A DNA stretch of 64,000 nt from the NCBI RefSeq assembly GCF_000332995.1, contig NZ_BANS01000005.1, positions 62,001-126,000 of the forward strand. The letters run 5' to 3'. The DNA is from Gordonia amicalis NBRC 100051 = JCM 11271. GTDB lineage: Bacteria > Actinomycetota > Actinomycetes > Mycobacteriales > Mycobacteriaceae. This document shows, piece after piece, positions 1 to 64,000 of the stretch (positions within the stretch are counted from its first letter, which is position 1; the number at the start of each line of letters is the position of its first letter). A program made the translations under genes and the position numbers. The notes below the pieces were generated by a model. That model worked only from the letters and a program-made list of their open reading frames with translations, searched no databases and had not been told where the DNA came from.

Positions 1-1
1 A

Positions 2-1222
2 CGGCTGATGAAGGTGCTCGGCACCTCGGAGTTCATCGCCAACATGCTGATGCGGTCGCCGGAGGTGATCCATCAGTACTCCGACGGTCCCGACGGTCCG
101 AAGCTGTGCGACATCCGGCCCGAGGACGTGGCCAAGGGGCTCATCGCCTCGACCGTGCGTCAGCAGGACATGAAACGTGCGGTCGCCGTTGCGCGTTCGC
201 ATCGTCGTGCCGAACTCGTCCGGGTCGCCTCGGCGGATGTGCTCGGCCTGATGGACGTGCCGACCGTGTGCAAGGCGCTGTCGAGTGTGTGGGCCGCGGT
301 CCTCAACGCCGCACTCACCGTCGCCATCAGAATCTCCGAACGAGACCGCGGCAAGCCCGCGCCCGCACGCATCGCGGTGATCGGTATGGGCCGGCTCGGC
401 GGCGGCGAACTCGGGTACGGCTCGGACGCCGACGTGCTGTTCGTGTGCCAGCCGAACCGCGACGCCGACGAATCGGACGCCGTCCGGTGGTCGCAGACCA
501 TCGCCGAGACCGTCCGATCCGCGCTCGGCAGTCCCAGCGCCGACCCCCCGCTCGAGGTCGACACGGGGCTGCGTCCCGAGGGACGGAACGGGCCGGTCGT
601 GCGAACCCTGGCCGCCTACTCCGCCTACTACGCGCAGTGGGCGCAGGCGTGGGAGGTGCAGGCGCTGCTGCGCGCGCACCAGGTCGCCGGCGACGAGGCC
701 CTGGGGATCGACTTCCTGCACATGATCGATCACGTGCGCTACCCGGTCGGCGGGGTCAGCAACGAGGCGGTCAAGGAGATCCGGCGCATCAAGGCCCGCG
801 TCGACGCCGAGAGGCTGCCGCGCGGAGCCGATCCGGCGACCCACACCAAGCTCGGCCGCGGCGGACTCGCCGACATCGAGTGGACGGTACAGCTGCTCCA
901 GCTGCGCTACGCCCACCGCTACCGCAGTCTCCACAACACGTCGACACTCGAATCGCTCGATGCGATCGGTGCCGCGGAGTTGTTGTCGGAGAACGACGTC
1001 GCGTTGCTCAAGAACGCGTGGATCACCGCGACCAAGGCGCGCAACGCCCTGGTTCTGGTGCGCGGCAAGCCCGTCGACCAGCTGCCCGGCCCGGGCAAGC
1101 AGCTACGACAGATCGCGTTCGCCGCCGGCTGGCCGGAGGACAAGGCGTCGGACTTCCTGGAGAACTACCTGCGGGTGACGCGCCGGGCGAAGGCCGTGGT
1201 GCTCAAGGTCTTCGGCGCATAG
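2..1222 (+). CDS. glnE: Glutamine synthetase adenylyltransferase/deadenylylase, C-terminal part (5' end outside window)
   Basis: GlnE transfers AMP to, or removes it from, a tyrosine of glutamine synthetase and so switches nitrogen assimilation. Only about 406 C-terminal residues are visible; the family is usually about 1,000 residues, and the frame is open to the window edge, so the gene is partial and the ATG at 8 is internal. The visible part carries the second nucleotidyltransferase domain: [20 protein letters not shown] near visible residue 140 has the two metal-binding aspartates, and a helical bundle follows. The target tyrosine lies in GlnA, encoded less than 3 kb away on the other strand. 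Family assignment is certain from the motif and the glnA context. Confidence 0.95.
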
Positions 1223-1248
1223 GCGCCGCCGCTGGTGTACGGGGACAG

Positions 1249-2199
1249 ATGAAGAGGTTTCTGTGGGTGTCGGCGTACATCCTCGGCTGGGCGATGCTGG
1301 CCGGGGTCCTGCTGGGGGTGTGGCTGCACTTCTACCCCTCGCGCGGGAGTGCCGCCCTGTATCTGACGAGCGTGGTGCAGTTCGCGCTCATCCCGGCGCT
1401 CATGGCCATCGCGATCTTCGCGGCGCTGCGTCGCTGGTTCATGCTGGTGATCGCGCTCGCGGTGTCCGGTGTGCTGGCCTACACCCAGATCCCGCTGGTG
1501 ATTCCGGCGAGCGCCCCGCAGGGACAGGAGTTCACCGTCGTCTCCGCCAATCTGCTGTTCGGTGGTGGCGACATCGGCGTGCTGGAGAAGATCGTGGCCG
1601 AGGCGGACCCCGACCTGGTCTCCCTGCAGGAAGTGACTCCCGAAGCGCTGGAACGCATTCGCGGGAGTGAGATCGCGCGCCGGCTGCCGAACGAGTTCGC
1701 GATCCCGTATCCGCAGGCCGCGGGCACCGCGTTGTTCACCAGGCAGCCGCTGTCGGAGCAGTTCAACATCCCCGACACCATCCTCCACAATCTCCAGGCG
1801 CGCACAGATCTACCGGGTGCGCCCGGCACGCAGGTCCTCGCCATCCACCCGGCCGCACCGCTGTGGGGCGAGAAGGACGGCTGGTTCCACGACATGGGCA
1901 TCCTGGCCGACCACTTCGCGAAACTGCCCACGGGGCGGGTTCTCGCGATCGGTGACTTCAACTCCACCTGGAACCACGCGACGTATCGCAAACTGCTGGG
2001 CAACGGGCTCGTCGACGGTACCGACGTGGCGGGTGCGGGCTTCCTGCCGACATATCCGACCGACAAGCGGATCGGCAACCGCCCGCTCGTCGCCATAGAT
2101 CGGGTCATCCTGCGCGGATTTGTGGCCACGTCGATGGACAATCATCACCTGCCCGGTTCCGATCATCGGGCGCTGGTGGTAACACTGGTTGCATCATGA
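1249..2199 (+). CDS. Membrane-anchored endonuclease/exonuclease/phosphatase-family protein
   Basis: This 316-residue protein has three hydrophobic segments (about residues 5-27, 39-60 and 62-80), then an EEP-fold catalytic domain that should lie outside the membrane. The fold's catalytic residues are present: N101 in SANLLF, E128 in SLQEVT, D236 and N238 in IGDFNST, and D305-H306 in GSDHRAL. The family includes nucleases and lipid or nucleotide phosphatases, so the substrate is unknown. The ATG start follows a GGGGA ribosome-binding site and sits 26 bp after glnE. The stop overlaps the start of the heme oxygenase gene by four bases, so the two are probably translated together. Fold is clear; the biological role is not. 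Confidence 0.85.
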   Translation: MKRFLWVSAYILGWAMLAGVLLGVWLHFYPSRGSAALYLTSVVQFALIPALMAIAIFAALRRWFMLVIALAVSGVLAYTQIPLVIPASAPQGQEFTVVSANLLFGGGDIGVLEKIVAEADPDLVSLQEVTPEALERIRGSEIARRLPNEFAIPYPQAAGTALFTRQPLSEQFNIPDTILHNLQARTDLPGAPGTQVLAIHPAAPLWGEKDGWFHDMGILADHFAKLPTGRVLAIGDFNSTWNHATYRKLLGNGLVDGTDVAGAGFLPTYPTDKRIGNRPLVAIDRVILRGFVATSMDNHHLPGSDHRALVVTLVAS

Positions 2200-2855
2200 G
2201 CGCCAGCATCTCCGGACCCGGCACCGCGGGCCCCAGTATTTCCCAACGCCTTCGCGAGGCCACCGCCGTCGCCCACCAGCGTGCGGAGCACGCCCCCTTC
2301 ATCGACGACCTCATGTCCGGTCGTCTCGACAGCGGTGACTATCAGCGGCTGGCCGTGCAGTTGTACTTCGTCTACGAGGCCCTCGAAGCCGTCGGCGACG
2401 GTCTCGCCGATGATCCGGTCGCGGGTGCCGTCGTCGACGACAAGTTGCGTCGGCTCCCGAGGCTCGGAGCAGATCTGGCGTCGTTCGGCATCGACCCGAC
2501 GTCGTGCGCGCCGCTGCCGGCCGTCGCGCGGTATGTCGAGGCCATCGAGGCCACGCGAGATGACCCGGCTCGATTCGTGGCACACCACTACACGCGGTAC
2601 CTGGGAGACCTGAGCGGGGGACAGGTCGTGGCCCATCGCATGCGTGAGCACTACGGTGTCGATGCCTCGGCTCTGAGCTTCTACAGCTTCGACGGCATCG
2701 AGAAGCTCAAGCGCTACAAGGATGCCTACCGTGCTCGACTCGACGCCCTGCCGCTCGACGCCGCGGCCACCGAACGACTCGTCGAGGAGGCCATCGCGGC
2801 ATTCGACCACAATCAGGCGGTCTTCGGCGATCTCGACGGGGCCGACGCCGCCTGA
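2196..2855 (+). CDS. Biliverdin-producing heme oxygenase (HmuO type)
   Basis: The enzyme opens heme with oxygen and reductant to biliverdin, CO and iron, normally for iron acquisition or heme turnover. The 219-residue length fits the bacterial HmuO family. The proximal ligand is probably H27 in TAVAHQRAEH, and the distal helix carries the family signature GDLSGGQ at residues 137-143. The ATG overlaps the stop of the upstream EEP-family gene (ATGA), suggesting translational coupling. I see no heme-uptake genes next to it in this window and no clear iron-box upstream, so regulation is open. The cytoplasmic heme oxygenase assignment is secure. Confidence 0.95.
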   Translation: MSASISGPGTAGPSISQRLREATAVAHQRAEHAPFIDDLMSGRLDSGDYQRLAVQLYFVYEALEAVGDGLADDPVAGAVVDDKLRRLPRLGADLASFGIDPTSCAPLPAVARYVEAIEATRDDPARFVAHHYTRYLGDLSGGQVVAHRMREHYGVDASALSFYSFDGIEKLKRYKDAYRARLDALPLDAAATERLVEEAIAAFDHNQAVFGDLDGADAA

Positions 2856-2882
2856 GAGTGACAGGACAGCTCGGTCGGGGTT

Positions 2883-3068
2883 CTAGTTCACCTGGAGCTT
2901 GACGGTGCGATCCAGCACGACCTCATGGAGGTCGTCGCGGCCCTTGACCAGTTCGATGCGCAACTGATTGTCGTCGAGGCGGCTGGTGGTGCGAACCACG
3001 CGCGGGGTGCCTTCGAGGCTGATGCGATCCCCGGGGACAAGATCTTCGACATACACATCTCTGGTCAT
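2883..3068 (-). CDS. Small conserved-looking hypothetical protein (61 aa)
   Basis: This short ORF starts with ATG at 3068 and encodes an acidic, beta-rich-looking protein beginning MTRDVYVEDLVPGDRIS. That opening resembles small beta-barrel domains of the kind found in translation or ribosome-associated factors, but I do not recognise the family. No strong Shine-Dalgarno sequence precedes the start. It is convergent with the heme oxygenase gene, 27 bp away. A 424-bp gene-free stretch follows before the 3' end of glnA. The codon pattern looks coding, with G or C in most third positions, but support is limited to that and to its length. Confidence 0.6.
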   Translation of the reverse strand: MTRDVYVEDLVPGDRISLEGTPRVVRTTSRLDDNQLRIELVKGRDDLHEVVLDRTVKLQVN

Positions 3069-3373
3069 ACGACCAAATTAAGGCCGGACCGTGTGGCTTG
3101 GCAGAGCAAGAAGTCCCAATTGTGTGACAGATCACATCTACGGCTGTTCAGGCGCTCGCAATAGGCCGTTCACGCGGTCGCGTGTCATCGTCTGCCCTAC
3201 GTCTGTGTCCCCGAAACACGAGATGGCGTCTCCGGCGCTTCCTCGGGCCGGTGGTGCGCAACCTCGGCGTCGGGGTGGGTGGAACCTCTCGGCGCCGACC
3301 GGGCGCAGATCTCGTCCATCTGAGGGGCCTCGGAGGGCACATTGCCCTTGAGCGGTGCTCACGGAGACGAGAT
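3069..3373. other. Gene-free spacer upstream of the 61-aa ORF
   Basis: I see no convincing gene here. It holds a short palindrome with TGTGA and TCACA arms separated by four bases (about 3122-3135), too tightly spaced for a standard CRP-family site. A 10-bp inverted repeat of AGATCTCGTC occurs near 3307 and 3367. The left end should contain the promoter of the small minus-strand ORF. Confidence 0.4.
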
Positions 3374-3458
3374 CTCTGGCGACGTGACCGGTGCGTCGTC
3401 GCCAGAGGCGTGCTCATCAACGACGAACGCCCCGCCCGCGAGAACGCGGACGGGGCGT
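3374..3458 (-). terminator. Tandem hairpins downstream of glnA
   Basis: Two hairpins lie just after the glnA stop. The nearer one (3427-3458) has an 8-bp outer stem, ACGCCCCG with CGGGGCGT, and a 5-bp inner stem, CCGCG with CGCGG, around an AGAA loop. The farther one (3374-3407) has an 11-bp perfect stem, CTCTGGCGACG with its complement. Neither is followed by a long U tract on the minus strand, which is common for high-GC actinobacterial terminators. Confidence 0.75.
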
Positions 3459-3492
3459 CGTGCTGAAAGAAGCGACTCAGCAGTCGCAGTGC

Positions 3493-4926
3493 TCAGCAGT
3501 CGTAGTACAGGGAGAACTCGTACGGGTGCGGACGGATCTGCACCGGCTCGATCTCGTTCTCACGCTTGAGCGCGATCCAGGTCTCGATGAGGTCCTCGGT
3601 GAAGACGCCACCGGCGGTGAGGTACTCGTGGTCCTCCTCGAGGCGGTCGATGACGGCAGACAGCGAGGTCGGGGCCTGCGGGATCGACTTGGCTTCCTCC
3701 GGCGGGAGCTCGTAGAGGTCCTTGTCGACCGGCTCGTGCGGCTCGATCTTGTTCTTGATGCCGTCCAGGCCGGCCATCATCATCGCCGCGAACGCCAGGT
3801 ACGGGTTGCCCGAGCTGTCCGGGCAACGGAACTCGAGGCGCTTGGCCTTCGGGTTGTTGCCGGTGATCGGAATACGCACACAGGCCGAACGGTTGCGCTG
3901 GCTGTAGACCAGGTTGATCGGAGCCTCGTAGCCCGGGACCAGACGCTTGTAGGAGTTGACCGTCGGGTTGGTGAACGCCAGCAGCGACGGCGCGTGGTGC
4001 AGGATGCCGCCGATGTAGTAGCGAGCCAGATCCGACAGGCCAGCGTAGCCGGCCTCGTCGTGGAACAGCGGCTTGCCGTCCTTCCACAGCGACTGGTGGG
4101 CGTGCATGCCCGAGCCGTTGTCACCGAAGAGCGGCTTCGGCATGAAGGTGACCGACTTGCCGTTCTGCCATGCGGTGTTCTTGATGATGTACTTGAACAG
4201 CTGCACGTCATCGGCCGCGTGGAGCAGCGTGTTGAACTTGTAGTTGATCTCCGCCTGGCCCGCGGTACCGACCTCGTGATGGCCGCGCTCGAGCTCGAAG
4301 CCCGAGTTCTGCAGGTTGGTCGACATCTCGTCGCGCAGATCGACGTAGTGGTCGTACGGAGCAACCGGGAAGTAACCACCCTTGGGGCGGACCTTGTAGC
4401 CCAGGTTGGGGCTGCCGTCCGGATCGCTCGGCGAGGCGGTGTTCCACCAGCCCGACTCCGACTCGATCTCGTAGAAGGTGCCGTTCATCTCCGAACCGAA
4501 GGACACCGAATCGAAGATGTAGAACTCGGCTTCGGCACCGAAGAAGCAGGTGTCGGCGATGCCGGTCGAGGCAAGGTAGTCCTCGGCCTTGCGCGCGACG
4601 TTACGCGGGTCGCGGCTGTAGGCCTCGCGGGTGAACGGGTCGTGGACGAAGAAGCTGACGTTCATCGTCTTCGCCTTGCGGAACGGGTCGATCCGCGCGG
4701 TGGCCGGGTCGGGCAGCAGCATCATGTCCGACTCGTTGATCGACTGGAAGCCGCGCACCGACGAACCGTCGAATGCCAGACCGTCCTCGAACACGTCCTC
4801 GTCGAACGCCGAAGCGGGGATCGAGAAGTGCTGCATGACACCGGGCAGGTCGCAGAATCGGATGTCGACGTACTCGACACCTTCCTTCTTGATGCCCTCG
4901 AGTAGTTCTTCTTTACTGCTGTACAC
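3493..4926 (-). CDS. glnA: Glutamine synthetase type I (GlnA1)
   Basis: GlnA makes glutamine from glutamate, ammonia and ATP as a dodecamer in the cytosol. The 477-residue protein aligns end to end with the mycobacterial GlnA1 type: [13 protein letters not shown] near the N-terminus, [10 protein letters not shown] and NRSACVRIP in the active site. The adenylylation tyrosine is Y405 in [10 protein letters not shown], which makes it the substrate of the GlnE encoded nearby. I chose the GTG at 4926 because a good AAGGAG lies 10 bases upstream and it matches the family N-terminus; the frame stays open further upstream to 5049 without family similarity. A GlnR operator and promoter lie about 95-145 bp upstream of the start. 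Confidence 0.98.
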
Positions 4927-5019
4927 CGTGCGGTGACTCCTTCGTGATCGGGTGGTCAGTGGTACTGACACGCCACACACATCCGCCGCCGAGAAACAGC
5001 AGCGGATCTCAGCGGCAAC

Positions 5020-5071
5020 CGTATGGAGGCGAAGTTGCCCAGGCGTCAAGTCCGTGTTTCCCCCGTGTTAC
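5020..5071 (-). promoter_or_regulatory. glnA promoter with a double GlnR operator
   Basis: Read on the minus strand, four pentamers occur at exact 11-bp steps: GTAAC (5071-5067), GAAAC (5060-5056), TTGAC (5049-5045) and GCAAC (5038-5034). This matches the actinobacterial GlnR pattern gTnAC-n6-GaAAC repeated twice, 18 of 20 defined positions by eye. The third pentamer is also the -35 element, TTGACG at 5049-5044; a plausible -10, CATACG, lies at 5025-5020 with an 18-bp spacer. The rest of the 325-bp intergenic region holds no gene; the divergent RDD gene has a possible -10, TACGAT, at 5184-5189. Confidence 0.82.
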
Positions 5072-5251
5072 ACACCCGGTGTTCTTGGCGACACACGGCT
5101 CATACCTCGGAGAACGCACTCGGCGAATCCCACCCTAGCCCGCGGGGGCGACCGGGGAAGACCGAAGGGGTGACGCCCACGACTACGATGGACACCAGTG
5201 AACGCCGCGGTCGTCGACGATGACGCCGCGGTTGCGAGAGGAGTCATCACG

Positions 5252-5755
5252 ATGGGACGAGTCACCGGTTCCTGGCTGTCGGGACCGCAGATCGGTCCCG
5301 GCGAAGGCGTCGACAATGATTTCCGCGGTCAGGACCTCGGTCTGCCCGCGTGCGGACCCGGGTCGCTGGCCACCGGATGGCCGCGGGTCGCCGGGTTGCT
5401 CGTCGACTGGCTGATCGCCGGCGGGCTCGCGATCCTGTTCGTCGGCTTCGATTCGTCGATCCTGGGCACCACGCAGCTCGGCATCTGGTTCGTGATGGGC
5501 ATCTTCGCGGTGTCACTCTTCGGATTCACCCCCGGCCAGTACGTCCTCGGCATGCGCGTGGCCCGCGTCGACTACGGGCCCGAACGGAACACCGCCGAGG
5601 CCACCGGCAAGGAGAGCCCCGCCGCCGTCGGCATCGTGCGCGCCTTCTTCCGGCAGCTGCTGATGGTGTTCCTCGTGCCGGCCCTGATCAACGACTACAA
5701 CGGTCGCGCTCTGCACGATCGCGCGACCGGGACGGCGATCCTCCGCACCCGCTGA
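5252..5755 (+). CDS. RDD-family integral membrane protein
   Basis: The 167-residue protein carries an RDD domain: WPRVAGLLVDWLIAGGLAILF supplies the arginine and aspartate of the first membrane helix near residues 45-65, followed by a second helix (about 77-95) and a third near the C-terminus (about 125-145). RDD proteins are membrane proteins of mostly unknown function; some are proposed ion exchangers. I chose the ATG at 5252 because GAGGAG lies eight bases upstream, in preference to an in-frame GTG at 5198. M. tuberculosis has a small membrane gene at the same place beside glnA. It is convergent with the DUF4191 gene, and the two share an unusual terminator. Confidence 0.85.
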   Translation: MGRVTGSWLSGPQIGPGEGVDNDFRGQDLGLPACGPGSLATGWPRVAGLLVDWLIAGGLAILFVGFDSSILGTTQLGIWFVMGIFAVSLFGFTPGQYVLGMRVARVDYGPERNTAEATGKESPAAVGIVRAFFRQLLMVFLVPALINDYNGRALHDRATGTAILRTR

Positions 5756-5764
5756 GCCCGCCCC

Positions 5765-5838
5765 CGCAAACCCACCACTAATGGAGAGATCCACCACCCG
5801 ATCGGGTGGTGGATCTCTCCATAAAGGGTGGGTTTGCG
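5765..5838. terminator. Nested perfect hairpin, bidirectional terminator
   Basis: An inner 19-bp perfect inverted repeat (5781-5799 with 5804-5822) surrounds a GATC loop. An outer 12-bp perfect repeat (5765-5776 with 5827-5838) flanks it, with only four-base internal loops between. It sits between two convergent genes and can serve either strand. Confidence 0.85.
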
Positions 5839-5845
5839 CAGTTGC

Positions 5846-6589
5846 TCAGCCGCGACGACGCGCGGTGCGCTGCATGCTCCGCATCTTGGCGTTGCCCGGC
5901 AGCGGGCCCTTCGGCATGCCGGGACCGGGAGCCTTGCTGCTGAGTGCGGCGAGACGACCCTCCAGGGTCTCCATGCGCTTGCGGTCGATGTTGCTGGGCA
6001 GCTTGTTGAGGTGGCGTTCCAGCTTCGACAGCGGGACCTGATGGTCGTCGTTGCCGACCATGATCTCGTAGATCGGGGTGTCGCCGACGACGCGCGCGGC
6101 CTTCTTCTTCTCCTGGTTCAACAGCGTCTTCACGCGAGTCGGGGAGCCCTCGCCGACGAGGATCACGCCCGGCTTGCCGATCACGCGGTGCACGGCGTCG
6201 AGGTGCGAGGTACCCGACACGGCCTGGGCCACGCGCCACTGACCGCGCATGTTGCTCAGCGCCCATCCGGCGGCACCGGGCTGGCCCTCGGCCTTGGTGT
6301 AGACGTTCTTCTGCACACGACGGCCGAACAGGATGAACGCACCCAGCACGCCCAGCACGACGCCGAGCGGGATGAGCAGCCACGGCGAGCCCAGCAGGAA
6401 GCCGAGTGCCGTGAACACCGCGATGGACAGCACGATCACACCCACCATGTAGGGGATGAGTCGCTTGTCTTCCTTGCGCTGCATCTGGAACGCCTGCCAC
6501 AACTGCTGGCGCCGTTCCTTCGATGCAGCCTTGCGGGCCTGCTTCTTCGCGGCCTTTGCTTCCTTGCTCACGGACTGCGCCTTTGCCAT
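5846..6589 (-). CDS. DUF4191 membrane protein
   Basis: This 247-residue protein starts with a highly basic stretch rich in Lys and Arg (residues 1-40), then two adjacent membrane helices (about 47-68 and 70-90), then a cytoplasmic domain with conserved-looking GQPGAAGWAL and HRVIGKPGVILVGEG segments and a basic tail. These features match DUF4191, whose mycobacterial member also lies between glnA and lipA. No biochemical function is known to me. It is the last gene of the minus-strand set dlaT, epimerase, lipB, lipA, DUF4191, 66 bp after lipA. The ATG start at 6589 is clear, overlapping CATATG, and no other start fits better. Confidence 0.85.
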   Translation of the reverse strand: MAKAQSVSKEAKAAKKQARKAASKERRQQLWQAFQMQRKEDKRLIPYMVGVIVLSIAVFTALGFLLGSPWLLIPLGVVLGVLGAFILFGRRVQKNVYTKAEGQPGAAGWALSNMRGQWRVAQAVSGTSHLDAVHRVIGKPGVILVGEGSPTRVKTLLNQEKKKAARVVGDTPIYEIMVGNDDHQVPLSKLERHLNKLPSNIDRKRMETLEGRLAALSSKAPGPGMPKGPLPGNAKMRSMQRTARRRG

Positions 6590-6655
6590 ATGGCCAGTTT
6601 ACGTCCGGTCGTCGGGCGACCTGCCGCATGGTCGGCGGGCGCGGCTACGAATGCG

Positions 6656-7753
6656 TCAGCGGGCGAGCCGTGCCATCAGGCTCGACGCCTCCTGGCTGGC
6701 CGAACCCTCGGCGGCGAGGTGCGCCAGGGCGGGCGAGATCTCGCGGCCGTGGTGAGCCATGGCCTGCGCGTACAGCCGACCGGCACGGTAGGACGACCGC
6801 ACCAGCGGACCGGCCATGACCCCGGCGAACCCGACCTCCTGGGCGAACTCGGAGTGGTCGACGAATTCCTCCGGCTTGACCCACCGCTCGACGGGATGGT
6901 GTCGCGGCGAGGGACGCAGATACTGGGTGATCGTCAGGATGTCGCAACCGGCCTCGTGCAGGTCGACGATGGCCGACTGCACCTCCTGCGGCGTCTCGCC
7001 CATGCCGAGGATCAGGTTCGACTTGGTCACCAGGCCGAAATCCCGCGCGGCGGTGATGACCTCGAGGGACCGTTCGTACCGGAACGCCGGACGGATGCGC
7101 TTGAAGATGCGGGGCACCGTCTCGAGGTTGTGCGCCAACACTTCCGGCCGGGCCTCGAAGACCTCCGCCAGCAGATCGGGCTTGGCGTGGAAATCCGGGA
7201 TCAGGTTCTCGACGCCGGTGCCCGGGTTGAGCCGGTGGATGGCGCGGACGGTCTCGGCGTAGAGCCAGGCGCCCTCGTCGGGCAGGTCGTCGCGGGCGAC
7301 GCCGGTGATCGTCGAGTAGCGCAGGCCCATGGCCTGCACGCTCTCGGCGACGCGACGCGGCTCGTCGCGGTCGAGTTCGGCGGGCTTGCCGGTGTCGATC
7401 TGGCAGAAGTCGCAGCGTCGGGTGCACTGCTCACCGCCGATGAGGAAGGTTGCCTCGCGGTCTTCCCAGCATTCGTAGATGTTGGGGCAACCGGCCTCTT
7501 CGCAGACCGTGTGCAGGCCCTCGCGCTTCACGAGTCCCTTGAGTTCGGTGAACTCCGGGCCCATCGTCGCGCGGGTCTTGATCCAGCTGGGCTTGCGCTC
7601 GATCGGGGTCTGCGCGTTGCGCACCTCGAGTCGCAGCAGTTTGCGGCCTTCGGGAGCCGGTGAGGTGGGAGCAGTGGTCTTCGGTGCGGTGGCCGAGGCC
7701 GGGGGTGTGGCGTCGGGGGCACCGGGTCCGGGGGTGAGGGGGGACGCGGTCAC
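6656..7753 (-). CDS. lipA: Lipoyl synthase
   Basis: LipA inserts two sulfur atoms into protein-bound octanoyl groups, a radical-SAM reaction that completes the lipoyl cofactor on E2 and GcvH proteins. Both iron-sulfur motifs are visible: the auxiliary cluster cysteines C84, C89 and C95 ([12 protein letters not shown]) and the radical-SAM CxxxCxxC at C110, C114 and C117 (CTRRCDFC). RSSYRAG near the end provides the serine that caps the auxiliary cluster. An N-terminal 35-residue Pro/Thr/Ala-rich extension precedes the family core. The GTG start at 7753 overlaps the stop of lipB by four bases, so the pair is translationally coupled. The likely substrate protein, DlaT, is encoded upstream in the same set. 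Confidence 0.97.
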
Positions 7754-8466
7754 CGGACCGATCCTACGCTCGCGGTCGTGGCGGCTTCGGTTGCCGTCGG
7801 GGCGGGCTCCCGCGGGGTGTCCATCGCGGCGAGAACCGCGGCCGCGGTGGCGTCGAGGAGGGATGTCACCGAGATCGGTTGTGCCAGTTCACGGGCCAGC
7901 GAGGTGACGCCGGCATCGGCGATCCCGCACGGCACGATGGCCTCGAAGGCGGACATGTCGGGATCGACGTTGAGGGCGAACCCGTGCAGCGCGACCCCGC
8001 GCGCCACGCGGATGCCGATCTGACCGAGCTTGCGTTCACCCGCGTCGTCGTCGATCCAGACTCCGGATCGTCCCTCGACGCGCCCGGTGGTGACTCCGAG
8101 GTCGGCGCACACGGAGATGAGGGCAGTCTCGAGGCGCCGCACGTATTCGACGACGTCGAGCGGCTCGGCCAGCTTCACGATCGGGTAGCCGACGAGCTGT
8201 CCCGGTCCGTGCCAGGTGATGCGCCCACCGCGGTCGACGTCGATGACCGGCGCGCCGTTCGTGGGCCGGTCGGCGTCCTCGGTGCGTTTGCCGGCCGTGT
8301 AGGTCGACGGGTGTTCGAGCAGCAGGAGCACGTCGTGGTCGAGCGTGCCGTCGGCGCGCTCGGTCGCCAGACGGTGCTGCATCTCGTAGGCCGCACGGTA
8401 GTCGACGATGCCCAGGCGCCGGACCTCGATCGGAGCCGAGTCGGCGCGGACGGAATGCTGGGTCAT
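7750..8466 (-). CDS. lipB: Lipoyl(octanoyl) transferase
   Basis: LipB moves octanoyl groups from acyl carrier protein to lipoyl-domain lysines, the step before LipA. The catalytic dyad is present: K146 in RKLGQIG and C180 in IVPCGIAD. The substrate loop [17 protein letters not shown] (about residues 79-95) is typical. The 238-residue length includes a short acidic/Ala-Thr C-terminal tail. The ATG at 8466 overlaps the upstream epimerase stop by four bases, and its own stop overlaps lipA's start, so three genes are tightly linked. Assignment is secure. Confidence 0.97.
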
Positions 8467-9359
8467 GTCGCCGGCTTCATCGCGTAGGTCAGGGCCTGGC
8501 GGATCTCGGGATGGTTGAACGTGAATCCGTGTTCGGTGAGCACGCGGGGTTCAACGCGTTGACTGAACAGAATCATTTCCTCGGCCATCTCACCACCGAC
8601 GCGGCGTGCCACGAATTCGGGCACCTGCAGTACCGCGGGACGGTGCACGGCCTTGCCGAGGGCCTTGCAGAACTCGCCGAACGGCAGGGATCCCGGAGCA
8701 CTCAGGTTGACCGGGCCGGCGATGCCGGGGGAGTCGAGGAGGAACTCGATCGCCCTGACCTCGTCGATGAGGCTGATCCAGGAGAAGTACTGTTTGCCGT
8801 TGCCGATCGGACCGCCCAACCCGAGCTTGAACAGCGGCCGCAACTTGCCGAGCAGACCACCCTGCGCGCTGAGGACCGGGGCGGTCCGCAGCAGGACGAC
8901 CCGGGTGTCGGGGCCCGCGTTGGCGGTGGCGGCGCGCTCCCAGTCGACGACCAGCTCGGCGAGGAATCCCTCACCGGGACCATCGGTTTCGACCGCCGCC
9001 CGGGTCCCGGTGTCACCGTAGAAACCGGTGGCGCTGGCGCTGATGAACGTCGGGATGCCCAGGTCGCGCACGGCCTCGGCGAGTACTTCGGTCGGCGTGA
9101 TACGGGAGTTGCGCAACTCCTGCTTGAACCGTCCGGTCCATCGACCGTTACCGACGCCGACCCCGCCGAGCGAGACCACCGCGTCGACGCCGTCGAGACT
9201 CTCGGCGGGCATCCCGATGGTCTCGGGATCCCAACTGAACTCGTCATCGGCGAGTGCCTCGCGGCGGACCAGACGGATGACCGTGTGGCCCGCCGCGCGC
9301 AGCGAGTTGACCAGGGCGTTTCCGATGAGCCCCTGTGAACCTGCGACGGCTATGCGCAT
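8463..9359 (-). CDS. TIGR01777-family NAD(P)-binding epimerase-like protein
   Basis: This 298-residue protein is an extended short-chain dehydrogenase with the nucleotide-binding motif GSQGLIG near residue 7. [12 protein letters not shown] around residue 110 carries the family's tyrosine, and the C-terminal part is the DUF1731 extension ([16 protein letters not shown]). The family includes cell-division-related SulA-like epimerases, but the substrate is unknown. It lies 30 bp after dlaT and overlaps lipB by four bases; the same order occurs in M. tuberculosis, so a link to lipoate metabolism is possible but unproven. The ATG at 9359 is the natural start. Confidence 0.88.
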
Positions 9360-9389
9360 CGATCGCCTCGACGTCGTCTCGTTGTGTAC

Positions 9390-11168
9390 CTAGAGACCGA
9401 GGTCCGCGGCGAACGAGGCCTCTTCGAGGCGCTTCTTCACCGTGGTGAGGAAACGGCCCGCGTCGGCGCCGTCGATGAGACGGTGGTCGTAGGTCAGCGG
9501 CAGGTATGACATCGACCGCACCGCGATCGACTCCGAGCCGTCCTCCCCGGTGATGACGACCGGACGCTTGACGATCGCGCCGGTGCCCAGCATCGCCGCC
9601 TGCGGCGGGACCAGGATCGGGGTGTCGAACAGGGCGCCTTGGCTGCCGATGTTGGTGATGGTGAAGGTGCCGCCGGCGAGCTCGTCGGGCTTGAGGCCGT
9701 TGGAGCGTGCACGGGCCGCGATGTCGGCGATGGCGCGGGCGAGACCGGCCACCGACAGGTCATCGGCGTTGTGGATGACCGGCGACAGCAGACCCTGCGG
9801 GGTGTCGACGGCGATGCCGAGGTGCACCTTGTCGTAGTAGGTGATCTCCTTGGCGTCCTCGTCGATCGACGCGTTGACGTTCGGGTGGACCTTCAGCGCC
9901 TCGACGACGGCCTTGGCGATGAACGGCAGGAAGGTGAGGTTGACACCCTCGGATGCCTTGAAGTTGTCCTTGGCCGCCTTGCGCAGGCCGACGATCTTGC
10001 TCATGTCGACCTCGAAGACCTGAGTGAGCTGAGCGCTCTGCTGCAGCGACTCGCGGGTCTTCTTGGCGGTGATCTGACGGATGCGGTTGATCTTCTGGGT
10101 GGTCCCGCGCAGCTCGGCGAGCTCGGGTCGGATCTCCGGCGATGCCGACGGCGCAGCCGAGGCGGCGGCCGGCTCGGCCTTCTTCTCCGGCGCGGCGGCC
10201 GGCTTCTTGGCGGCCTCGGCGGCGGCCAGCACGTCCTGCTTGCGGATGCGGCCACCGACCCCGGTGCCCTTGATCGAGTTCAGGTCGATGTTGTTCTCCG
10301 CGGCCAGCTTGCGCACCAGCGGGGTCACGTACGGGGTCGACTCGACGGTCGGCGGGGTCGACTTCGCGGGGGCCTCCGCCTTGGGCTCTTGCTTCGGCTC
10401 CGCCTTGGGCTCTTGCTTCGGCTCCGCCTTGGGTTCTTCCTTCGGCTCCGCCTTGGCCTCGGGTTCCGGTTCCGGCTCCGGTTCGGGCTCGGGTTCCGGC
10501 TCGGGCTCCTTCTTCGCCGGGGCCGCCGAGGCGTCACCGATGACGGCCAGCTTGCCGCCGACCTCGACGACGTCGTCCTCCTGGGCGAGGATCTCGAGCA
10601 GGGTGCCGGCAACCGGGGAGGGGATCTCGGTGTCGACCTTGTCGGTGGAGACCTCCAGCAGTGGTTCGTCGGCGGCGACCTCGTCACCGACGGCCTTCAG
10701 CCAGTTGGTCACCGTGCCCTCGGTGACGGACTCGCCGAGTTCGGGCATCAGCACGTCGGTGCCCTCGGTCGAACCCGAACCGGTGTCGGCGGTGGGCTTC
10801 TCGGCCGGCGCCTCTTCTTCGGTGGAGGGCTCCTCGGCGGCCTGCTCGGGCTCGGGCTCGGGGGCAGCGTCGGTGGGCTCGTCGCCCCCTGCGGAATCGT
10901 CGGAACCGGAGTCGCCGGAGCCGGCCTCGTCGGCGTCGCCGATCAGTGCGAGTTCACCACCGACCTCGACGACGTCGTCCTCCTGGGCGATGATCTTCGT
11001 CAGCACGCCCGCGGTCGGAGCCGGGATCTCGGTGTCGACCTTGTCGGTCGACACCTCCAGCAAGGGCTCGTCGGCCTCGACGGTGTCGCCTTCCTCCTTC
11101 AGCCACCGGGTGACTGTCCCCTCGGTGACACTTTCACCAAGGGCGGGCATCTGGACGGAGAAGGCCAT
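9390..11168 (-). CDS. sucB: 2-oxoacid dehydrogenase E2 (dihydrolipoamide acyltransferase, DlaT/SucB type)
   Basis: The 592-residue E2 subunit passes acyl groups from E1 to CoA through lipoyl arms. Two lipoyl domains are visible with modified lysines K43 and K177, both in [11 protein letters not shown] low-complexity linker of Glu-Pro and Lys-Ala-Glu-Pro repeats covers residues about 219-270, then the E1/E3-binding domain (about 279-315), then the catalytic domain ending with the DHRLIDG motif (H562). Two lipoyl domains and this architecture match mycobacterial DlaT, which serves pyruvate dehydrogenase and peroxide defence. The ATG at 11168 follows AGGAG with nine bases of spacing; an in-frame GTG further upstream adds no family sequence. 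It heads the lipB-lipA set. Confidence 0.95.
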
Positions 11169-11385
11169 CGTTGTGAACTCCTGAACTCGACGTGGTGGTC
11201 TGTAGATGTGGCCCGTCGGTGTGTGCTCCGTGGGCACGGGGGTGGGAAGCGGTCAGGGGACCGCCGAGATGAGGGGCGGGTCAGCCACTCATCCCCGCGG
11301 ATCACCCTACCCGTACGCCGCGTCGCCGACTGGATTCGGCTCGTACTCGGCGGTAACGATTCTCAAGCGTGGGATGCCGGTCATG

Positions 11386-12939
11386 TCAGCCGTTGGCCGC
11401 GATGTCCTCGAGTACGGCGGCGATGGTCCGGACGGGTACGCCCGTGCCGCCCTTGGTGGTGTAGCCCCACGGGCTGCCGGTGTTGAACGCCGGTCCCGCG
11501 ATGTCGATGTGGGCCCACTGGACATCCTCCGGCACGAACTCCTTGAGGAAGATGCCCGCGGCGAGCATCCCGCCCCAGCGGTGCGGGGTGATGTTGGCCA
11601 GATCGGCGACACGGGATTTGAGGTCGGCACGCAGTTCGGCGGGCAACGGCATCGCCCAGGCGTTCTCGCCGACCTCGGCCGACCGTGCGGCCACCCGATC
11701 GCGGAACTCGTCGGTGCCCATGACGCCCGGGGTGCGGGTGCCGAGCGCGACCATCTGCGCCCCGGTCAGCGTCGCGGTGTCGATGAGGTAATCGGGGTCG
11801 TCCTCGGCCGCGCGCACGATCGCGTCGGCCAGGATCAGCCGGCCCTCGGCGTCGGTGTTGAGGACCTCGACCGTGCGACCGCCGTACTGGGTCAGCACGT
11901 CACCGGGACGCTGGGCGGTGGCCGACGGCATGTTCTCGGCCATCGGCACGGTCGCGGTGACCGAGACGTCGAGGTCGAGGCGGGCGGCCAGGATGGTGGC
12001 GGCGATGACCGCGGCGGCCCCGCCCATGTCCGAGGTCATCTGGTCCATGTTCGCGGCGGGCTTGATGGAGATGCCGCCGGTGTCGAAGGTGATGCCCTTG
12101 CCGACGAGGGCGACCTTCTTGGCCGGCTTCTTGCCGGTGTGGGTCAGCCGCACCAGGCGCGGAAGGCGCGCGGAGCCCTTGCCGACACCGATGATCCCGC
12201 CGTAACCCTGCGCCTCGAGTTCCTTGTCGTCGAGGATCTCAACCTTCAGGCCGGCTTTGCTGCCGAGGGTGCGGGCGCGGGCCGCGAACTCCTCGGGGAA
12301 GAGGTGGCTGGGCGGGGTGTTGACGAAGTCGCGGGCGATGGCCACGGAGTCGGCGACCGCGATCGCGCGGTCGAGCTCCGCCCTGGCCTCCTTGGACTTC
12401 GACTCGACCAGCAATGTGATGCGTTGCGGCGGAGTCTTCTTCGGCTTCGACGACTCGGAGCGGAACTCGTCGAACCGGTAGGCGCCGAGGAACAGGCCTT
12501 CGGCGGCGGCGGCGAGGTCCACCGACGACAGGGTGGTCGCGACCGACTCGAGGCCGTCGAGTTCGCGGGCGACGATGCCCGCGGCCTGACGGACCTGGTC
12601 GGCGTCGTCGAGATCGTCGGCGTCCCCGAGACCGACCGCGACGACGAGGTCGACCGGCAGCGACTCGGGTGCCGCCAGGCGGGTCACCTCGCCGTGCGAA
12701 CCGGTGGCCCCGAGTGCGGTCAGGGCCGCGGTGATCGCGACTGCCTGCGCGTCGTCGAGGACGCCGTCACCGATGGCGAGCGTCGGTTCGGCGGTGGACT
12801 CCTCCTTGCCGCCGGCCTTCTCGTCGCCCTCCGGCGCACTGATCAGGCCGATGACCAGGGCGGTGTCGCCCTTGCCGATCGAGGTGGACAGGTCGAATTC
12901 GGGGCCGCGCACGCGGTCGACGGTGTCGTTCTTGCTCAC
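11386..12939 (-). CDS. pepA: Leucyl aminopeptidase (M17)
   Basis: M17 aminopeptidases remove N-terminal residues from peptides in the cytosol as hexamers with two metal ions. The C-terminal catalytic half is clear: [11 protein letters not shown] gives K281 and D286, and [12 protein letters not shown] (about 361-372) gives the second set of metal ligands and the catalytic arginine. The N-terminal domain is variable and contains an acidic insert. The 517-residue length is normal. I chose the GTG at 12939, beginning [10 protein letters not shown], because upstream frame is Arg-rich non-family sequence; no strong Shine-Dalgarno is present. It is divergent from gcvT with 88 bp between starts, an arrangement also seen in M. 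tuberculosis. Confidence 0.93.
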
Positions 12940-13027
12940 CCGCTCAACTCTGCCACAGCGCGCCGCATGTCGGCGGCGACCGCGGGACCGCTCCGGTCGG
13001 CGTGCGTGGCCCGATAGCGTATGGCCC

Positions 13028-14131
13028 ATGAGTGAACTCCTCGCCGGACCCATCGCCGACCGTCATGCCGCACTCGGTGCGAGTTTCGCCGAGTTCGGCG
13101 GCTGGAACATGCCGGTGTCCTACGCGGGCACCGTCGCCGAACACACCGCGGTGCGTGAGGCCGTGGCGATCTTCGACGTCAGCCATCTCGGCAAGGCGCT
13201 GGTGGCGGGACCCGGCGCCGCCGAGTTCGTGAACTCCACCCTCACCAACGATCTCGGCAAGATCGTTCCCGGCAAGGCGCAGTACACGTTGTGCTGCAAC
13301 TCCTCCGGTGGCGTCGTCGACGACCTGATCGCCTACCTCGTGAGCGACGACGAGGTGTTCCTGGTCCCCAACGCCGCGAACACTGCGGCCGTCGTGGCAC
13401 AGATGTCCGCCGTTGCGCCCGAACAGATCTCGATCACCGACCAGCACCGCGACCTCGCGGTGTTCGCGGTGCAGGGTCCGCGCTCGCCGGAGGTCCTCAC
13501 CGCACTGGGCCTGCCCGCCGACATGGAGTACATGGCCTTCGTCGACGCCGAGCTGTCGACGGCGGACGGGAACAAGCCGGTCCGCGTGTGCCGCACCGGG
13601 TACACCGGGGAACGCGGTTACGAGCTACTGCCGCGGTGGGACGACGCCGGCGCCGTCTTCGACGTGTTGCTCGAGGCGATCACCGAGGCCGGTGGACAGC
13701 CCGCCGGCCTCGGTGCCCGTGACACCCTGCGCACCGAGATGGGTTACGCCCTCCACGGTCACGAACTGAGCCCGGAGATCACCCCGGTGCAGGCGCGTTC
13801 GAGCTGGGCGGTCGGCTGGGACAAGCCGTCGTTCTTCGGGCGCGATGCCCTGGTCGCCGAGAAGGAGGCCGGCCCGGCGCGTCGGCTCTACGGACTCAAG
13901 GCCACCGGCCGCGGCGTGCCGCGCGCCGACTGCGCGGTCCGGTTGGGGGACAACGCGATCGGCGTGTGCACGTCCGGGACGTTCTCGCCGACCCTCAAGC
14001 AGGGCATCGCGCTGGCCTTGCTGGACACCGCGTCGGGCGTCGCCAAGGGCGATCAGGTGATCGTCGACGTGCGGGGGCGTGATCTCACGTGCGAGGTCGT
14101 CATCCCGCCGTTCGTGCCCTCCCACGTGTGA
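13028..14131 (+). CDS. gcvT: Aminomethyltransferase, glycine cleavage T-protein
   Basis: The T-protein takes the aminomethyl group from lipoylated GcvH and passes the one-carbon unit to tetrahydrofolate. The 367-residue protein shows [15 protein letters not shown] at the N-terminus, [11 protein letters not shown] near residue 100 with the folate-contacting aspartate, and the C-terminal barrel ([14 protein letters not shown] onward). It is a stand-alone gene here; GcvH and GcvP are not in the window, as in mycobacteria where the genes are dispersed. The ATG at 13028 lies in the divergent promoter region shared with pepA. No glycine riboswitch is visible in the 88-bp spacer. Confidence 0.95.
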
Positions 14132-14221
14132 CCCCGGCGGTGTGACGCTGCTCCGTGGGCCGTCTCACGCCTCGCGGACGGGCTCGATAATGCTTTTGCG
14201 GCCAGCGGTACCATGGGCCGC

Positions 14222-15328
14222 ATGACCTTGGAGTTCAACCGTACCGAGCATCCCCATCCGGTGTCGGACAGCCGTCGCGCGGAGATCCTCTCCGCCCCGG
14301 GATTCGGCCGCTACTTCACCGACAACATGGTGATGGTCGACTACGACGCGGACAAGGGCTGGCACAACGCGCAGGTACGTCCGTACGGTCCGATCGCGCT
14401 CGATCCCTCGGCGATGGTCCTGCACTACGGTCAAGAGGTCTTCGAGGGTCTCAAGGCCTACCGGCAGCCCGACGGTTCGATCGCCGCGTTCCGCCCGGAG
14501 GCCAACGCGGCGCGACTGCAGCTCAGCGCCGAGCGTCTGGCGATGCCGGCGCTGCCCGTCGAGGACTTCATCGCCTCGCTCGAGGCGCTGCTCGCCGCCG
14601 ACCACGAGTGGGTTCCCCCGTCAGGTGGCGAGGAGGCGCTCTACCTGCGTCCGTTCATGTTCGCCTCGCAGGCAGGCCTGGGTGTCAACGCGCCCTCGTC
14701 GCAGTACATCTACTCCGTCATCGCCTCGCCGGCCGGTGCGTACTTCTCGGGCGGCATCAAGCCCGTCAGCGTGTGGCTGTCCGCCGAATACGTGCGCGCA
14801 GCTCCCGGTGGCACCGGCTTCGCCAAGTGCGGCGGCAACTACGCCGCGGCCTTCCTCGCGCAGCGTCAGGCCTCCGAGCAGGGCTGCGATCAGGTCGTCT
14901 GGCTCGACGCCATCGAGCGCCGCTACATCGAGGAGATGGGCGGAATGAACCTGTTCTTCGTGTTCGGCTCCGGTGCCGATGCACGCCTCGTGACCCCGGA
15001 ACTGTCGGGTTCGCTGCTGCCGGGCATCACCCGGTCGTCGCTGCTGACGCTGGCCACCGACGCCGGCTTCGCGGTCGAGGAGCGCAAGATCACCACCGAG
15101 GAACTCCGCAAGGGCGTCGCCTCGGGTGACATCACCGAGGTCTTCGCCTGTGGCACCGCCGCGGTGATCACCCCGGTGGGCCGCGTCAAGGGCGTGGGCG
15201 AGGACTACACGATCAACAACGGTGAGACCGGTGAGGTCACCCAGGCCCTGCGCGACACCCTCACGGGTATCCAGCGTGGCACCTTCGCCGACACCCACGG
15301 GTGGATGACGGAGTTGTACCGGGCCTGA
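14222..15328 (+). CDS. ilvE: Branched-chain amino acid aminotransferase
   Basis: IlvE performs the last step of Leu, Ile and Val synthesis and the first of their breakdown, using PLP and glutamate. The PLP lysine is K202 in [21 protein letters not shown] (about residues 72-81) and LYLRPFMF are typical of the actinobacterial class IV enzyme. The ATG at 14222 begins MTLEFNRT; an in-frame ATG nine bases earlier (14213) would add MGR and cannot be excluded. A -10-like GATAAT at 14186-14191 puts a transcription start close to the coding region, so a short or absent leader is likely. A strong bidirectional hairpin follows the stop. Confidence 0.96.
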
Positions 15329-15356
15329 GTCCCAGGGATCTCCTGCGGCACAGACA

Positions 15357-15392
15357 TTCTGGCGTCACGATCGGCGGATCGTGGCGCCAGAA
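15357..15392. terminator. Bidirectional terminator between ilvE and cobS
   Basis: A 16-bp stem with one G-T wobble (15357-15372 with 15377-15392) closes a GGCG loop between convergent ilvE and cobS. No long U tract follows on either strand. Confidence 0.75.
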
Positions 15393-15407
15393 CTGTTGTG
15401 TGCGGGT

Positions 15408-16205
15408 CTAGACGAGCAGACCGACCACGGCGAGCGCGACACCGAGTTCGATGGTCGCGCCCAGGACGTCGCCGTTCAGTCCGCCCATGCGACGCGCACA
15501 GTGCCGGGTGAAAACCCATGCGAACACCACGATCACGAGGACGACGACGAGTCCCTGCACCACCGCGACGAGGTCGAGGTCGATGCCGGACCCGTTGTCG
15601 CGCAGTCCGATCGGGATCGTCGCCACCGCGGCGACCAGACACCACACCGGGATCGAGAGCCGCTGGGTGCCGGCGACGAGGGCGCCGAAACCGTTCGGAT
15701 GAGCGGGCGAGATCGACGTCCGGGTGCCGACGACTGCCCCGAGTCGGCCCAGCGCGACCGCGAAAGCGATTTCATACCAGCGGGATTCGCCCACGAGGCC
15801 GGTGAATCCGGCGGTCTGCAGACCCAGTGTGAGGACGAGGGTCGCCACCCCGAACGGGCCGACGGTCCCGCTCCGCATCACTTCGGCGACGCGCTCCGGC
15901 GGTCCGTAACACCCGAGCCCGTCGGCGGTGTCGGCCAGGCCGTCGAGGTGCATTCCCCGGGTGAGCGCCGATGTCAGGACGACGACGAGGATGCCGGTGA
16001 GCGTGGCCGGGAGGGCGGTGAACGACAGTCCGGCGGCCAGGGCAGCCGCCGCGGCACCCACCACGATGCCGACGACGGGGAGTGCGGCCATCACCGCACC
16101 GCCCAGCGCGCGATCCGGCGTCTCGTCCGGGTCGGTGTCCGTGCCGACGGGAAGGACGGTCATCCAGCACAGCGCGGTCCGGACCGCCCGAGACGGCGAG
16201 ATCAA
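15408..16205 (-). CDS. cobS: Adenosylcobinamide-GDP ribazoletransferase (cobalamin synthase)
   Basis: CobS joins adenosylcobinamide-GDP to alpha-ribazole, the step that closes the lower loop of cobalamin, inside the membrane. The 265-residue protein has six or so hydrophobic helices and the family's aspartate-rich motif HLDGLADTADGLGC (about residues 87-99). The start is a TTG at 16205; no earlier ATG or GTG is in frame, and the N-terminus resembles the family from the first residues (RTALCWMTVLPVG), so TTG is likely. It lies 48 bp after the fused cobU-cobT gene, which makes both of its substrates. No cobalamin riboswitch is apparent upstream. Confidence 0.92.
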   Translation of the reverse strand: MISPSRAVRTALCWMTVLPVGTDTDPDETPDRALGGAVMAALPVVGIVVGAAAAALAAGLSFTALPATLTGILVVVLTSALTRGMHLDGLADTADGLGCYGPPERVAEVMRSGTVGPFGVATLVLTLGLQTAGFTGLVGESRWYEIAFAVALGRLGAVVGTRTSISPAHPNGFGALVAGTQRLSIPVWCLVAAVATIPIGLRDNGSGIDLDLVAVVQGLVVVLVIVVFAWVFTRHCARRMGGLNGDVLGATIELGVALAVVGLLV

Positions 16206-16253
16206 CGGTGAACCGGCCGTGTCATGCGTTCAGGTCGACGCCGTGTCATGCGG

Positions 16254-18032
16254 TCAGGATGACTCGGGGGCGGGTTCGGGTACGGCTGAGTCGTCGCGGT
16301 CGGTCACCCCGGCTTCGGCGAAGGTCGCCATCGAGATGAGGATGTCGGCGGCCGACTGAACGACCGGCAACGCCAGGACCGCACCGCTGCCCTCACCGAG
16401 TCGCATCGAGAGGTCGAGGACCGGCTCGAGGTCGAGATGGTCGAGCGCGATCCGGTGTGCGGGCTCGACCGAGCGATGTCCGGCGATCCACCAGCGCATG
16501 GCGCCGGGCGCGAGTTCGTTGGCGACCATCGCGGCCGCGGTGATCACGACGCCGTCGAGGATCACCGGCGTGCGACGGAGTGCGGCCTGGGCAAGGAATC
16601 CCGCGGTGGCCGTCAGGTCCGCGCCGCCGACCGCGGCGAGCAGGGCGAGCGGGTCGTGGACCACCTTGCGGGCGCGGCGCATGCCGTCCCGGATCGCGGC
16701 GGTTTTCCGCATCCAGCCATGGTCGTCGACACCCGTTCCGCGCCCGACGATCTCGACCGGCTCGCGGCGGGTGAGCGCACCGATGAGGACGGTCGCCGGG
16801 GTGGTGTTTCCGATCCCCATCTCGCCGGCGATCAGCAGGTCGCTACCCGAGTCGATGAGCCGATCGGCGATGGCCCGACCGGCGGCCAGCGCGGCGCGGG
16901 CCTCGGCGAGGGTGATCGCGTCGGTGGTACGCAGGTCCTCGCTGCTGCGACGGACCTTGAACGTCGACAGGTGGGGAGCGGTGTCGGCGTCGACGGACAT
17001 GTCGACGACCGTCACCGAGGCGCCGACACGTGCGGCCATCACGTTGACCGCGGCGCCGCCGGCGGAGATGTTCGCGACCATCTGCGCGGTCACCTCGGGC
17101 GGGAACGCCGAGACGCCGCCGCGGGCGACGCCGTGGTCGCCGGCGAAGACGACGACGCTCGGCGACGTGATCGGTGCGGGTGGGCACTGGCCCTGGCACG
17201 CCGAGATCCAGACGCCGATCTCCTCGAGGCGTCCCAGTGAACCCGGCGGCTTGGTGAGCGTCGCCTGGCGCTCGCGGGCCTCGAAGGCGATCGCCTCGCT
17301 CGGCGGGGTGACCGGTTCGAAGACCTCGGCGTCGGTGGGATCGGGGAGCTCGCCGGCGGTCGTGACGGGGGTGGGCTCGACAACGTGTCCGTGCGTGACG
17401 GGGGCTGGTGTGACCACCGGAGCAGTCATGGCGTGGTGGGGGGCCGGTGCGGTTGCCGCCACCGTTGCGCCGGAGGTGTCGTCGGCGACCGCGTCGCGCG
17501 GTAGGTCGAGCACCCGGCCCGCCACGACGAGCGACACCCGGTCGCACGCCTGAGCCACCGCGGAGTTGAGTGTGCCCAGCAGATCCTGGAACAGCCGGCC
17601 GGCCGGGGTCGGGGGAACCAGGGAGAGCCCCACCTCGGAACTGATCAGCACCACGTCGGCGTTCATCGTCTGCAGCGCGTCGCAGAGGTCCGCCACGTCG
17701 GCGTCGAGATCGATCTCCGAACCCGAGTCCCAGCCGTCGACGGCGTCGATCCGGGCGGTGAGCCAGCTCCCGAGGTCGTCGACGAGTGCCGGGATGTCCG
17801 GTGCCGCGCGCAAGGCGTCGGCGAGCTCGGTGGTCTCGATGGTCGTGTAGCGATCATCGCGACGCTGCCGGTGGGTGTTGACCCGCGCCGTCCACTCGGC
17901 GTCCGACGTCGTGACCGGGCCGGTGGCCAGGTACCGGATCTGCCGATGCGCGCGGAGCAGCGACTCGCCGTATGCGGATTTTCCCGAACGCACACCACCC
18001 AGGACGAGTGTGCGCGTAGCGCGATCGGCCAT
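16254..18032 (-). CDS. CobU-CobT fusion: adenosylcobinamide kinase/guanylyltransferase plus NaMN:DMB phosphoribosyltransferase
   Basis: One 592-residue frame joins two cobalamin enzymes. Residues 1 to about 185 are CobU: P-loop GGVRSGKS (12-19) and the guanylylated histidine region NTHRQRR (H54). A Pro/Thr/Ala-rich linker of about 50 residues follows. Residues about 238-575 are CobT: the catalytic glutamate is E547 in RLGEGSGA, and KPPGSLGRLEE opens the domain. Together they make GDP-cobinamide and alpha-ribazole phosphate, the two inputs to the pathway end at CobS, encoded next. In M. tuberculosis the two activities are on separate genes. The ATG at 18032 is three bases after DUF3043. All key motifs are intact, so both halves are probably active. 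Confidence 0.93.
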   Translation of the reverse strand: MADRATRTLVLGGVRSGKSAYGESLLRAHRQIRYLATGPVTTSDAEWTARVNTHRQRRDDRYTTIETTELADALRAAPDIPALVDDLGSWLTARIDAVDGWDSGSEIDLDADVADLCDALQTMNADVVLISSEVGLSLVPPTPAGRLFQDLLGTLNSAVAQACDRVSLVVAGRVLDLPRDAVADDTSGATVAATAPAPHHAMTAPVVTPAPVTHGHVVEPTPVTTAGELPDPTDAEVFEPVTPPSEAIAFEARERQATLTKPPGSLGRLEEIGVWISACQGQCPPAPITSPSVVVFAGDHGVARGGVSAFPPEVTAQMVANISAGGAAVNVMAARVGASVTVVDMSVDADTAPHLSTFKVRRSSEDLRTTDAITLAEARAALAAGRAIADRLIDSGSDLLIAGEMGIGNTTPATVLIGALTRREPVEIVGRGTGVDDHGWMRKTAAIRDGMRRARKVVHDPLALLAAVGGADLTATAGFLAQAALRRTPVILDGVVITAAAMVANELAPGAMRWWIAGHRSVEPAHRIALDHLDLEPVLDLSMRLGEGSGAVLALPVVQSAADILISMATFAEAGVTDRDDSAVPEPAPESS

Positions 18033-18035
18033 TGA

Positions 18036-18722
18036 TCAGACTTCGTCGCCGCGCGACACCGACGGCTTGGGCGCACGCATCTTCCGGAGCTGCATGGCTC
18101 GGGTGAACGCGTACCAACCGAGCTTGAAGCCGCCGTCCTGTGAATCGGGATAGCGTTCGGCGACACGGCGGTTCACGAGACGACCGAGGATGACGCCGTC
18201 GACGGCCATCAGGACGACGAAGGCGACGAGGATCAGGTTGGTGAGCGCGGCCGCCCGCGGCACCATGAACATCAGCACGATCAGCACGATCGCGAACGGC
18301 ATGAACAGCCCGGCGAAATTGCGGCGCGCGTCGACGAGGTCGCGGGTGTAACGGCGGACCGGGCCCTTGTCGCGAGGCATGAGGTAGGCCTCGTCGCCCT
18401 CCATCATCCGCTCACGCTGCTCGAGGCGCTTGGCGCGCCGCTCCGCGGAGAGCTGCTTCTTCTCTTCCTTGGAAAGAGTGTTCTTCAGTTCCTTCTTGCG
18501 TGCGCGCGCTTCGGACCGGGTGGTCGGCGGCGGCGCGACGGGACCACGGCGACGGTTCTCGGCCTCACGACGCTTGGGCGTCGGACGGCCCTTGCCGGGG
18601 GTGGTCTTGCTGCCCTTGGCCGGCGCGGAGTCCTCGGTGGCCGCGTCGTCGGCGGCGTACGTGGTCACCGAGCTCTCGCCGGAATCCTCCGACGTTTCGT
18701 CCTTCTTCCATGGCAGCTTCAC
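18036..18722 (-). CDS. DUF3043 membrane protein
   Basis: This 228-residue protein has a long charged N-terminal half, rich in Lys, Arg and Glu with likely coiled-coil segments (RSEARARKKELKNTLSKEEK), and two membrane helices around residues 136-156 and 160-180. It ends in a basic tail. The pattern matches DUF3043, whose mycobacterial gene also precedes cobT. No function is known. The GTG at 18722 (VKLPWKKDE) is the family-like start; the open frame upstream is not. It is the first gene of the minus-strand set with the cobU-cobT fusion and cobS, and is only three bases from the fusion gene, so the three are probably one operon. Confidence 0.85.
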   Translation of the reverse strand: MKLPWKKDETSEDSGESSVTTYAADDAATEDSAPAKGSKTTPGKGRPTPKRREAENRRRGPVAPPPTTRSEARARKKELKNTLSKEEKKQLSAERRAKRLEQRERMMEGDEAYLMPRDKGPVRRYTRDLVDARRNFAGLFMPFAIVLIVLMFMVPRAAALTNLILVAFVVLMAVDGVILGRLVNRRVAERYPDSQDGGFKLGWYAFTRAMQLRKMRAPKPSVSRGDEV

Positions 18723-18833
18723 GCCTACGAGCGTAGGTGATCGTGATTGCGGTCGAAACGCGTGGTCGTCGCTTTTCGGTGGACCCTTGCGGTCGCCCAA
18801 ATCGGTCACGCTGCCGGGTGGCCACCGCGTCCC

Positions 18834-18839
18834 TATACT
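18834..18839 (+). promoter_or_regulatory. -10 element for a leaderless glycerate kinase transcript
   Basis: TATACT ends eight bases before the ATG at 18848, which would place the transcription start at or within two bases of the start codon. No clear -35 is present, as is common in actinobacteria. Confidence 0.55.
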
Positions 18840-18847
18840 TCGTGCCC

Positions 18848-19966
18848 ATGACCCGGGACGGAAGTCGGCGTTTGCACGTTCTGATCGCGCCGGATTCCTT
18901 CGGCGACACGATGTCGGCCGTGGTGGCCGCGACCGCGATCGCCCGCGGATGGGCGGCCGCCCGACCCGGCGACACCCTCGTCCTCGCCCCGCAGTCCGAC
19001 GGCGGACCCGGCTTCGTCGACGTCCTGGCCGCGCGGTTCGGCACTCTCGTCACCGCGGACGTGCACGGTCCGCTCGGCGCGGGTGTCACCGCGCGCTGGC
19101 TCTTCGACGACGCCTCGTCGACGGCCTACGTCGAATGTGCGCAGGCGTGTGGTCTCCATCAGCTGGGCGGACGGCCGACCCCGCGGACCGCGGTCGCGGC
19201 CACCACGCACGGTGTCGGTGAGCTCGTGGCGGCGGCTCTGGCACGCGGGGTCCGGCGGCTCGTCGTCGGGCTCGGCGGCAGCTCGACGACAGATGGCGGT
19301 GCGGGACTCGTCGACGCCCTGGGCGGGCCGGAGCGGGCGCGAGAGAGGCTGGCCGGCATCGAGATCGTCGTGGCGTCGGACGTGGAGAACCCGCTGCTCG
19401 GCCCGCTCGGTGCCGCGACGGTGTTCGGGCCGCAGAAGGGTGCCGACCCCGACACCGTCGAACTGCTCGAGGAGCGCCTCACCGAATGGTCGGCGACCCT
19501 GAACGGGCTCGCGTGCCGGGACATCACCGCCGACGCCGGTGCCGGCGCCGCCGGTGGGCTCGGCGCCGCGCTGCTCGCCCTCGGTGGCCGTCGCGTGTCC
19601 GGGGCGACGGTCGTCGCGGAGGCAACCGACCTGACGGCCGACGTCGCGGCCGCCGACCTCGTCATCACCGGCGAGGGGAAGTTCGACTCCCAGACACTCC
19701 GCGGAAAAGTGGTCTCGGCCCTGCACCATGAGGCGTCGACCGCGGGCGCATCCGGTGCCGGCGCGCCGACCCTGGTCCTCGCCGGACAGGTCGCGCTGTC
19801 GGCGGCTGAGATCGAGGAGGCCGGCATCGCGGAAGCGCATGCCATCGTCGACGTGGCCGGGTCGGTCGAGGTCGCCATGAGCGACGCCGAGAACCAACTC
19901 GTGAAGCTCGCGGAGACGGTCGCCGGCTCCTACCCCGCGCACTGGGGGAAACGCACGTCCGAGTAG
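18848..19966 (+). CDS. Glycerate 2-kinase (GlxK/GarK family)
   Basis: The 372-residue protein belongs to the glycerate kinase type 1 family, which phosphorylates D-glycerate with ATP. It begins with LIAPDSFGDTMSA, the phosphate-binding N-terminal segment (usual form APDSFKGSLSA, here with GD for KG). LGGSSTTDGGAGLVDALGG near residues 138-157 and DLVITGEGKFDSQTLRGK near 270-288 carry the conserved glycine-rich and acidic residues. The ATG at 18848 fits both the family start and a leaderless promoter. The gene stands where M. tuberculosis has Rv2205c. The change in the N-terminal loop could alter substrate choice, so the exact substrate is less certain than the family. Confidence 0.87.
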   Translation: MTRDGSRRLHVLIAPDSFGDTMSAVVAATAIARGWAAARPGDTLVLAPQSDGGPGFVDVLAARFGTLVTADVHGPLGAGVTARWLFDDASSTAYVECAQACGLHQLGGRPTPRTAVAATTHGVGELVAAALARGVRRLVVGLGGSSTTDGGAGLVDALGGPERARERLAGIEIVVASDVENPLLGPLGAATVFGPQKGADPDTVELLEERLTEWSATLNGLACRDITADAGAGAAGGLGAALLALGGRRVSGATVVAEATDLTADVAAADLVITGEGKFDSQTLRGKVVSALHHEASTAGASGAGAPTLVLAGQVALSAAEIEEAGIAEAHAIVDVAGSVEVAMSDAENQLVKLAETVAGSYPAHWGKRTSE

Positions 19967-20120
19967 GCGGGAATACAGCGCGAAGGAGTACGGTTGTACG
20001 CACGGGCACAACCGGTCGACCTCCCGGCGAGCGGGGTGTTTCCCGATCATGCGCGGGCAGCAGGTCTCGCGACGCGATCGGGCCACGTCACACCGGGACC
20101 ACACCACTACAGGAGCATCA

Positions 20121-20474
20121 ATGACCGTGCAGAACGAAACGGGCACTGCCACCGGCGTCATCCTGAGCGACGCAGCAGCCAGCAAGGCCAAGGCACTGCT
20201 CGACCAGGAAGGTCGCGACGACCTCGCGTTGCGCATCGCCGTGCAGCCGGGTGGATGCGCTGGTCTGCGCTACCAGCTCTTCTTCGACGACCGCACCCTC
20301 GACGGCGACATCACCTCGGACTTCGGCGGCGTCACGCTGGCCGTGGACCGGATGAGCGCTCCCTACGTCCAGGGCGCCACGATCGACTTCGTCGACACCA
20401 TCGAGAAGCAGGGTTTCACCATCGACAACCCGAACGCGACCGGCAGCTGCGCCTGCGGTGACTCGTTCAACTGA
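20121..20474 (+). CDS. erpA: A-type iron-sulfur carrier (ErpA/HesB family)
   Basis: A-type carriers deliver Fe-S clusters to apo-proteins. The 117-residue length and three conserved cysteines, C46 in PGGCAGLRY and C110 and C112 in the C-terminal GSCACGDSF, identify the family. An AGGAG five bases upstream of the ATG at 20121 fixes the start. Mycobacteria have one such gene at this position (Rv2204c), thought to serve Fe-S enzymes generally; nearby candidates for clients include LipA and the Rieske protein, which is an inference. It is monocistronic, with its own terminator. Confidence 0.93.
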   Translation: MTVQNETGTATGVILSDAAASKAKALLDQEGRDDLALRIAVQPGGCAGLRYQLFFDDRTLDGDITSDFGGVTLAVDRMSAPYVQGATIDFVDTIEKQGFTIDNPNATGSCACGDSFN

Positions 20475-20491
20475 GTCGAACACGTCTTCCG

Positions 20492-20529
20492 GCACCGGCC
20501 GTATCCCTTTTCGGGATGCGGCCGGTGTC
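20492..20529 (+). terminator. Terminator after the erpA-type gene
   Basis: A stem of about 16 bp with one or two wobbles, built on CACCGGCCG and CGGCCGGTG, closes a TTTTC loop just after the stop. Confidence 0.7.
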
Positions 20530-20550
20530 GTATGTCGGGGCAGTGGGTAG

Positions 20551-21567
<1,017 letters not shown>

Positions 21568-21582
21568 CAACGTCTTTCGCTG

Positions 21583-21619
21583 ACGGGTGGTGCGGGCAAT
21601 GGCCTGCGCCACCCGTTTT
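21583..21619 (+). terminator. Rho-independent terminator after adoK
   Basis: The stem ACGGGTGG with CCACCCGT is extended by a further partly paired seven bases and followed directly by TTTT. It separates adoK from the riboswitch-controlled SMR gene. Confidence 0.85.
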
Positions 21620-21707
21620 CGCTCAGCAGTGGTCGGTGACCGGTCTGACATTGCCGTCGCGATCGGTGATGTGACAACGTGGAGGCAGAGTCCGCTCTCC
21701 TGGACTC

Positions 21708-21747
21708 CCGGACGAGGGGTGCTGTACCCGGTGTGCGACAAGACGGC
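21708..21747 (+). promoter_or_regulatory. Guanidine-III riboswitch
   Basis: The segment contains CCGGACGAGG, then TACCCGGT and GACAAGACGGC in the order and spacing of the guanidine-III aptamer known from actinobacteria such as Thermobifida. The CCGG arms of the first helix (21708-21711 with 21727-21730) and a second helix, GCTGT with ACGGC, are conserved; the rest forms the pseudoknot. It ends about ten bases before the GGGAGG ribosome-binding site of the SMR gene, so it probably acts on translation: guanidine binding would free the site. This matches the usual target of the class. Confidence 0.88.
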
Positions 21748-21762
21748 CCGCGGGAGGCTGTC

Positions 21763-22077
21763 ATGTCGTGGTTGATACTCGTGCTGTCCGGTGTTCTCGA
21801 GGCGGTGTGGGCCACCGCGCTCGGCAAGTCCGACGGTTTCACCAAGGTGGCGCCGTCCGTGGTCTTCTTCGTGGCCCTCGCCGCCAGCATGGGCGGTCTG
21901 GCCTTCGCGATGCGTGACCTCCCGGTGGGCACTGCCTATGCCGTCTGGGTCGGTATCGGTGCGGTGCTGACCGTCGTCTTCGCGATGGTCACCGGGGAGC
22001 AGCCGGTGTCGCTGGTCCAGGCGTTGTGCCTGGTGATGATCGTCGGCGGTGTCATCGGCCTCAAACTGGCCCACTGA
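21763..22077 (+). CDS. SMR-family guanidinium exporter (Gdx/SugE type)
   Basis: The 104-residue protein has four membrane helices and the essential glutamate E13 in VLSGVLEAVWATALGKS; the Gly-Lys-Ser after helix 1 is typical of the SugE/Gdx branch, as opposed to multidrug EmrE. Gdx proteins export guanidinium in exchange for protons, usually as dimers in dual topology. The guanidine-III riboswitch directly upstream supports that substrate rather than quaternary ammonium drugs. The ATG at 21763 follows GGGAGG. The gene has no counterpart at this place in M. tuberculosis, so it was inserted between adoK and asnB or lost elsewhere. Confidence 0.93.
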   Translation: MSWLILVLSGVLEAVWATALGKSDGFTKVAPSVVFFVALAASMGGLAFAMRDLPVGTAYAVWVGIGAVLTVVFAMVTGEQPVSLVQALCLVMIVGGVIGLKLAH

Positions 22078-22094
22078 GCGCGCGCCTGACCACT

Positions 22095-22187
22095 GAAAAC
22101 CGCCCCTGGCAAGCGCCCTTCAGAGGCTCGCCGACGACAATGTGTCGTCGGTTCGCCTGGTGAGGGTCGTTTCCAGGGGCGGTTTTC
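22095..22187. terminator. Compound 93-nt hairpin between SMR gene and asnB
   Basis: A perfect 15-bp outer repeat (22095-22109 with 22173-22187) encloses two imperfectly complementary arms and a 9-bp perfect inner hairpin, CCGACGACA with TGTCGTCGG, around an ATG loop. It lies between convergent genes and can terminate both. Confidence 0.75.
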
Positions 22188-22208
22188 GGGGCCGGGCAGC
22201 GACAGGGG

Positions 22209-24134
22209 CTAGAGGCGGACCGGGTAGGTGTGGTCGACGATCTCCGGCACGATCGAGCCCTCGACGAAGATGCCGTGCCAGATCATGAAGATCAGCACCG
22301 TCCAGAGGCGACGGCTGTTGTCCACCACGCCTTCCCGGTGCTCGTTCAGCATCGCGATCACGGCGTTCTTGTCGAAGATGTGGTCGGTCTGGCTCTCGGT
22401 GATCGTGTCGTGCGCCCAGTCGTACATCTCGGTGCCGGCCAGCCAGTGGCGGATCGGGACCGGGAAGCCGAGCTTCTTGCGGTGCAGGACATGCGCCGGG
22501 ACGATCTGCTCGAGCGCCTTGCGCAGCGCGTACTTGGTGGTGCCGTGCGAGATCTTCTCGTCGTGCGGCAGCTGCTCGGCGATCGCGAAGACCTCCGGGT
22601 CGAGGAACGGCACGCGCAGCTCGAGCGAGTTGGCCATCGTGATCTTGTCGGCCTTCACCAGGATGTCGCCGCGCAGCCACGTGAACAGATCGAGATGCTG
22701 CATGCGGGCCACCGGATCCCAGCCCTCGCTCATCGCGTAGATCGGCGCGGTGACGTCGGTGTGGGTCCACTCCGGGCGATAGTCGCGCAGTACCGCACGC
22801 AGCCTGGCGTCGTCGAAGCTGCGGGCGTTGCCGTAGTAGCGCTCCTCGAGCGTGAGCGAGCCGCGGTGCAGCAGGCTCTTGCCGCGAGTGCCCTCCGGGA
22901 TGCGGTCGGACAGTTTGCCGGCCGCCCGACGCAGCGGGCGGGGGAGACGGTCGAAGGCCGCGAGCGACAGCGGTTCCTTGTAGATGGTGTAACCACCGAA
23001 GAGTTCGTCGGCGCCTTCCCCGGACAGCACGACCTTGACGTGCTTGCGTGCCTCGGCGGCGACGAAGTAGAGGGGGACGAGGGCCGGGTCGGCGACCGGG
23101 TCGTCGAGATACCAGACGATCGACGGCAACGCCTCGATGAACTCCGACGGTCCGACGACCTTGACGACGTGCTTCGCGCCGATCGCCTCGGCCGACTCGG
23201 CGGCCACATCGACCTCCGAATACCCCTCGCGCTCGAACCCGGTGGTGAAGGTGATCAGGTCGGGGTTGTGGCGGATCGCCAGCGCGGCGATGGCCGTCGA
23301 GTCGATGCCGCCGGACAGGAACGAGCCGACGGTGACGTCGGCACGCATGTGCTTGGCGACCGAGTCCGCGAGAACGTCGGCGATCTCGTCATAGCGTTTC
23401 TGGCGCGTGGCGTCGGTGACGGGACGCACCCCGAACTGCGGCGTGAAGTAGCGGCGGACCGAGAGCGGACTGCCAGGGGAGGCGGTGGCGTGGCAGCCCG
23501 ACTCGAGCCGGCGGATCGAGGCGTGGATGGTCTCGGGCTCCGGGACGTACTGCAACACCGTGTAGTGCTCGACCGCCCGCGGGTCCAGGTCCTTGGACAG
23601 GCCGACGCGCTCGATCAGGTCGAGGAGGGACTTCTTCTCGCTGCCGAAGATCAGGCCACCGGGCCCAGATGCCACGAACAGCGGCTTGATGCCGAACGGG
23701 TCACGGGCCAGGAACAGCGACCGGTTCTCGGTGTCCCAGATGGCGAAGGCGAACATGCCGCGGAGGCGGCGCACCGCGTCGGGGCCCCAGTGGTGGAACG
23801 CGGCGACGATGGCCTCCCCGTCCCCCTCGGTACGGAAGGTCGCACCCTCGTCCTCGGCCAGCTCGGCGCGGATCTCCAGGTAGTTGTAGATCTCGCCGTT
23901 GAAGACCAGTGCGTAGCGGTCGGGGTTCTCCGGCGGGCCCCAGCGGAGCGGCTGGTGAGAGTGCTCGATGTCGATGATGGAGAGTCGGTTGAAGCCGAAG
24001 ACGATGTTCTCGTCGTGCCAGGTGCCGGGCTCGTCGGGACCACGATGCCGCATGCAGTGCGAGGCCACCGCCACCGCGTCGACGACCTCGGTGGCCGTCC
24101 GGTCGGATGTCAGAAGGCCGAGCAGACCACACAC
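22209..24134 (-). CDS. asnB: Glutamine-hydrolysing asparagine synthase-type amidotransferase (AsnB/LtsA)
   Basis: The 641-residue protein has an N-terminal glutaminase domain with nucleophile Cys2 (exposed after removal of the initiator) and an AMP-forming synthetase domain with the PP-loop SGGIDST at 274-280. The GTG at 24134 is fixed by Cys2 and by GGGGAG eight bases upstream; the frame upstream is not coding. The family makes asparagine from aspartate, but the closest actinobacterial relatives (LtsA of Corynebacterium, mycobacterial AsnB) amidate meso-diaminopimelate in peptidoglycan precursors. That role fits the surrounding envelope genes, but the sequence alone does not decide between them. 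It is divergent from ctaC. Confidence 0.92.
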   Translation of the reverse strand: MCGLLGLLTSDRTATEVVDAVAVASHCMRHRGPDEPGTWHDENIVFGFNRLSIIDIEHSHQPLRWGPPENPDRYALVFNGEIYNYLEIRAELAEDEGATFRTEGDGEAIVAAFHHWGPDAVRRLRGMFAFAIWDTENRSLFLARDPFGIKPLFVASGPGGLIFGSEKKSLLDLIERVGLSKDLDPRAVEHYTVLQYVPEPETIHASIRRLESGCHATASPGSPLSVRRYFTPQFGVRPVTDATRQKRYDEIADVLADSVAKHMRADVTVGSFLSGGIDSTAIAALAIRHNPDLITFTTGFEREGYSEVDVAAESAEAIGAKHVVKVVGPSEFIEALPSIVWYLDDPVADPALVPLYFVAAEARKHVKVVLSGEGADELFGGYTIYKEPLSLAAFDRLPRPLRRAAGKLSDRIPEGTRGKSLLHRGSLTLEERYYGNARSFDDARLRAVLRDYRPEWTHTDVTAPIYAMSEGWDPVARMQHLDLFTWLRGDILVKADKITMANSLELRVPFLDPEVFAIAEQLPHDEKISHGTTKYALRKALEQIVPAHVLHRKKLGFPVPIRHWLAGTEMYDWAHDTITESQTDHIFDKNAVIAMLNEHREGVVDNSRRLWTVLIFMIWHGIFVEGSIVPEIVDHTYPVRL

Positions 24135-24405
24135 GTTGGCTTCTCCCCAATCTCGTCGCGAGCACAGGCCCCGACGGGCGTCGGGTCGGGTCCGAGTATG
24201 CCTGAGCCACCAGCGGGATTCCGACCTGGAGTGCTCGGACACGGCCGGATCAAACCCCGATCACGAAAGCTTCGCCGGGTTGGTCTACGCTGCGTAGTAC
24301 TAGGTGCAAGACTCGTTGTGTGTCCACGACGGGTACTTGCCCTGTGCAGGTCATGTGGCATGCACTCACTGCGGCGCAAGGGCGCCGGTGAGCGAGCAGG
24401 AAGGC
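24135..24405. other. Divergent asnB/ctaC promoter region
   Basis: This 271-bp spacer holds no gene. It contains a short palindrome, CTACG-CTG-CGTAG (near 24283-24295), followed by a TAGTACT stretch that could be a -10 for ctaC. I cannot assign a regulator. Confidence 0.4.
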
Positions 24406-25557
24406 GTGAAATTGGCACACGGTGGACGGCCCCGAGCGCGGCGTGTCTCATCCGCGTCGCAGACGATGAAGCGACTGGGAATCGTCGTCGCTCTCGGACT
24501 CGGCGCACTGCTGATGTCGGGATGCGACGCCAATGAGGCGATGCGTTTCGGTTGGCCCGAGGGCGTCACGCCCCAGGGTAAGAAGATGGTCGATCTCTGG
24601 ACCTGGTCCGTCATCGCCGCACTCGTCATGGGCATTCTGGTCTGGGCCCTGATCTTCTGGACGATCACGTTCCATCGTGCGAACGACGCCAAGAAGGGCG
24701 TGTTCCCGCGGCAGACCGCATACAACGTGCCGCTGGAGCTCACGTACACGGCGATTCCGTTCGTCATCATCGCGGTGCTGTTCTACTTCACCGTGATCGT
24801 GCAGAACGACGTCGAGGGCAAGAACGACGACTCCAAGGTCGTCGTCGACGTGACCGCGTTCCAGTGGAACTGGAAGTTCGGCTACAACAAGGTCGTCTTC
24901 AGCGACGGTTCGACCTACGACGGCTTCGAGGCCGACGGCAACCCGTTCGAACTGCAGCAGCAGAAGGACGGCGAGGTCGAGCCCGAGCCGGCTGTCGAGG
25001 GTGAGCACGGCGGCGAGCTGCCCGGTCCGGCCGGTGGGCGCGACGACGACATCCGCGATTACCTGCGGTTCGACAAGATCGAGACCGTCGGCTCGTCGAG
25101 CGAGATCCCGGTCCTGGTCCTGCCGACCGACAAGCGCATCGAGTTCAATCTCGCCTCGGGCGACGTCGTCCACTCGTTCTGGGTGCCGGAGTTCCTGTAC
25201 AAGCGCGACGTGATGCCGTTCCCGAAGGAGAACTCGACCGACCCGATCTTCCAGATCGGCTCGCTCGACCGGACCGGAGCCTTCGTCGGGCGCTGTGCCG
25301 AGATGTGCGGCACCTACCACTCGATGATGAACTTCGAGGTCCGCGCGGTGACACCGGAGGACTTCGACAGCTACATCCGCTTCCGCCAGTCGAATCCGGA
25401 GGCCACCAACGCCGAGGCGCTCGCGTCGATCTGCCAGGCACCGGAAGCCGTCACCACGGTTCCGTTCGACACCCGTCGCAAGACCGACGGTTCGGTGGGT
25501 GCCACCGGCAACCCGGATGACCCGACCCTCGCCAACTGCACCAAGAAGGAGAGCTGA
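24406..25557 (+). CDS. ctaC: Cytochrome c oxidase subunit II (aa3 type)
   Basis: Subunit II receives electrons from the QcrC cytochrome domain and hands them to subunit I through its dinuclear copper site. The protein (383 residues) has a signal sequence with lipobox LMSGC (C40), two membrane helices (about 63-86 and 112-133), and a periplasmic cupredoxin domain. The CuA ligands are all present: H256, C297, E299, C301, H305 and M308 ([12 protein letters not shown]). An acidic insert of about 40 residues (180-215) is typical of the actinobacterial bc1-aa3 supercomplex. I chose the GTG at 24406 after AGGAAGG; an ATG at 24466 would shorten the signal region. It is three bases from ctaF. Confidence 0.95.
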
Positions 25558-25559
25558 CG

Positions 25560-25976
25560 ATGAAGATCGAAGCACGCCTCTTCGAGATGTTGACAGCCTT
25601 CTTCGTGCTGACCGGCGTCGCGTACACGCTGTTCACCGCGTTCACCAGCAAGGGCATCGAGTGGGTCGGCGTCGTCGGCCTGTTCTTCGCCGGGGGTCTG
25701 ACGCTGATCGCGGGCACGTTCTTCCGGTTCGTGTCGCGGCGCGTCGAGATCCGCCCCGAGGACTACGAGGATGCCGAGATCGAGGACGGCGCCGGCGAGT
25801 TGGGCTTCTTCAGCCCGCACTCGTGGTGGCCGATCCTGATCGCCCTGGGCGCCTCGATCTTCGCGGTCGGGTTCGCCTCTGGCAACTTCTGGCTCGCGAT
25901 CTTCGCCGTGGCGGTGATCCTGGGTACCGCTGCCGGACTCGTCTTCGAGTACCACGTCGGACCCGAGAAGCACTGA
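25560..25976 (+). CDS. ctaF: Cytochrome c oxidase subunit IV, actinobacterial
   Basis: CtaF is the small actinobacteria-specific fourth subunit of the aa3 oxidase. The 138-residue protein begins [15 protein letters not shown], typical of the family, and has four membrane helices (about 9-30, 37-57, 88-107 and 108-128) with an acidic loop [16 protein letters not shown] between the second and third. The ATG follows the ctaC stop by two bases, so the two are in one operon. A very strong terminator follows. In M. tuberculosis mmpS3 comes next; here it is absent. Confidence 0.93.
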
Positions 25977-25993
25977 GCCTTCGGTAGAACCAC

Positions 25994-26034
25994 AAGAGAC
26001 GACGCCCCACCGCATAGGTGGGGCGTCGTCTTTT
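25994..26034 (+). terminator. Rho-independent terminator after ctaF
   Basis: A 14-bp perfect stem, GACGACGCCCCACC with its complement, closes a GCAT(A) loop and is followed by TTTTCTT. An upstream AAGA extends pairing with the T tract, so it can also act on the opposite strand. Confidence 0.92.
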
Positions 26035-26059
26035 CTTGTCTCGTGTCCGGGCGAGCCCT

Positions 26060-27559
26060 TCAGATCCGCCTGGAGCGAACCGGGCCGTACACCTTCAGCC
26101 GGCGGTAGTCGGCGCGGAAGTGCGCGTTCGAGTAGCTTTCCTCGACCTCGCCGTCGTGGGACACCGCCACCGGACCGTCGACGGCCGTGAACCGGAACTC
26201 GGGTACCTGCATCTCGTGGTACAGCCGGGATCGTTCCAGGCGGCCGGCGGCGAGAGATCCCAACAGCCGCAGGGTCGCCCAGCGATGTCCCATCTCGAGT
26301 ATCCGGACATCGAGGAGCCCGTCGTCGAGCCGTAGGCGTCGCGTGGGCAGGAATCCCGTGGGTTGATAGATCGAGTTCCCGAGGAGGAACAGGGAGACGT
26401 CGAGCACCTGGCCGTCGACCTCGATCCGTACGTTGGCGTCCTCGCGGAGCACCCGGATGATCGCGGTGGCGGTGGCGAGTGGTCGGCTGATGCGGCGCCG
26501 GAGACGTTCCCGGATGCGGACGAAATGCGGATAGGCACCGATGCTGGCGGTGTTCAGGATCAGACGAGAATCGTTGAGCCACACCGCGTCGACCTTGGAC
26601 ACCGACCCGGAGGCAATGGCGTGGACGGTGTCCTGGACTGTCCCGCAACCGATGTCACGCGCGAAGTGATTGAAGGTGCCCGCCGGGAACACCGCGAGCG
26701 GAAGCTCCGCGTCGATCGCCGCGCCTGCGGCGCACGCCACCGTGCCGTCCCCGCCCGCGACGCCGATGATCGAGGCGCGCGCCGCGACATCGGCGAACAC
26801 CGCGGCGACATCGTCGTTGTCGTCGAGTTCGACGATCTCGGCGGCGGGGAGCGCCGTCTGGATGTCTCCCAGCACACGACGTCCGCGCCCGTCCGAGGAA
26901 GCCGGGTTCACCACTACGACGAGACCGGCACCGTCGGGTCGAGGTTCGGCCTCGACGAGCGTCGGATCGGCGAGCGACAGGGATGGCCGGGCGATCGGCG
27001 GCACGACCCGGGTACCCAGTGTCGCGACGGCGGCCCCGATGCTCAGCCCGGCGACCACGTCGCCGGGGTAGTGGGCGCCGGTGGCGACCCGGGAGAGCCC
27101 GACGAGGGCGGCCAGCCCGGACAGCACGAGGCCGGCGGGTGGGTTCTCGACTGCGACACCGATCGCGAAGGCCGCAGCGCTCGCGGAGTGCCCGGAGGGC
27201 AGGGAGTTCGACGTCGGCTGTCTGCGGCCGCGTCGTGGGTCGGGGATGAGTCCCGGATGCGGGCGTGTGCGACGTCGAATCCGCTTGGCCGCCTGATTGG
27301 TCACGAGACTGGTGACGGCCAGCGAGGCGATACCCCGGGCCGCTCCGCGCTGAAGTGACGGCCGGCCGGAGACGGCCAACCCGGCGGCGATCGCCATCCA
27401 CAGCTTCGAGTGATCAGCCGCGTGGGTCAGTACCGGCATCGTGGAGTCGAGCAGCGGACTCGGCGAGCGGGCGATCGTGTCATAGATCTCGGCGTCGAGA
27501 GTGCCCATCCCACGGGTGATCTGGGACAGGCCGGAACCACGATGACGTAACCGGCGCAT
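26060..27559 (-). CDS. PAP2 phosphatase fused to a diacylglycerol/sphingosine-kinase-like domain
   Basis: The roughly 499-residue protein joins two lipid-phosphate domains. The N-terminal PAP2 domain has all three motifs: KRIRRRTRP (about 92-100), PSGHS (about 121-125) and SRVATGAHYPGD (about 156-167). The C-terminal half is a DAGK/LCB5 lipid kinase domain with the nucleotide motif GGDGTV (about 269-274). The two activities oppose each other on paper, so the protein may remodel a phospholipid or polyprenyl phosphate; the substrate is unknown. The ATG at 27559 and a GTG nine bases earlier are both possible starts. It occupies the place of mmpS3 and Rv2197c in M. tuberculosis. Confidence 0.88.
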   Translation of the reverse strand: MRRLRHRGSGLSQITRGMGTLDAEIYDTIARSPSPLLDSTMPVLTHAADHSKLWMAIAAGLAVSGRPSLQRGAARGIASLAVTSLVTNQAAKRIRRRTRPHPGLIPDPRRGRRQPTSNSLPSGHSASAAAFAIGVAVENPPAGLVLSGLAALVGLSRVATGAHYPGDVVAGLSIGAAVATLGTRVVPPIARPSLSLADPTLVEAEPRPDGAGLVVVVNPASSDGRGRRVLGDIQTALPAAEIVELDDNDDVAAVFADVAARASIIGVAGGDGTVACAAGAAIDAELPLAVFPAGTFNHFARDIGCGTVQDTVHAIASGSVSKVDAVWLNDSRLILNTASIGAYPHFVRIRERLRRRISRPLATATAIIRVLREDANVRIEVDGQVLDVSLFLLGNSIYQPTGFLPTRRLRLDDGLLDVRILEMGHRWATLRLLGSLAAGRLERSRLYHEMQVPEFRFTAVDGPVAVSHDGEVEESYSNAHFRADYRRLKVYGPVRSRRI

Positions 27560-27635
27560 GGTGTCCACCGTGCCACATCCGGGCAGTGGCCGTGGGGGCG
27601 AGGCCAGAAGGCCCGGCGGGGGAGGGGAGAGGGGG

Positions 27636-27690
27636 TTTCGACAAGCTCAACCGGCGGAGGAACGCTCAACCGGCGGAGCGGCTCATCCGG
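27636..27690. repeat. Dispersed GTTTCGACAAGCTCAACC-type repeat
   Basis: The first 18 bases (27636-27653) are identical, on the opposite strand, to 56857-56874 inside the GGPP synthase gene. Two shorter copies of CTCAACCGGCGGAG follow immediately. A relative with the same ends lies at 52656-52791. Confidence 0.75.
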
Positions 27691-27695
27691 CGGGT

Positions 27696-27755
27696 GACAC
27701 CAAAAAGCGGGCCGTCATGCACCGGATGGTGCGTGACGGCCCGCTTTCTGGTGTC
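27696..27755 (-). terminator. Terminator of the ctaE-qcrCAB operon
   Basis: A 28-bp stem with two mismatches (27696-27723 with 27728-27755) closes a GGAT loop just after the qcrB stop. The stem includes CTTTTT on the descending minus-strand arm. Confidence 0.88.
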
Positions 27756-27760
27756 GGAAG

Positions 27761-29383
27761 CTACTCGCCGAAGGGGTTGCCACCCTTGGCCTGGAGCTCG
27801 CGTAGAGCCTTGCGTTCGGCGGCCTCGAGTTCGTGCTCGAGTTCGACGTTGCGCAGCTGCTCCTCGACCGGGTCGGCGGTCAGGATCGAACCCGTACCCG
27901 GTGCGCCGGCGGAACCGAGCTTGTTCATCCGCTTCGGCAGTGCAGCGCCCTGGTAGGGGAGCGGGATCGGGTGACCGTGGTCGTCGACCGGTCCGAGCGG
28001 CTGGTGCAGCTCGATGTACTCGCCCTGCGGCAGACGCTTGATGATGCCGGTCTCGATGCCGTGTGCAAGAACCTCACGGTCGCTGCGCTGCAACGAGATC
28101 GCCCAGCGATAGGCGATGAAGTACACCAGCGGCGGCAGGATGATCAGACCGATCCGGCCGATCCACGTCGTCGCGTTGAGCGAGATGTGGAACTTGAACG
28201 CGATGATGTCGTTCATGCAGGCCAGCGTCAGCAGGATGTAGAACGAGAACGCCATCGCACCGATCGCGGTACGGACCGGGGTGTCACGCGGACGCTGCAG
28301 CAGGTTGTGGTGAGCGTCGTCTCCGGTGAGCTTCTTCTCGATCCACGGGTAGGCGAACATCACGCCGAACATGATGGTGATGATCAGGACGACCCAGTTG
28401 GACATCACGACGGTGTAGTTGCCCAGGTAGAGCTCCCACGCGGGGAACAGACGTATCAGACCGTCGGTCCACATCATGTAGATGTCCGGCTGCGAACCTG
28501 CCGACACCTGCGCCGGGTTGTACGGGCCGATGTTCCAGACCGGGTTGATCTGGAAGATGCCCGCCATGACGGCCAGCACACCGGTGACGAAGGCGAACAT
28601 CGCGCCGGCCTTGGCGGCGAACACCGGCATGATCCGGACACCGACGACGTTCTTCTCGGTGCGGCCGGGGCCGGGGAACTGGGTGTGCTTCTGGTACCAG
28701 ACGAGCGCCAGGTGAGCACCGATCAAGGCCAGGATGATGCCGGGGAACAGCAGGATGTGCAGCACGTACAGGCGCGGGATGATGATGTCGCCGGGGAAGT
28801 CCCCACCGAACAGCGCCCAGTGGATCCAGGTGCCCACGACGGGGATGCCGAGGACGATGCCACTCATGGCGGCGCGGACGCCGGTGCCCGAGAGCAGGTC
28901 GTCGGGAAGCGAGTAGCCGAAGAAGCCCTCGAACATCGCCAGTACCAGCAGCAGGGAGCCGATGATCCAGTTGGCCTCACGCGGACGGCGGAACGCACCG
29001 GTGAAGAAGATGCGCGCCATGTGGATGATGATCGACGCCGCGAACAGCAGAGCTGCCCAGTGATGGATCTGACGGACGAACAGGCCGCCGCGAACCTCGA
29101 AGGAGAGGTCCAGCGTGGTCTCGTACGCCTTGGTCATCATGACGCCGTTGAGGGGCTGGTACGCGCCGTCGTAGACGACGTGCGTCATCGACGGATCGAA
29201 GAACAGCGAGAGGTAGACGCCCGAGATCAGCAGGATGATGAAGCTGTAGAGCGCGATCTCACCCAGCATGAACGACCAGTGGGTGGGGAATACCTTGTTG
29301 ATCTGGCGACGCATACCCGCGGCGAGGTGATACCGCGAGTCCATTTCTTCGGCTTGTGCGCCGAGACGGTCGGCGATGGTCAT
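27761..29383 (-). CDS. qcrB: Menaquinol-cytochrome c reductase cytochrome b subunit
   Basis: QcrB binds two b-type hemes and the menaquinol and quinone sites in the membrane. The 540-residue protein has the eight-plus helices of the actinobacterial form, with heme-ligand histidines in [20 protein letters not shown] and in [19 protein letters not shown], and a charged C-terminal extension of about 120 residues that is usual in this phylum and takes part in the supercomplex. The PEWY-equivalent region and the N-terminal [14 protein letters not shown] are conserved. Its mycobacterial counterpart is the target of Q203-type inhibitors. The ATG at 29383 overlaps the qcrA stop by four bases; a strong terminator follows. 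Confidence 0.97.
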
Positions 29384-30537
29384 GACTTACGCTCCCAGAA
29401 TGCCGGTCCGACGGGCTCGATGAAGTCACCTGCCGCAACGAGGTAACCCTCATTGTTCACCGTGATCGGCAGCTGTGCGAGAGCACGGGCCGCCGGTCCG
29501 AAGATCGGCTTGGCGTACTCGAGCGCGTCGAACTGCGACTGGTGGCAGGGACACAGGATGCGGTTGCTCCGCTGTTCGTACAGCGAGGCGGGGCAACCGA
29601 GGTGGCTGCAGACCTTGGTGTAGGCGAAGTAGTCACCGTAGTTGAAGCTCTCCTGGCCCGTGCGCTTGATGGCGCGGGCCGTGTCCTCGGGGCGAAGACG
29701 GATGAGCATGACGGGGTTGCGGACCTCGTGGAGGCTCTCCATCAGCGCGTGACGGGAGTGCTCGGTCTCGCCGAACCCGTTGGAACGACGCCACGGGAAG
29801 ACGGTTTCCATGCCGCCGGCGTCGAGATCCTCCGGACGGACCAGGGCGACCTGGTACGGGTTGCCCGTGTCGCGACGCAGGTAGATCGTCTCGTTGGGGT
29901 CTTCCTCGGAGTTGTAGATCGGCGACCAGCCCGAGTGCCACAGCGGGGCGTTCTCGCGCTCGGCCCACGGGTTCTTGATGAAGCCACCGAGGAAGGCGAC
30001 GAGGCCGGTCAGCGCGAAGGCGCCCAGACCGAACCCGGCCGAACCGATGATCATCTTGCGACGACCCAGGGTCGAGGTGGTGCCGGTGTCCTGGAGGAGT
30101 CCGACGATCGTCTTCTTGTCGACCTCGGCCGAACCGCCGTCGTGGCGATCCTGCACGGAGATCTCCGACGGGATGAACTTCTTGGTGATCAGGATCATCG
30201 CGATGCCGATGGACAGCACCGAGAGTCCGAACGTCGCACCGAGGAGCGGCGTGTTGAAGGTGTACCACCAGTAGTTCGGATCGTCGGGGAGGGCGAATTC
30301 CCAGTGGTTGAACAGGAAGATGCCCAGGCAGGCGAGTGCGGAGATACCTGCGATCGTGAACCAGACCGCGACCTGGCGCTCGGCGCGCTTCTCGACCTTG
30401 GTACCGGCCTCGGTGTACCGCTCGGCCCGGTGGATGATCTCGACACCGTCGAGATTGGTGCCGAGTTTGACGAGCTCATCCGTGCTCATCTGCTCCAGTT
30501 CGTCCCGCGACGGGACGTCCTTGTCACTGCCGCTCAT
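29380..30537 (-). CDS. qcrA: Rieske iron-sulfur subunit of the bc1 complex
   Basis: QcrA carries electrons from menaquinol to cytochrome cc. The 385-residue protein has three N-terminal membrane helices (about 56-77, 93-117 and 162-186), as in mycobacteria, rather than the single helix of proteobacteria. The Rieske cluster motifs are C310-S-H312-L-G-C315 and C329-P-C331-H332, giving the two Cys, two His and the disulfide. I chose the ATG at 30537 (MSGSDKD), which overlaps the qcrC stop by four bases; the frame upstream is Arg/His-rich and lies inside qcrC. The gene is coupled on both sides. Confidence 0.97.
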
Positions 30538-31385
30538 GCTCGAGATCCCATCCACATGGCGCCTGCGACGATGGCGATGACGCCGACGAACCACATCACC
30601 ATGCCCTCACTGACCGGCCCGAAGCCGCCCAGTCCGAGTCCGCCGCTGGGCTTGGCCTCGGTCGCGTACTTGACGTAGGCGATGATGTCTTTCTTTTCTT
30701 CCGGATTCAGTTGACGGTTCGAGAACTTGGGCATGTTCTGCGGACCGGTCAGCATCGCGGTGTAGATCTGTGCCTCACTGACGCCGTCGAGGTTCGGGGC
30801 GTACTTACCCGACGACAGGGCGCCGCCACGACCGGTGAAGTTGTGGCACGAGGCGCAGTTCAGGCGGAACAGCTCGCTGCCGCGTCCGATGCTGTCGCCA
30901 CGGAGCGAACCCTGGGCGACCTCGCCGTTGGCGTCGCGGGGGACCTGCGGTCCGCCGCCCTCGGCCTGGATGAAGGCGCCGAGCTGGTCGATCTGCTCGG
31001 TCGTGAACTTCGCGGGCTTTCGCTGCGCCTGTGCCTCACCACGTGCGGCCGGCATGCGGCCGGTCGACACCTGGAAGTACACGGCGGCGTCGCCGACGCC
31101 GAGCAGGGCGGGACCACGGTCGGGCACACCCTGCAGGTTTGCGCCGTGGCAGGTGATGCACGAGGTCTCGTAGAGCTTGCGGCCGTCGTTGATCATCGCG
31201 GCGTTGCTCTCGTCGGCCACCGCGACCTGAGGGTCGGGGGTCAGAACCGAAGCGAGCACACCGGCCATGACCAGACCGGCCAGGAGCACGATGGTGCCGC
31301 TGGCGCGTCGACGGAGCTTGCGCCGTGCCTTGGCGCGGCGGGCGTCGGTGCCGCTATCCGACGGTCGCGGTGGAGATGAACTCAT
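30534..31385 (-). CDS. qcrC: Diheme cytochrome c subunit of the bc1 complex (QcrC)
   Basis: QcrC replaces a soluble cytochrome c and passes electrons directly to CtaC. The 283-residue protein has a basic N-terminus and signal-anchor helix (about 29-48), two c-type heme motifs, C76-ITC-H80 and C177-ASC-H181, and a C-terminal membrane helix (about 256-278). The heme sites repeat about 100 residues apart, as in the cytochrome cc family. The ATG at 31385 (MSSSPPRPS) is the best start; a weak AGAG lies upstream. It follows ctaE by 91 bp and overlaps qcrA. Confidence 0.97.
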
Positions 31386-31476
31386 CTGTGACTCTCTACT
31401 AAGCGGGACGGACTGGTGTTCTAGAGCGAGCTGCGCTCTGGGTTGGCGGATCGCGCGTGGCGCGGTGTCGCCGGGG

Positions 31477-32088
31477 TCATCGGATGAAGTAGATCGTGAC
31501 GAACAGTCCGATCCAGACGATGTCGACGAAGTGCCAGTAGTAGGAGACAACGATTGCGGCGGTTGCCTGCGCCGGGGTGAACTTTGACAGCTTGGTGCGG
31601 ATGAGGAGGTAGACGAATGCGATCAGACCGCCGATGACGTGCAGGCCGTGGAAGCCGGTCGTCATGTAGAAGACGGAACCGTATGCACTCGACGACAGCG
31701 TCGTGCCCTCGTGCACCAGGTGGTAGTACTCGTATGCCTGGCCGCACACGAAGAACGTGCCCATGGCCAAGGTGAGTACGTACCAGCGGCGGAGGCCGAA
31801 GACGTCACCTCGTTCGGCGGCGAACACACCCATCTGGCACGTGACCGACGAGAGGATCAGCACCGTCGTCACCGGTATGGCGAGGGCGAGATTCAGCTCG
31901 GTCGGCTCTGGTGGCCAGCCGATGGCGGAGTTGGCTCGGGCGACGAAGTACATCGCGAAGAGGCCAGCGAAGAACATGAGCTCACTGGACAGCCACACAA
32001 TCGTGCCGACGCTGACCATGTTGGGCCGGTTCAGCGAGTGCACGCGCGAGGTGATGGCTGTTCCTGAGGTACCTACAGCGCTTGTCAC
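31477..32088 (-). CDS. ctaE: Cytochrome c oxidase subunit III
   Basis: CtaE is a structural membrane subunit of the aa3 oxidase and the first gene of ctaE-qcrC-qcrA-qcrB. The 203-residue form has five helices, as in actinobacteria. The conserved acidic site near the helix-2 start ([11 protein letters not shown]) and the HGLHVIGG histidines (about residues 142-149) are present. I chose the GTG at 32088 (VTSAVGT). On the minus strand a -10-like CATACT ends six bases before it, so the transcript is probably leaderless. The frame further upstream is Arg/Pro-rich and not family-like. The catalytic subunit CtaD is not in the window. Confidence 0.95.
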
Positions 32089-32279
32089 AAGTGAAGTATG
32101 ACGGTTCGTAGTAAGCGGTGGCCACCCGGGTCGGATATTGGGGGCAGGTTTTTCTCCCGCTGCAGGTCGGGCGGGCCGATGACGGCGTCTCCGGCGTGTT
32201 CGGCGGCGTGTTCGGCGGCGTGTCCGGGGCGTCCCCGGCACCGTGTCCGGGGCGTTGGCACGGTGGCTACGGTGAGTTC

Positions 32280-32777
32280 ATGTCGAGTTCGGATTCCTCC
32301 GGTCCCCGCGACCTGAACGGGCGGGTCGTCGCCCGGGGTCGCCTGGCGCGCCTGCGATCCCGGCTCCGGGGCGGTGGCGGCACCGCTCCCCTCGGACTAC
32401 GGGACGAGGTGGTTGTCGTCGCCGGTTCGGACGACGATGCGATCGCGAGTTCGGTCGCCCTCGACGAGTCGTCCTGGCGCGGGGAGGAAGAGGTGATCCT
32501 CCGTCACGATCTCGAGCTGCCGGCAGATCGCGTGAGCGACGCCGCGGCGGTGGCGGCACTCGACGGTTACGAGGTGGTCGTCGACGACCGCTGGGGGCCG
32601 CGGCCGGAGGCCGGCGACGACCGGCTCGAGGTGCTCGTCCTCGCACGTGTCCAGTTGCTCGACGCGATGCATCTGTCCCAGGAACGGTCCCGCATGGCCA
32701 GTCTGGGTTCCCGTCACGGCGGAATCGCACGACGGTGGTCTGTACTGCAGCGTCCGGCCGGCGGGGCGGGGCACTAG
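32280..32777 (+). CDS. Hypothetical protein upstream of trpD
   Basis: I do not recognise this 165-residue protein. It has a basic, Arg-rich N-terminus (about residues 15-35), then an acidic alpha/beta-looking region without membrane helices or cysteines. Codon use is like its neighbours. The ATG at 32280 follows GTGAG, and a possible -10, GGCTACGGT, lies just upstream, so the message may be leaderless. It ends 11 bp before the trpD start on the same strand. Upstream sequence (about 32195-32255) is a GTGTCCGGGGCG/GTGTTCGGCG low-complexity stretch. Confidence 0.65.
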
Positions 32778-32788
32778 GCTCTCTGCCT

Positions 32789-33865
32789 GTGAGTACCGCA
32801 AAGTCTGCCTTCAGCTGGCCGCAGATCCTCGGCAAGATCACCGACCGCATCGACCTCACCGCCGAAGAGGCCGCCTGGGCGATGAACGAGATCATGACCG
32901 ACAGTGCCAGCGGCGCACAGATCGCCGCCTTCGGTGTCGGCGTGAAGATGAAGGGCGCGGCGCCCGGCGAGCTCGTCGGCCTGGCGCAGGCGATGCTCGA
33001 CCATGCGACGCTCGTCGAGGTGAGCCGTCCGGCGGTCGACGTGGTCGGTACGGGCGGCGACCGGTCGCACACCGTGAACATCTCCACGATGACGTCGATC
33101 GTCATCGCGGCCGCCGGCGTGGCGGTCGTGAAGCACGGGAACCGGGCGGCGTCGTCGAAGAGCGGCGGTGCCGACGTGCTGGAGGCGCTCGGGGTGGACA
33201 TCACCCTGTCCGCCGACGCGGTCGCGCGCTGTGTGGAGGAACTCGGTATCGGGTTCTGCTTCGCGCCGGTGTTCCACCCGGCCTTCCGTTTCACCGGTCC
33301 GCCGCGCAAGGAGATCGGCATCCCGACCGTGTTCAACGTGCTCGGGCCGCTGACGAACCCGGCACGTCCCACCGCGGGCCTCATCGGGTGCGCCTTCGCC
33401 GACCTTGCGCCGGTTCTCGCCGGCGCTTTTGCCGATCGCGGTGGATCGGCACTGGTGGTGCGCGGCGACGACGGCCTCGACGAACTCACCACGACCACCA
33501 CCTCGACGGTGTGGCAGGTCGTCGGCGGCAGCGTCACCCAGCTCGGCGTCGACCCGGCCGATCTCGGCATCCCGCGCGTCGAGCTGTCCGCGCTGCAGGG
33601 CGGCGATGCGGTCGCCAACGCCGCGATCGCGCGGGAATTGTTCGCGGGCACAACCGGTCCCGTACGTGACGCGGTGCTGCTGAACTCGGCCGGCGCGATC
33701 GTGGCGTTCGAACAGCGGGCGCCGATGACCTCCGCCGAACTCACCGAGGCGCTCGGTGCCGCGAAGGACCGTGCGGCCGACGCCATCGACTCCGGGGCGG
33801 CGGCGTCCCTGCTCGACCGCTGGGCCTCGCTCAGCACCCGGTTGGGGTCGGCCGCGCGAAACTAG
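32789..33865 (+). CDS. trpD: Anthranilate phosphoribosyltransferase
   Basis: TrpD joins anthranilate to PRPP in tryptophan synthesis. The 358-residue protein carries the PRPP-binding [14 protein letters not shown] (about residues 87-100), [21 protein letters not shown] and the anthranilate-site [23 protein letters not shown]. All family motifs are intact. The start is a GTG at 32789; TAGGCT about nine bases upstream could be a -10 for a leaderless transcript. It is not next to other trp genes, as in mycobacteria. Its TAG stop lies in a CTAG palindrome that is also the stop of the convergent AsnC-type gene, so the two coding regions overlap by four bases. Confidence 0.96.
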
Positions 33866-34140
33866 TTCTCGCCGATGGAGAAACCACCCTCGACGTCCGA
33901 GCTCGAGTAGCTGCGGAACGCGATGTGGGTGGCACTCTTGAGCACCCCGGGCAGCCGGTTGATCTCTCCGGTCACCACTGTCGCGATCTGCTCGTGGTCG
34001 CGGACGCGGATCTTCGCGATGAGGTCGACGTCACCCGCGCAGGAGTACACCTCTTCGACGCCGGCGATGTCGGCCACGGACTGAGCGGTCTCCGGGATCT
34101 GGTGGATGTCGGCCTGGATGAGGACGATGGCAGTGATCAT
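33862..34140 (-). CDS. Stand-alone Lrp/AsnC ligand-binding (RAM) domain protein
   Basis: The 92-residue protein consists only of the RAM/ACT-like effector domain of Lrp/AsnC regulators, with the fold's [11 protein letters not shown] first strand and [13 protein letters not shown] central segment. No helix-turn-helix domain is present, so it cannot bind DNA alone by the usual route; such proteins form octamers that bind amino acids and may modulate full-length Lrp proteins. The ATG overlaps the stop of the exonuclease gene by four bases, so it is coupled to it. Its stop shares a CTAG with trpD. The ligand is unknown. Confidence 0.9.
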
Positions 34141-35993
34141 GGCGCAAGCCTAGTGGCCGCGAGCCGGTGGACCGGCGAGCGCTGTGCGGGCCGTGGTGTC
34201 CGGTGCACCACCGAGTGGGCGTCCGAGCGTGCCTCTCGCGCCGACTGCGACCAGTCGCGCCGGCGCTCGGCGCATCCGGCCGGCAGCGCCACCGGATCGG
34301 TCGTGGACACGATCCGGGCCCCCGGCTCGGTCATCCACCGGTAGATCAGCGCCACTTCTTCCGCGGGTGCCCCGCGTAGGGGACCTGTTCCGGCGATGAC
34401 CGTCTCGGCTGCGGCGACGAGCGCGTCGACCACCGGCATGGGGGAGACGCCCCGACGCGCACGTCCCGCCCCCGCGAGGCGTCCGTGGCGGACGACGGCG
34501 AAATGCCACCCGCGGTCGTCGTCGGGACGGGCGACGACGATCTCGGCGATCGCACACAGCGCGGCCAGCCGCTGACAACGCGCCAGGGCGTCGATGGTGA
34601 GGGCGAGCCGGTCTCGGTGGCGGGCGGCGGTCTCGAACATCTGCGCCTCGGAGAGATCCGCGAGGCGCGCGGTGAGGTCGTCGAGGAGGTCGTCGGTCTC
34701 CCCACGCATCAGCCGGCGGGCCGCGGTCACGCGCGGCAGATAGTCCGGGACGGTCTGGGGCGCTGCGGCGGCGGCATGACATCCGCCGGGCTGCCGGACG
34801 CCGTCGGGCGTCGGGCACCAGTGGTAGCCGGTGGCCCCGAGGCGTTTGGTGCACGTGCGCAGTCCGGCGGCTGCGGCGATCACGTCTGCAACCGTCGACG
34901 CGTTGTTGCGGTTGCCCACCGGACCGATGGATTCGTCGGTGGGGGTGCGGCTGACCTTGAGACGCGGGAAACGTTCCTCGGTCAGGGTCACCCACCATCC
35001 CTTGTGGGGCTGTGTCGAACGTCGGTTGTAGGCGGGCGCGTGCGCCGCCAGCAGTCGCAACTCGCGGACGGCCGCCTCCAGGGCGTGGGAACACTCGACG
35101 ACGTCGACGCGCTCGGCGAGCAGGACCATCTCGGTGATGCGTCGCCGGGGATCGCTGCCGGAGAAATAGGAACGGACCCGGCGTCGTAGATCCACCGCGG
35201 TGCCGACATAGAGGACCTCGTTCGAGGGCCCGCGGAAGAGGTAGACGCCGGGCCGGGCCGGTACCCGGTCGGCGAGGTGACGTTTGCCGCGCAGACGGGG
35301 ATCCGTGCGCGGCAGGTAGGAGGTGAGTTCCCCGACCGTCGCGATGCCCTGGTTCCCGACGCGCTCGAGCAGACGGTGGAAGACCTCGACGGTGGCGCGG
35401 GCGTCGTCCAGCGCCCGGTGGGTGGGACGGACCGAGACGTCGAACAGGTCGGCGAGGGCGCTCAGTTTGACCGTCGGGGCCTCGTCGCGCGACAGGATGC
35501 GCCGGGCCATGGTCACCGTGCACAGACTCAGGCTGAACGGCCAGTCGAGGTGGAGCCGGAGTGCGTTCTGCCGGAGGAACCCCATGTCGAAGCGAGCGTT
35601 GTGCGCGACCAGGATCGCCCCGCGGGCGAACTCGAGGAACGCAGGTAGTACCGACTCGATACGGGGCGCGTCGGTGACCATCGCGGTCGTGATCCCGGTG
35701 AGGGTGACGATCTGGGGCGGGATGGGGCGACCGGGATCGACGAGGGTGGCGAACTCGCCGATCACCTCGCCGCCCCGGATCTTCACGGCGCCGATCTCGG
35801 TGATGCGGTCGCCTGCGGGATCGGACCCGGTGGTCTCGAGGTCGACGACGACGAGGGTGGTGTCGAAGAGTGCCCGGTCGCTGAACTCGTTCGATGTCGC
35901 GTCGCCACCGGTGGCCTGATCGGCGGCTTCGAGGTCGGCGAAGGTCAGTTGGCCTGAGGTCGTCTGTCCCGCGGCTGCACCGCCACCATCCAT
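34137..35993 (-). CDS. DEDDh exonuclease fused to a UvrC-type GIY-YIG domain
   Basis: The 618-residue protein combines a DnaQ-like 3'-5' exonuclease (about 45-210) with a GIY-YIG endonuclease and UvrC-like region (about 240-480). DEDDh residues are D51 and E53 (VDLETTG), D136 (NARFD), H192 and D197. GIY-YIG residues are visible as GVY (249-251), YVG (262-264) and the arginine in DLRRRVRSYF. M. tuberculosis has the same fusion at this place (Rv2191). A DNA repair role is likely; the exact substrate is not known. The ATG at 35993 is the first residue of family-like sequence. It is coupled to the RAM-domain gene by an ATGA overlap. Confidence 0.92.
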   Translation of the reverse strand: MDGGGAAAGQTTSGQLTFADLEAADQATGGDATSNEFSDRALFDTTLVVVDLETTGSDPAGDRITEIGAVKIRGGEVIGEFATLVDPGRPIPPQIVTLTGITTAMVTDAPRIESVLPAFLEFARGAILVAHNARFDMGFLRQNALRLHLDWPFSLSLCTVTMARRILSRDEAPTVKLSALADLFDVSVRPTHRALDDARATVEVFHRLLERVGNQGIATVGELTSYLPRTDPRLRGKRHLADRVPARPGVYLFRGPSNEVLYVGTAVDLRRRVRSYFSGSDPRRRITEMVLLAERVDVVECSHALEAAVRELRLLAAHAPAYNRRSTQPHKGWWVTLTEERFPRLKVSRTPTDESIGPVGNRNNASTVADVIAAAAGLRTCTKRLGATGYHWCPTPDGVRQPGGCHAAAAAPQTVPDYLPRVTAARRLMRGETDDLLDDLTARLADLSEAQMFETAARHRDRLALTIDALARCQRLAALCAIAEIVVARPDDDRGWHFAVVRHGRLAGAGRARRGVSPMPVVDALVAAAETVIAGTGPLRGAPAEEVALIYRWMTEPGARIVSTTDPVALPAGCAERRRDWSQSAREARSDAHSVVHRTPRPAQRSPVHRLAATRLAP

Positions 35994-36282
35994 GCGCGTC
36001 ACGGGCCGAACATTAGTTCGACGCACCGACAGGCCGGATGTGACACCCCGATCGATCGTTCTGTTTTCGGCGGCGGTCGGCGCGAGGGACGTTCGCCGAT
36101 GTCGCCTGTTACTCCTGTGACGCATGTGTCGAACACTGTGCGAACGAGTTTGTCGGTGGTGCCCCCTAGTCTCCACCTCGAAGTGAGAGATCGTCGCCGG
36201 CGGCGGCGAACCACACCCCCCACGAACCACCCGATTCGGAGGTCAAACGCCTCCGGCGCCAAGATGAGATGGAGATCACACC

Positions 36283-36567
36283 ATGCACGTTGACTGCGCG
36301 ACCTGCCCGGCCCGCCCCGTCGCCTGTGACGGGTGCATGATGACGGTGCTTTTCGGCGGCCCGAACTGGGACGATGGGCCCACTGAAGGTGGAGTTACGG
36401 TAACGGCGCAGGCCCTCGACGACGATGCTGAACTGGACCTCGCGATCGATGTGTTCCAGTCTGCTGCAATGGTCACCAGCAGTGCTGCACGATCTGCAAG
36501 AACCTCGAAAACTGCACGTCATCGGGCATTTCGAGTCGTCGCCGGGACTGATCTCCGCGCGGGCTGA
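36283..36567 (+). CDS. Small four-cysteine protein (putative zinc-binding)
   Basis: The 94-residue protein begins MHVDCATCPARPVACDGCMM, with a CxxC-x6-CxxC pattern (C5, C8, C15, C18) typical of a small zinc knuckle, followed by an acidic helix-rich tail. Actinobacteria often carry a short protein of this kind just upstream of NlpC/P60 wall-hydrolase genes, as here. The ATG follows GGAG with eight bases of spacing. The last 30 residues are less regular, so a frameshift near the end cannot be excluded. Function is unknown; a metal-dependent regulator or redox sensor is only a guess. Confidence 0.72.
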   Translation: MHVDCATCPARPVACDGCMMTVLFGGPNWDDGPTEGGVTVTAQALDDDAELDLAIDVFQSAAMVTSSAARSARTSKTARHRAFRVVAGTDLRAG

Positions 36568-36692
36568 AAGTCGGGTGCGATCTGCGTGTCCGTTGCGTAG
36601 TGGACACAGGGCCGTCGATTTCGTAACCTTTCTGAGACCTTTGCGGAGCGTCCCGCTTCAACAGAAGTGGTCCGCACAAGTCACCGCTCAAT

Positions 36693-36897
36693 CGCCCTTG
36701 GGGGCGAACCGGGGAACCACACACTTCGGGCAGCGCGGCCAGTCGATGTCAGTCCTGACATGACCTGGTGAGACTGTCCCGAATCGGGGTGAATCGCGTC
36801 AACGCGCAAGCGTGTCCTCTCGGGATACGGCTGTGCCGAAAACGCGTAGGGCCACTCTTCCGGCCCGAACCCGACAGCTAACTCGGTCGGCGGTACA
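36693..36897 (+). promoter_or_regulatory. c-di-AMP riboswitch (ydaO/yuaA class)
   Basis: The leader holds the hallmark segments of the class in order: GAACCGGGGAACCAC (36706-36720), ATCGGGGTGAATCG (36782-36795), GGGCCACTCTTCCGGCCC (36849-36866) and CCGACAGCTAACTCGGTCGG (36871-36890). These correspond to the conserved internal loops of the two-fold pseudosymmetric fold. The ribosome-binding site of the NlpC/P60 gene begins 18 bases later. In actinobacteria this class commonly controls wall hydrolases and resuscitation factors, and usually turns genes off when c-di-AMP is high. Confidence 0.92.
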
Positions 36898-36924
36898 GGG
36901 AGAAACTGAAGGAGAACTCGCTTC

Positions 36925-37605
36925 GTGGCCAAACATCGTTTGGAACAGCCCAATCGTGGGAGCAAGGTAGCCAAGAAGGCGGTGATCGCTGGATCGATCA
37001 CGCTCGGTTCGCTCGCTGCTGCGGCCGGCCCTGCTCTCGCGGCCCCGGTCCACACCCCGCTCGGAACCTTCGAGATCCCGGCTCTGCCCGGCGAGCAGAA
37101 GGCTCCCGAGGCTGCGCCCGCGCCCAAGCCCGTCGCGAAGTCGCCGGCCGCAACGGTCGAGATCCCGAACGTCGGCCAGTTCACCATCCCGGGCATCGGC
37201 CAGAACCAGATCCCGGACCAGTTCCGTCCGCACGGTGGCGCCCCGCTCGGGCAGCCCCAGCTGACCGCGGGCGAGAAGGCCGTCAAGGCCGCGGAGAGCA
37301 AGATCGGCTCGCCCTACTCCTACGGCTCGGCCGGCCCGAACGCCTTCGACTGCTCGGGTCTCGTCTACTGGTCCTACAAGCAGGCCGGCAAGACCATCCC
37401 GCGTGACAGCTACGGCCAGCTCGGTGGCGGTCGCCCGGTCTCGTACAACGAGGCCAAGCCCGGCGACGTGATGATCTTCAACGGTGGCGGCCATGCCGGC
37501 ATCTACGCCGGAAACGGACAGTTCGTCCATTCCTCGACCTACGGCACCCCGGTCAAGCGTGACGCGGTCAAGGAGTGGCAGCTCACCGGTATCCGCCGCT
37601 ACTGA
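36925..37605 (+). CDS. Secreted NlpC/P60 peptidoglycan hydrolase under c-di-AMP riboswitch
   Basis: The 226-residue protein has a signal peptide (cleavage likely after ALA near residue 39-40), a Pro/Ala-rich linker (about 41-112), and a C-terminal NlpC/P60 domain. The catalytic triad is C143 (DCSGLV), H190 (GGHAGIY) and H202 (FVHSS). Such enzymes cut D-Glu-mDAP bonds in stem peptides. The linker has two copies of a PxxTxEIP or GQFTIPG-like motif. The GTG at 36925 follows AAGGAG by ten bases. The long riboswitch leader ties its expression to c-di-AMP. A second NlpC/P60 gene follows. Confidence 0.93.
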   Translation: MAKHRLEQPNRGSKVAKKAVIAGSITLGSLAAAAGPALAAPVHTPLGTFEIPALPGEQKAPEAAPAPKPVAKSPAATVEIPNVGQFTIPGIGQNQIPDQFRPHGGAPLGQPQLTAGEKAVKAAESKIGSPYSYGSAGPNAFDCSGLVYWSYKQAGKTIPRDSYGQLGGGRPVSYNEAKPGDVMIFNGGGHAGIYAGNGQFVHSSTYGTPVKRDAVKEWQLTGIRRY

Positions 37606-37633
37606 CATCAACTGAACAAGAGCATCAGGGAAA

Positions 37634-37663
37634 GGGCGGGTCGCGGTTTGGTGCGATCCGCCC
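37634..37663 (+). terminator. Hairpin after the first NlpC/P60 gene
   Basis: GGGCGGGTCGC (37634-37644) pairs with GCGATCCGCCC (37653-37663) with one G-T wobble. No U tract follows. It separates the two NlpC/P60 genes. Confidence 0.6.
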
Positions 37664-37763
37664 GATCCGGTCCTTGGGGCCATCGGGGGAACCTACGGTG
37701 GTCCGCGGACGGTAACGAAGCGGTAAGGAAGTGACTGGCACCGTGCTTTCCGGGGAGGGGCGA

Positions 37764-38822
37764 GTGAACGCGACTCGTATCCGTGCACGATCGGGCCCGA
37801 TGATGCTCGTCATGTGTCTGCTGGCGGCCATCGTGACCGTCGTCCCACTGACGACCGGCGGAACCGGGCAGGCGCGGGCCGTGCCCGCGCGATCAGCCGA
37901 TCAGCTTCTCGATCGGTACAAGCAGCTCGGCACCGAGGCCGAGAAGACCACCGAGGCGATGCACAACGCCAAGATCGAGTACGACAAGCAGCGCTCGATC
38001 GTCGTGCAGGCCAAGAAGGCCGCGGCCGACGCCCAGCGCAAGCTCGACATCAGCCGTGAGCAGCTCGCGGCTTACCAGGCCAGGGTCGACGCCATCGTGC
38101 GCGCCAGCTACCAGGGAGCCCGCGTCAGCGGCCTCTATGCGGTGATGGTCAGCGACTCGCCGCAGGCCCTGCTCGACCAGATGTCGGGGCTCGACATGAT
38201 CTCGCGGCAGGCCGCATCGGACCTGACCGCCATCAAGAAGGTCCGCGCCCAGACCGCGGCCGCCAAGAAGGACGCCGACCAGACCGCGCTCGCCGCGTCG
38301 GAGGCGGTCTCGCGCGCCGAACGCGTCCGCGGAGACCTCCAGACCAAGCAGGCCGACCTGCAGATGCAGGCGATCCAGATCCGCACGATCTACCAGTCGA
38401 TGACCGGCAAGCAGCTCGCCGCGCTGCGCGGCCCGACCTTCGACTTCGACCCGCGGATCGTCCCGAGGGGCACCGCCGCCGCGCTCGTCGCCGTTCAGGC
38501 AGCGTTGACGCGAATCGGCGATCCCTATGTGTGGGGTGCCACCGGTCCGAGTTCCTTCGACTGCTCTGGTCTGATGGTGTGGGCCTACAAGCAGGCCGGC
38601 AAGACCCTCCCGCGGTCGAGTGAGGCGCAGATGGCCGGCGGACAGCCGGTGTCCCGCGAGGACCTCAAGCCCGGCGACCTGGTCATCTACTACCCGGACG
38701 CCCACCACGTGGGGATGTACGTCGGCGACGGATACGTCATCCACGCCTCGACCTTCGGTGTCCCGGTCAAGGTCGTCCCGCTCGACGAGGCCGGTCCCTT
38801 CAACTCCGGCCGTCGGTTCTAG
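37764..38822 (+). CDS. ripC: NlpC/P60 hydrolase with N-terminal coiled coil (RipC type)
   Basis: The 352-residue protein matches the RipC pattern: signal sequence (about 10-40), a long coiled coil (about 45-220) rich in Ala, Lys and Gln, and a C-terminal NlpC/P60 domain with C267 (DCSGL), H315 (HHVGMY) and H327. In mycobacteria RipC is activated by FtsEX during division, and the coiled coil is the contact. The GTG at 37764 follows GGGGAGG; earlier GTGs in frame lack such a site. It lies at the Rv2190c position. It has its own short upstream region, so it may not depend on the c-di-AMP riboswitch. Confidence 0.9.
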   Translation: MNATRIRARSGPMMLVMCLLAAIVTVVPLTTGGTGQARAVPARSADQLLDRYKQLGTEAEKTTEAMHNAKIEYDKQRSIVVQAKKAAADAQRKLDISREQLAAYQARVDAIVRASYQGARVSGLYAVMVSDSPQALLDQMSGLDMISRQAASDLTAIKKVRAQTAAAKKDADQTALAASEAVSRAERVRGDLQTKQADLQMQAIQIRTIYQSMTGKQLAALRGPTFDFDPRIVPRGTAAALVAVQAALTRIGDPYVWGATGPSSFDCSGLMVWAYKQAGKTLPRSSEAQMAGGQPVSREDLKPGDLVIYYPDAHHVGMYVGDGYVIHASTFGVPVKVVPLDEAGPFNSGRRF

Positions 38823-38831
38823 ACTCCTCTG

Positions 38832-40235
38832 GTGGTCTCACTCCGCGGGCGTTGGCGCCCGACGCTCGCCTCCGCGGTGGTGCTGCTGATCGGTGTGACC
38901 ACCGGATGTGGGGGTCCGGGTCCGTCCTCGAACGTCGCATCGGTCTCCACCGGGTCCACCACGACGTCGACGACCCCGGCGAATGTGTATGAGCAGCAGC
39001 GTGCCGAGGGTGTGACGCGCCTGCTCGACGACCTCACCACCGCCGTGTCCGCGGGGGACCTGCGGGCGATCGGCCGCCTCGTGGACGACACGGCGATCCC
39101 GGCCTTCGAGAATCGATGGGTGACCGCCGCGGAGAACTTCCGTCCCCGGCCGTTCTCCGGCGACGAGTCCGACGGTCGATTGCAGTTCGCCCGTTTCCGC
39201 TATCAGCTCGCACCCACCGAGGAAGCCGAGACGCTGGTGCCCGCCGATGTCCAGGGGCTTCTCGACGTGAAGGGGAGTTCCGACTCCTGGGTCGCGCCGG
39301 TGGAACTGCGATACGCCCTCGGAGGCGAGCGTGCGCCCGGGGTCGACGAACCCGAGGTGGTGGTGACCAACCAGTTCGTGGTCGCCAGGTACGGCGACGA
39401 GTGGAAGCTCGTCGGCGACGCCGAGGCGCTCGGCGGCGAACCGTCCCCGACCCAGCTGTGGGAGCTCCCCGGACTCTCGGTCTCCGATGTGGAGACCGCG
39501 GGTGGGACGTCGGTGATCGCCTGGTACCTGCGCACCAACCCGGCGCTGGCGAACCTGCGCCGGCTGCTGCCCGATGCCGTCGACGCGGTGACCGCCTTCT
39601 GGGGCAACTCCTGGGATCGACGCGCAGTGCTCGTCGCGACCTCGACACCGAAGGAGTTCGACGAGCTCGTGGCGCCGGGACGCGGGGTGACCGGCACCGC
39701 AGCCGCCGCGACCGTGTACAGCCGAGTGGACTTCCCCCGGCGCACCGCCTCCGGCCAGCGCATCGTCTTCACCCCAGCCGCCGACGACCTGGCCGCGCCG
39801 ACGCTCGCCGTCGTGCTGCGCCACGAACTCACCCACGTCGCGGCCCGGGCCCAGACCGCCCTCGACGCTCCCCTCTGGATCACCGAGGGCGTGGCCGAGT
39901 ACGTTGGCCGCAAGGGCACCTACACCCGATTCCCCGACGCCGCACCCGACCTGACCGAGGCGGTCCGTGCGGGCAACACCCCCACTGCGTTGCCCGACGA
40001 CGCTGCCTTCGCCATGAACGGGCAGAACTCTCAGATCGCCTATCAGAGTGCGTGGTCGATGGCTGCCTATGTCGCCGACCGCTACGACGAGGCGCGTCTG
40101 AAGAGGCTCTACCTCGGGGTCGCGGCAACCTCCGACCCGGCTCGCCAGGAAGCCGCCATCCGGGCCGCGCTCGGCGTCGGTCGTGACGAACTGGTGGCGG
40201 GGTGGGGCCGATGGCTCGAGGGGCAGGTCCGCTGA
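38832..40235 (+). CDS. Predicted lipoprotein with HExxH metallopeptidase motif
   Basis: The 467-residue protein has a signal sequence with a likely lipidated cysteine (C26 in GVTTGC), a Ser/Thr-rich spacer, and a two-part extracellular region. H331-E-L-T-H335 with E352 in ITEGVAEY about 17 residues later has the arrangement of gluzincin metallopeptidases, so it may be a zinc peptidase. The same position in M. tuberculosis holds a hypothetical gene (Rv2189c). The GTG at 38832 is nine bases after ripC. The stop overlaps the pimB start. The substrate is unknown; a role in envelope turnover is only suggested by the neighbours. Confidence 0.82.
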   Translation: MVSLRGRWRPTLASAVVLLIGVTTGCGGPGPSSNVASVSTGSTTTSTTPANVYEQQRAEGVTRLLDDLTTAVSAGDLRAIGRLVDDTAIPAFENRWVTAAENFRPRPFSGDESDGRLQFARFRYQLAPTEEAETLVPADVQGLLDVKGSSDSWVAPVELRYALGGERAPGVDEPEVVVTNQFVVARYGDEWKLVGDAEALGGEPSPTQLWELPGLSVSDVETAGGTSVIAWYLRTNPALANLRRLLPDAVDAVTAFWGNSWDRRAVLVATSTPKEFDELVAPGRGVTGTAAAATVYSRVDFPRRTASGQRIVFTPAADDLAAPTLAVVLRHELTHVAARAQTALDAPLWITEGVAEYVGRKGTYTRFPDAAPDLTEAVRAGNTPTALPDDAAFAMNGQNSQIAYQSAWSMAAYVADRYDEARLKRLYLGVAATSDPARQEAAIRAALGVGRDELVAGWGRWLEGQVR

Positions 40236-41359
40236 TGTCACGAACCCTGTTGATCACGAACGACTTTCCGCCGCGGCCGGGCGGGATCCAGTCCTATCTG
40301 CAGAATCTGGTGGATCTGCTACCGCCGGAGGACATCGTCGTCTATGCGCCGCGCTGGCGCGGCCGGTCGCACATCGACTTCGACGCGGCAGCGCCGTACC
40401 GGGTGTACCGCCATCGCACGACGCTGATGCTGCCGACGCCGTTCGTCGCCCGACGTGCCGCGGAGATCGTTCGGCGCGAAGAGATCTCGACGGTCTGGTT
40501 CGGTGCGGCCGCACCGCTGGCCGTCCTGGCCCCCGCGATGAGGCGTGCCGGTGCCCAGCGCGTCCTCGCCAGTACGCACGGGCACGAGGTCGGCTGGTCG
40601 ATGCTCCCGGTGGCGCGTCAGGTGCTCGGACACATCGGCCGCCACACCGACGTGATCACCTTCGTCAGTCGGTACACGCGCGGCCGATTCGCCTCCGCCT
40701 TCGGTCCGCACGCCGCACTCGAATATCTGCCGCCCGGTGTCGATGTCGACCGGTTCGCGCCCGATCCGATTCTGCGGCAGAAGTTCCGCGACCGTCACGA
40801 ACTGGGGGACCGGCCGACCATCCTGTGTCTCTCGCGACTGGTGCCGCGCAAGGGGCAGGACGTGCTGATCCGGGCGCTGCCGCTGATCCGTCGCCGGATG
40901 CCCGATGCCGTGCTGGTGGTCGTCGGCGGCGGTCCGTATGCGGAGAAGCTGCACGCACTCGCTGCCGAGGCGGATGTCAGCGATCACGTGATCTTCACCG
41001 GATCGGTTCCGGCCGAAGAACTCTCGGCATATCACAACGTCGCCGACGTCTTCGCGATGCCGTCCCGCACCCGCGGGGGCGGACTCGACGTCGAAGGGCT
41101 CGGAATCGTCTATCTCGAGGCCTCGGCGACCGGCGTACCGGTGGTCGCCGGACTCTCGGGTGGTGCGCCGGAGACGGTGGTGGAGGGGGTGACGGGGACG
41201 ACGGTCGACGGCACCGACGTCGACGCCGTCGCCCTGGCGATCCTGGCGATCCTCGGCGACCGGGCGGCGGCGGCCGATATGGGGGCTGCCGGAAGGCGTT
41301 TCGTCGTGGAGAACTGGCAGTGGAGTCAGATGGCGGCCCGGCTGCGCCAATTGCTCTGA
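40235..41359 (+). CDS. pimB: GDP-mannose-dependent alpha-(1-6)-phosphatidylinositol monomannoside mannosyltransferase (PimB')
   Basis: PimB' adds the second mannose to phosphatidylinositol mannoside at the cytoplasmic membrane face. The 374-residue GT4 enzyme has the N-terminal glycine motif PPRPGGIQSYL, the LCLSRLVPRKGQD segment that opens the donor domain (about 198-210) and the E-x7-E donor motif EGLGIVYLE (about 289-297). It lies where M. tuberculosis has Rv2188c. The ATG at 40235 shares one base with the TGA of the upstream lipoprotein gene, so the two are coupled. It makes precursors for the LM/LAM enzymes further along the window. Confidence 0.93.
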   Translation: MSRTLLITNDFPPRPGGIQSYLQNLVDLLPPEDIVVYAPRWRGRSHIDFDAAAPYRVYRHRTTLMLPTPFVARRAAEIVRREEISTVWFGAAAPLAVLAPAMRRAGAQRVLASTHGHEVGWSMLPVARQVLGHIGRHTDVITFVSRYTRGRFASAFGPHAALEYLPPGVDVDRFAPDPILRQKFRDRHELGDRPTILCLSRLVPRKGQDVLIRALPLIRRRMPDAVLVVVGGGPYAEKLHALAAEADVSDHVIFTGSVPAEELSAYHNVADVFAMPSRTRGGGLDVEGLGIVYLEASATGVPVVAGLSGGAPETVVEGVTGTTVDGTDVDAVALAILAILGDRAAAADMGAAGRRFVVENWQWSQMAARLRQLL

Positions 41360-41366
41360 GTCGTCC

Positions 41367-42314
41367 CTACGCCTCGGTAGAGACTCGTACCACGATCTTT
41401 CCTCGCACATGACCGGACTGGCTGCGCTCGTGAGCGCCGGCAGCGTCGGCTAGGTCGAAGACCTCGGCGATCTCCGGCTTGAGGTCGCCCGCGTCGGCGA
41501 GCCGGGCGAGCTCGGCGAGGTCCGCGGAGTCGGGACGCACCCATGCGTACTGGCCCCCGAACTCATCTCGCGCCCGTGCGTCGATGACGGAGGCGACAGT
41601 GCCGCCGTCGCGCAATACCTCTGGCACCGAGTCGAGTGCGTCTCCACCGACATAGTCGAGGACGACGTCGACACCGGCGGGCTCCAGCGCACGTACCCGG
41701 TCTGCCAGACCATCCCCGTACATGGTCGGCTCGGCGCCGAGGGTTCGGAGGTAGTCGTGATTGGACTCCGAGGCGGTGCCGATCACCCGTGCGCCCAGAG
41801 ATCGCGCGATCTGAACCGCGAACGACCCGACGCCGCCCGCGGCGGCATGGACCAGCACAGTGTGACCCGACTGCACGCCCGCCCGTCGAATCGTCTGGTA
41901 CGCCGTCAGTCCGGCGAGCGGTACGGCCGCAGCCTCCTCGAACGACAAGCTGGACGGCTTGTGCGCGAGTGTGCGGACCGGTGCGGCGACCAGGTCGGCG
42001 AACGTGCCGCCGGCGACTTCACCGCCGACGACGTCCTTCCGCACGTAACCGAACACCTCGTCGCCCACCCGGAACTCGGGCGTGTCCAGGCCGACCTGCT
42101 CGACCACGCCCGCGACATCCCAACCCGGGATCACCGGGAACACGGTGTCCATCACCTCGGCGAGGTGACCCTCGCGGACCTTCCAGTCCACGGGGTTGAC
42201 ACTCGAGGCGCGCACTCGGATCAGTACGGAGTCCGGACCGACCTTGGGTGTGGGGAGATCGGTGACCTCCAGGACATCAGGGCCACCGAAGCGGCGGTAG
42301 GTGACTGCACGCAT
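41367..42314 (-). CDS. NADP-dependent quinone-oxidoreductase-like MDR protein
   Basis: The 315-residue protein is a zinc-free medium-chain reductase. It has the GroES-like N-terminal domain (VNPVDWKVREGHL) and a Rossmann domain with AAAGGVGSFAVQIARSLGA (about residues 157-175). No structural or catalytic zinc cysteines are visible, which places it with the quinone reductase/zeta-crystallin group. The substrate cannot be read from sequence. It is convergent with pimB, seven bases away, and has no equivalent in the M. tuberculosis order. The ATG at 42314 is clear. Confidence 0.87.
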   Translation of the reverse strand: MRAVTYRRFGGPDVLEVTDLPTPKVGPDSVLIRVRASSVNPVDWKVREGHLAEVMDTVFPVIPGWDVAGVVEQVGLDTPEFRVGDEVFGYVRKDVVGGEVAGGTFADLVAAPVRTLAHKPSSLSFEEAAAVPLAGLTAYQTIRRAGVQSGHTVLVHAAAGGVGSFAVQIARSLGARVIGTASESNHDYLRTLGAEPTMYGDGLADRVRALEPAGVDVVLDYVGGDALDSVPEVLRDGGTVASVIDARARDEFGGQYAWVRPDSADLAELARLADAGDLKPEIAEVFDLADAAGAHERSQSGHVRGKIVVRVSTEA

Positions 42315-42379
42315 GGTGGCACCAACGGGTGCTCGGGCGGATTGATTCCTGATCCGGCGAACGGATCAGCTCTGGAAGA

Positions 42380-44188
42380 TCACTTCTGGTAGATCGCCTC
42401 GATGTCGTCGGAGAACTTCTCCACGACCACGTTGCGCTTGACCTTGAGGGTCGGGGTCATCTCGCCGGTCTCCTCGGTGAAGTCCGACGGCAGGATGCGG
42501 AACTTCTTGATCGCCTCCGCGCTCGACACCGTCTTGTTCGCGGCGTCGATGGCCGACTGGATCTCGGCCCGGAGGTCGGCGTCGTCGGAGAGATCGGCGA
42601 CCGAGGCCGACTCCGGCTTGTTGTTGCGTTCCTTCCATGCGGGGAACGCTTCGGAGTCGATCGTGATCAGCACGCCGATGAACGGCTTCGCGTCGCCGAC
42701 GACCATCGCCTGGGAGATCAGGGCGTTGGCGCGGATGACGTCCTCGAGTCCGGCGGGGGAGACGTTCTTGCCGCCCGCGGTCACGATGAGTTCCTTCTTG
42801 CGTCCGGTGATCGTGATGAAGCCGTCGGCGTCGACGGTGCCGAGGTCGCCGGTGTGGAACCAGCCGTCGACGATCGCGGTGGCCGTCGCCTCGGGGTTCT
42901 GCCAGTACTCCTTGAACACGACGCCGCCCTTGAGTAGGATCTCGCCGTCCTCGGCGAGGCGAACGGCGTTGCCCGACAAGGGCTTGCCGACGGTGCCGAT
43001 CTTCCAGGCGGAGGGGGTGTTCACACTGAACGCGGCGGTCGACTCGGTCAGGCCGTAACCCTCGAACACCGGGATGCCGACGCCGGAGAAGAAGTGGCCC
43101 AGGCGTGCACCGAGGGGGCCGCCACCGGAGATCGCCATCCCGCACTCGCCGCCGAGGGCGTCGCGGAGCTTCTTGTAGACGAGCGCGTCGAACAGGGCGT
43201 GCTTGAGCTTGAGGACCAGCCCGATCCGACCCTTCTCGCGCGCCTCGGAGTAGGCGATGGCGGTCTCTGCCGCGGCGTCGAAGATCTTGCCCTTGCCGCC
43301 GTCGTGGGCCTTCTGGCGCGCGGAGTTGTAGACCTTTTCGAACACGCGCGGCACCGAGAGGATGAGCGACGGCTTGAAGACCGCGAACTCGTCGACGAGG
43401 GTCGTGATGTCACTGGTGTGCCCGACCTCGGCACCGGCCTCGATCGCGACCAGGGTGATGGCGCGGGCCAGGACGTGAGCGAGCGGCAGGAACATCAGGA
43501 GACGCTTCTCGTCGCGCGTGATGAGGTCGTCGAGGATGTCGCCGGCGAGGACCGCGCGCACCTCGGAGAGCATGTTCGAATGGGTCAGCTCGCACCCCTT
43601 CGGGCGCCCGGTGGTGCCCGAGGTGTAGATGAGGGTCGCCGGGTCGGCGGCACCGACGTTCGCGCGGCGCTTGGCGACCTCGTCGTCGTGGACATCGGTG
43701 CCGGCGGACACGAGTTCGTCGACGGCACCCGGTCCGTCGGCGCGATCGATCTGGAACACCTTGACCGACTCGGTCAGCGAGTCGATGGACTCGAAGGCGG
43801 CACGATGGCCGTCGTCTTCGAGGACGATCGCGACGGCGCCGGAATCACGCATGATCCACTCGATCTGGCTGGCCGACGACGAGTCGTAGATCGGCACGGT
43901 GATCGCGCCCGCCGACCAGATCGCGAAGTCGAAGAGGTTCCACTCGAGGCGGGTGCGCGAGAGAAGTGCGACGCGGTCGCCCGGGTTCACGCCGGAGGCG
44001 ATCAGGCCCTTGGCGATCGACGAGATGCGTGCTGCGGCATCAGCGGCCGTGATCGGCGCCCAGGTGTCGCCCTGTTTGTGGCGGAACACGACGTGCTGAG
44101 GTGATCGCTGTGCCAGATCGAAGATGATGTTCGTGCAGTTCTCGTCGTCGGCGATCGAGAATTTCGCAGGCACGCTGTACTCACTCAT
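42380..44188 (-). CDS. fadD15: Long-chain fatty-acid-CoA ligase (FadD15 type)
   Basis: The 602-residue AMP-forming ligase activates long-chain fatty acids with ATP and CoA. The phosphate-binding motif YTSGTTGRPKG lies near residue 190, the adenine motif FEGYGLTES near 345, and DGWFHTGDLG near 430. It belongs to the bacterial long-chain group with FadD15, whose gene holds the same place in M. tuberculosis. The ATG at 44188 follows GGAGGG by eight bases. It is divergent from two SRPBCC genes. The chain-length preference is unknown. Confidence 0.93.
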   Translation of the reverse strand: MSEYSVPAKFSIADDENCTNIIFDLAQRSPQHVVFRHKQGDTWAPITAADAAARISSIAKGLIASGVNPGDRVALLSRTRLEWNLFDFAIWSAGAITVPIYDSSSASQIEWIMRDSGAVAIVLEDDGHRAAFESIDSLTESVKVFQIDRADGPGAVDELVSAGTDVHDDEVAKRRANVGAADPATLIYTSGTTGRPKGCELTHSNMLSEVRAVLAGDILDDLITRDEKRLLMFLPLAHVLARAITLVAIEAGAEVGHTSDITTLVDEFAVFKPSLILSVPRVFEKVYNSARQKAHDGGKGKIFDAAAETAIAYSEAREKGRIGLVLKLKHALFDALVYKKLRDALGGECGMAISGGGPLGARLGHFFSGVGIPVFEGYGLTESTAAFSVNTPSAWKIGTVGKPLSGNAVRLAEDGEILLKGGVVFKEYWQNPEATATAIVDGWFHTGDLGTVDADGFITITGRKKELIVTAGGKNVSPAGLEDVIRANALISQAMVVGDAKPFIGVLITIDSEAFPAWKERNNKPESASVADLSDDADLRAEIQSAIDAANKTVSSAEAIKKFRILPSDFTEETGEMTPTLKVKRNVVVEKFSDDIEAIYQK

Positions 44189-44305
44189 CGTGGTTACCCT
44201 CCAATAGATGCCGTTGTGCAGATCGTAACTCTGTTGGGAACCGGGACGTTCACGGCATCGCCCGTCGGGTGCACTACCCTGCGCCGACACGAGTATGTGA
44301 AGCTA

Positions 44306-44740
44306 GTGGGCGTGACGAGCATCCAGGTGGCCGACGAGGTCTTCGTCGCCGCGGCACCCCGCCTGGCCGCTGCCGTGATCGGCGACCCCGCGAACTGGCG
44401 GCGATGGTGGCCCGACCTGCGTCTGGCGGTCACCGAAGACCGTGCCGAGCAGGGGGTCCGGTGGCGTGTCGACGGACCGGTGGCCGGAACGATGGAGATC
44501 TGGAACGAAGCGATTCTCGACGGCTTCGTACTGCACTACTTCCTCCATGCGGAACCGACGGAGCCGCTGGCCGGCGAGCGGGGAGACGATCCGCGCGCAC
44601 GCGCCGACGCGCTGGCGGAGGAGAACAAGCGTCGTCGTGTGGCCGGAAAGGACATGTCCTTCGAGGTGAAGAAGCTCCTCGAGGGCGGCCGGCACGTGGG
44701 CGGTCCGGCCGCCGGTGCCGAGACCGCGGAGGCCGTGTGA
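44306..44740 (+). CDS. SRPBCC (START-like) domain protein, first of a pair
   Basis: The 144-residue protein has a START-like lipid-binding fold: VADEVFVAAAPRLAAAVIGDP at the start and DRAEQGVRWRVDGPVAGTMEIW with LHYFLHAEP in the centre. The pattern matches the Rv2186c position. Start choice is uncertain: GTG at 44306, GTG at 44312 or GTG at 44297. A TATGTG six bases before 44306 favours a leaderless start there. Its stop overlaps the next gene, which has the same fold, so the two are coupled and perhaps form a heteromer. The ligand is unknown; the divergent fatty-acid ligase hints at a lipid. Confidence 0.82.
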   Translation: MGVTSIQVADEVFVAAAPRLAAAVIGDPANWRRWWPDLRLAVTEDRAEQGVRWRVDGPVAGTMEIWNEAILDGFVLHYFLHAEPTEPLAGERGDDPRARADALAEENKRRRVAGKDMSFEVKKLLEGGRHVGGPAAGAETAEAV

Positions 44741-45177
44741 TGGCCGATCACACCGAACGCGACATCGTCATCGGCGCGGACGCCGAGGACATCCTGGCCG
44801 TGATCTCCGATTTCGATCACTACCCCGACTGGGTCACCGCGGCGCGTGAGGTCGAGGTGCTGCGCGCCGACCCCGCCGGGCGCGCGCTCGAGGTGCGGTT
44901 CGTGCTCGACGCCGGGGTCCTGGAGGACACGTATGTGCTTGCCTACGAGTGGGATCCGGACGGGTCATCGGTGTCGTGGCGGCTGGTCTCCAGCGATCTG
45001 CAGAAGGACCAGCGGGGCCGCTACATCCTGACCCAGCAGGTTCCCGGTTCGACGAAGGTCACCTATGAGCTGATGGTCGACCTGCAGGTGCCGATGATCG
45101 GACAGCTGAAACGTCGTGCGGAGAAGGCGATCACCGATGCCGCCCTGCACGAGCTGAAGAAGAGGGTCGAAGGCTGA
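44740..45177 (+). CDS. SRPBCC-family polyketide cyclase/dehydrase-like protein (TB16.3 type)
   Basis: The 145-residue protein is another START-like protein, close to mycobacterial TB16.3 (Rv2185c): RDIVIGADAEDILAVISDFDHYPDW at the N-terminus and a C-terminal amphipathic helix (MIGQLKRRAEKAITDAAL) that closes the pocket. No catalytic residues can be named. The ATG overlaps the upstream stop by one base (GTGATGG context). It is probably in one operon with the next genes, since the ArsA-like gene starts 20 bp later. Confidence 0.87.
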   Translation: MADHTERDIVIGADAEDILAVISDFDHYPDWVTAAREVEVLRADPAGRALEVRFVLDAGVLEDTYVLAYEWDPDGSSVSWRLVSSDLQKDQRGRYILTQQVPGSTKVTYELMVDLQVPMIGQLKRRAEKAITDAALHELKKRVEG

Positions 45178-45197
45178 TCGATCTCACACCCATTCAT

Positions 45198-46382
45198 GTG
45201 GTGCTCGGTCCCGGAGGCTCCGGTGTCTCCGCTGTCGCCGCCGCGGCGGCGTCCCAACGGCCCAGCACGCCCAGGGATTCGCGTCGTGCCGTCACCCGGC
45301 CGGAGCAGCACACTCTGCTCATCACGGTCGACCGTTGGTCGCCGGTGCACGACTGGGCTCGGGTCTACCGGCAACCCGGTGAGCCGGTGGCGGTCTCGAA
45401 GTTCCTCCACCTGTTGACACTCGACCGGCTCGATCTCACCGAACGCACGTGGTCGGGCTTCGTCGACGTCCTCGAGCACACGGTCGGGCGCAGCAAGGCG
45501 GTCATGCCGGGGGTGGGGACCCTCGCGGGCATCGACGCCGCGGAGCTGACCTCGTTGCCGGGTATCGACGACTTCCTGTTGCTCCGGCGGATCCGCGACG
45601 AGGCGACGAGCGGCCGGTGGCAACGGATCGTCGTCGACTGCTCGGGGTGTGGCGATCCCTTGCAGTTCCTGCGTGGGGGAGCGGTGCTGAGTCAGGCCCT
45701 CAACCGGTTCTGGCCGCGGCACCGGCGGCTCGCGATGGCGGCCGAACGGCCGGTGATGGCACAGTTGACCGCCGCGGTCGACGCCATCGACCGTGACTGC
45801 GCGGACGTCGCCGAGTTGTTCGCCGACGCGCATGCGGTGGCCGTCCACCTGGTTCTCGGCGCGGAGGATCGGGCACGCCGCCTCGCTGAGCACTATGTCG
45901 CGGGGGCGGACGTCATGGGACTACCGCTGACCTCGGTTCAGGTGAACCGCGGTGTGGGCGCGGAGTCGCCGGAAGACCTCGCCGCGCACGTCAAGGGGCT
46001 TCTCGCCGGAAGCGGCGATGTGCGGGTCGCACTGGTGGACCGGTCCACGGAGACGATCGACCGGATGGCGCGGCTGCGCAAACTCGCGGTCCGGTTGCCC
46101 GATCCGTACGGCATCCCGCGCGGATCGGCTGCCGCGGTCGTCGAGACCGCCTCCGAGGAGCCGGTCGCCTTCCGGCTGTCGTGGTCACAGCGCCTGCCCG
46201 AACCCGATTCGCTGGCCCTCGGCCGCAGCGGCGACGACCTGCTCGTGACCGTCTCCGGGTTCCGTCACCCGGTGCGTCTGCCATCGGTGTTACGCCGGTG
46301 CATGGTGGTCGACGCGGCCTGGGACGACGGCCGGCTGACCGTCTGTTTCGTCCCCGACCCCGCCGTCTGGCCGCGCCGGTAG
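45198..46382 (+). CDS. ArsA/GET3-like protein with degenerate P-loop
   Basis: The 394-residue protein resembles the actinobacterial anion-pump ATPase family at the Rv2184c position: WQRIVVDCSG (about residues 148-157), a central helical region, and a C-terminal beta domain ending VRLPSVLRRCMVVDA (the HSP20-like ArsA tail). The Walker A segment reads LGPGGSGVS, lacking both lysines of the usual GKGGxGKS, so ATP hydrolysis is doubtful. The first codon is a GTG at 45198 (a second GTG follows), and the first beta strand seems to begin upstream of it, so the true start may be an unusual codon nearer 45174. It continues the SRPBCC operon. Confidence 0.78.
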   Translation: MVLGPGGSGVSAVAAAAASQRPSTPRDSRRAVTRPEQHTLLITVDRWSPVHDWARVYRQPGEPVAVSKFLHLLTLDRLDLTERTWSGFVDVLEHTVGRSKAVMPGVGTLAGIDAAELTSLPGIDDFLLLRRIRDEATSGRWQRIVVDCSGCGDPLQFLRGGAVLSQALNRFWPRHRRLAMAAERPVMAQLTAAVDAIDRDCADVAELFADAHAVAVHLVLGAEDRARRLAEHYVAGADVMGLPLTSVQVNRGVGAESPEDLAAHVKGLLAGSGDVRVALVDRSTETIDRMARLRKLAVRLPDPYGIPRGSAAAVVETASEEPVAFRLSWSQRLPEPDSLALGRSGDDLLVTVSGFRHPVRLPSVLRRCMVVDAAWDDGRLTVCFVPDPAVWPRR

Positions 46383-46551
46383 TCGACGCCGCACGGACAC
46401 CGGGTACGTTCGAAGACCGCCCGCGCAGTCGTGTGCGAGAACGCACGTTCGGCGACCACACGGTACGGTGCTGGGACGCCCGTCCATTTATGGTGGCGAG
46501 AGCGAGCGGCACCAGGCCTCCGGGTACGAGCGGTGAGGGGAGACTACGCGA

Positions 46552-46986
46552 ATGGGCACGGACGAGGGGACGTCACGGGGTGACGGGCCCGATCGTGACG
46601 ACCGCGGTGGTTCGCACGGCGATCCGGTCCGGGACCTGTTGCTCGGTGTGGCCAATCAGATCGACGCGCTGGCGGGTCTCTTCGCAGGTGGCACGCACGA
46701 CGCGGGTGCGGCTGCCGCCGGGTATGCCGCCGCGTTCGGTGCCGACGGCCCGGTCGGCCAGACACTCGCCGGTGCGTCGGGGGAGATCACCTCGTTGCTG
46801 CGCGAGATCGGCGACCTCATCGCCCGGCTTCTCGCGACGGTCATCGCCGTCCTCGAGGCCATCGCGGAGGCTCTGCGGTCGGCTCCCAGTTCGGTGTCCG
46901 AACCGCGGAACTACGAGCCGATCGCGGTTCGGATCGGCAGCCCGCGTCGTCCGGACGCGCCCACCGGACCCGAACAGGAGCAGTGA
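46552..46986 (+). CDS. Small conserved actinobacterial protein (Rv2183c position)
   Basis: The 144-residue protein has a charged N-terminus (about 1-25), an Ala/Gly-rich middle, and a hydrophobic stretch (LLREIGDLIARLLATVIAVLEAIAEAL, about 80-106) that could be an amphipathic or membrane-associated helix, then a basic tail. I do not know its function. The ATG at 46552 follows GGGGAG by about ten bases. Its stop overlaps the start of the ROK gene, so they are coupled. The 169-bp spacer upstream holds no other gene. Confidence 0.75.
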   Translation: MGTDEGTSRGDGPDRDDRGGSHGDPVRDLLLGVANQIDALAGLFAGGTHDAGAAAAGYAAAFGADGPVGQTLAGASGEITSLLREIGDLIARLLATVIAVLEAIAEALRSAPSSVSEPRNYEPIAVRIGSPRRPDAPTGPEQEQ

Positions 46987-47975
46987 TGGGTGAGCTGACG
47001 ATCGGGATCGACATCGGCGGCACGAGTGTGCGTGCGTCGGTGGTCGACGACCGCGGCACGATGCTCGACACCCTCCGCGCGCAGACGCCGCCCACCGCTC
47101 AGGCCCTCGAACACTGCCTGGACCGTCTCGTCGGCGAGCTGACCTCGAGGTGGGACGCGAAGGCCGTCGGGCTCGCGATCGCCGGGTTCCTGACCACCGA
47201 CCGCAGCATTGTCCGGTTCGCGCCCCATCTGCCGTGGCGTGAGGCCCCGGTGGCCGAGGACATGACCCGACGCGTCGGCATCCCGGTGTTCGCCGAACAC
47301 GACGCCAACGCGGCGGCGGTGGCCGAGGTGCGGTTCGGTGCGGCCGCGCGTGGACACAACACCGTGGTGCTCGCGATCGGTACCGGCATCGGTGCCGGTC
47401 TCGTCATCGACGGCGAGATCTACCGCGGGAGTTACGGCGTCGCACCGGAACTCGGACACCTCGCGATCGTCCCCGACGGTCGTGCCTGTGCCTGTGGCAA
47501 ACGCGGATGCTGGGAAAGGTATTGCAGCGGAACCGCTTTGGTTGACACCGTGGTCGAGTTGCTGGCCGACGGCGACTGGGGGCGCAGCCAGCTCGCCGCC
47601 GACGTCGCCGCCGACCCCGGTTCCCTGACCGGCCGGCGGGTCGCCGGTGCGGCCGCCGACGGCGATGCCGTGGCCCTGGCGGCCTTCGCCCGGTTCGCGA
47701 CCTCCCTGGGACAGGGTCTGGCGATGATCGCAGACATCTTCGACCCGGACCTGATCGTGCTGGCCGGCGGCGTCGGCGCGGCCTCGGGCTTGTTCCTCGA
47801 CGAGGCGCGCGAGCACTACGCACGGCAGGTCACCGGTGCCGGCCACCGTCAGCTCGCCCGGATTCGTGGCACCCAGCTCGGTGAGACGGCCGGTGTCGTC
47901 GGCGCGGCCGAGGTTGCGCGCCAAGCACTTCGGGCGGCGGCGAGCCGGTCGGCGCCGCCGTCTGCCGCCCGCTGA
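46986..47975 (+). CDS. ROK-family sugar kinase (glucokinase-like)
   Basis: The 329-residue protein belongs to the ROK family. It has the phosphate motif GIDIGGTSVRAS at the N-terminus, the catalytic EHDANAAAVAE (about 98-108), GTGIGAGLVIDG, and the zinc-binding ROK signature with CACGKRGCWE (about 165-174). There is no DNA-binding domain, so it is an enzyme and not a repressor. Glucose is the usual substrate of this branch, but other hexoses are possible. The ATG at 46986 shares one base with the previous stop; a GTG directly before it could also serve. Confidence 0.9.
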   Translation: MGELTIGIDIGGTSVRASVVDDRGTMLDTLRAQTPPTAQALEHCLDRLVGELTSRWDAKAVGLAIAGFLTTDRSIVRFAPHLPWREAPVAEDMTRRVGIPVFAEHDANAAAVAEVRFGAAARGHNTVVLAIGTGIGAGLVIDGEIYRGSYGVAPELGHLAIVPDGRACACGKRGCWERYCSGTALVDTVVELLADGDWGRSQLAADVAADPGSLTGRRVAGAAADGDAVALAAFARFATSLGQGLAMIADIFDPDLIVLAGGVGAASGLFLDEAREHYARQVTGAGHRQLARIRGTQLGETAGVVGAAEVARQALRAAASRSAPPSAAR

Positions 47976-48111
47976 GGAAACCGGGGCCGGTCGGTAGAGT
48001 CGACGCAGGTAAGGTCTTGATGTCGGGACCACGGGGTGCGGGTTCCGGCGGTGGGGGTCCGCTGTCGACACCGGCATCGGGTCAGGAGTAGTGCGCGGCG
48101 AGGAGAGTCTC

Positions 48112-48822
48112 ATGTGGTACTGGGCGTTCAAGTACATCTTCCTGGGACCGTTCCTCCGCGTCCTGGGTCGCCCGACGATCGAGGGGCACGAGAACATCCC
48201 GGTCGACGGGCCCGCCATCCTGGCGAGCAATCACCTCGCGGTGATGGACAGCTTCTTCCTCCCGCTGATGGTCGACCGCCGGATCTACTTCCTCGCCAAG
48301 AGCGAGTACTTCACCGGCACGGGTCTCAAGGGCGCGTTCCAGCGGTGGTTCTTCACCGCGGTCGGTCAGATCCCCATCGACCGGTCGGGTGCGGCCGCCG
48401 CCGAAGGTGCCTTCACCGGCGCACGCCGCCAACTCGACAAGGGCAAGCTGATGGGCATGTACCCGGAAGGCACCCGCTCACCCGATGGCCGCCTGTACAA
48501 GGGCAAGACCGGACTCGCGCGTCTGGCGATGGACACCGGAGTGCCGGTCATCCCGGTCGCCATGATCGACACCCACAAGTTCAACCCGCCCGGGTCGATC
48601 CTGCCGCGCCCCACGAAGGTGACCGTCCGCATCGGCAAGCCGCTCGACTTCTCCCGCTTCGAGGGAATGGAGGGCAACCGCTACATCGAGCGCGCCGTCA
48701 CCGACGAGATCATGTACGAACTCATGCAGCTCTCCGGCCAGCAGTACGTCGACGTCTACGCCGCGAGCCTCAAGAACAAGGCCCCGTCCACCGAGTCGCA
48801 GGCCGCCGACGCGGTCGCCTGA
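48112..48822 (+). CDS. 1-acyl-sn-glycerol-3-phosphate acyltransferase (PlsC family)
   Basis: The 236-residue protein carries both PlsC motifs: NHLAVMD with H41 and D46, and YPEGTRS near residue 124. The family transfers an acyl chain to lysophosphatidic acid or related acceptors at the membrane. It stands at the Rv2182c position among PIM/LM genes, so acylation of a mannosylated lipid is a possible alternative. The ATG at 48112 follows GAGGAGAG by a few bases; an in-frame start 21 bases earlier lacks this. The first hydrophobic segment (WAFKYIFLGPFLRVL) may anchor it. Confidence 0.9.
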   Translation: MWYWAFKYIFLGPFLRVLGRPTIEGHENIPVDGPAILASNHLAVMDSFFLPLMVDRRIYFLAKSEYFTGTGLKGAFQRWFFTAVGQIPIDRSGAAAAEGAFTGARRQLDKGKLMGMYPEGTRSPDGRLYKGKTGLARLAMDTGVPVIPVAMIDTHKFNPPGSILPRPTKVTVRIGKPLDFSRFEGMEGNRYIERAVTDEIMYELMQLSGQQYVDVYAASLKNKAPSTESQAADAVA

Positions 48823-48964
48823 GCAGTGCGACCCGCAGCCCGGTGCACGGCACCCTGATCGAGGTCGCGTGCGACATCAACCAGGGGTGAACGACGTCGA
48901 CCGAGCTGTGCGCCGAGCGGCGGCCCAACTCACGCATGTAAAGCGTTGACGATCGAAGTGATGA

Positions 48965-50572
48965 CTAACCCGCTTCGCCCACCCGCGCGTCGTCGAGGAC
49001 GGCGCACAGCTCGGGAATCCAGTCACGGTCGGCGGGTACGACGTCGTCGAGGTCGAGCCGGCGCAGTTCGTCGGCCGAGAACCACTGCATGTCCAGATGT
49101 TCCAGGGCGGCCGGGGTTCCGGAACGTAGGCGAGCGCGGTAGGCGTACAGCATCAGGCCGTTGGGGAGGGTGACCTCCGCCCCGATACGCCCAGCCACCT
49201 CGATCTCGGCCCCGAGTTCCTCGCGGATCTCGCGGGTGAGAGCGGTCGCGTGGGTCTCGCCGGATTCGACTCGGCCACCGGGCAGTTCCCACTTGCCGGC
49301 GAGCTCGGCCGGATGTGCGCGCTGGGCGAGCAGAACCCGACCGTCGTCGACGATGGCCGCTGCCACCACATCCTGCGGGCGGTCGTCGGTCCGGTGGGCG
49401 CCGCGCGCCGCACGGGTGGCGATCAGCCAGCCCATCGTGACGAAGGTGGCGATCGACCAGGCCGCTCCGAACACGGCCTCGACGGCAGCCTGGGGCTCGG
49501 GTCCGTATTCGATGAGGACGCGCAGGATCCACGGGATGCCGAGCCCGGCGACGACCACCCACATGCCCAGGATCGCGCGGGCGCCGGGGCGTCGAGCGCC
49601 CGCGCCGTGTACGAGCCAGACGCCGAGCGGCACCACCCACACCCAGTGGTGGACCCAGGAGATCGGTGAGATCAGCAGGCCGAAGAACTGCACGACGAGC
49701 AGGACGCCGAGGGCGTCGGACACCGACCGCCAGGTGAACACGGCCACGACGGTGGCGACCAGGACGCCGAGGAACCAGATCCAGCCGGTGCCGACGTCGA
49801 AACCGACGAACCGCGAGAGGGTCCCGCGCAGGCTCTGGTTGATGACCGCCTGGACGGGGCCGATGCGTTCGGCGTCCCCGAACAGGGTGCCGTAGTAGGT
49901 CCGGGTGACCTCCGGGAAGAGCAGCAGGCAGCCGAGGACCGTGAGCACGAAGGCGAACGCCGCCGACAGCGCACCCGACGGCTTGCGGACGGCGAGGTAC
50001 CAGAGGCCGCTGATGGCCGGGGTGAGCTTGATGCCGGCCATGAGGCCGATCAGTGCGCCGCCCGCGAGCACACCGCGCTCGCTCGGGGTCCCGTCGGCGC
50101 GACGCGCCCAGGAGATCGCCATCAGGGTGCCGAGCATCAGGAAGACGTTGATCTGGCCGTAGTCCAGGGTCACCCGGACCGGCTCACACCAGATGGCCGG
50201 TGCGGTCCACAGCGCCGCGAGTGCGTGGACGTCGGTGGACCGGCCGCACAGTCGGAGCGCGAGCACCACACAGGCGTAGAGGGCGGCGAAGGTCGCGAGC
50301 TGCCAGCCGATCGCCACGATGTCCCACGGGATCAGCGACAGGGGATAGAGCACCACCGCGGCGAACGGTGGGTAGGTGAAGGGCAGCGCGAAGTCCGTCT
50401 CACCGGAATAGGTGAACAAATAGAGCGACCCGTCGGCGAGACCCGCCGAACCGTCGCGGTAAACATGCAGGTCGACGAAGTTCCTGCCGTTCACGGTCAG
50501 CGTGTCCCAGACGAGCCGCGCGATGATCGACGCCGCCAGGAGAGCGGTCGCCAGCACAGACCTGGAGCGCAC
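48965..50572 (-). CDS. GT87 mannosyltransferase fused to a C-terminal Nudix (MutT-like) hydrolase
   Basis: One 535-residue frame joins two unrelated enzymes. Residues 1 to about 390 are a polytopic GT87 protein with about ten helices; the loop after helix 1 has VDLHVYRDG with the aspartate typical of polyprenyl-phosphate-mannose-dependent GT-C enzymes. It lies at the position of the LM/LAM alpha-1,2-mannosyltransferase Rv2181. Residues about 397-530 are a Nudix domain with an intact Nudix box (G433-x5-E439-x7-R447-E-I-R-E-E-L-G454), closest in look to MutT 8-oxo-dGTPases. No stop or frameshift separates them. The start is a GTG at 50572. The Nudix half should face the cytosol. Confidence 0.88.
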   Translation of the reverse strand: MRSRSVLATALLAASIIARLVWDTLTVNGRNFVDLHVYRDGSAGLADGSLYLFTYSGETDFALPFTYPPFAAVVLYPLSLIPWDIVAIGWQLATFAALYACVVLALRLCGRSTDVHALAALWTAPAIWCEPVRVTLDYGQINVFLMLGTLMAISWARRADGTPSERGVLAGGALIGLMAGIKLTPAISGLWYLAVRKPSGALSAAFAFVLTVLGCLLLFPEVTRTYYGTLFGDAERIGPVQAVINQSLRGTLSRFVGFDVGTGWIWFLGVLVATVVAVFTWRSVSDALGVLLVVQFFGLLISPISWVHHWVWVVPLGVWLVHGAGARRPGARAILGMWVVVAGLGIPWILRVLIEYGPEPQAAVEAVFGAAWSIATFVTMGWLIATRAARGAHRTDDRPQDVVAAAIVDDGRVLLAQRAHPAELAGKWELPGGRVESGETHATALTREIREELGAEIEVAGRIGAEVTLPNGLMLYAYRARLRSGTPAALEHLDMQWFSADELRRLDLDDVVPADRDWIPELCAVLDDARVGEAG

Positions 50573-50692
50573 GAATTACCAGGGTAGCCAGCAAACGACG
50601 GCAATGGCGAAACGTACATCGCCCGGGCGCGTGTGCGGGTCCCGTCCGAGGGTGTCCCGGGACGTGGAAAAACGGCGTGTGAAACTGTCCCC

Positions 50693-52632
<1,940 letters not shown>

Positions 52633-52655
52633 CACTTCCCGGCGACGGGGCGGGT

Positions 52656-52791
52656 GGTTTCGATACGCCTCGTCGCAGGCTCCTCGGCTACTCAACCGGC
52701 GGTGGGGGTGTGCCTCGTCGCAGGCTCCTCGGCTACTCAACCGGCGGTGGGGGTGTGCCTCGTCGCAGGCTTCTCGGCTACTCAACCGGCG
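52656..52791. repeat. 45-bp tandem repeat, three copies
   Basis: Units start at 52668, 52713 and 52758; the first two are identical and the third has one change (CTCC to TTCT region) and is truncated at the end. Each ends with CTCAACCGGCG. The tract begins with GGTTTCGATACG. Ends GGTTTCGA and CTCAACCGGCGG are shared with the repeats at 27636 and 56795. No gene lies in this 213-bp spacer between aroG and pknL. Confidence 0.9.
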
Positions 52792-52845
52792 ACGCTCTCC
52801 GCCGGCCGAGTAGGTCCGAGGCGCCGGCCGAGGACCGTATCGAGG

Positions 52846-54090
52846 TCAGCCGATCGTGAGATAGGTGCTGCCGACCCAGAACCCGGCAGCACCCAGACCG
52901 ACGGCGATCGCCAGCACCAGGAGAATCCACAGCAGCGCGCCCAGGCGTCCGCCCCCGACGAGTTCGGGTTCGAGCGGGGCCTGGTCGCGCGTGTCGGCGG
53001 CGTCCCGCCCGCGCGATCCCGGTCGGTCGTTCCGCTCACGGGCAGGTGTGACGGGCCGATCGTCGGCGGGTTCGGCGACCGGTCGGACCGGTGCCGCGGG
53101 GGCTTCCGGCGACGAGGCGCCCGGTTCATACGGGCCTGGTGCCGACTGGATCCGGGTTCCGTGACCGCCCGGTCCGGCCGCGCGATAGCGCGATTTCATC
53201 TCGCGCTCGCGCGACCGCTTCGGCGCGGGCACGGTGAACGGCGGCAGATCGAGGTCGTCGGCGACCGTGAGCAGGGCGCGCTGCATCTCGAAACCGTCGG
53301 CGTACCGGTCGGCGGGGTTGCGCTCGGTCGCCCGCAGCACGATCTCGTCGAATTCCGCGGGGACACCCGCGATCACGTCGCCCGGCGCGGGGACGTCGTA
53401 GGTGAGTCGCTGGTAGGCGAGAGACAGTGGCGAGTCGCCGTGGAAAGGTGTTCGGCCCGTCAGCATCTCGAACATCATCACGCCCATCGAGTAGACGTCG
53501 CTACGCGCGTCGGCGTGGGTGGACTCGACCTGTTCGGGCGAGAGGTAGGCGGCGGTACCGAGGATCACGCTGGCCGAGGTCACCCCTGCCTCCGCGACGG
53601 CGCGCACCAGTCCGAAGTCGGCGACCTTGACCTCACCGGCGTCGGAGATCAGCACGTTCTCGGGTTTGACGTCGCGATGGACCAGTCCCGCGGCGTGGGC
53701 GGTCCCGAGACCGCCGAGTACGGGTTCGGCGACGGCCACCACGGCGTGCGGGGGCATCGGTCCGCGCTCGCGCAGCAGTTCACGCAGGCTTCCGCCGTCG
53801 ACGAGTTCCATGACCAGGAAGGCGATGCCGTTGTCGATGCCCTGGTCGTAGACCGCGACGAGACCCGGGTGTTTGAGGCCGGCGACCGCGCGCGCCTCGA
53901 ACTCGAAGCGGCGCAGGAACTGCGGATCGCCCGAATACCGCGAGTCCATCACCTTGACCGCCACCTCGCGGCCGAGCCGGAGGTCGACACCGAGGTAGAC
54001 CGCCGACATGCCACCCCGCGCGATGGGAGCGTCGATGCGGTACCGGTCCTCGAGGACGGTCCCGAGCATCGGGTCGACGGGGGAGTTCAC
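52846..54090 (-). CDS. pknL: Serine/threonine protein kinase PknL
   Basis: The 414-residue protein has an N-terminal kinase domain (about 16-275), a Pro/Arg-rich juxtamembrane region and a single membrane helix near the C-terminus (about 386-408) with almost nothing outside, like mycobacterial PknL. The glycine loop is IARGGMSAVYLG, the ATP lysine K46, the catalytic HRDVKPEN has D140, and DFG is at 158-160. Activation-loop T171 and S172 are candidate autophosphorylation sites. The start is a GTG at 54090. The divergent gene encodes a homologue of Rv2175c, a known substrate of PknL. Confidence 0.95.
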   Translation of the reverse strand: MNSPVDPMLGTVLEDRYRIDAPIARGGMSAVYLGVDLRLGREVAVKVMDSRYSGDPQFLRRFEFEARAVAGLKHPGLVAVYDQGIDNGIAFLVMELVDGGSLRELLRERGPMPPHAVVAVAEPVLGGLGTAHAAGLVHRDVKPENVLISDAGEVKVADFGLVRAVAEAGVTSASVILGTAAYLSPEQVESTHADARSDVYSMGVMMFEMLTGRTPFHGDSPLSLAYQRLTYDVPAPGDVIAGVPAEFDEIVLRATERNPADRYADGFEMQRALLTVADDLDLPPFTVPAPKRSREREMKSRYRAAGPGGHGTRIQSAPGPYEPGASSPEAPAAPVRPVAEPADDRPVTPARERNDRPGSRGRDAADTRDQAPLEPELVGGGRLGALLWILLVLAIAVGLGAAGFWVGSTYLTIG

Positions 54091-54225
54091 CCCGCTGAAT
54101 CTACCTGCAGCACCGTACCGTCGGGGTCATCGGCGCGTGTGAGCTGCGGTCGGTGTCGGACCTCGGGCGGGCACGCGGAGATCGGCGGTTTCACCGGACC
54201 CGGAAGTACCGCTACGCTTCTTCCC

Positions 54226-54591
54226 GTGGGTTCCATACCGTTGTCGCCTGACACCCTGTCCGCAGATGTCGAGATGCTGTCGGTCGACGAGGTCGCCGAC
54301 CGGCTCGCGGTGTCCACCAACCGGGTGCGCACACTCATCCGCGACCACAATCTGCTCGCCGTCTCCCGCGGTGGACATCCGGTGATCCCGGCGCTGTTCT
54401 TCGACGACGACGGCGTCGTCAAACACTTCTACGGCCTCGTCGGGGTCCTGCTCGACGGGGGTTACACCCGGGACGAAGCGATGACCTGGCTGTTCACCGT
54501 GCAGGAAGACCTCGATCTGCATCCCGCCGCGGCACTGCACACCGACTCCGCCCGCGAGGTCATCCGCCGGGCGCAGGCTCAGGCCTTCTGA
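54226..54591 (+). CDS. Rv2175c-type DNA-binding protein, likely PknL substrate
   Basis: The 121-residue protein has a winged-helix DNA-binding domain: LSVDEVADRLAVSTNRVRTLIRDHNLLAVSRGG is the helix-turn-helix (about residues 17-50). A C-terminal helical domain follows. In M. tuberculosis the homologue loses DNA binding when PknL phosphorylates its N-terminal threonine; here the N-terminus has T10 and several serines that could play the part. The GTG at 54226 lies seven bases after a -10-like TACGCT, so the message is probably leaderless. Its 3' end overlaps the convergent mannosyltransferase gene by 32 bp. Confidence 0.9.
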   Translation: MGSIPLSPDTLSADVEMLSVDEVADRLAVSTNRVRTLIRDHNLLAVSRGGHPVIPALFFDDDGVVKHFYGLVGVLLDGGYTRDEAMTWLFTVQEDLDLHPAAALHTDSAREVIRRAQAQAF

Positions 54592-56152
54592 CCCCGTCCT
54601 CCTCGGCCGCCGGCTCGTCCGGTGCGCCGGAGTGGCCCGAGCCCCACGCCCATCGCCCGAACCGGCCGAGCCGCAACGGATCCGGGCGCAGCAGTGACCA
54701 GGCTGCGAGTCCGGCCAGCAGGAACGCCAGGGTGAGTTCGAAGGGCTTGTAGAAGACGATCGCATCGTCGGGCTGGAACACGATCAGCATGAAAGCAGAC
54801 ACCCCGACCACGCTCGCCCGCGCCCACGGCGGCAGTGTGAACGCCACCGCGATCGCCAGCACCCACGTGTAATACCAGGGGAGCGTGGACGGTTCGAGCA
54901 CGAGCACGGCCAGCATCGCCCACGCCATACCCGCGACCGCGTCCCGGGCGTCGTGCCGGTGACGCCACCACAACGCGACGAGTGTGACCGCGAGGATCAC
55001 CGCACCGATCGTGTGCGTGATCTCGAGCACCGGTTGCAGATTGAGAGCGGCGAATGGGGCGGCGACCAACGTGACGAGATGGGCGACGAAGGTGGGGAGC
55101 GTGAACCAGTTGATGATCACGTCGGCCCAGCCCAGACCCGTCAGCCAGCCGAATCCCAGACCGACCAGCAGAGTCCAGACGCCGAACACCGCGAGCGAGA
55201 CACCCACGATCGCGGCGAAGACGCCGACGACGTCGCGGGCGGTCACCGGGCGGCGGGACCGTATGTGGGACAGCCAGATCCACAGCAAGAACGGGATCGC
55301 GATCCCCGCGGTGATCTTGATCGACACCGCGAGTGCCAGCACCGCGGTGCCGGTGACGTGCCGGCCGGTCACGACCAGGACGAGACCCGTGGTGAGCACC
55401 CCGGCCATGAGGAGTTCGACGTGAGGTCCCGCGACGAGATGGATGAGGACCATCGGGTTGAACAGTGCGAGCCAGAGACCGGCCTGCGGCGAGGCGCCGA
55501 AGTGGCGGGCGAGTCGCGGGATCGCCCACAGCGACAGGAACAGCCCGGGCAGCAGCACGAGCCGCACGGCCAGGACACCGGCGACGACATGGTCACCGGT
55601 GATCTCGGTGACGACACGCAGCAGTCCCATGGTGAACGGTCCGTACGGCGCCGTGGTGGTGGCCCAGACCGTGGCCATGCTGTCGACGAGCGGGCCCGGA
55701 TGATGGGCCGGACCGTCGGCGTAGGGATCGAACCCCGCACCGAACACCGCACCCTGGGCGAGGTAGGCGTAGACGTCACGGCTGTAGACCGGAACGGCCA
55801 CGAGCAGCGGCGCTGCCCAGACCAGTAGCCACCGCTGCAGGGTCCGGGTGGACGGGGAGTTCGCGGAGCCGGTCGCGACCCGGCGACCCAGCCGGACCCA
55901 GGCGAAGACCATCAGAAAGACCCCGAGCCAGAAGAAGGTCCCGAAGAGGTTCTTGCCGTGGCCGTAGGTGATCCAGCTCAGCCCCAGGTCGGTGAGCGTC
56001 GTGCTGTTGCGGGGCGGATCACCGACTCCGAAACTGCCCACGCACACCAGGATCGAGCCGATCGCGCCGATGATCAGATCGCCACGTGCGGGACGGTCGC
56101 GGCCGTCCGCGTGCGTGGGCGTCGCAGTTGGTGCTTCCACGCCGGGGTTCAC
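54560..56152 (-). CDS. mptA: Alpha-(1-6)-mannosyltransferase, MptA type (GT-C)
   Basis: MptA-type enzymes extend the alpha-1,6 mannan backbone of lipomannan outside the membrane with polyprenyl-phosphate mannose. The 530-residue protein has about twelve helices and the GT-C acidic site YSRDVYAYLAQG (about 123-134) in the first long external loop. The position matches Rv2174. The GTG at 56152 overlaps the stop of the GGPP synthase gene (GTGA), so the two are coupled, linking isoprenoid supply to its user. The C-terminal tail is charged and its last codons overlap the convergent Rv2175c-type gene by 32 bp. Confidence 0.92.
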   Translation of the reverse strand: MNPGVEAPTATPTHADGRDRPARGDLIIGAIGSILVCVGSFGVGDPPRNSTTLTDLGLSWITYGHGKNLFGTFFWLGVFLMVFAWVRLGRRVATGSANSPSTRTLQRWLLVWAAPLLVAVPVYSRDVYAYLAQGAVFGAGFDPYADGPAHHPGPLVDSMATVWATTTAPYGPFTMGLLRVVTEITGDHVVAGVLAVRLVLLPGLFLSLWAIPRLARHFGASPQAGLWLALFNPMVLIHLVAGPHVELLMAGVLTTGLVLVVTGRHVTGTAVLALAVSIKITAGIAIPFLLWIWLSHIRSRRPVTARDVVGVFAAIVGVSLAVFGVWTLLVGLGFGWLTGLGWADVIINWFTLPTFVAHLVTLVAAPFAALNLQPVLEITHTIGAVILAVTLVALWWRHRHDARDAVAGMAWAMLAVLVLEPSTLPWYYTWVLAIAVAFTLPPWARASVVGVSAFMLIVFQPDDAIVFYKPFELTLAFLLAGLAAWSLLRPDPLRLGRFGRWAWGSGHSGAPDEPAAEEDGVRRPEPAPGG

Positions 56153-57387
56153 GCCTCGCGATGTGCGGTCCGGTGGGCGACCGCGGTGAGTTCGGTGCGG
56201 ATGTCGTCGCCGATGTCGGCGGCGTCGAGTGCAGCGAGAGCGGCGCCGAGCAGGTCGTCGATCTTGCCCTCCATCTCGGCGACCGCGCCGACGTCGACGA
56301 GAAGTGCTCGCGCGGAACCCAGTTCGTCGTCGTCGAGAGGGCGGCCGATGAACGTGCGCAGGCGGCTCCCGAGTGCGGGGTCGGAGTCGTCCGCTCGTCG
56401 CAGCGCGGTGGCGAGCAGGGCGGTGCGCTTACCCGAGACCAGGTCGTCGCCGGACGGTTTGCCGGTCCGTTCGGGATCGCCGAAGACGCCGAGCTGATCG
56501 TCGCGCAACTGGAAGGCGATGCCCAGGTCGTGTCCGATCTTCCGCAGCGTCGCGACCAGATCCTCCGACGCGCCGGCGAGTCGCGCCCCGAGTTCGAGCG
56601 GGCGGGCCACCGTGTACGCGGCGGTCTTGAACTCCATCACGCGATAGGCCGCGGCCGCGGAGTCGTCGCCGCTGGCCTCGTTCACGATGTCCAGGAACTG
56701 GCCACCGAGCACCTCCGTGCGCATCGCCGCCCAGGTGGCGCCGACGGCGGGCGGCAGTGGACGGTACTCGGGGGTGGCTGAGCTCCGATCGCCGGTCGAG
56801 CTCGTTTGTCCGCTGGTTGAGCTTGTTTGTCCGCTGGTTGAGCTTGTTTGTCCGCTGGTTGAGCTTGTCGAAACCCCCGGCCGGTGATCGTGCACGAGGT
56901 CGTCGGCCCACGCGAGTGCGAGATCGCCGGCCAGGATCGCCGCGGCCACCCCGTGGTCGGCGGGGTCACCCGCCCAGGAGGCCGCGGCATGTCGCGACTG
57001 GAACACACGGTGCAGCGTCGGCTGTCCGCGCCGGGTGTCGGACCGATCGATGATGTCGTCGTGGATCAGGGCACAGGCCTGCACGAGTTCGAGGGCCGCG
57101 CCCACCCGCAGCGCGTCGCGGGCCTCGCGGCCGACGGTCGACGCCTCATCGGAGTCGACGCGTCCCGACTCGCTCATGCCGCACCGCCACCCGGCGAAGG
57201 CGAAGACCGGCCGGATCCGCTTCCCGCCCTGCAGCACGAAATCCCGGACCAGCTCCGCTGCGGTGCCGACCACCGGGGCGATGTCGGACGCAGCGGGTAC
57301 CGCGACGTCGAAGAAATTGCGCAATTCGGTCTCGACGGCCGCCGGGACCGCATCGAGCGAGGTCGGCGTGGGGAAGGCGGAGGTCAC
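56149..57387 (-). CDS. idsA2: Polyprenyl (geranylgeranyl) diphosphate synthase with repeat-derived insert
   Basis: The 412-residue prenyltransferase elongates allylic diphosphates with IPP. The first aspartate motif is D110-D-I-I-D114 (IHDDIIDRSD) and the second is in FQLRDDQLGVFGD. GGKRIRP (about 54-60) binds diphosphate. It lies at the Rv2173 position. Residues about 171-205 are an unusual Ser/Thr/Gly/Gln-rich insert made of three 7-residue repeats, encoded by 21-bp DNA repeats that belong to a dispersed family; the family normally has only a short loop there. The GTG at 57387 is the start. Both aspartate motifs are intact, so activity is likely kept. Product length is not determined. Confidence 0.93.
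   Translation of the reverse strand: MTSAFPTPTSLDAVPAAVETELRNFFDVAVPAASDIAPVVGTAAELVRDFVLQGGKRIRPVFAFAGWRCGMSESGRVDSDEASTVGREARDALRVGAALELVQACALIHDDIIDRSDTRRGQPTLHRVFQSRHAAASWAGDPADHGVAAAILAGDLALAWADDLVHDHRPGVSTSSTSGQTSSTSGQTSSTSGQTSSTGDRSSATPEYRPLPPAVGATWAAMRTEVLGGQFLDIVNEASGDDSAAAAYRVMEFKTAAYTVARPLELGARLAGASEDLVATLRKIGHDLGIAFQLRDDQLGVFGDPERTGKPSGDDLVSGKRTALLATALRRADDSDPALGSRLRTFIGRPLDDDELGSARALLVDVGAVAEMEGKIDDLLGAALAALDAADIGDDIRTELTAVAHRTAHREA
56795..56874. repeat. 21-bp tandem repeat inside idsA2
   Basis: Units at 56795, 56816 and 56837 are followed by a partial fourth (56858-56874). On the coding strand each unit reads as Ser-Ser-Thr-Ser-Gly-Gln-Thr. The right end is identical over 18 bases to the intergenic repeat at 27636-27653, so a dispersed element has been captured and amplified in frame. 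Confidence 0.92.
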
Positions 57388-57413
57388 CCTGCCAGGCTAT
57401 GCGAATCGCTCTC

Positions 57414-57419
57414 TACACT
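57414..57419 (+). promoter_or_regulatory. -10 element for a leaderless metF transcript
   Basis: TACACT ends six bases before the GTG at 57426, placing the transcription start at the start codon. Confidence 0.6.
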
Positions 57420-57425
57420 GTTTGG

Positions 57426-58376
57426 GTGACCCCAACCGCTCCGGCACCCTCGATCGTCGAACGCCTGTCCGCCCCGCACCGTGGACCGGTGCCGTTCTCC
57501 GTCGAGTTCATGCCCCCGCGGGACGCCGAGGGCGAGGCCCGTCTGTGGCGCGCGGTGCGCATCTTCGAGCGGCTGTCCCCGGCGTTCGTCTCGATGACCT
57601 ACGGCGCCGGCGGGTCGACGCGCGACCGCACGGTCCGCATCACCGGCGAGCTCGCCGCCCAGACCACCCTGCTACCGGTGGCGCACCTGACCGCGGTCAA
57701 CCACAGCGTCGCCGAACTGCGCGCGCTCGTCGGTGCATACGCCGACCAGGGCATCACCAACATCCTCGCCCTCCGCGGCGACCCGCCCGGCGATCCGCTC
57801 GGAGAGTGGATCAAGCACCCCGACGGCGTCGAATACGCGGAGGAACTGGTCCGTCTCATCGGCACCCTCGGCGACTTCCACGTCGGCGTGGCGTCGTTCC
57901 CGGAGGGTCACCACCGTGCCCCCGACCTCGAACACGACACCCGCAACCTGGTGAACAAGCTGCGCGCGGGCGCCGAGTACTCCATCACCCAGATGTTCTT
58001 CGACGTCGAGGACTACCTGCGGCTGCGTGACCGGGTGCAGGCGGCCGACCCCGAGCAGGGCGCCAAGCCGATCATCCCGGGCATCATGCCGGTGACCTCG
58101 CTGGCCAGCATCAAGCGCATGGCCGAGCTGTCCGGTTCGGTGATCCCGCCGAACGTGGTGGAACGGTTCGCCAGGGCTGCGGGCGACGGACCCGAGGAGG
58201 ATCGGGCCGCCGTGCGCGCGGTCGGCATCGACTTCGCGACCGAGACCGCGGAACGACTCATCGCCGAGGGCGCACCCTGCCTGCACTTCTGCAGCCTCAA
58301 CTTCGCCAAGGCGACCAGCGAGGTGCTCGCCCGGCTCGGCGTGGACGTCGACGCCGCGCTGCACGTGCCGGCCTGA
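57426..58376 (+). CDS. metF: Methylenetetrahydrofolate reductase
   Basis: MetF reduces 5,10-methylene-THF to 5-methyl-THF for methionine synthesis, using FAD. The 316-residue protein has the catalytic glutamate E27 in FSVEFMPPRD, the FAD segments LRGDPPGD and GVASFPEGH, and AEYSITQMFFD, all typical of bacterial MetF. It lies at the Rv2172c position. I chose the GTG at 57426 because of the leaderless promoter; an in-frame start at 57399 would add nine non-family residues. It is divergent from idsA2 with only 38 bp between coding regions. Confidence 0.92.
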   Translation: MTPTAPAPSIVERLSAPHRGPVPFSVEFMPPRDAEGEARLWRAVRIFERLSPAFVSMTYGAGGSTRDRTVRITGELAAQTTLLPVAHLTAVNHSVAELRALVGAYADQGITNILALRGDPPGDPLGEWIKHPDGVEYAEELVRLIGTLGDFHVGVASFPEGHHRAPDLEHDTRNLVNKLRAGAEYSITQMFFDVEDYLRLRDRVQAADPEQGAKPIIPGIMPVTSLASIKRMAELSGSVIPPNVVERFARAAGDGPEEDRAAVRAVGIDFATETAERLIAEGAPCLHFCSLNFAKATSEVLARLGVDVDAALHVPA

Positions 58377-58407
58377 GCGTCCCCGCCCGACGTCCGGCCC
58401 GGCGGCC

Positions 58408-59310
58408 CTAGCTGTCCTTGGGCGCAGTCGCCGCAGTCGGGTCGGCGGCTGCCGAGAGTCCCTCGCCGGACAGGGTCGACGGCGCGGTGTTGGTGGAAAC
58501 CGGTCGTCCCGGCCGTGGGCCGCGGTACCGCTTCGAATAGGCGATCCGCACGATGACCAGCACCGCGATCAGGCAGACGATGGCGACGAACCACGACCAA
58601 CTGCTCACTGCGGCGGTCGCCGGATCCGGGTAGGTGGCGTCGGCGCTGAAGTCCGACGGTTCGCCCGGCGCCGGGGTCCAGGTGACCGTCGACTCGCCGA
58701 CCTGGTCGCCGTTGGTCGCCGTCACCGGCCCGCCGAACGTGACCGTCAGCTGCACGAAGTCGCGGACCGGGGTGAGGTCGGAGAGGTCGGTGTCACCGCG
58801 GAAGCGGACGACCTCGCCGCTGCGCTTGGCCGTGAGGTCCATCGTCAGCGAGGTCTCGCCGTAGGCGTCGGCGATGATGTCGCCGAGCTGCCCGAACTGG
58901 CCGGCGGTGAGATCGCTGAAACTCGCGCGGCTGCCGACGCGCGTGACCGCCTCGTCGAGCTTGTCACCGGAGTCCTCGTTGTCGTCTCCCGCGGACCCCG
59001 ACGGCGCGGCCGATTCCGCGCTCTCCTCCGGCGTCTCCTTGAACTCGGTCACCGAGACCTGCCCCAACATCGATTCGGGGAGATCCAGCTGCGGCGCGCC
59101 ACGAGGATTGTCCGGCGACGTCGCGACGATGACGCTGCCGGAATACCGGTCACCCACCGTCGTCGACCGCTCGAGACAACCGGCCATCAGCGGGGACAGA
59201 AGGAGCGCCACGATCACCACCGCCACCGGCATCAGCCGGCGGCGTCGGGACTGATCGCGGGGGGACTCAGGTGCACCCTGCTCGGGAATCGACGATCGCA
59301 CGCTGCTCAT
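58408..59310 (-). CDS. lppM: Lipoprotein LppM
   Basis: The 300-residue protein has a signal peptide with lipobox LMAGC (C45), an extracellular domain with an acidic Ser/Glu-rich insert (about 92-120), and a C-terminal membrane helix (about 242-262) followed by a cytoplasmic basic tail. A lipid anchor plus a C-terminal helix is the distinctive LppM pattern; in M. tuberculosis LppM (Rv2171) affects phagosome blocking. The function outside pathogens is unknown, perhaps lipid or lipoglycan binding. The ATG at 59310 is clear. It is convergent with metF. Confidence 0.9.
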   Translation of the reverse strand: MSSVRSSIPEQGAPESPRDQSRRRRLMPVAVVIVALLLSPLMAGCLERSTTVGDRYSGSVIVATSPDNPRGAPQLDLPESMLGQVSVTEFKETPEESAESAAPSGSAGDDNEDSGDKLDEAVTRVGSRASFSDLTAGQFGQLGDIIADAYGETSLTMDLTAKRSGEVVRFRGDTDLSDLTPVRDFVQLTVTFGGPVTATNGDQVGESTVTWTPAPGEPSDFSADATYPDPATAAVSSWSWFVAIVCLIAVLVIVRIAYSKRYRGPRPGRPVSTNTAPSTLSGEGLSAAADPTAATAPKDS

Positions 59311-59317
59311 CGTGCCA

Positions 59318-59392
59318 GACGCTCAGCCGAACAGACGTCTCCGACGCTCAGCCGAACAAACGTCTCCGTCGCTCAGCCGAACAAACGTCTCC
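59318..59392. repeat. 25-bp tandem repeat, three copies, over a gene end
   Basis: Units start at 59318, 59343 and 59368 with one or two differences. The third unit contains the last codons and the TGA stop of the FAD-oxidoreductase gene; the first lies eight bases before the lppM start. The period is not a multiple of three, so extra copies would shift frame. Confidence 0.92.
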
Positions 59393-60986
59393 GACGCAGT
59401 GCGGCGTGGCCGGCGATGTATCCACTCGCACCGGTCACCCCGCCACCGGGATGTGTCGACGCACCTGCCAGGAGGAGACCGTCGGCACCGGGGACACGGT
59501 GGCCCGCCAGGTCCGGGGTCGGACGCCACATGAACATCTGGTCGATCGACATCTCCACGTGCATGATGTTGCCGCCGATCAGGCCCAGTTCGGATTCGAG
59601 GTCCTCCGGGGTCTGCACATGGCGATGGGCGATCGACTCCGCGAAACCCGGTGCATGACGGTCCACCTCGGCGCAGACCGCCGCTGCGGCCTGCGCGCCC
59701 AGTGTCGACCAGTCGCCCTCGGCGAGCCGATACGGATGCCACTGCGCCCACAGGTTGATCGCGTGCCGACCCTCCGGGGCGAGGGTGGGATCGATCGCCG
59801 AGAAGCTCATCGCAACGACAGCGGGCCGCGGCGGCAGTGCGCCGACCGCCGCTGCCGCATGCGCGCCGACCAGGTGTGCGCGATCGGTGACCAACAGCCC
59901 GAGGGCCGAGTGGACGCCGTGCGCGGGCAGGTCGTCGGGGAGGTCGCGATAGGCGGGCAGTGCCGTCGTACCGAGGCGCACCGCCATCCCGATCCCGCTG
60001 CCGACCACGATGTCCCGTCGCCAGCGGTCGAGGGTTCCGGCGTCGAAACCGCCCGCCGCCAACATGTCCAGGGTCGTCAGCACGTGGCAGGCGCTGATCA
60101 CCGTCGGCGCGCACCGACGTTCGCCGGATGCGGTCTGCACCCGCCAGTGGTTCCCGCACCGGGTGATCGAGACGGCCGGGTCCCCGCACGCGATCCGCGC
60201 ACCGTCGGCCTCGATGCGGTGGACGAGCGCGTCGGTCAACGCGCCGCTGCCACCGATCGCCCGGCCGGGCGGGATGCGGTGCATCAGCGCGGCGAACCCG
60301 ACCATCGGAGCGCTGCCGGGTGCATTCATCGGCGGTCCCGACTGGGCGCCGAACCAGGCGAGTCCCGCCTTGAGCTGTTCGGAGTCGAAATAGCGGTCGA
60401 GGAGTGAGTCGCCCGAGGCCATGAGCTCGGCGGTCAGGTTCATCATCGCGCCGCTGCGACGTCCGATGAGACCGGTGCGTTCGGTGCCGGCGGTCGAACC
60501 GAGACCGCTGAACGCCCGGCCGAACTGCCGCATGGTCGCGGGCCGGTAGAACGCATCCATGACGGCCGCCGACCGCGGCGTCCACGTCTCGACGAACTGT
60601 CGGTACGCCGCGGCATCCTTCGCGCCACAGGCCCGTTCGATGGAGGCGCAGGTGGCCTCCAGGTCGGTGCGGAAGACGATCGCCGGTGCGGTCGCGGTCG
60701 CCGGGACGAAAGCCCAGGGGTCGCAGTCGACGTAGCGCAGTCCGTGCGCGGCGAGGTCGAGGTCGTCGAGGACGGGGGAGTGCCGGATCATCAGGTGCGC
60801 CGAGGAACCGCGATCGATCCGATGACCGGGGAAGCGCTCGACGGTCGACACGGCGCCGCCGGGGATCTCGTCGCGTTCGAGCACCTCGACGTCCCGTCCG
60901 GCCTGCGCGAGATACGCCGCGGCGATCAGGCCGTTGTGACCGGCGCCGACGATCACCGCGTCACGCCGCTCGCCGTGCCCGCTCAT
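59373..60986 (-). CDS. FAD-dependent oxidoreductase, phytoene desaturase-like
   Basis: The 537-residue protein has the FAD-binding IVGAGHNGLIAAAYLAQAG (about 12-30) and the phytoene-dehydrogenase pattern: EIPGGAVSTVE after the second strand and the C-terminal GASTHPGGGVTGASGYIAG. Such proteins act on carotenoids, polyprenyl chains or fatty acyl substrates; the substrate is unknown. No carotenoid genes are nearby except the prenyl synthase 3 kb away. The ATG at 60986 is clear. It has no counterpart at this place in M. tuberculosis. The C-terminus RRRLFG lies in a 25-bp tandem repeat. Confidence 0.87.
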   Translation of the reverse strand: MSGHGERRDAVIVGAGHNGLIAAAYLAQAGRDVEVLERDEIPGGAVSTVERFPGHRIDRGSSAHLMIRHSPVLDDLDLAAHGLRYVDCDPWAFVPATATAPAIVFRTDLEATCASIERACGAKDAAAYRQFVETWTPRSAAVMDAFYRPATMRQFGRAFSGLGSTAGTERTGLIGRRSGAMMNLTAELMASGDSLLDRYFDSEQLKAGLAWFGAQSGPPMNAPGSAPMVGFAALMHRIPPGRAIGGSGALTDALVHRIEADGARIACGDPAVSITRCGNHWRVQTASGERRCAPTVISACHVLTTLDMLAAGGFDAGTLDRWRRDIVVGSGIGMAVRLGTTALPAYRDLPDDLPAHGVHSALGLLVTDRAHLVGAHAAAAVGALPPRPAVVAMSFSAIDPTLAPEGRHAINLWAQWHPYRLAEGDWSTLGAQAAAAVCAEVDRHAPGFAESIAHRHVQTPEDLESELGLIGGNIMHVEMSIDQMFMWRPTPDLAGHRVPGADGLLLAGASTHPGGGVTGASGYIAGHAALRRRRLFG

Positions 60987-61032
60987 GCGGGTCCTGTGCC
61001 GTGCGCGATCGTTTCCGGGTGTGCCATGTCCT

Positions 61033-61704
61033 CTATCCTCCGGGTCGTGCTGGACCGGCCGACGGCGGTCGGAGATCCAGGGGGAGCGGACGACCCAGGA
61101 ATGCGAACGGCCGCGGGTCGCCGGTGAACGTGAAATGCCGGAGCACGTCGGAGAACCCCATCCGCCGGTACAGCGACCACGCGCGGTTCTGCTCGGCCGG
61201 GATCTCCGGGGTCGACAGCAGGACGTGGCGTTCGGGCCGGTCGGCGAGTAGGCGTGCGAGCAGCAACTGGCCGATGCCGCGTCCCTGTGCGGTCGGGTGT
61301 ACGTGCAGTTCGGTCAGCTCGAAGTAGTCGCGGGCGATCATCTCGATCTCCGCGGGCGAGCGCCCGGTCTGCCGCAACCCGAGCCGGAGTTGCTGATTCC
61401 ACCACTGGCCGGTCGCCCCCGTGTACCCGTAGGCGATGCCCACGAGAACGTCGTCGGGACCTGTGCCGACGGGCGTTCCGACCCGACGCCGGGCGGTCGG
61501 CATCGCCTGCGCCTCGTGCGGGGGCAGCGTGGCGACCGCGCCGATCGCGCGCCAGCCCGGCCGGGCGATGTGCTCGCGCCAGAGGGCGGCTCGGTGCACC
61601 TCGGTCCCACGGGGGTATCCCATCGCGGTCACGTAGACGTCGAGCGCGGGCTCCAGCCACACGCGGGAGTCCTGACCACCGAGGTTCACCAGGCGGACGG
61701 TCAC
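61033..61704 (-). CDS. GNAT-family N-acetyltransferase (Rv2170 type)
   Basis: The 223-residue protein has the acetyl-CoA motif LHVHPTAQGRGIGQLLLARLL (about residues 134-154), with the Q/RxxGxG/A loop. The flanking N-terminal half has an inserted basic loop. The M. tuberculosis homologue at this position acetylates lysines of isocitrate dehydrogenase, but the target here is unknown. The GTG at 61704 is the first plausible start. It lies 46 bp upstream of the FAD oxidoreductase on the same strand, so the two may share a message. Confidence 0.87.
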   Translation of the reverse strand: MTVRLVNLGGQDSRVWLEPALDVYVTAMGYPRGTEVHRAALWREHIARPGWRAIGAVATLPPHEAQAMPTARRRVGTPVGTGPDDVLVGIAYGYTGATGQWWNQQLRLGLRQTGRSPAEIEMIARDYFELTELHVHPTAQGRGIGQLLLARLLADRPERHVLLSTPEIPAEQNRAWSLYRRMGFSDVLRHFTFTGDPRPFAFLGRPLPLDLRPPSAGPARPGG

Positions 61705-61861
61705 CGGCGGGTCGTCTTCCGGCTCGCCGTGCGGGCCCGCACCGACCCGGCCAAGCGTTCTCCGACCATCTGGTGTGACTGTCCTCTCGGTGCGGCGGAC
61801 TCGGCGGAATCGGGTCGCGGGACTCGGTGTTGTAGAAGGGTGCGGGTCGCGGACCCACGCC

Positions 61862-61913
61862 TTGAAGAGACGCGTGCCGCTAGCTATATTGAACGTGTCG
61901 AACGGGTGTTCGA
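61862..61913 (+). promoter_or_regulatory. Promoter with LexA (SOS) box
   Basis: TTGAAG (61862-61867), a 17-bp spacer and TATATT (61885-61890) form a near-consensus promoter. A perfect actinobacterial SOS box, TCGAACGGGTGTTCGA (61898-61913), lies at the predicted transcription start. LexA bound there would block initiation. The spacer 61705-62025 holds no other gene; a short ORF from the ATG at 61916 overlaps the next gene in another frame and is unlikely to be real. Confidence 0.88.
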
Positions 61914-62025
61914 TGAATGTGCCTCCGCAAGCTGTTCGCGTTCATCCCGACGACATGACGGTCCGGTGGCGGACGAGGGAAGCGTCTGCCACCGGACACC
62001 GTCATCCGCGAGTGAGGAGGATGCC

Positions 62026-62490
62026 ATGCCCGGTCGGCCCACATCCCGCCGGTCCGCCCCCGTCGACCCGGTGATGGTCGGACGTGCGCGCGACCTCCTC
62101 CAGCGCGCACATCTCCTTCTCGACAACGCCGACGGGGTCGAGGACGACGCCGAGCGATTCCGTCAGTTCTATCTTGCCGCGCTCCGTGCCGCCGGAGCCG
62201 CTCTCGCGATCGGTGAACCGATCGGTCCCGCTCGCCGTAAGACGTCGAACGCCTGGACCCGGATTGGTGTGGTCGCCCCTGAACTCGCGCCGCTGGCGGC
62301 GCGCTTCGCCGCGCTGTCGCCCGTGCGGATGAAGATCGAGTCGGGGATCATCCGAACGCTCGACCCCGACAGTGTCGCCGGCATGCGACTCCTCGTCCTC
62401 GACTTCCTTCGTCGGGTCGAGACCCTGGTCATCGCTTACGAGCAAGGCAAATTCGGGACAGAGGACCCCCAAATCGGGCGAACAGCGTGA
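62026..62490 (+). CDS. SAV_6107-type HEPN-domain protein, SOS-controlled
   Basis: The 154-residue protein is a helical HEPN-like protein: VGRARDLLQRAHLLLDNADGVEDDAERFRQFYLAALRAAGAALAIGE forms two long helices (about 18-65). I do not see the RNase R-x4-6-H motif typical of toxin HEPNs, so a nuclease role is doubtful. The ATG at 62026 follows GAGGAGG by five bases. The perfect LexA box 110 bp upstream predicts induction by DNA damage. The next gene lies 178 bp downstream. The function is unknown; a link to division control during damage is suggested only by its place at the edge of the dcw cluster. Confidence 0.85.
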   Translation: MPGRPTSRRSAPVDPVMVGRARDLLQRAHLLLDNADGVEDDAERFRQFYLAALRAAGAALAIGEPIGPARRKTSNAWTRIGVVAPELAPLAARFAALSPVRMKIESGIIRTLDPDSVAGMRLLVLDFLRRVETLVIAYEQGKFGTEDPQIGRTA

Positions 62491-62667
62491 GGCTGGACAC
62501 ACTTTCGGCGTTCCGTTGTCGTACCGGTATGTGCATCCGAGGCTGCAACAGCGAGTAATGGTGGTCGCGGCAGATTTCACCTCGTATCATGGGAGAATAA
62601 GGCGCAGACGCCTCACTGGTCGTGGTTGACCGTCGTCGGCGTCGCGGATCAGGGAGAAGGAGGGTCG

Positions 62668-63069
62668 GTGCCACTTTCGGAGCACGAGCAACGCATGCTC
62701 GAACAGATCGAGAGCGCTCTGTACGCGGAAGACCCCAAGTTTGCGTCCAGTGTCAAGCGTCGTCGGCTGGGCAAGTCGAGTGGTCGTCGTCGCCTACAGG
62801 CGGTGGCGATCTTCGTCGTCGGCCTCGTGATGCTCGTCGGCGGTCTCATCGTCAAGATCGACATCGGCGGATTTCCGATCGTCAGCCTCCTGGGTTTCCT
62901 GGTGATGTTCGGTGCCGGCCTCTTCGCCCTCTGGGGTGACGACCTCGGCGACTCCGCGACGTCCTCGCCGCGCGGGGGAGGCAAGAAACAGTCCGGGTCA
63001 TCGGGCTCCAAGCGCAAGCTGTCGGAGCGGATGGAAGAACGGTTCAACCGTCGGTTCGAGCAGGAGTAG
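62668..63069 (+). CDS. DUF3040 membrane protein
   Basis: The 133-residue protein begins VPLSEHEQRMLEQIE, the hallmark of DUF3040, followed by a basic stretch, two membrane helices (about 43-63 and 68-87) and a basic, Ser-rich cytoplasmic tail. M. tuberculosis has the same gene (Rv2169c) near mraZ. No function is established. The GTG at 62668 follows GAAGGAGG. A strong terminator lies 40 bp after the stop. Confidence 0.9.
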   Translation: MPLSEHEQRMLEQIESALYAEDPKFASSVKRRRLGKSSGRRRLQAVAIFVVGLVMLVGGLIVKIDIGGFPIVSLLGFLVMFGAGLFALWGDDLGDSATSSPRGGGKKQSGSSGSKRKLSERMEERFNRRFEQE

Positions 63070-63106
63070 GTTTCCTGCCTGCCTGACGGCCTCAACTCGT
63101 AGAAGA

Positions 63107-63138
63107 GCCGCGCACCCCACGGGGTGCGCGGCTTTTTT
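63107..63138 (+). terminator. Rho-independent terminator after the DUF3040 gene
   Basis: A 12-bp perfect stem, GCCGCGCACCCC with GGGGTGCGCGGC, is followed by six T residues. Confidence 0.93.
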
Positions 63139-63202
63139 GTCTGCCCTTCCCTCGGCTCTCCCCGCCGTGACCCACTCCCGGCCCCTTCCTCCAACCGGGG
63201 TT

Positions 63203-63264
63203 CCCCACCTTCCCCCACAGGGAGGCCCCACTTTCCCCCACCTGGGCACCCCACCTTGCCCCAC
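63203..63264. repeat. Three 16-bp C-rich motifs at exact 23-bp spacing
   Basis: CCCCACCTTCCCCCAC (63203-63218), CCCCACTTTCCCCCAC (63226-63241) and CCCCACCTTGCCCCAC (63249-63264) lie 23 bp apart. On the minus strand each reads as two GTGGGG boxes ten bases apart, matching the MraZ-box pair near mraZ in the opposite direction. The 453-bp region 63070-63522 has no gene; a possible promoter, TTGACC at 63326 and GATAGC at 63349, lies between this tract and mraZ. Confidence 0.85.
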
Positions 63265-63444
63265 CGGCGCGGAGACGCAGGTCGCATGGGTATCTGGCGC
63301 CTCATCAAACGCGTCTGTCACACGCTTGACCGACGTACAGCGGGCGCGGATAGCCGAGGACACGCAGGTAGCTCCAGATGTTTTGCGGGCCTGAACTGCG
63401 AGTTTGCTGATCGTGGGAGCTGGTGTGGGCCTCTGGGGTGGAAA

Positions 63445-63478
63445 GTGGAGGAAAGTGGGGTACTGTGGCATCACTGGG
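63445..63478 (+). promoter_or_regulatory. MraZ-binding repeats upstream of mraZ
   Basis: GTGGAG (63445), GTGGGG (63455), GTGGCA (63465) and TGGG (63475) follow each other at exactly ten-base steps, the layout of the MraZ box through which MraZ represses its own dcw operon. The first pair, GTGGAGGAAAGTGGGG, differs at one base from the repeats on the other strand 200 bp upstream. Confidence 0.85.
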
Positions 63479-63522
63479 TGAGGCGATCCGGAGCGTGGAA
63501 CCCAGGGGCAGGAGGTGTCGAC

Positions 63523-63963
63523 ATGTCCGTGCGATTTGTCGGCACCTACACGCCGAAATTGGACGACAAGGGGCGACTCACGTTGCCCGCCAAGTTCCGC
63601 GACGCATTGGCAGGAGGGGTAGTGGTCACCAAAGGCCAAGACCACAGCTTGTCGGTGTACCGGACCGAAGAGTTCGACGCGATCGCGGCGAGGATCGTCG
63701 AGGCGTCACGCAACGACCCTGACCTGCGTGCGTTTCAGCGGACGTTCTTCGCCGGTTCGGAAGAACAGCGACCGGACGGCCAGGGCAGGATCAGCCTGTC
63801 CTCCGACCATCGCGTCTACGCGGGACTGTCCAAGGAATGCGTGGTGTTCGGCAGCTTCGATCACCTCGAGATCTGGGATTCGGCCGCATGGGACGAGTAC
63901 CAGTCGCAGCACGAGGAGAACTTCTCGGCGGCGAACTCGGCCGCGCTGAACGCGGTCTTGTAG
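63523..63963 (+). CDS. mraZ: Transcriptional regulator MraZ
   Basis: MraZ is the first gene of the division and cell-wall cluster and controls its own operon. The 146-residue protein holds two SpoVT-AbrB-like halves, each with the D-x-K/Q-G-R motif: [18 protein letters not shown] (about 10-27) and [13 protein letters not shown] (about 87-99). An extra MSVRFV precedes the usual MFLGTY start. The ATG at 63523 follows GGAGG by seven bases. The MraZ boxes lie 45-78 bp upstream. The next gene, rsmH, should begin at the window edge. Confidence 0.97.
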
Positions 63964-63987
63964 CCGAGAGGGGACGAGGCGGAAGCG

Positions 63988-64000
63988 GTGCACGGGCTTC
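63988..64000 (+). CDS. rsmH: Possible start of rsmH (16S rRNA methyltransferase), cut by window end
   Basis: A GTG 24 bases after mraZ, preceded by GAGG with about eight bases of spacing, opens VHGL before the window ends. The dcw order predicts rsmH here. Only four codons are visible, so this rests on position. Confidence 0.4.

Follow-up and report, generated by a model that had tools for sequence, protein, structure and literature searches.

A gene on the minus strand of a Gordonia amicalis contig (NZ_BANS01000005.1) raises the question of which enzymes are joined when a membrane mannosyltransferase continues into a Nudix hydrolase, and of how they came to be one gene. We analyzed the gene within a stretch of 64,000 nucleotides of this contig (hereafter the window, taken as a whole) and compared it with related genomes. 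We put the probability at about 0.78 that it encodes one bifunctional membrane protein, which would combine an outward-facing PimE mannosyl transfer activity with a membrane-tethered cytosolic MutT2 nucleotide hydrolase and would have arisen by fusion of old neighbours. The features of the locus are as follows.

48091..48822 (+), plsC-type acyltransferase, downstream neighbour, convergent (PF01553)
48965..50572 (−), putative fused PimE-MutT2 ORF, 535 codons and a stop codon; 14 further Gordonia genomes have this frame open
48968..49369 (−), MutT2-like Nudix domain, residues 402-535 (PF00293, PDB 5zrc, dN/dS)
49208..49276 (−), Nudix box, residues 433-455; R447, E448, E451 and E452 kept in 30 of 30 Nudix rows
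49364..49369 (−), in-frame GTG at codons 402 and 403, both candidate internal starts where linker and Nudix domain meet (codon reading)
49370..49417 (−), linker, residues 386-401, hydrophilic, Arg-rich at its start, of species-dependent length (dN/dS)
49418..50572 (−), PimE-like GT87 (GT-C) membrane domain, residues 1-385 (PF09594, PRK13375, PDB 9dm5, trees)
50471..50473 (−), D34 codon (by alignment the counterpart of D58, the catalytic base in M. abscessus PimE); kept in 31 of 31 GT rows
50633..51187 (+), Rv2179c-like exoribonuclease, upstream neighbour, divergent (PF16473)
51220..52632 (+), class II DAHP synthase (aroG), start approximate (PF01474)

Just 3′ of aroG, ahead of a minus-strand protein-kinase-like ORF, a 45-bp tandem repeat was observed at 52667-52791 (2.8 copies, 98% match).

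The open frame and its membrane half

Reading of the reverse strand placed the start of the ORF at a GTG at 50572 and its stop at a TAG at 48967-48965, giving an uninterrupted protein of 535 amino acids. Pfam assigned residues 65-303 to GT87 (PF09594, 149.9 bits against a cut-off of 25, profile positions 1-237 of 237) and residues 401-521 to a complete NUDIX domain (PF00293, 64.6 bits against a cut-off of 21.1), and no stop and no frameshift lies between the two. The Nudix box GX5EX7REUXEEXGU is complete from G433. The original prediction of a GT87 mannosyltransferase that runs without a stop into a complete Nudix domain is borne out by these results, and it is confirmed that 48965..50572(−) encodes both domains in a single open frame.

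The GT half can be assigned by homology to PimE, the α-1,2-mannosyltransferase of PIM synthesis, which we take to be Rv1159 in M. tuberculosis. On PRK13375, presumably the PimE model of NCBIfam, the window protein scored 410.9 bits. This is 2 bits under the curated equivalog cut-off of 413 and counts against the assignment; for comparison, the nearest unfused Gordonia gene scored 427.9, six PimE genes of other genera 566-673, the GT87 that usually occupies this chromosomal slot (slot-type GT87) 163, and two further GT87s of the window genome 219 and 193 over their matched parts. In a GT87 tree of 14 PimE, 14 slot and 15 paralogue rows, in which long branches were flagged on two rows (L002 and L003), the 14 PimE rows including the window protein formed one clade (support 100/99).

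The top PDB match of the GT half was 9dm5 (290 bits); 9DM5, 9DM7 and 9MJB are structures of M. abscessus PimE, the assignment of 9dm5 being taken from an excerpt of PMC12041525. That paper names D58, Y62, K195 and W319 among the residues of importance. The counterparts of D58, Y62, D160, Q163, K195, W319, H321 and H322 are all present in the window protein, where D34, Y38, D137, Q140, K182, W306, H308 and H309 were checked as catalytic or donor-site residues, and 31 of 31 GT rows agree. The window protein thus shares with M. abscessus PimE the GT87 family, the checked residues, and a last helix and tail that align. It differs from known PimE in that its C-terminal tail runs on into a Nudix enzyme and in that its gene lies between the exonuclease gene and plsC, not near a free mutT2 and typA.

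In 39 of 59 Gordonia genomes, the place next to the Rv2179c-like exonuclease gene is taken by a GT87 of a different subfamily (slot query, 408-985 bits; adjacency by coordinates). We take this slot-type GT87 to correspond to Rv2181, an α-1,2-mannosyltransferase of M. tuberculosis. Of nine genomes tested from other genera, six have it next to the exonuclease, five of these with plsC on the other side; it is matched elsewhere in two and is without a match in one. It is missing from the Gordonia genomes that have PimE in the slot (15 fused and 2 unfused; best match 219 bits), and three of the 59 genomes (G004, G045, G032) have neither slot GT87 nor PimE. Two loci were seen in which the exo-plsC slot is empty and plsC directly follows the exonuclease (L177 from G004 and L178 from G045).

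In the GT87 tree, the 14 slot rows formed a clade of their own (support 100/100) that excludes the window protein. The window gene and the slot-type gene (Rv2181-like) have the same chromosomal position and Pfam family, but they fall into separate clades, the slot gene reaches the low PRK13375 score given above, and it is missing where PimE fills the slot. On the basis of tree and synteny, we rejected the window gene as an orthologue of the positional GT87 of related genera. Since the fusion stands in place of a paralogue, the comparison by position, in which the original prediction had set the gene against a M. tuberculosis homologue devoid of a Nudix domain, was misleading; the right comparison is PimE, whose gene adjoins mutT2 in many loci of related genera. 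A likely annotation trap is corrected in this way, the gene in the slot being PimE by homology and not the usual slot GT87.

The Nudix half and the copies of MutT2 in Gordonia

The Nudix half is MutT2-like as judged by homology. Its top PDB match was 5zrc (MutT2) with 121.5 bits and 4e-34, and the runner-up (2.3e-17) lies 17 orders of magnitude behind. We assume that 5ZRC and seven further PDB entries represent M. smegmatis MutT2, and that MutT2 is Rv1160 in M. tuberculosis. Against this reading, the Nudix half stayed far below every curated Nudix equivalog cut-off of NCBIfam (best PRK10546, 81-85 bits against 156), so that its substrate is assigned by homology only, and its NCBIfam matches included no model named MutT2. 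The Nudix tree, composed of MutT2-like rows and one other Nudix row only, gives no test of nearness to MutT2 as against other Nudix families. A separate MutT1-like gene is present elsewhere in the window genome (395.8 bits, below the curated cut-off of 475). The earlier idea of a MutT-type enzyme captured as the Nudix part agrees with these data, the nearest solved relative being MutT2, which is matched elsewhere in the other 44 of the 59 Gordonia genomes.

Excerpts of published work identify MSMEG_5148 as mutT2 (PMC12702967) and state that MutT2 digests dCTP (PMC10742078); a 2013 paper, also as an excerpt, calls the natural substrate of MutT2 unidentified (PMC3855555). A portion of the text of PMC5158307 lists E. 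coli NudG on CTP and gives, without stated units, 1.2 for M. tuberculosis MutT2 on dCTP against 47 for NudG on CTP. Like MutT2, the window version is a complete Nudix domain; MutT2 is its best PDB match, and it is the sole MutT2-like domain found in fused genomes. It differs in that known MutT2 is encoded by a separate gene, whereas the window version is the C-terminal domain of a membrane protein.

The original prediction had raised the question of how often the fusion occurs in related genomes. It was found open in 15 of 59 Gordonia genomes, the window genome counted, and in one Rhodococcus metagenome-assembled genome (MAG). Two more Gordonia genomes (G005 and G043) have the GT half alone at the same place, with PimE unfused and MutT2 elsewhere in the genome, and 42 have neither. 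The contigs with the fusion include those of G. alkanivorans, G. namibiensis, G. paraffinivorans and G. lacunae. No PimE orthologue was found in 42 of the 59 genomes (best match ≤131 bits, a paralogue or the free MutT2); because of this, PIM5/PIM6 synthesis in most of the genus Gordonia is unexplained or absent.

When the 59 genomes were searched with the Nudix half as query, the next match in all 15 fused genomes was at most 63.1 bits, that is, there was no second MutT2, and all 44 unfused genomes had a MutT2 match elsewhere (82-134 bits). A free-standing MutT2 gene was not found in any fused genome; the domain is fused in all 15, with no other copy. In 12 of the 15 free Gordonia MutT2 loci that were read, the 1.5-kb flank contains typA, a neighbourhood also seen in Rhodococcus and Prescottella. 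All 3 unfused controls had a mutT2 gene beside typA, whereas none of the 5 fused genomes tested did. In the 15 fused Gordonia genomes, the fused Nudix domain is therefore the only MutT2 found, and the free gene has been lost. These genomes look like a single lineage and are probably one event seen many times, so that 15 of 15 counts as about one historical event.

By title or abstract, no paper found had a PimE-MutT2 or GT87-Nudix fusion as its subject, and no literature on Gordonia with PimE was found. The domains and their neighbourhood are already known; the fusion, the loss of the free MutT2 and the replacement of the slot GT87 did not appear in the papers found. The genus offers a ready comparison for a membrane-related role of MutT2, with genomes that carry the fusion, an unfused PimE or no PimE.

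Origin from neighbouring genes

With the window protein as query, 315 named loci were found, of which we examined the best 80; some of these end soon after pimE. Eight of the 80 carry the fusion (seven Gordonia and the Rhodococcus MAG). In 37, mutT2 follows pimE on the same strand at a distance of at most 700 bp, and in 20 it follows at a greater distance (up to about 4.7 kb). In the remaining 15, no mutT2 was found within the locus; all 11 Nocardia loci are among these, and thus the neighbourhood is not universal. In 9 of 9 translated gaps between pimE and mutT2, a small opposite-strand frame was found with an HHPDID-RW motif, which we take to be that of pterin carbinolamine dehydratases. A gene of this family (PF01329) is present in 58 of the 59 Gordonia genomes and lies on another contig in the window genome.

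The position of pimE and mutT2 as same-strand neighbours in many Rhodococcus and Mycobacterium loci, with a small gene between them, can explain why these two genes fused, and loss of the gene lying between them is a likely route. The two old chromosomal neighbours would have fused, the fused gene would have taken the place of a different GT87, and the free mutT2 would have been lost.

A fused PimE-Nudix single ORF is also present in the Rhodococcus sp. MAG (JAAYXN010000055.1, locus L043), where it is beside a typA homologue. This fusion comes from one contig of a genome rated 75% complete. It has the same two domains in the same order, with a linker of about 17 residues, but it adjoins typA, and its PimE half groups outside Gordonia with the unfused L147, which points to an independent origin. 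L147, from a family genome with the same genus code as the MAG, has pimE and mutT2 as separate genes. A single common origin of all fusions was rejected on the GT half (p-AU 3e-54; 11 of the 15 Gordonia fusions and L043 against 47 rows, paralogues left out). On the short Nudix half, one clade of all fusions gave a p-AU of 0.38, which does not decide, and one clade of all Gordonia MutT2 rows used was not rejected (p-AU 0.26). The trees of both halves and their topology tests included 11 of the 15 Gordonia fusions, and the Nudix-half tree and its test included 15 of the 44 free Gordonia MutT2 sequences. A two-gene species tree (33 rows), too weak to place the event, showed two changes and was also compatible with one. 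Since the PimE half of L043 groups with L147 and one fusion clade was rejected, the fusion appears to have arisen at least twice, in L043 independently of Gordonia.

Among the matches listed for 401 family genomes, the L043 MAG was the only non-Gordonia genome matched across both halves in one stretch. Apart from the loci read directly, the absence of further fusions among these genomes (at least 251 with a match) is judged from match ranges only. Tabulated frame lengths were not used to call fusions, because the open frame of L157 was 652 as tabulated and 430 by direct reading. An order-wide search of 397 genomes adds little, its threshold of 1e-105 being passed by near full-length matches only.

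Two further observations were made on these loci. A contig labelled as a Bifidobacterium breve MAG (CALQLM010000068.1, L070) carries a Mycobacterium-type pimE-mutT2 pair and falls inside Mycobacterium in both trees, and for these reasons it is probably wrongly binned. In four Nocardia loci (L056, L067, L088, L100), a second PimE-like GT87 directly follows the first and shares 44-47% identity with the window protein where the two match; the L088 locus holds only part of it.

One polypeptide and its possible function

All 15 Gordonia fusions keep the two halves in one frame. In the 12 whose linker was measured, it spans about 9 to 39 residues between the last helix and the Nudix start. Among the 15 fusions, the median dN/dS was 0.171 for the GT half (residues 1-385, 105 usable pairs), 0.885 for the linker (residues 386-397, 86 usable pairs) and 0.232 for the Nudix half (residues 398-525, 105 usable pairs). 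Both halves are under purifying selection and the linker is nearly neutral.

It is quite likely that one polypeptide is made, because a start codon is lacking at the border in 3 of the 15 fusions, whose fused domain is their only MutT2. These three (L009, L016, L020) have no ATG, GTG or TTG at codons 402-403; across codons 383-404, L009 and L020 have no start codon and L016 has only an ATG, which lies inside the last helix. The fusion could instead be incidental, with the Nudix enzyme made mainly as a free soluble protein from GTG402 or GTG403 and with a tether that has no role. The GTG at codon 402 is present in 12 of the 15 fusions including the window, where AGGA stands ahead of it, and a free MutT2 gene is the form in other Gordonia genomes. 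Such split expression is nevertheless fairly unlikely in view of the three fusions without a border start and of the survival of the frame between the halves through many length changes. The internal start that the original prediction had placed near codon 395 is thus possible, as GTG402, in the 12 fusions and has no start codon at the border in the other three.

According to an excerpt of PMC12041525, PimE has 12 membrane helices with both ends cytoplasmic, and its mannose donor, polyprenyl-monophospho-mannose, is used in a cavity close to where membrane and periplasm meet. The last helix of the window protein aligns with those of unfused PimE proteins and is followed by the Arg-rich stretch, so that homology to the PimE structure would place the Nudix domain in the cytosol, where nucleotides occur. 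If the gene makes one bifunctional protein with both activities at work, the N-terminal PimE (GT-C) would use polyprenyl-phospho-mannose as donor at the outer face of the plasma membrane and add α-1,2 mannose to PIM4. The C-terminal MutT2, attached through a flexible linker to the last membrane helix at its cytosolic end, would hydrolyze nucleoside triphosphates, mostly pyrimidine ones. A natural fusion would in this way tie an envelope-glycolipid enzyme to a nucleotide-pool enzyme.

A stronger form of this reading, whose odds overlap with it, is that a CTP/dCTP hydrolase tethered at the membrane couples PIM mannosylation to the supply of nucleotides. Phosphatidylinositol, on which PIMs are built, is made by way of CDP-diacylglycerol, which draws on CTP, and the tethered hydrolase might tune CTP at the membrane site of PIM assembly. 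This coupling would explain the lasting neighbourhood of pimE and mutT2 in many Rhodococcus and Mycobacterium genomes as well as the at least two fusions, and the reported digestion of dCTP by MutT2 and the listing of NudG on CTP are consistent with it. However, neighbouring genes can fuse without a functional reason, and the unitless figure for MutT2 on dCTP is low beside that of NudG on CTP. The repeated fusion and the neighbourhood hint at a functional link, whereas the nearly neutral linker, the unfused PimE of G005 and G043 with MutT2 elsewhere, and the Nocardia loci point to an accident. We regard the coupling as improbable.

The original prediction had also proposed that the Nudix half removes an inhibitory prenyl- or nucleoside-diphosphate by-product of glycosyl transfer, for which only the physical linkage speaks. 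From the polyprenyl-monophospho-mannose donor, the leaving group would be a monophosphate. The donor is used near the periplasmic face and the C-terminus of PimE is cytoplasmic (excerpt of PMC12041525), so that the Nudix domain would be on the other side of the membrane, and a Nudix counterpart is present elsewhere in the 42 Gordonia genomes without PimE. By-product clearing is thus disfavoured and very improbable.

Finally, a sequencing or assembly artefact that removed a stop, feared by the original prediction near 49380-49420, was rejected as practically out of the question, because 14 other Gordonia genomes have this junction open as well, with fusions 65-92% identical to the window protein; there is no local error, and the joint between PimE and MutT2 is real and long-lived in some Gordonia.
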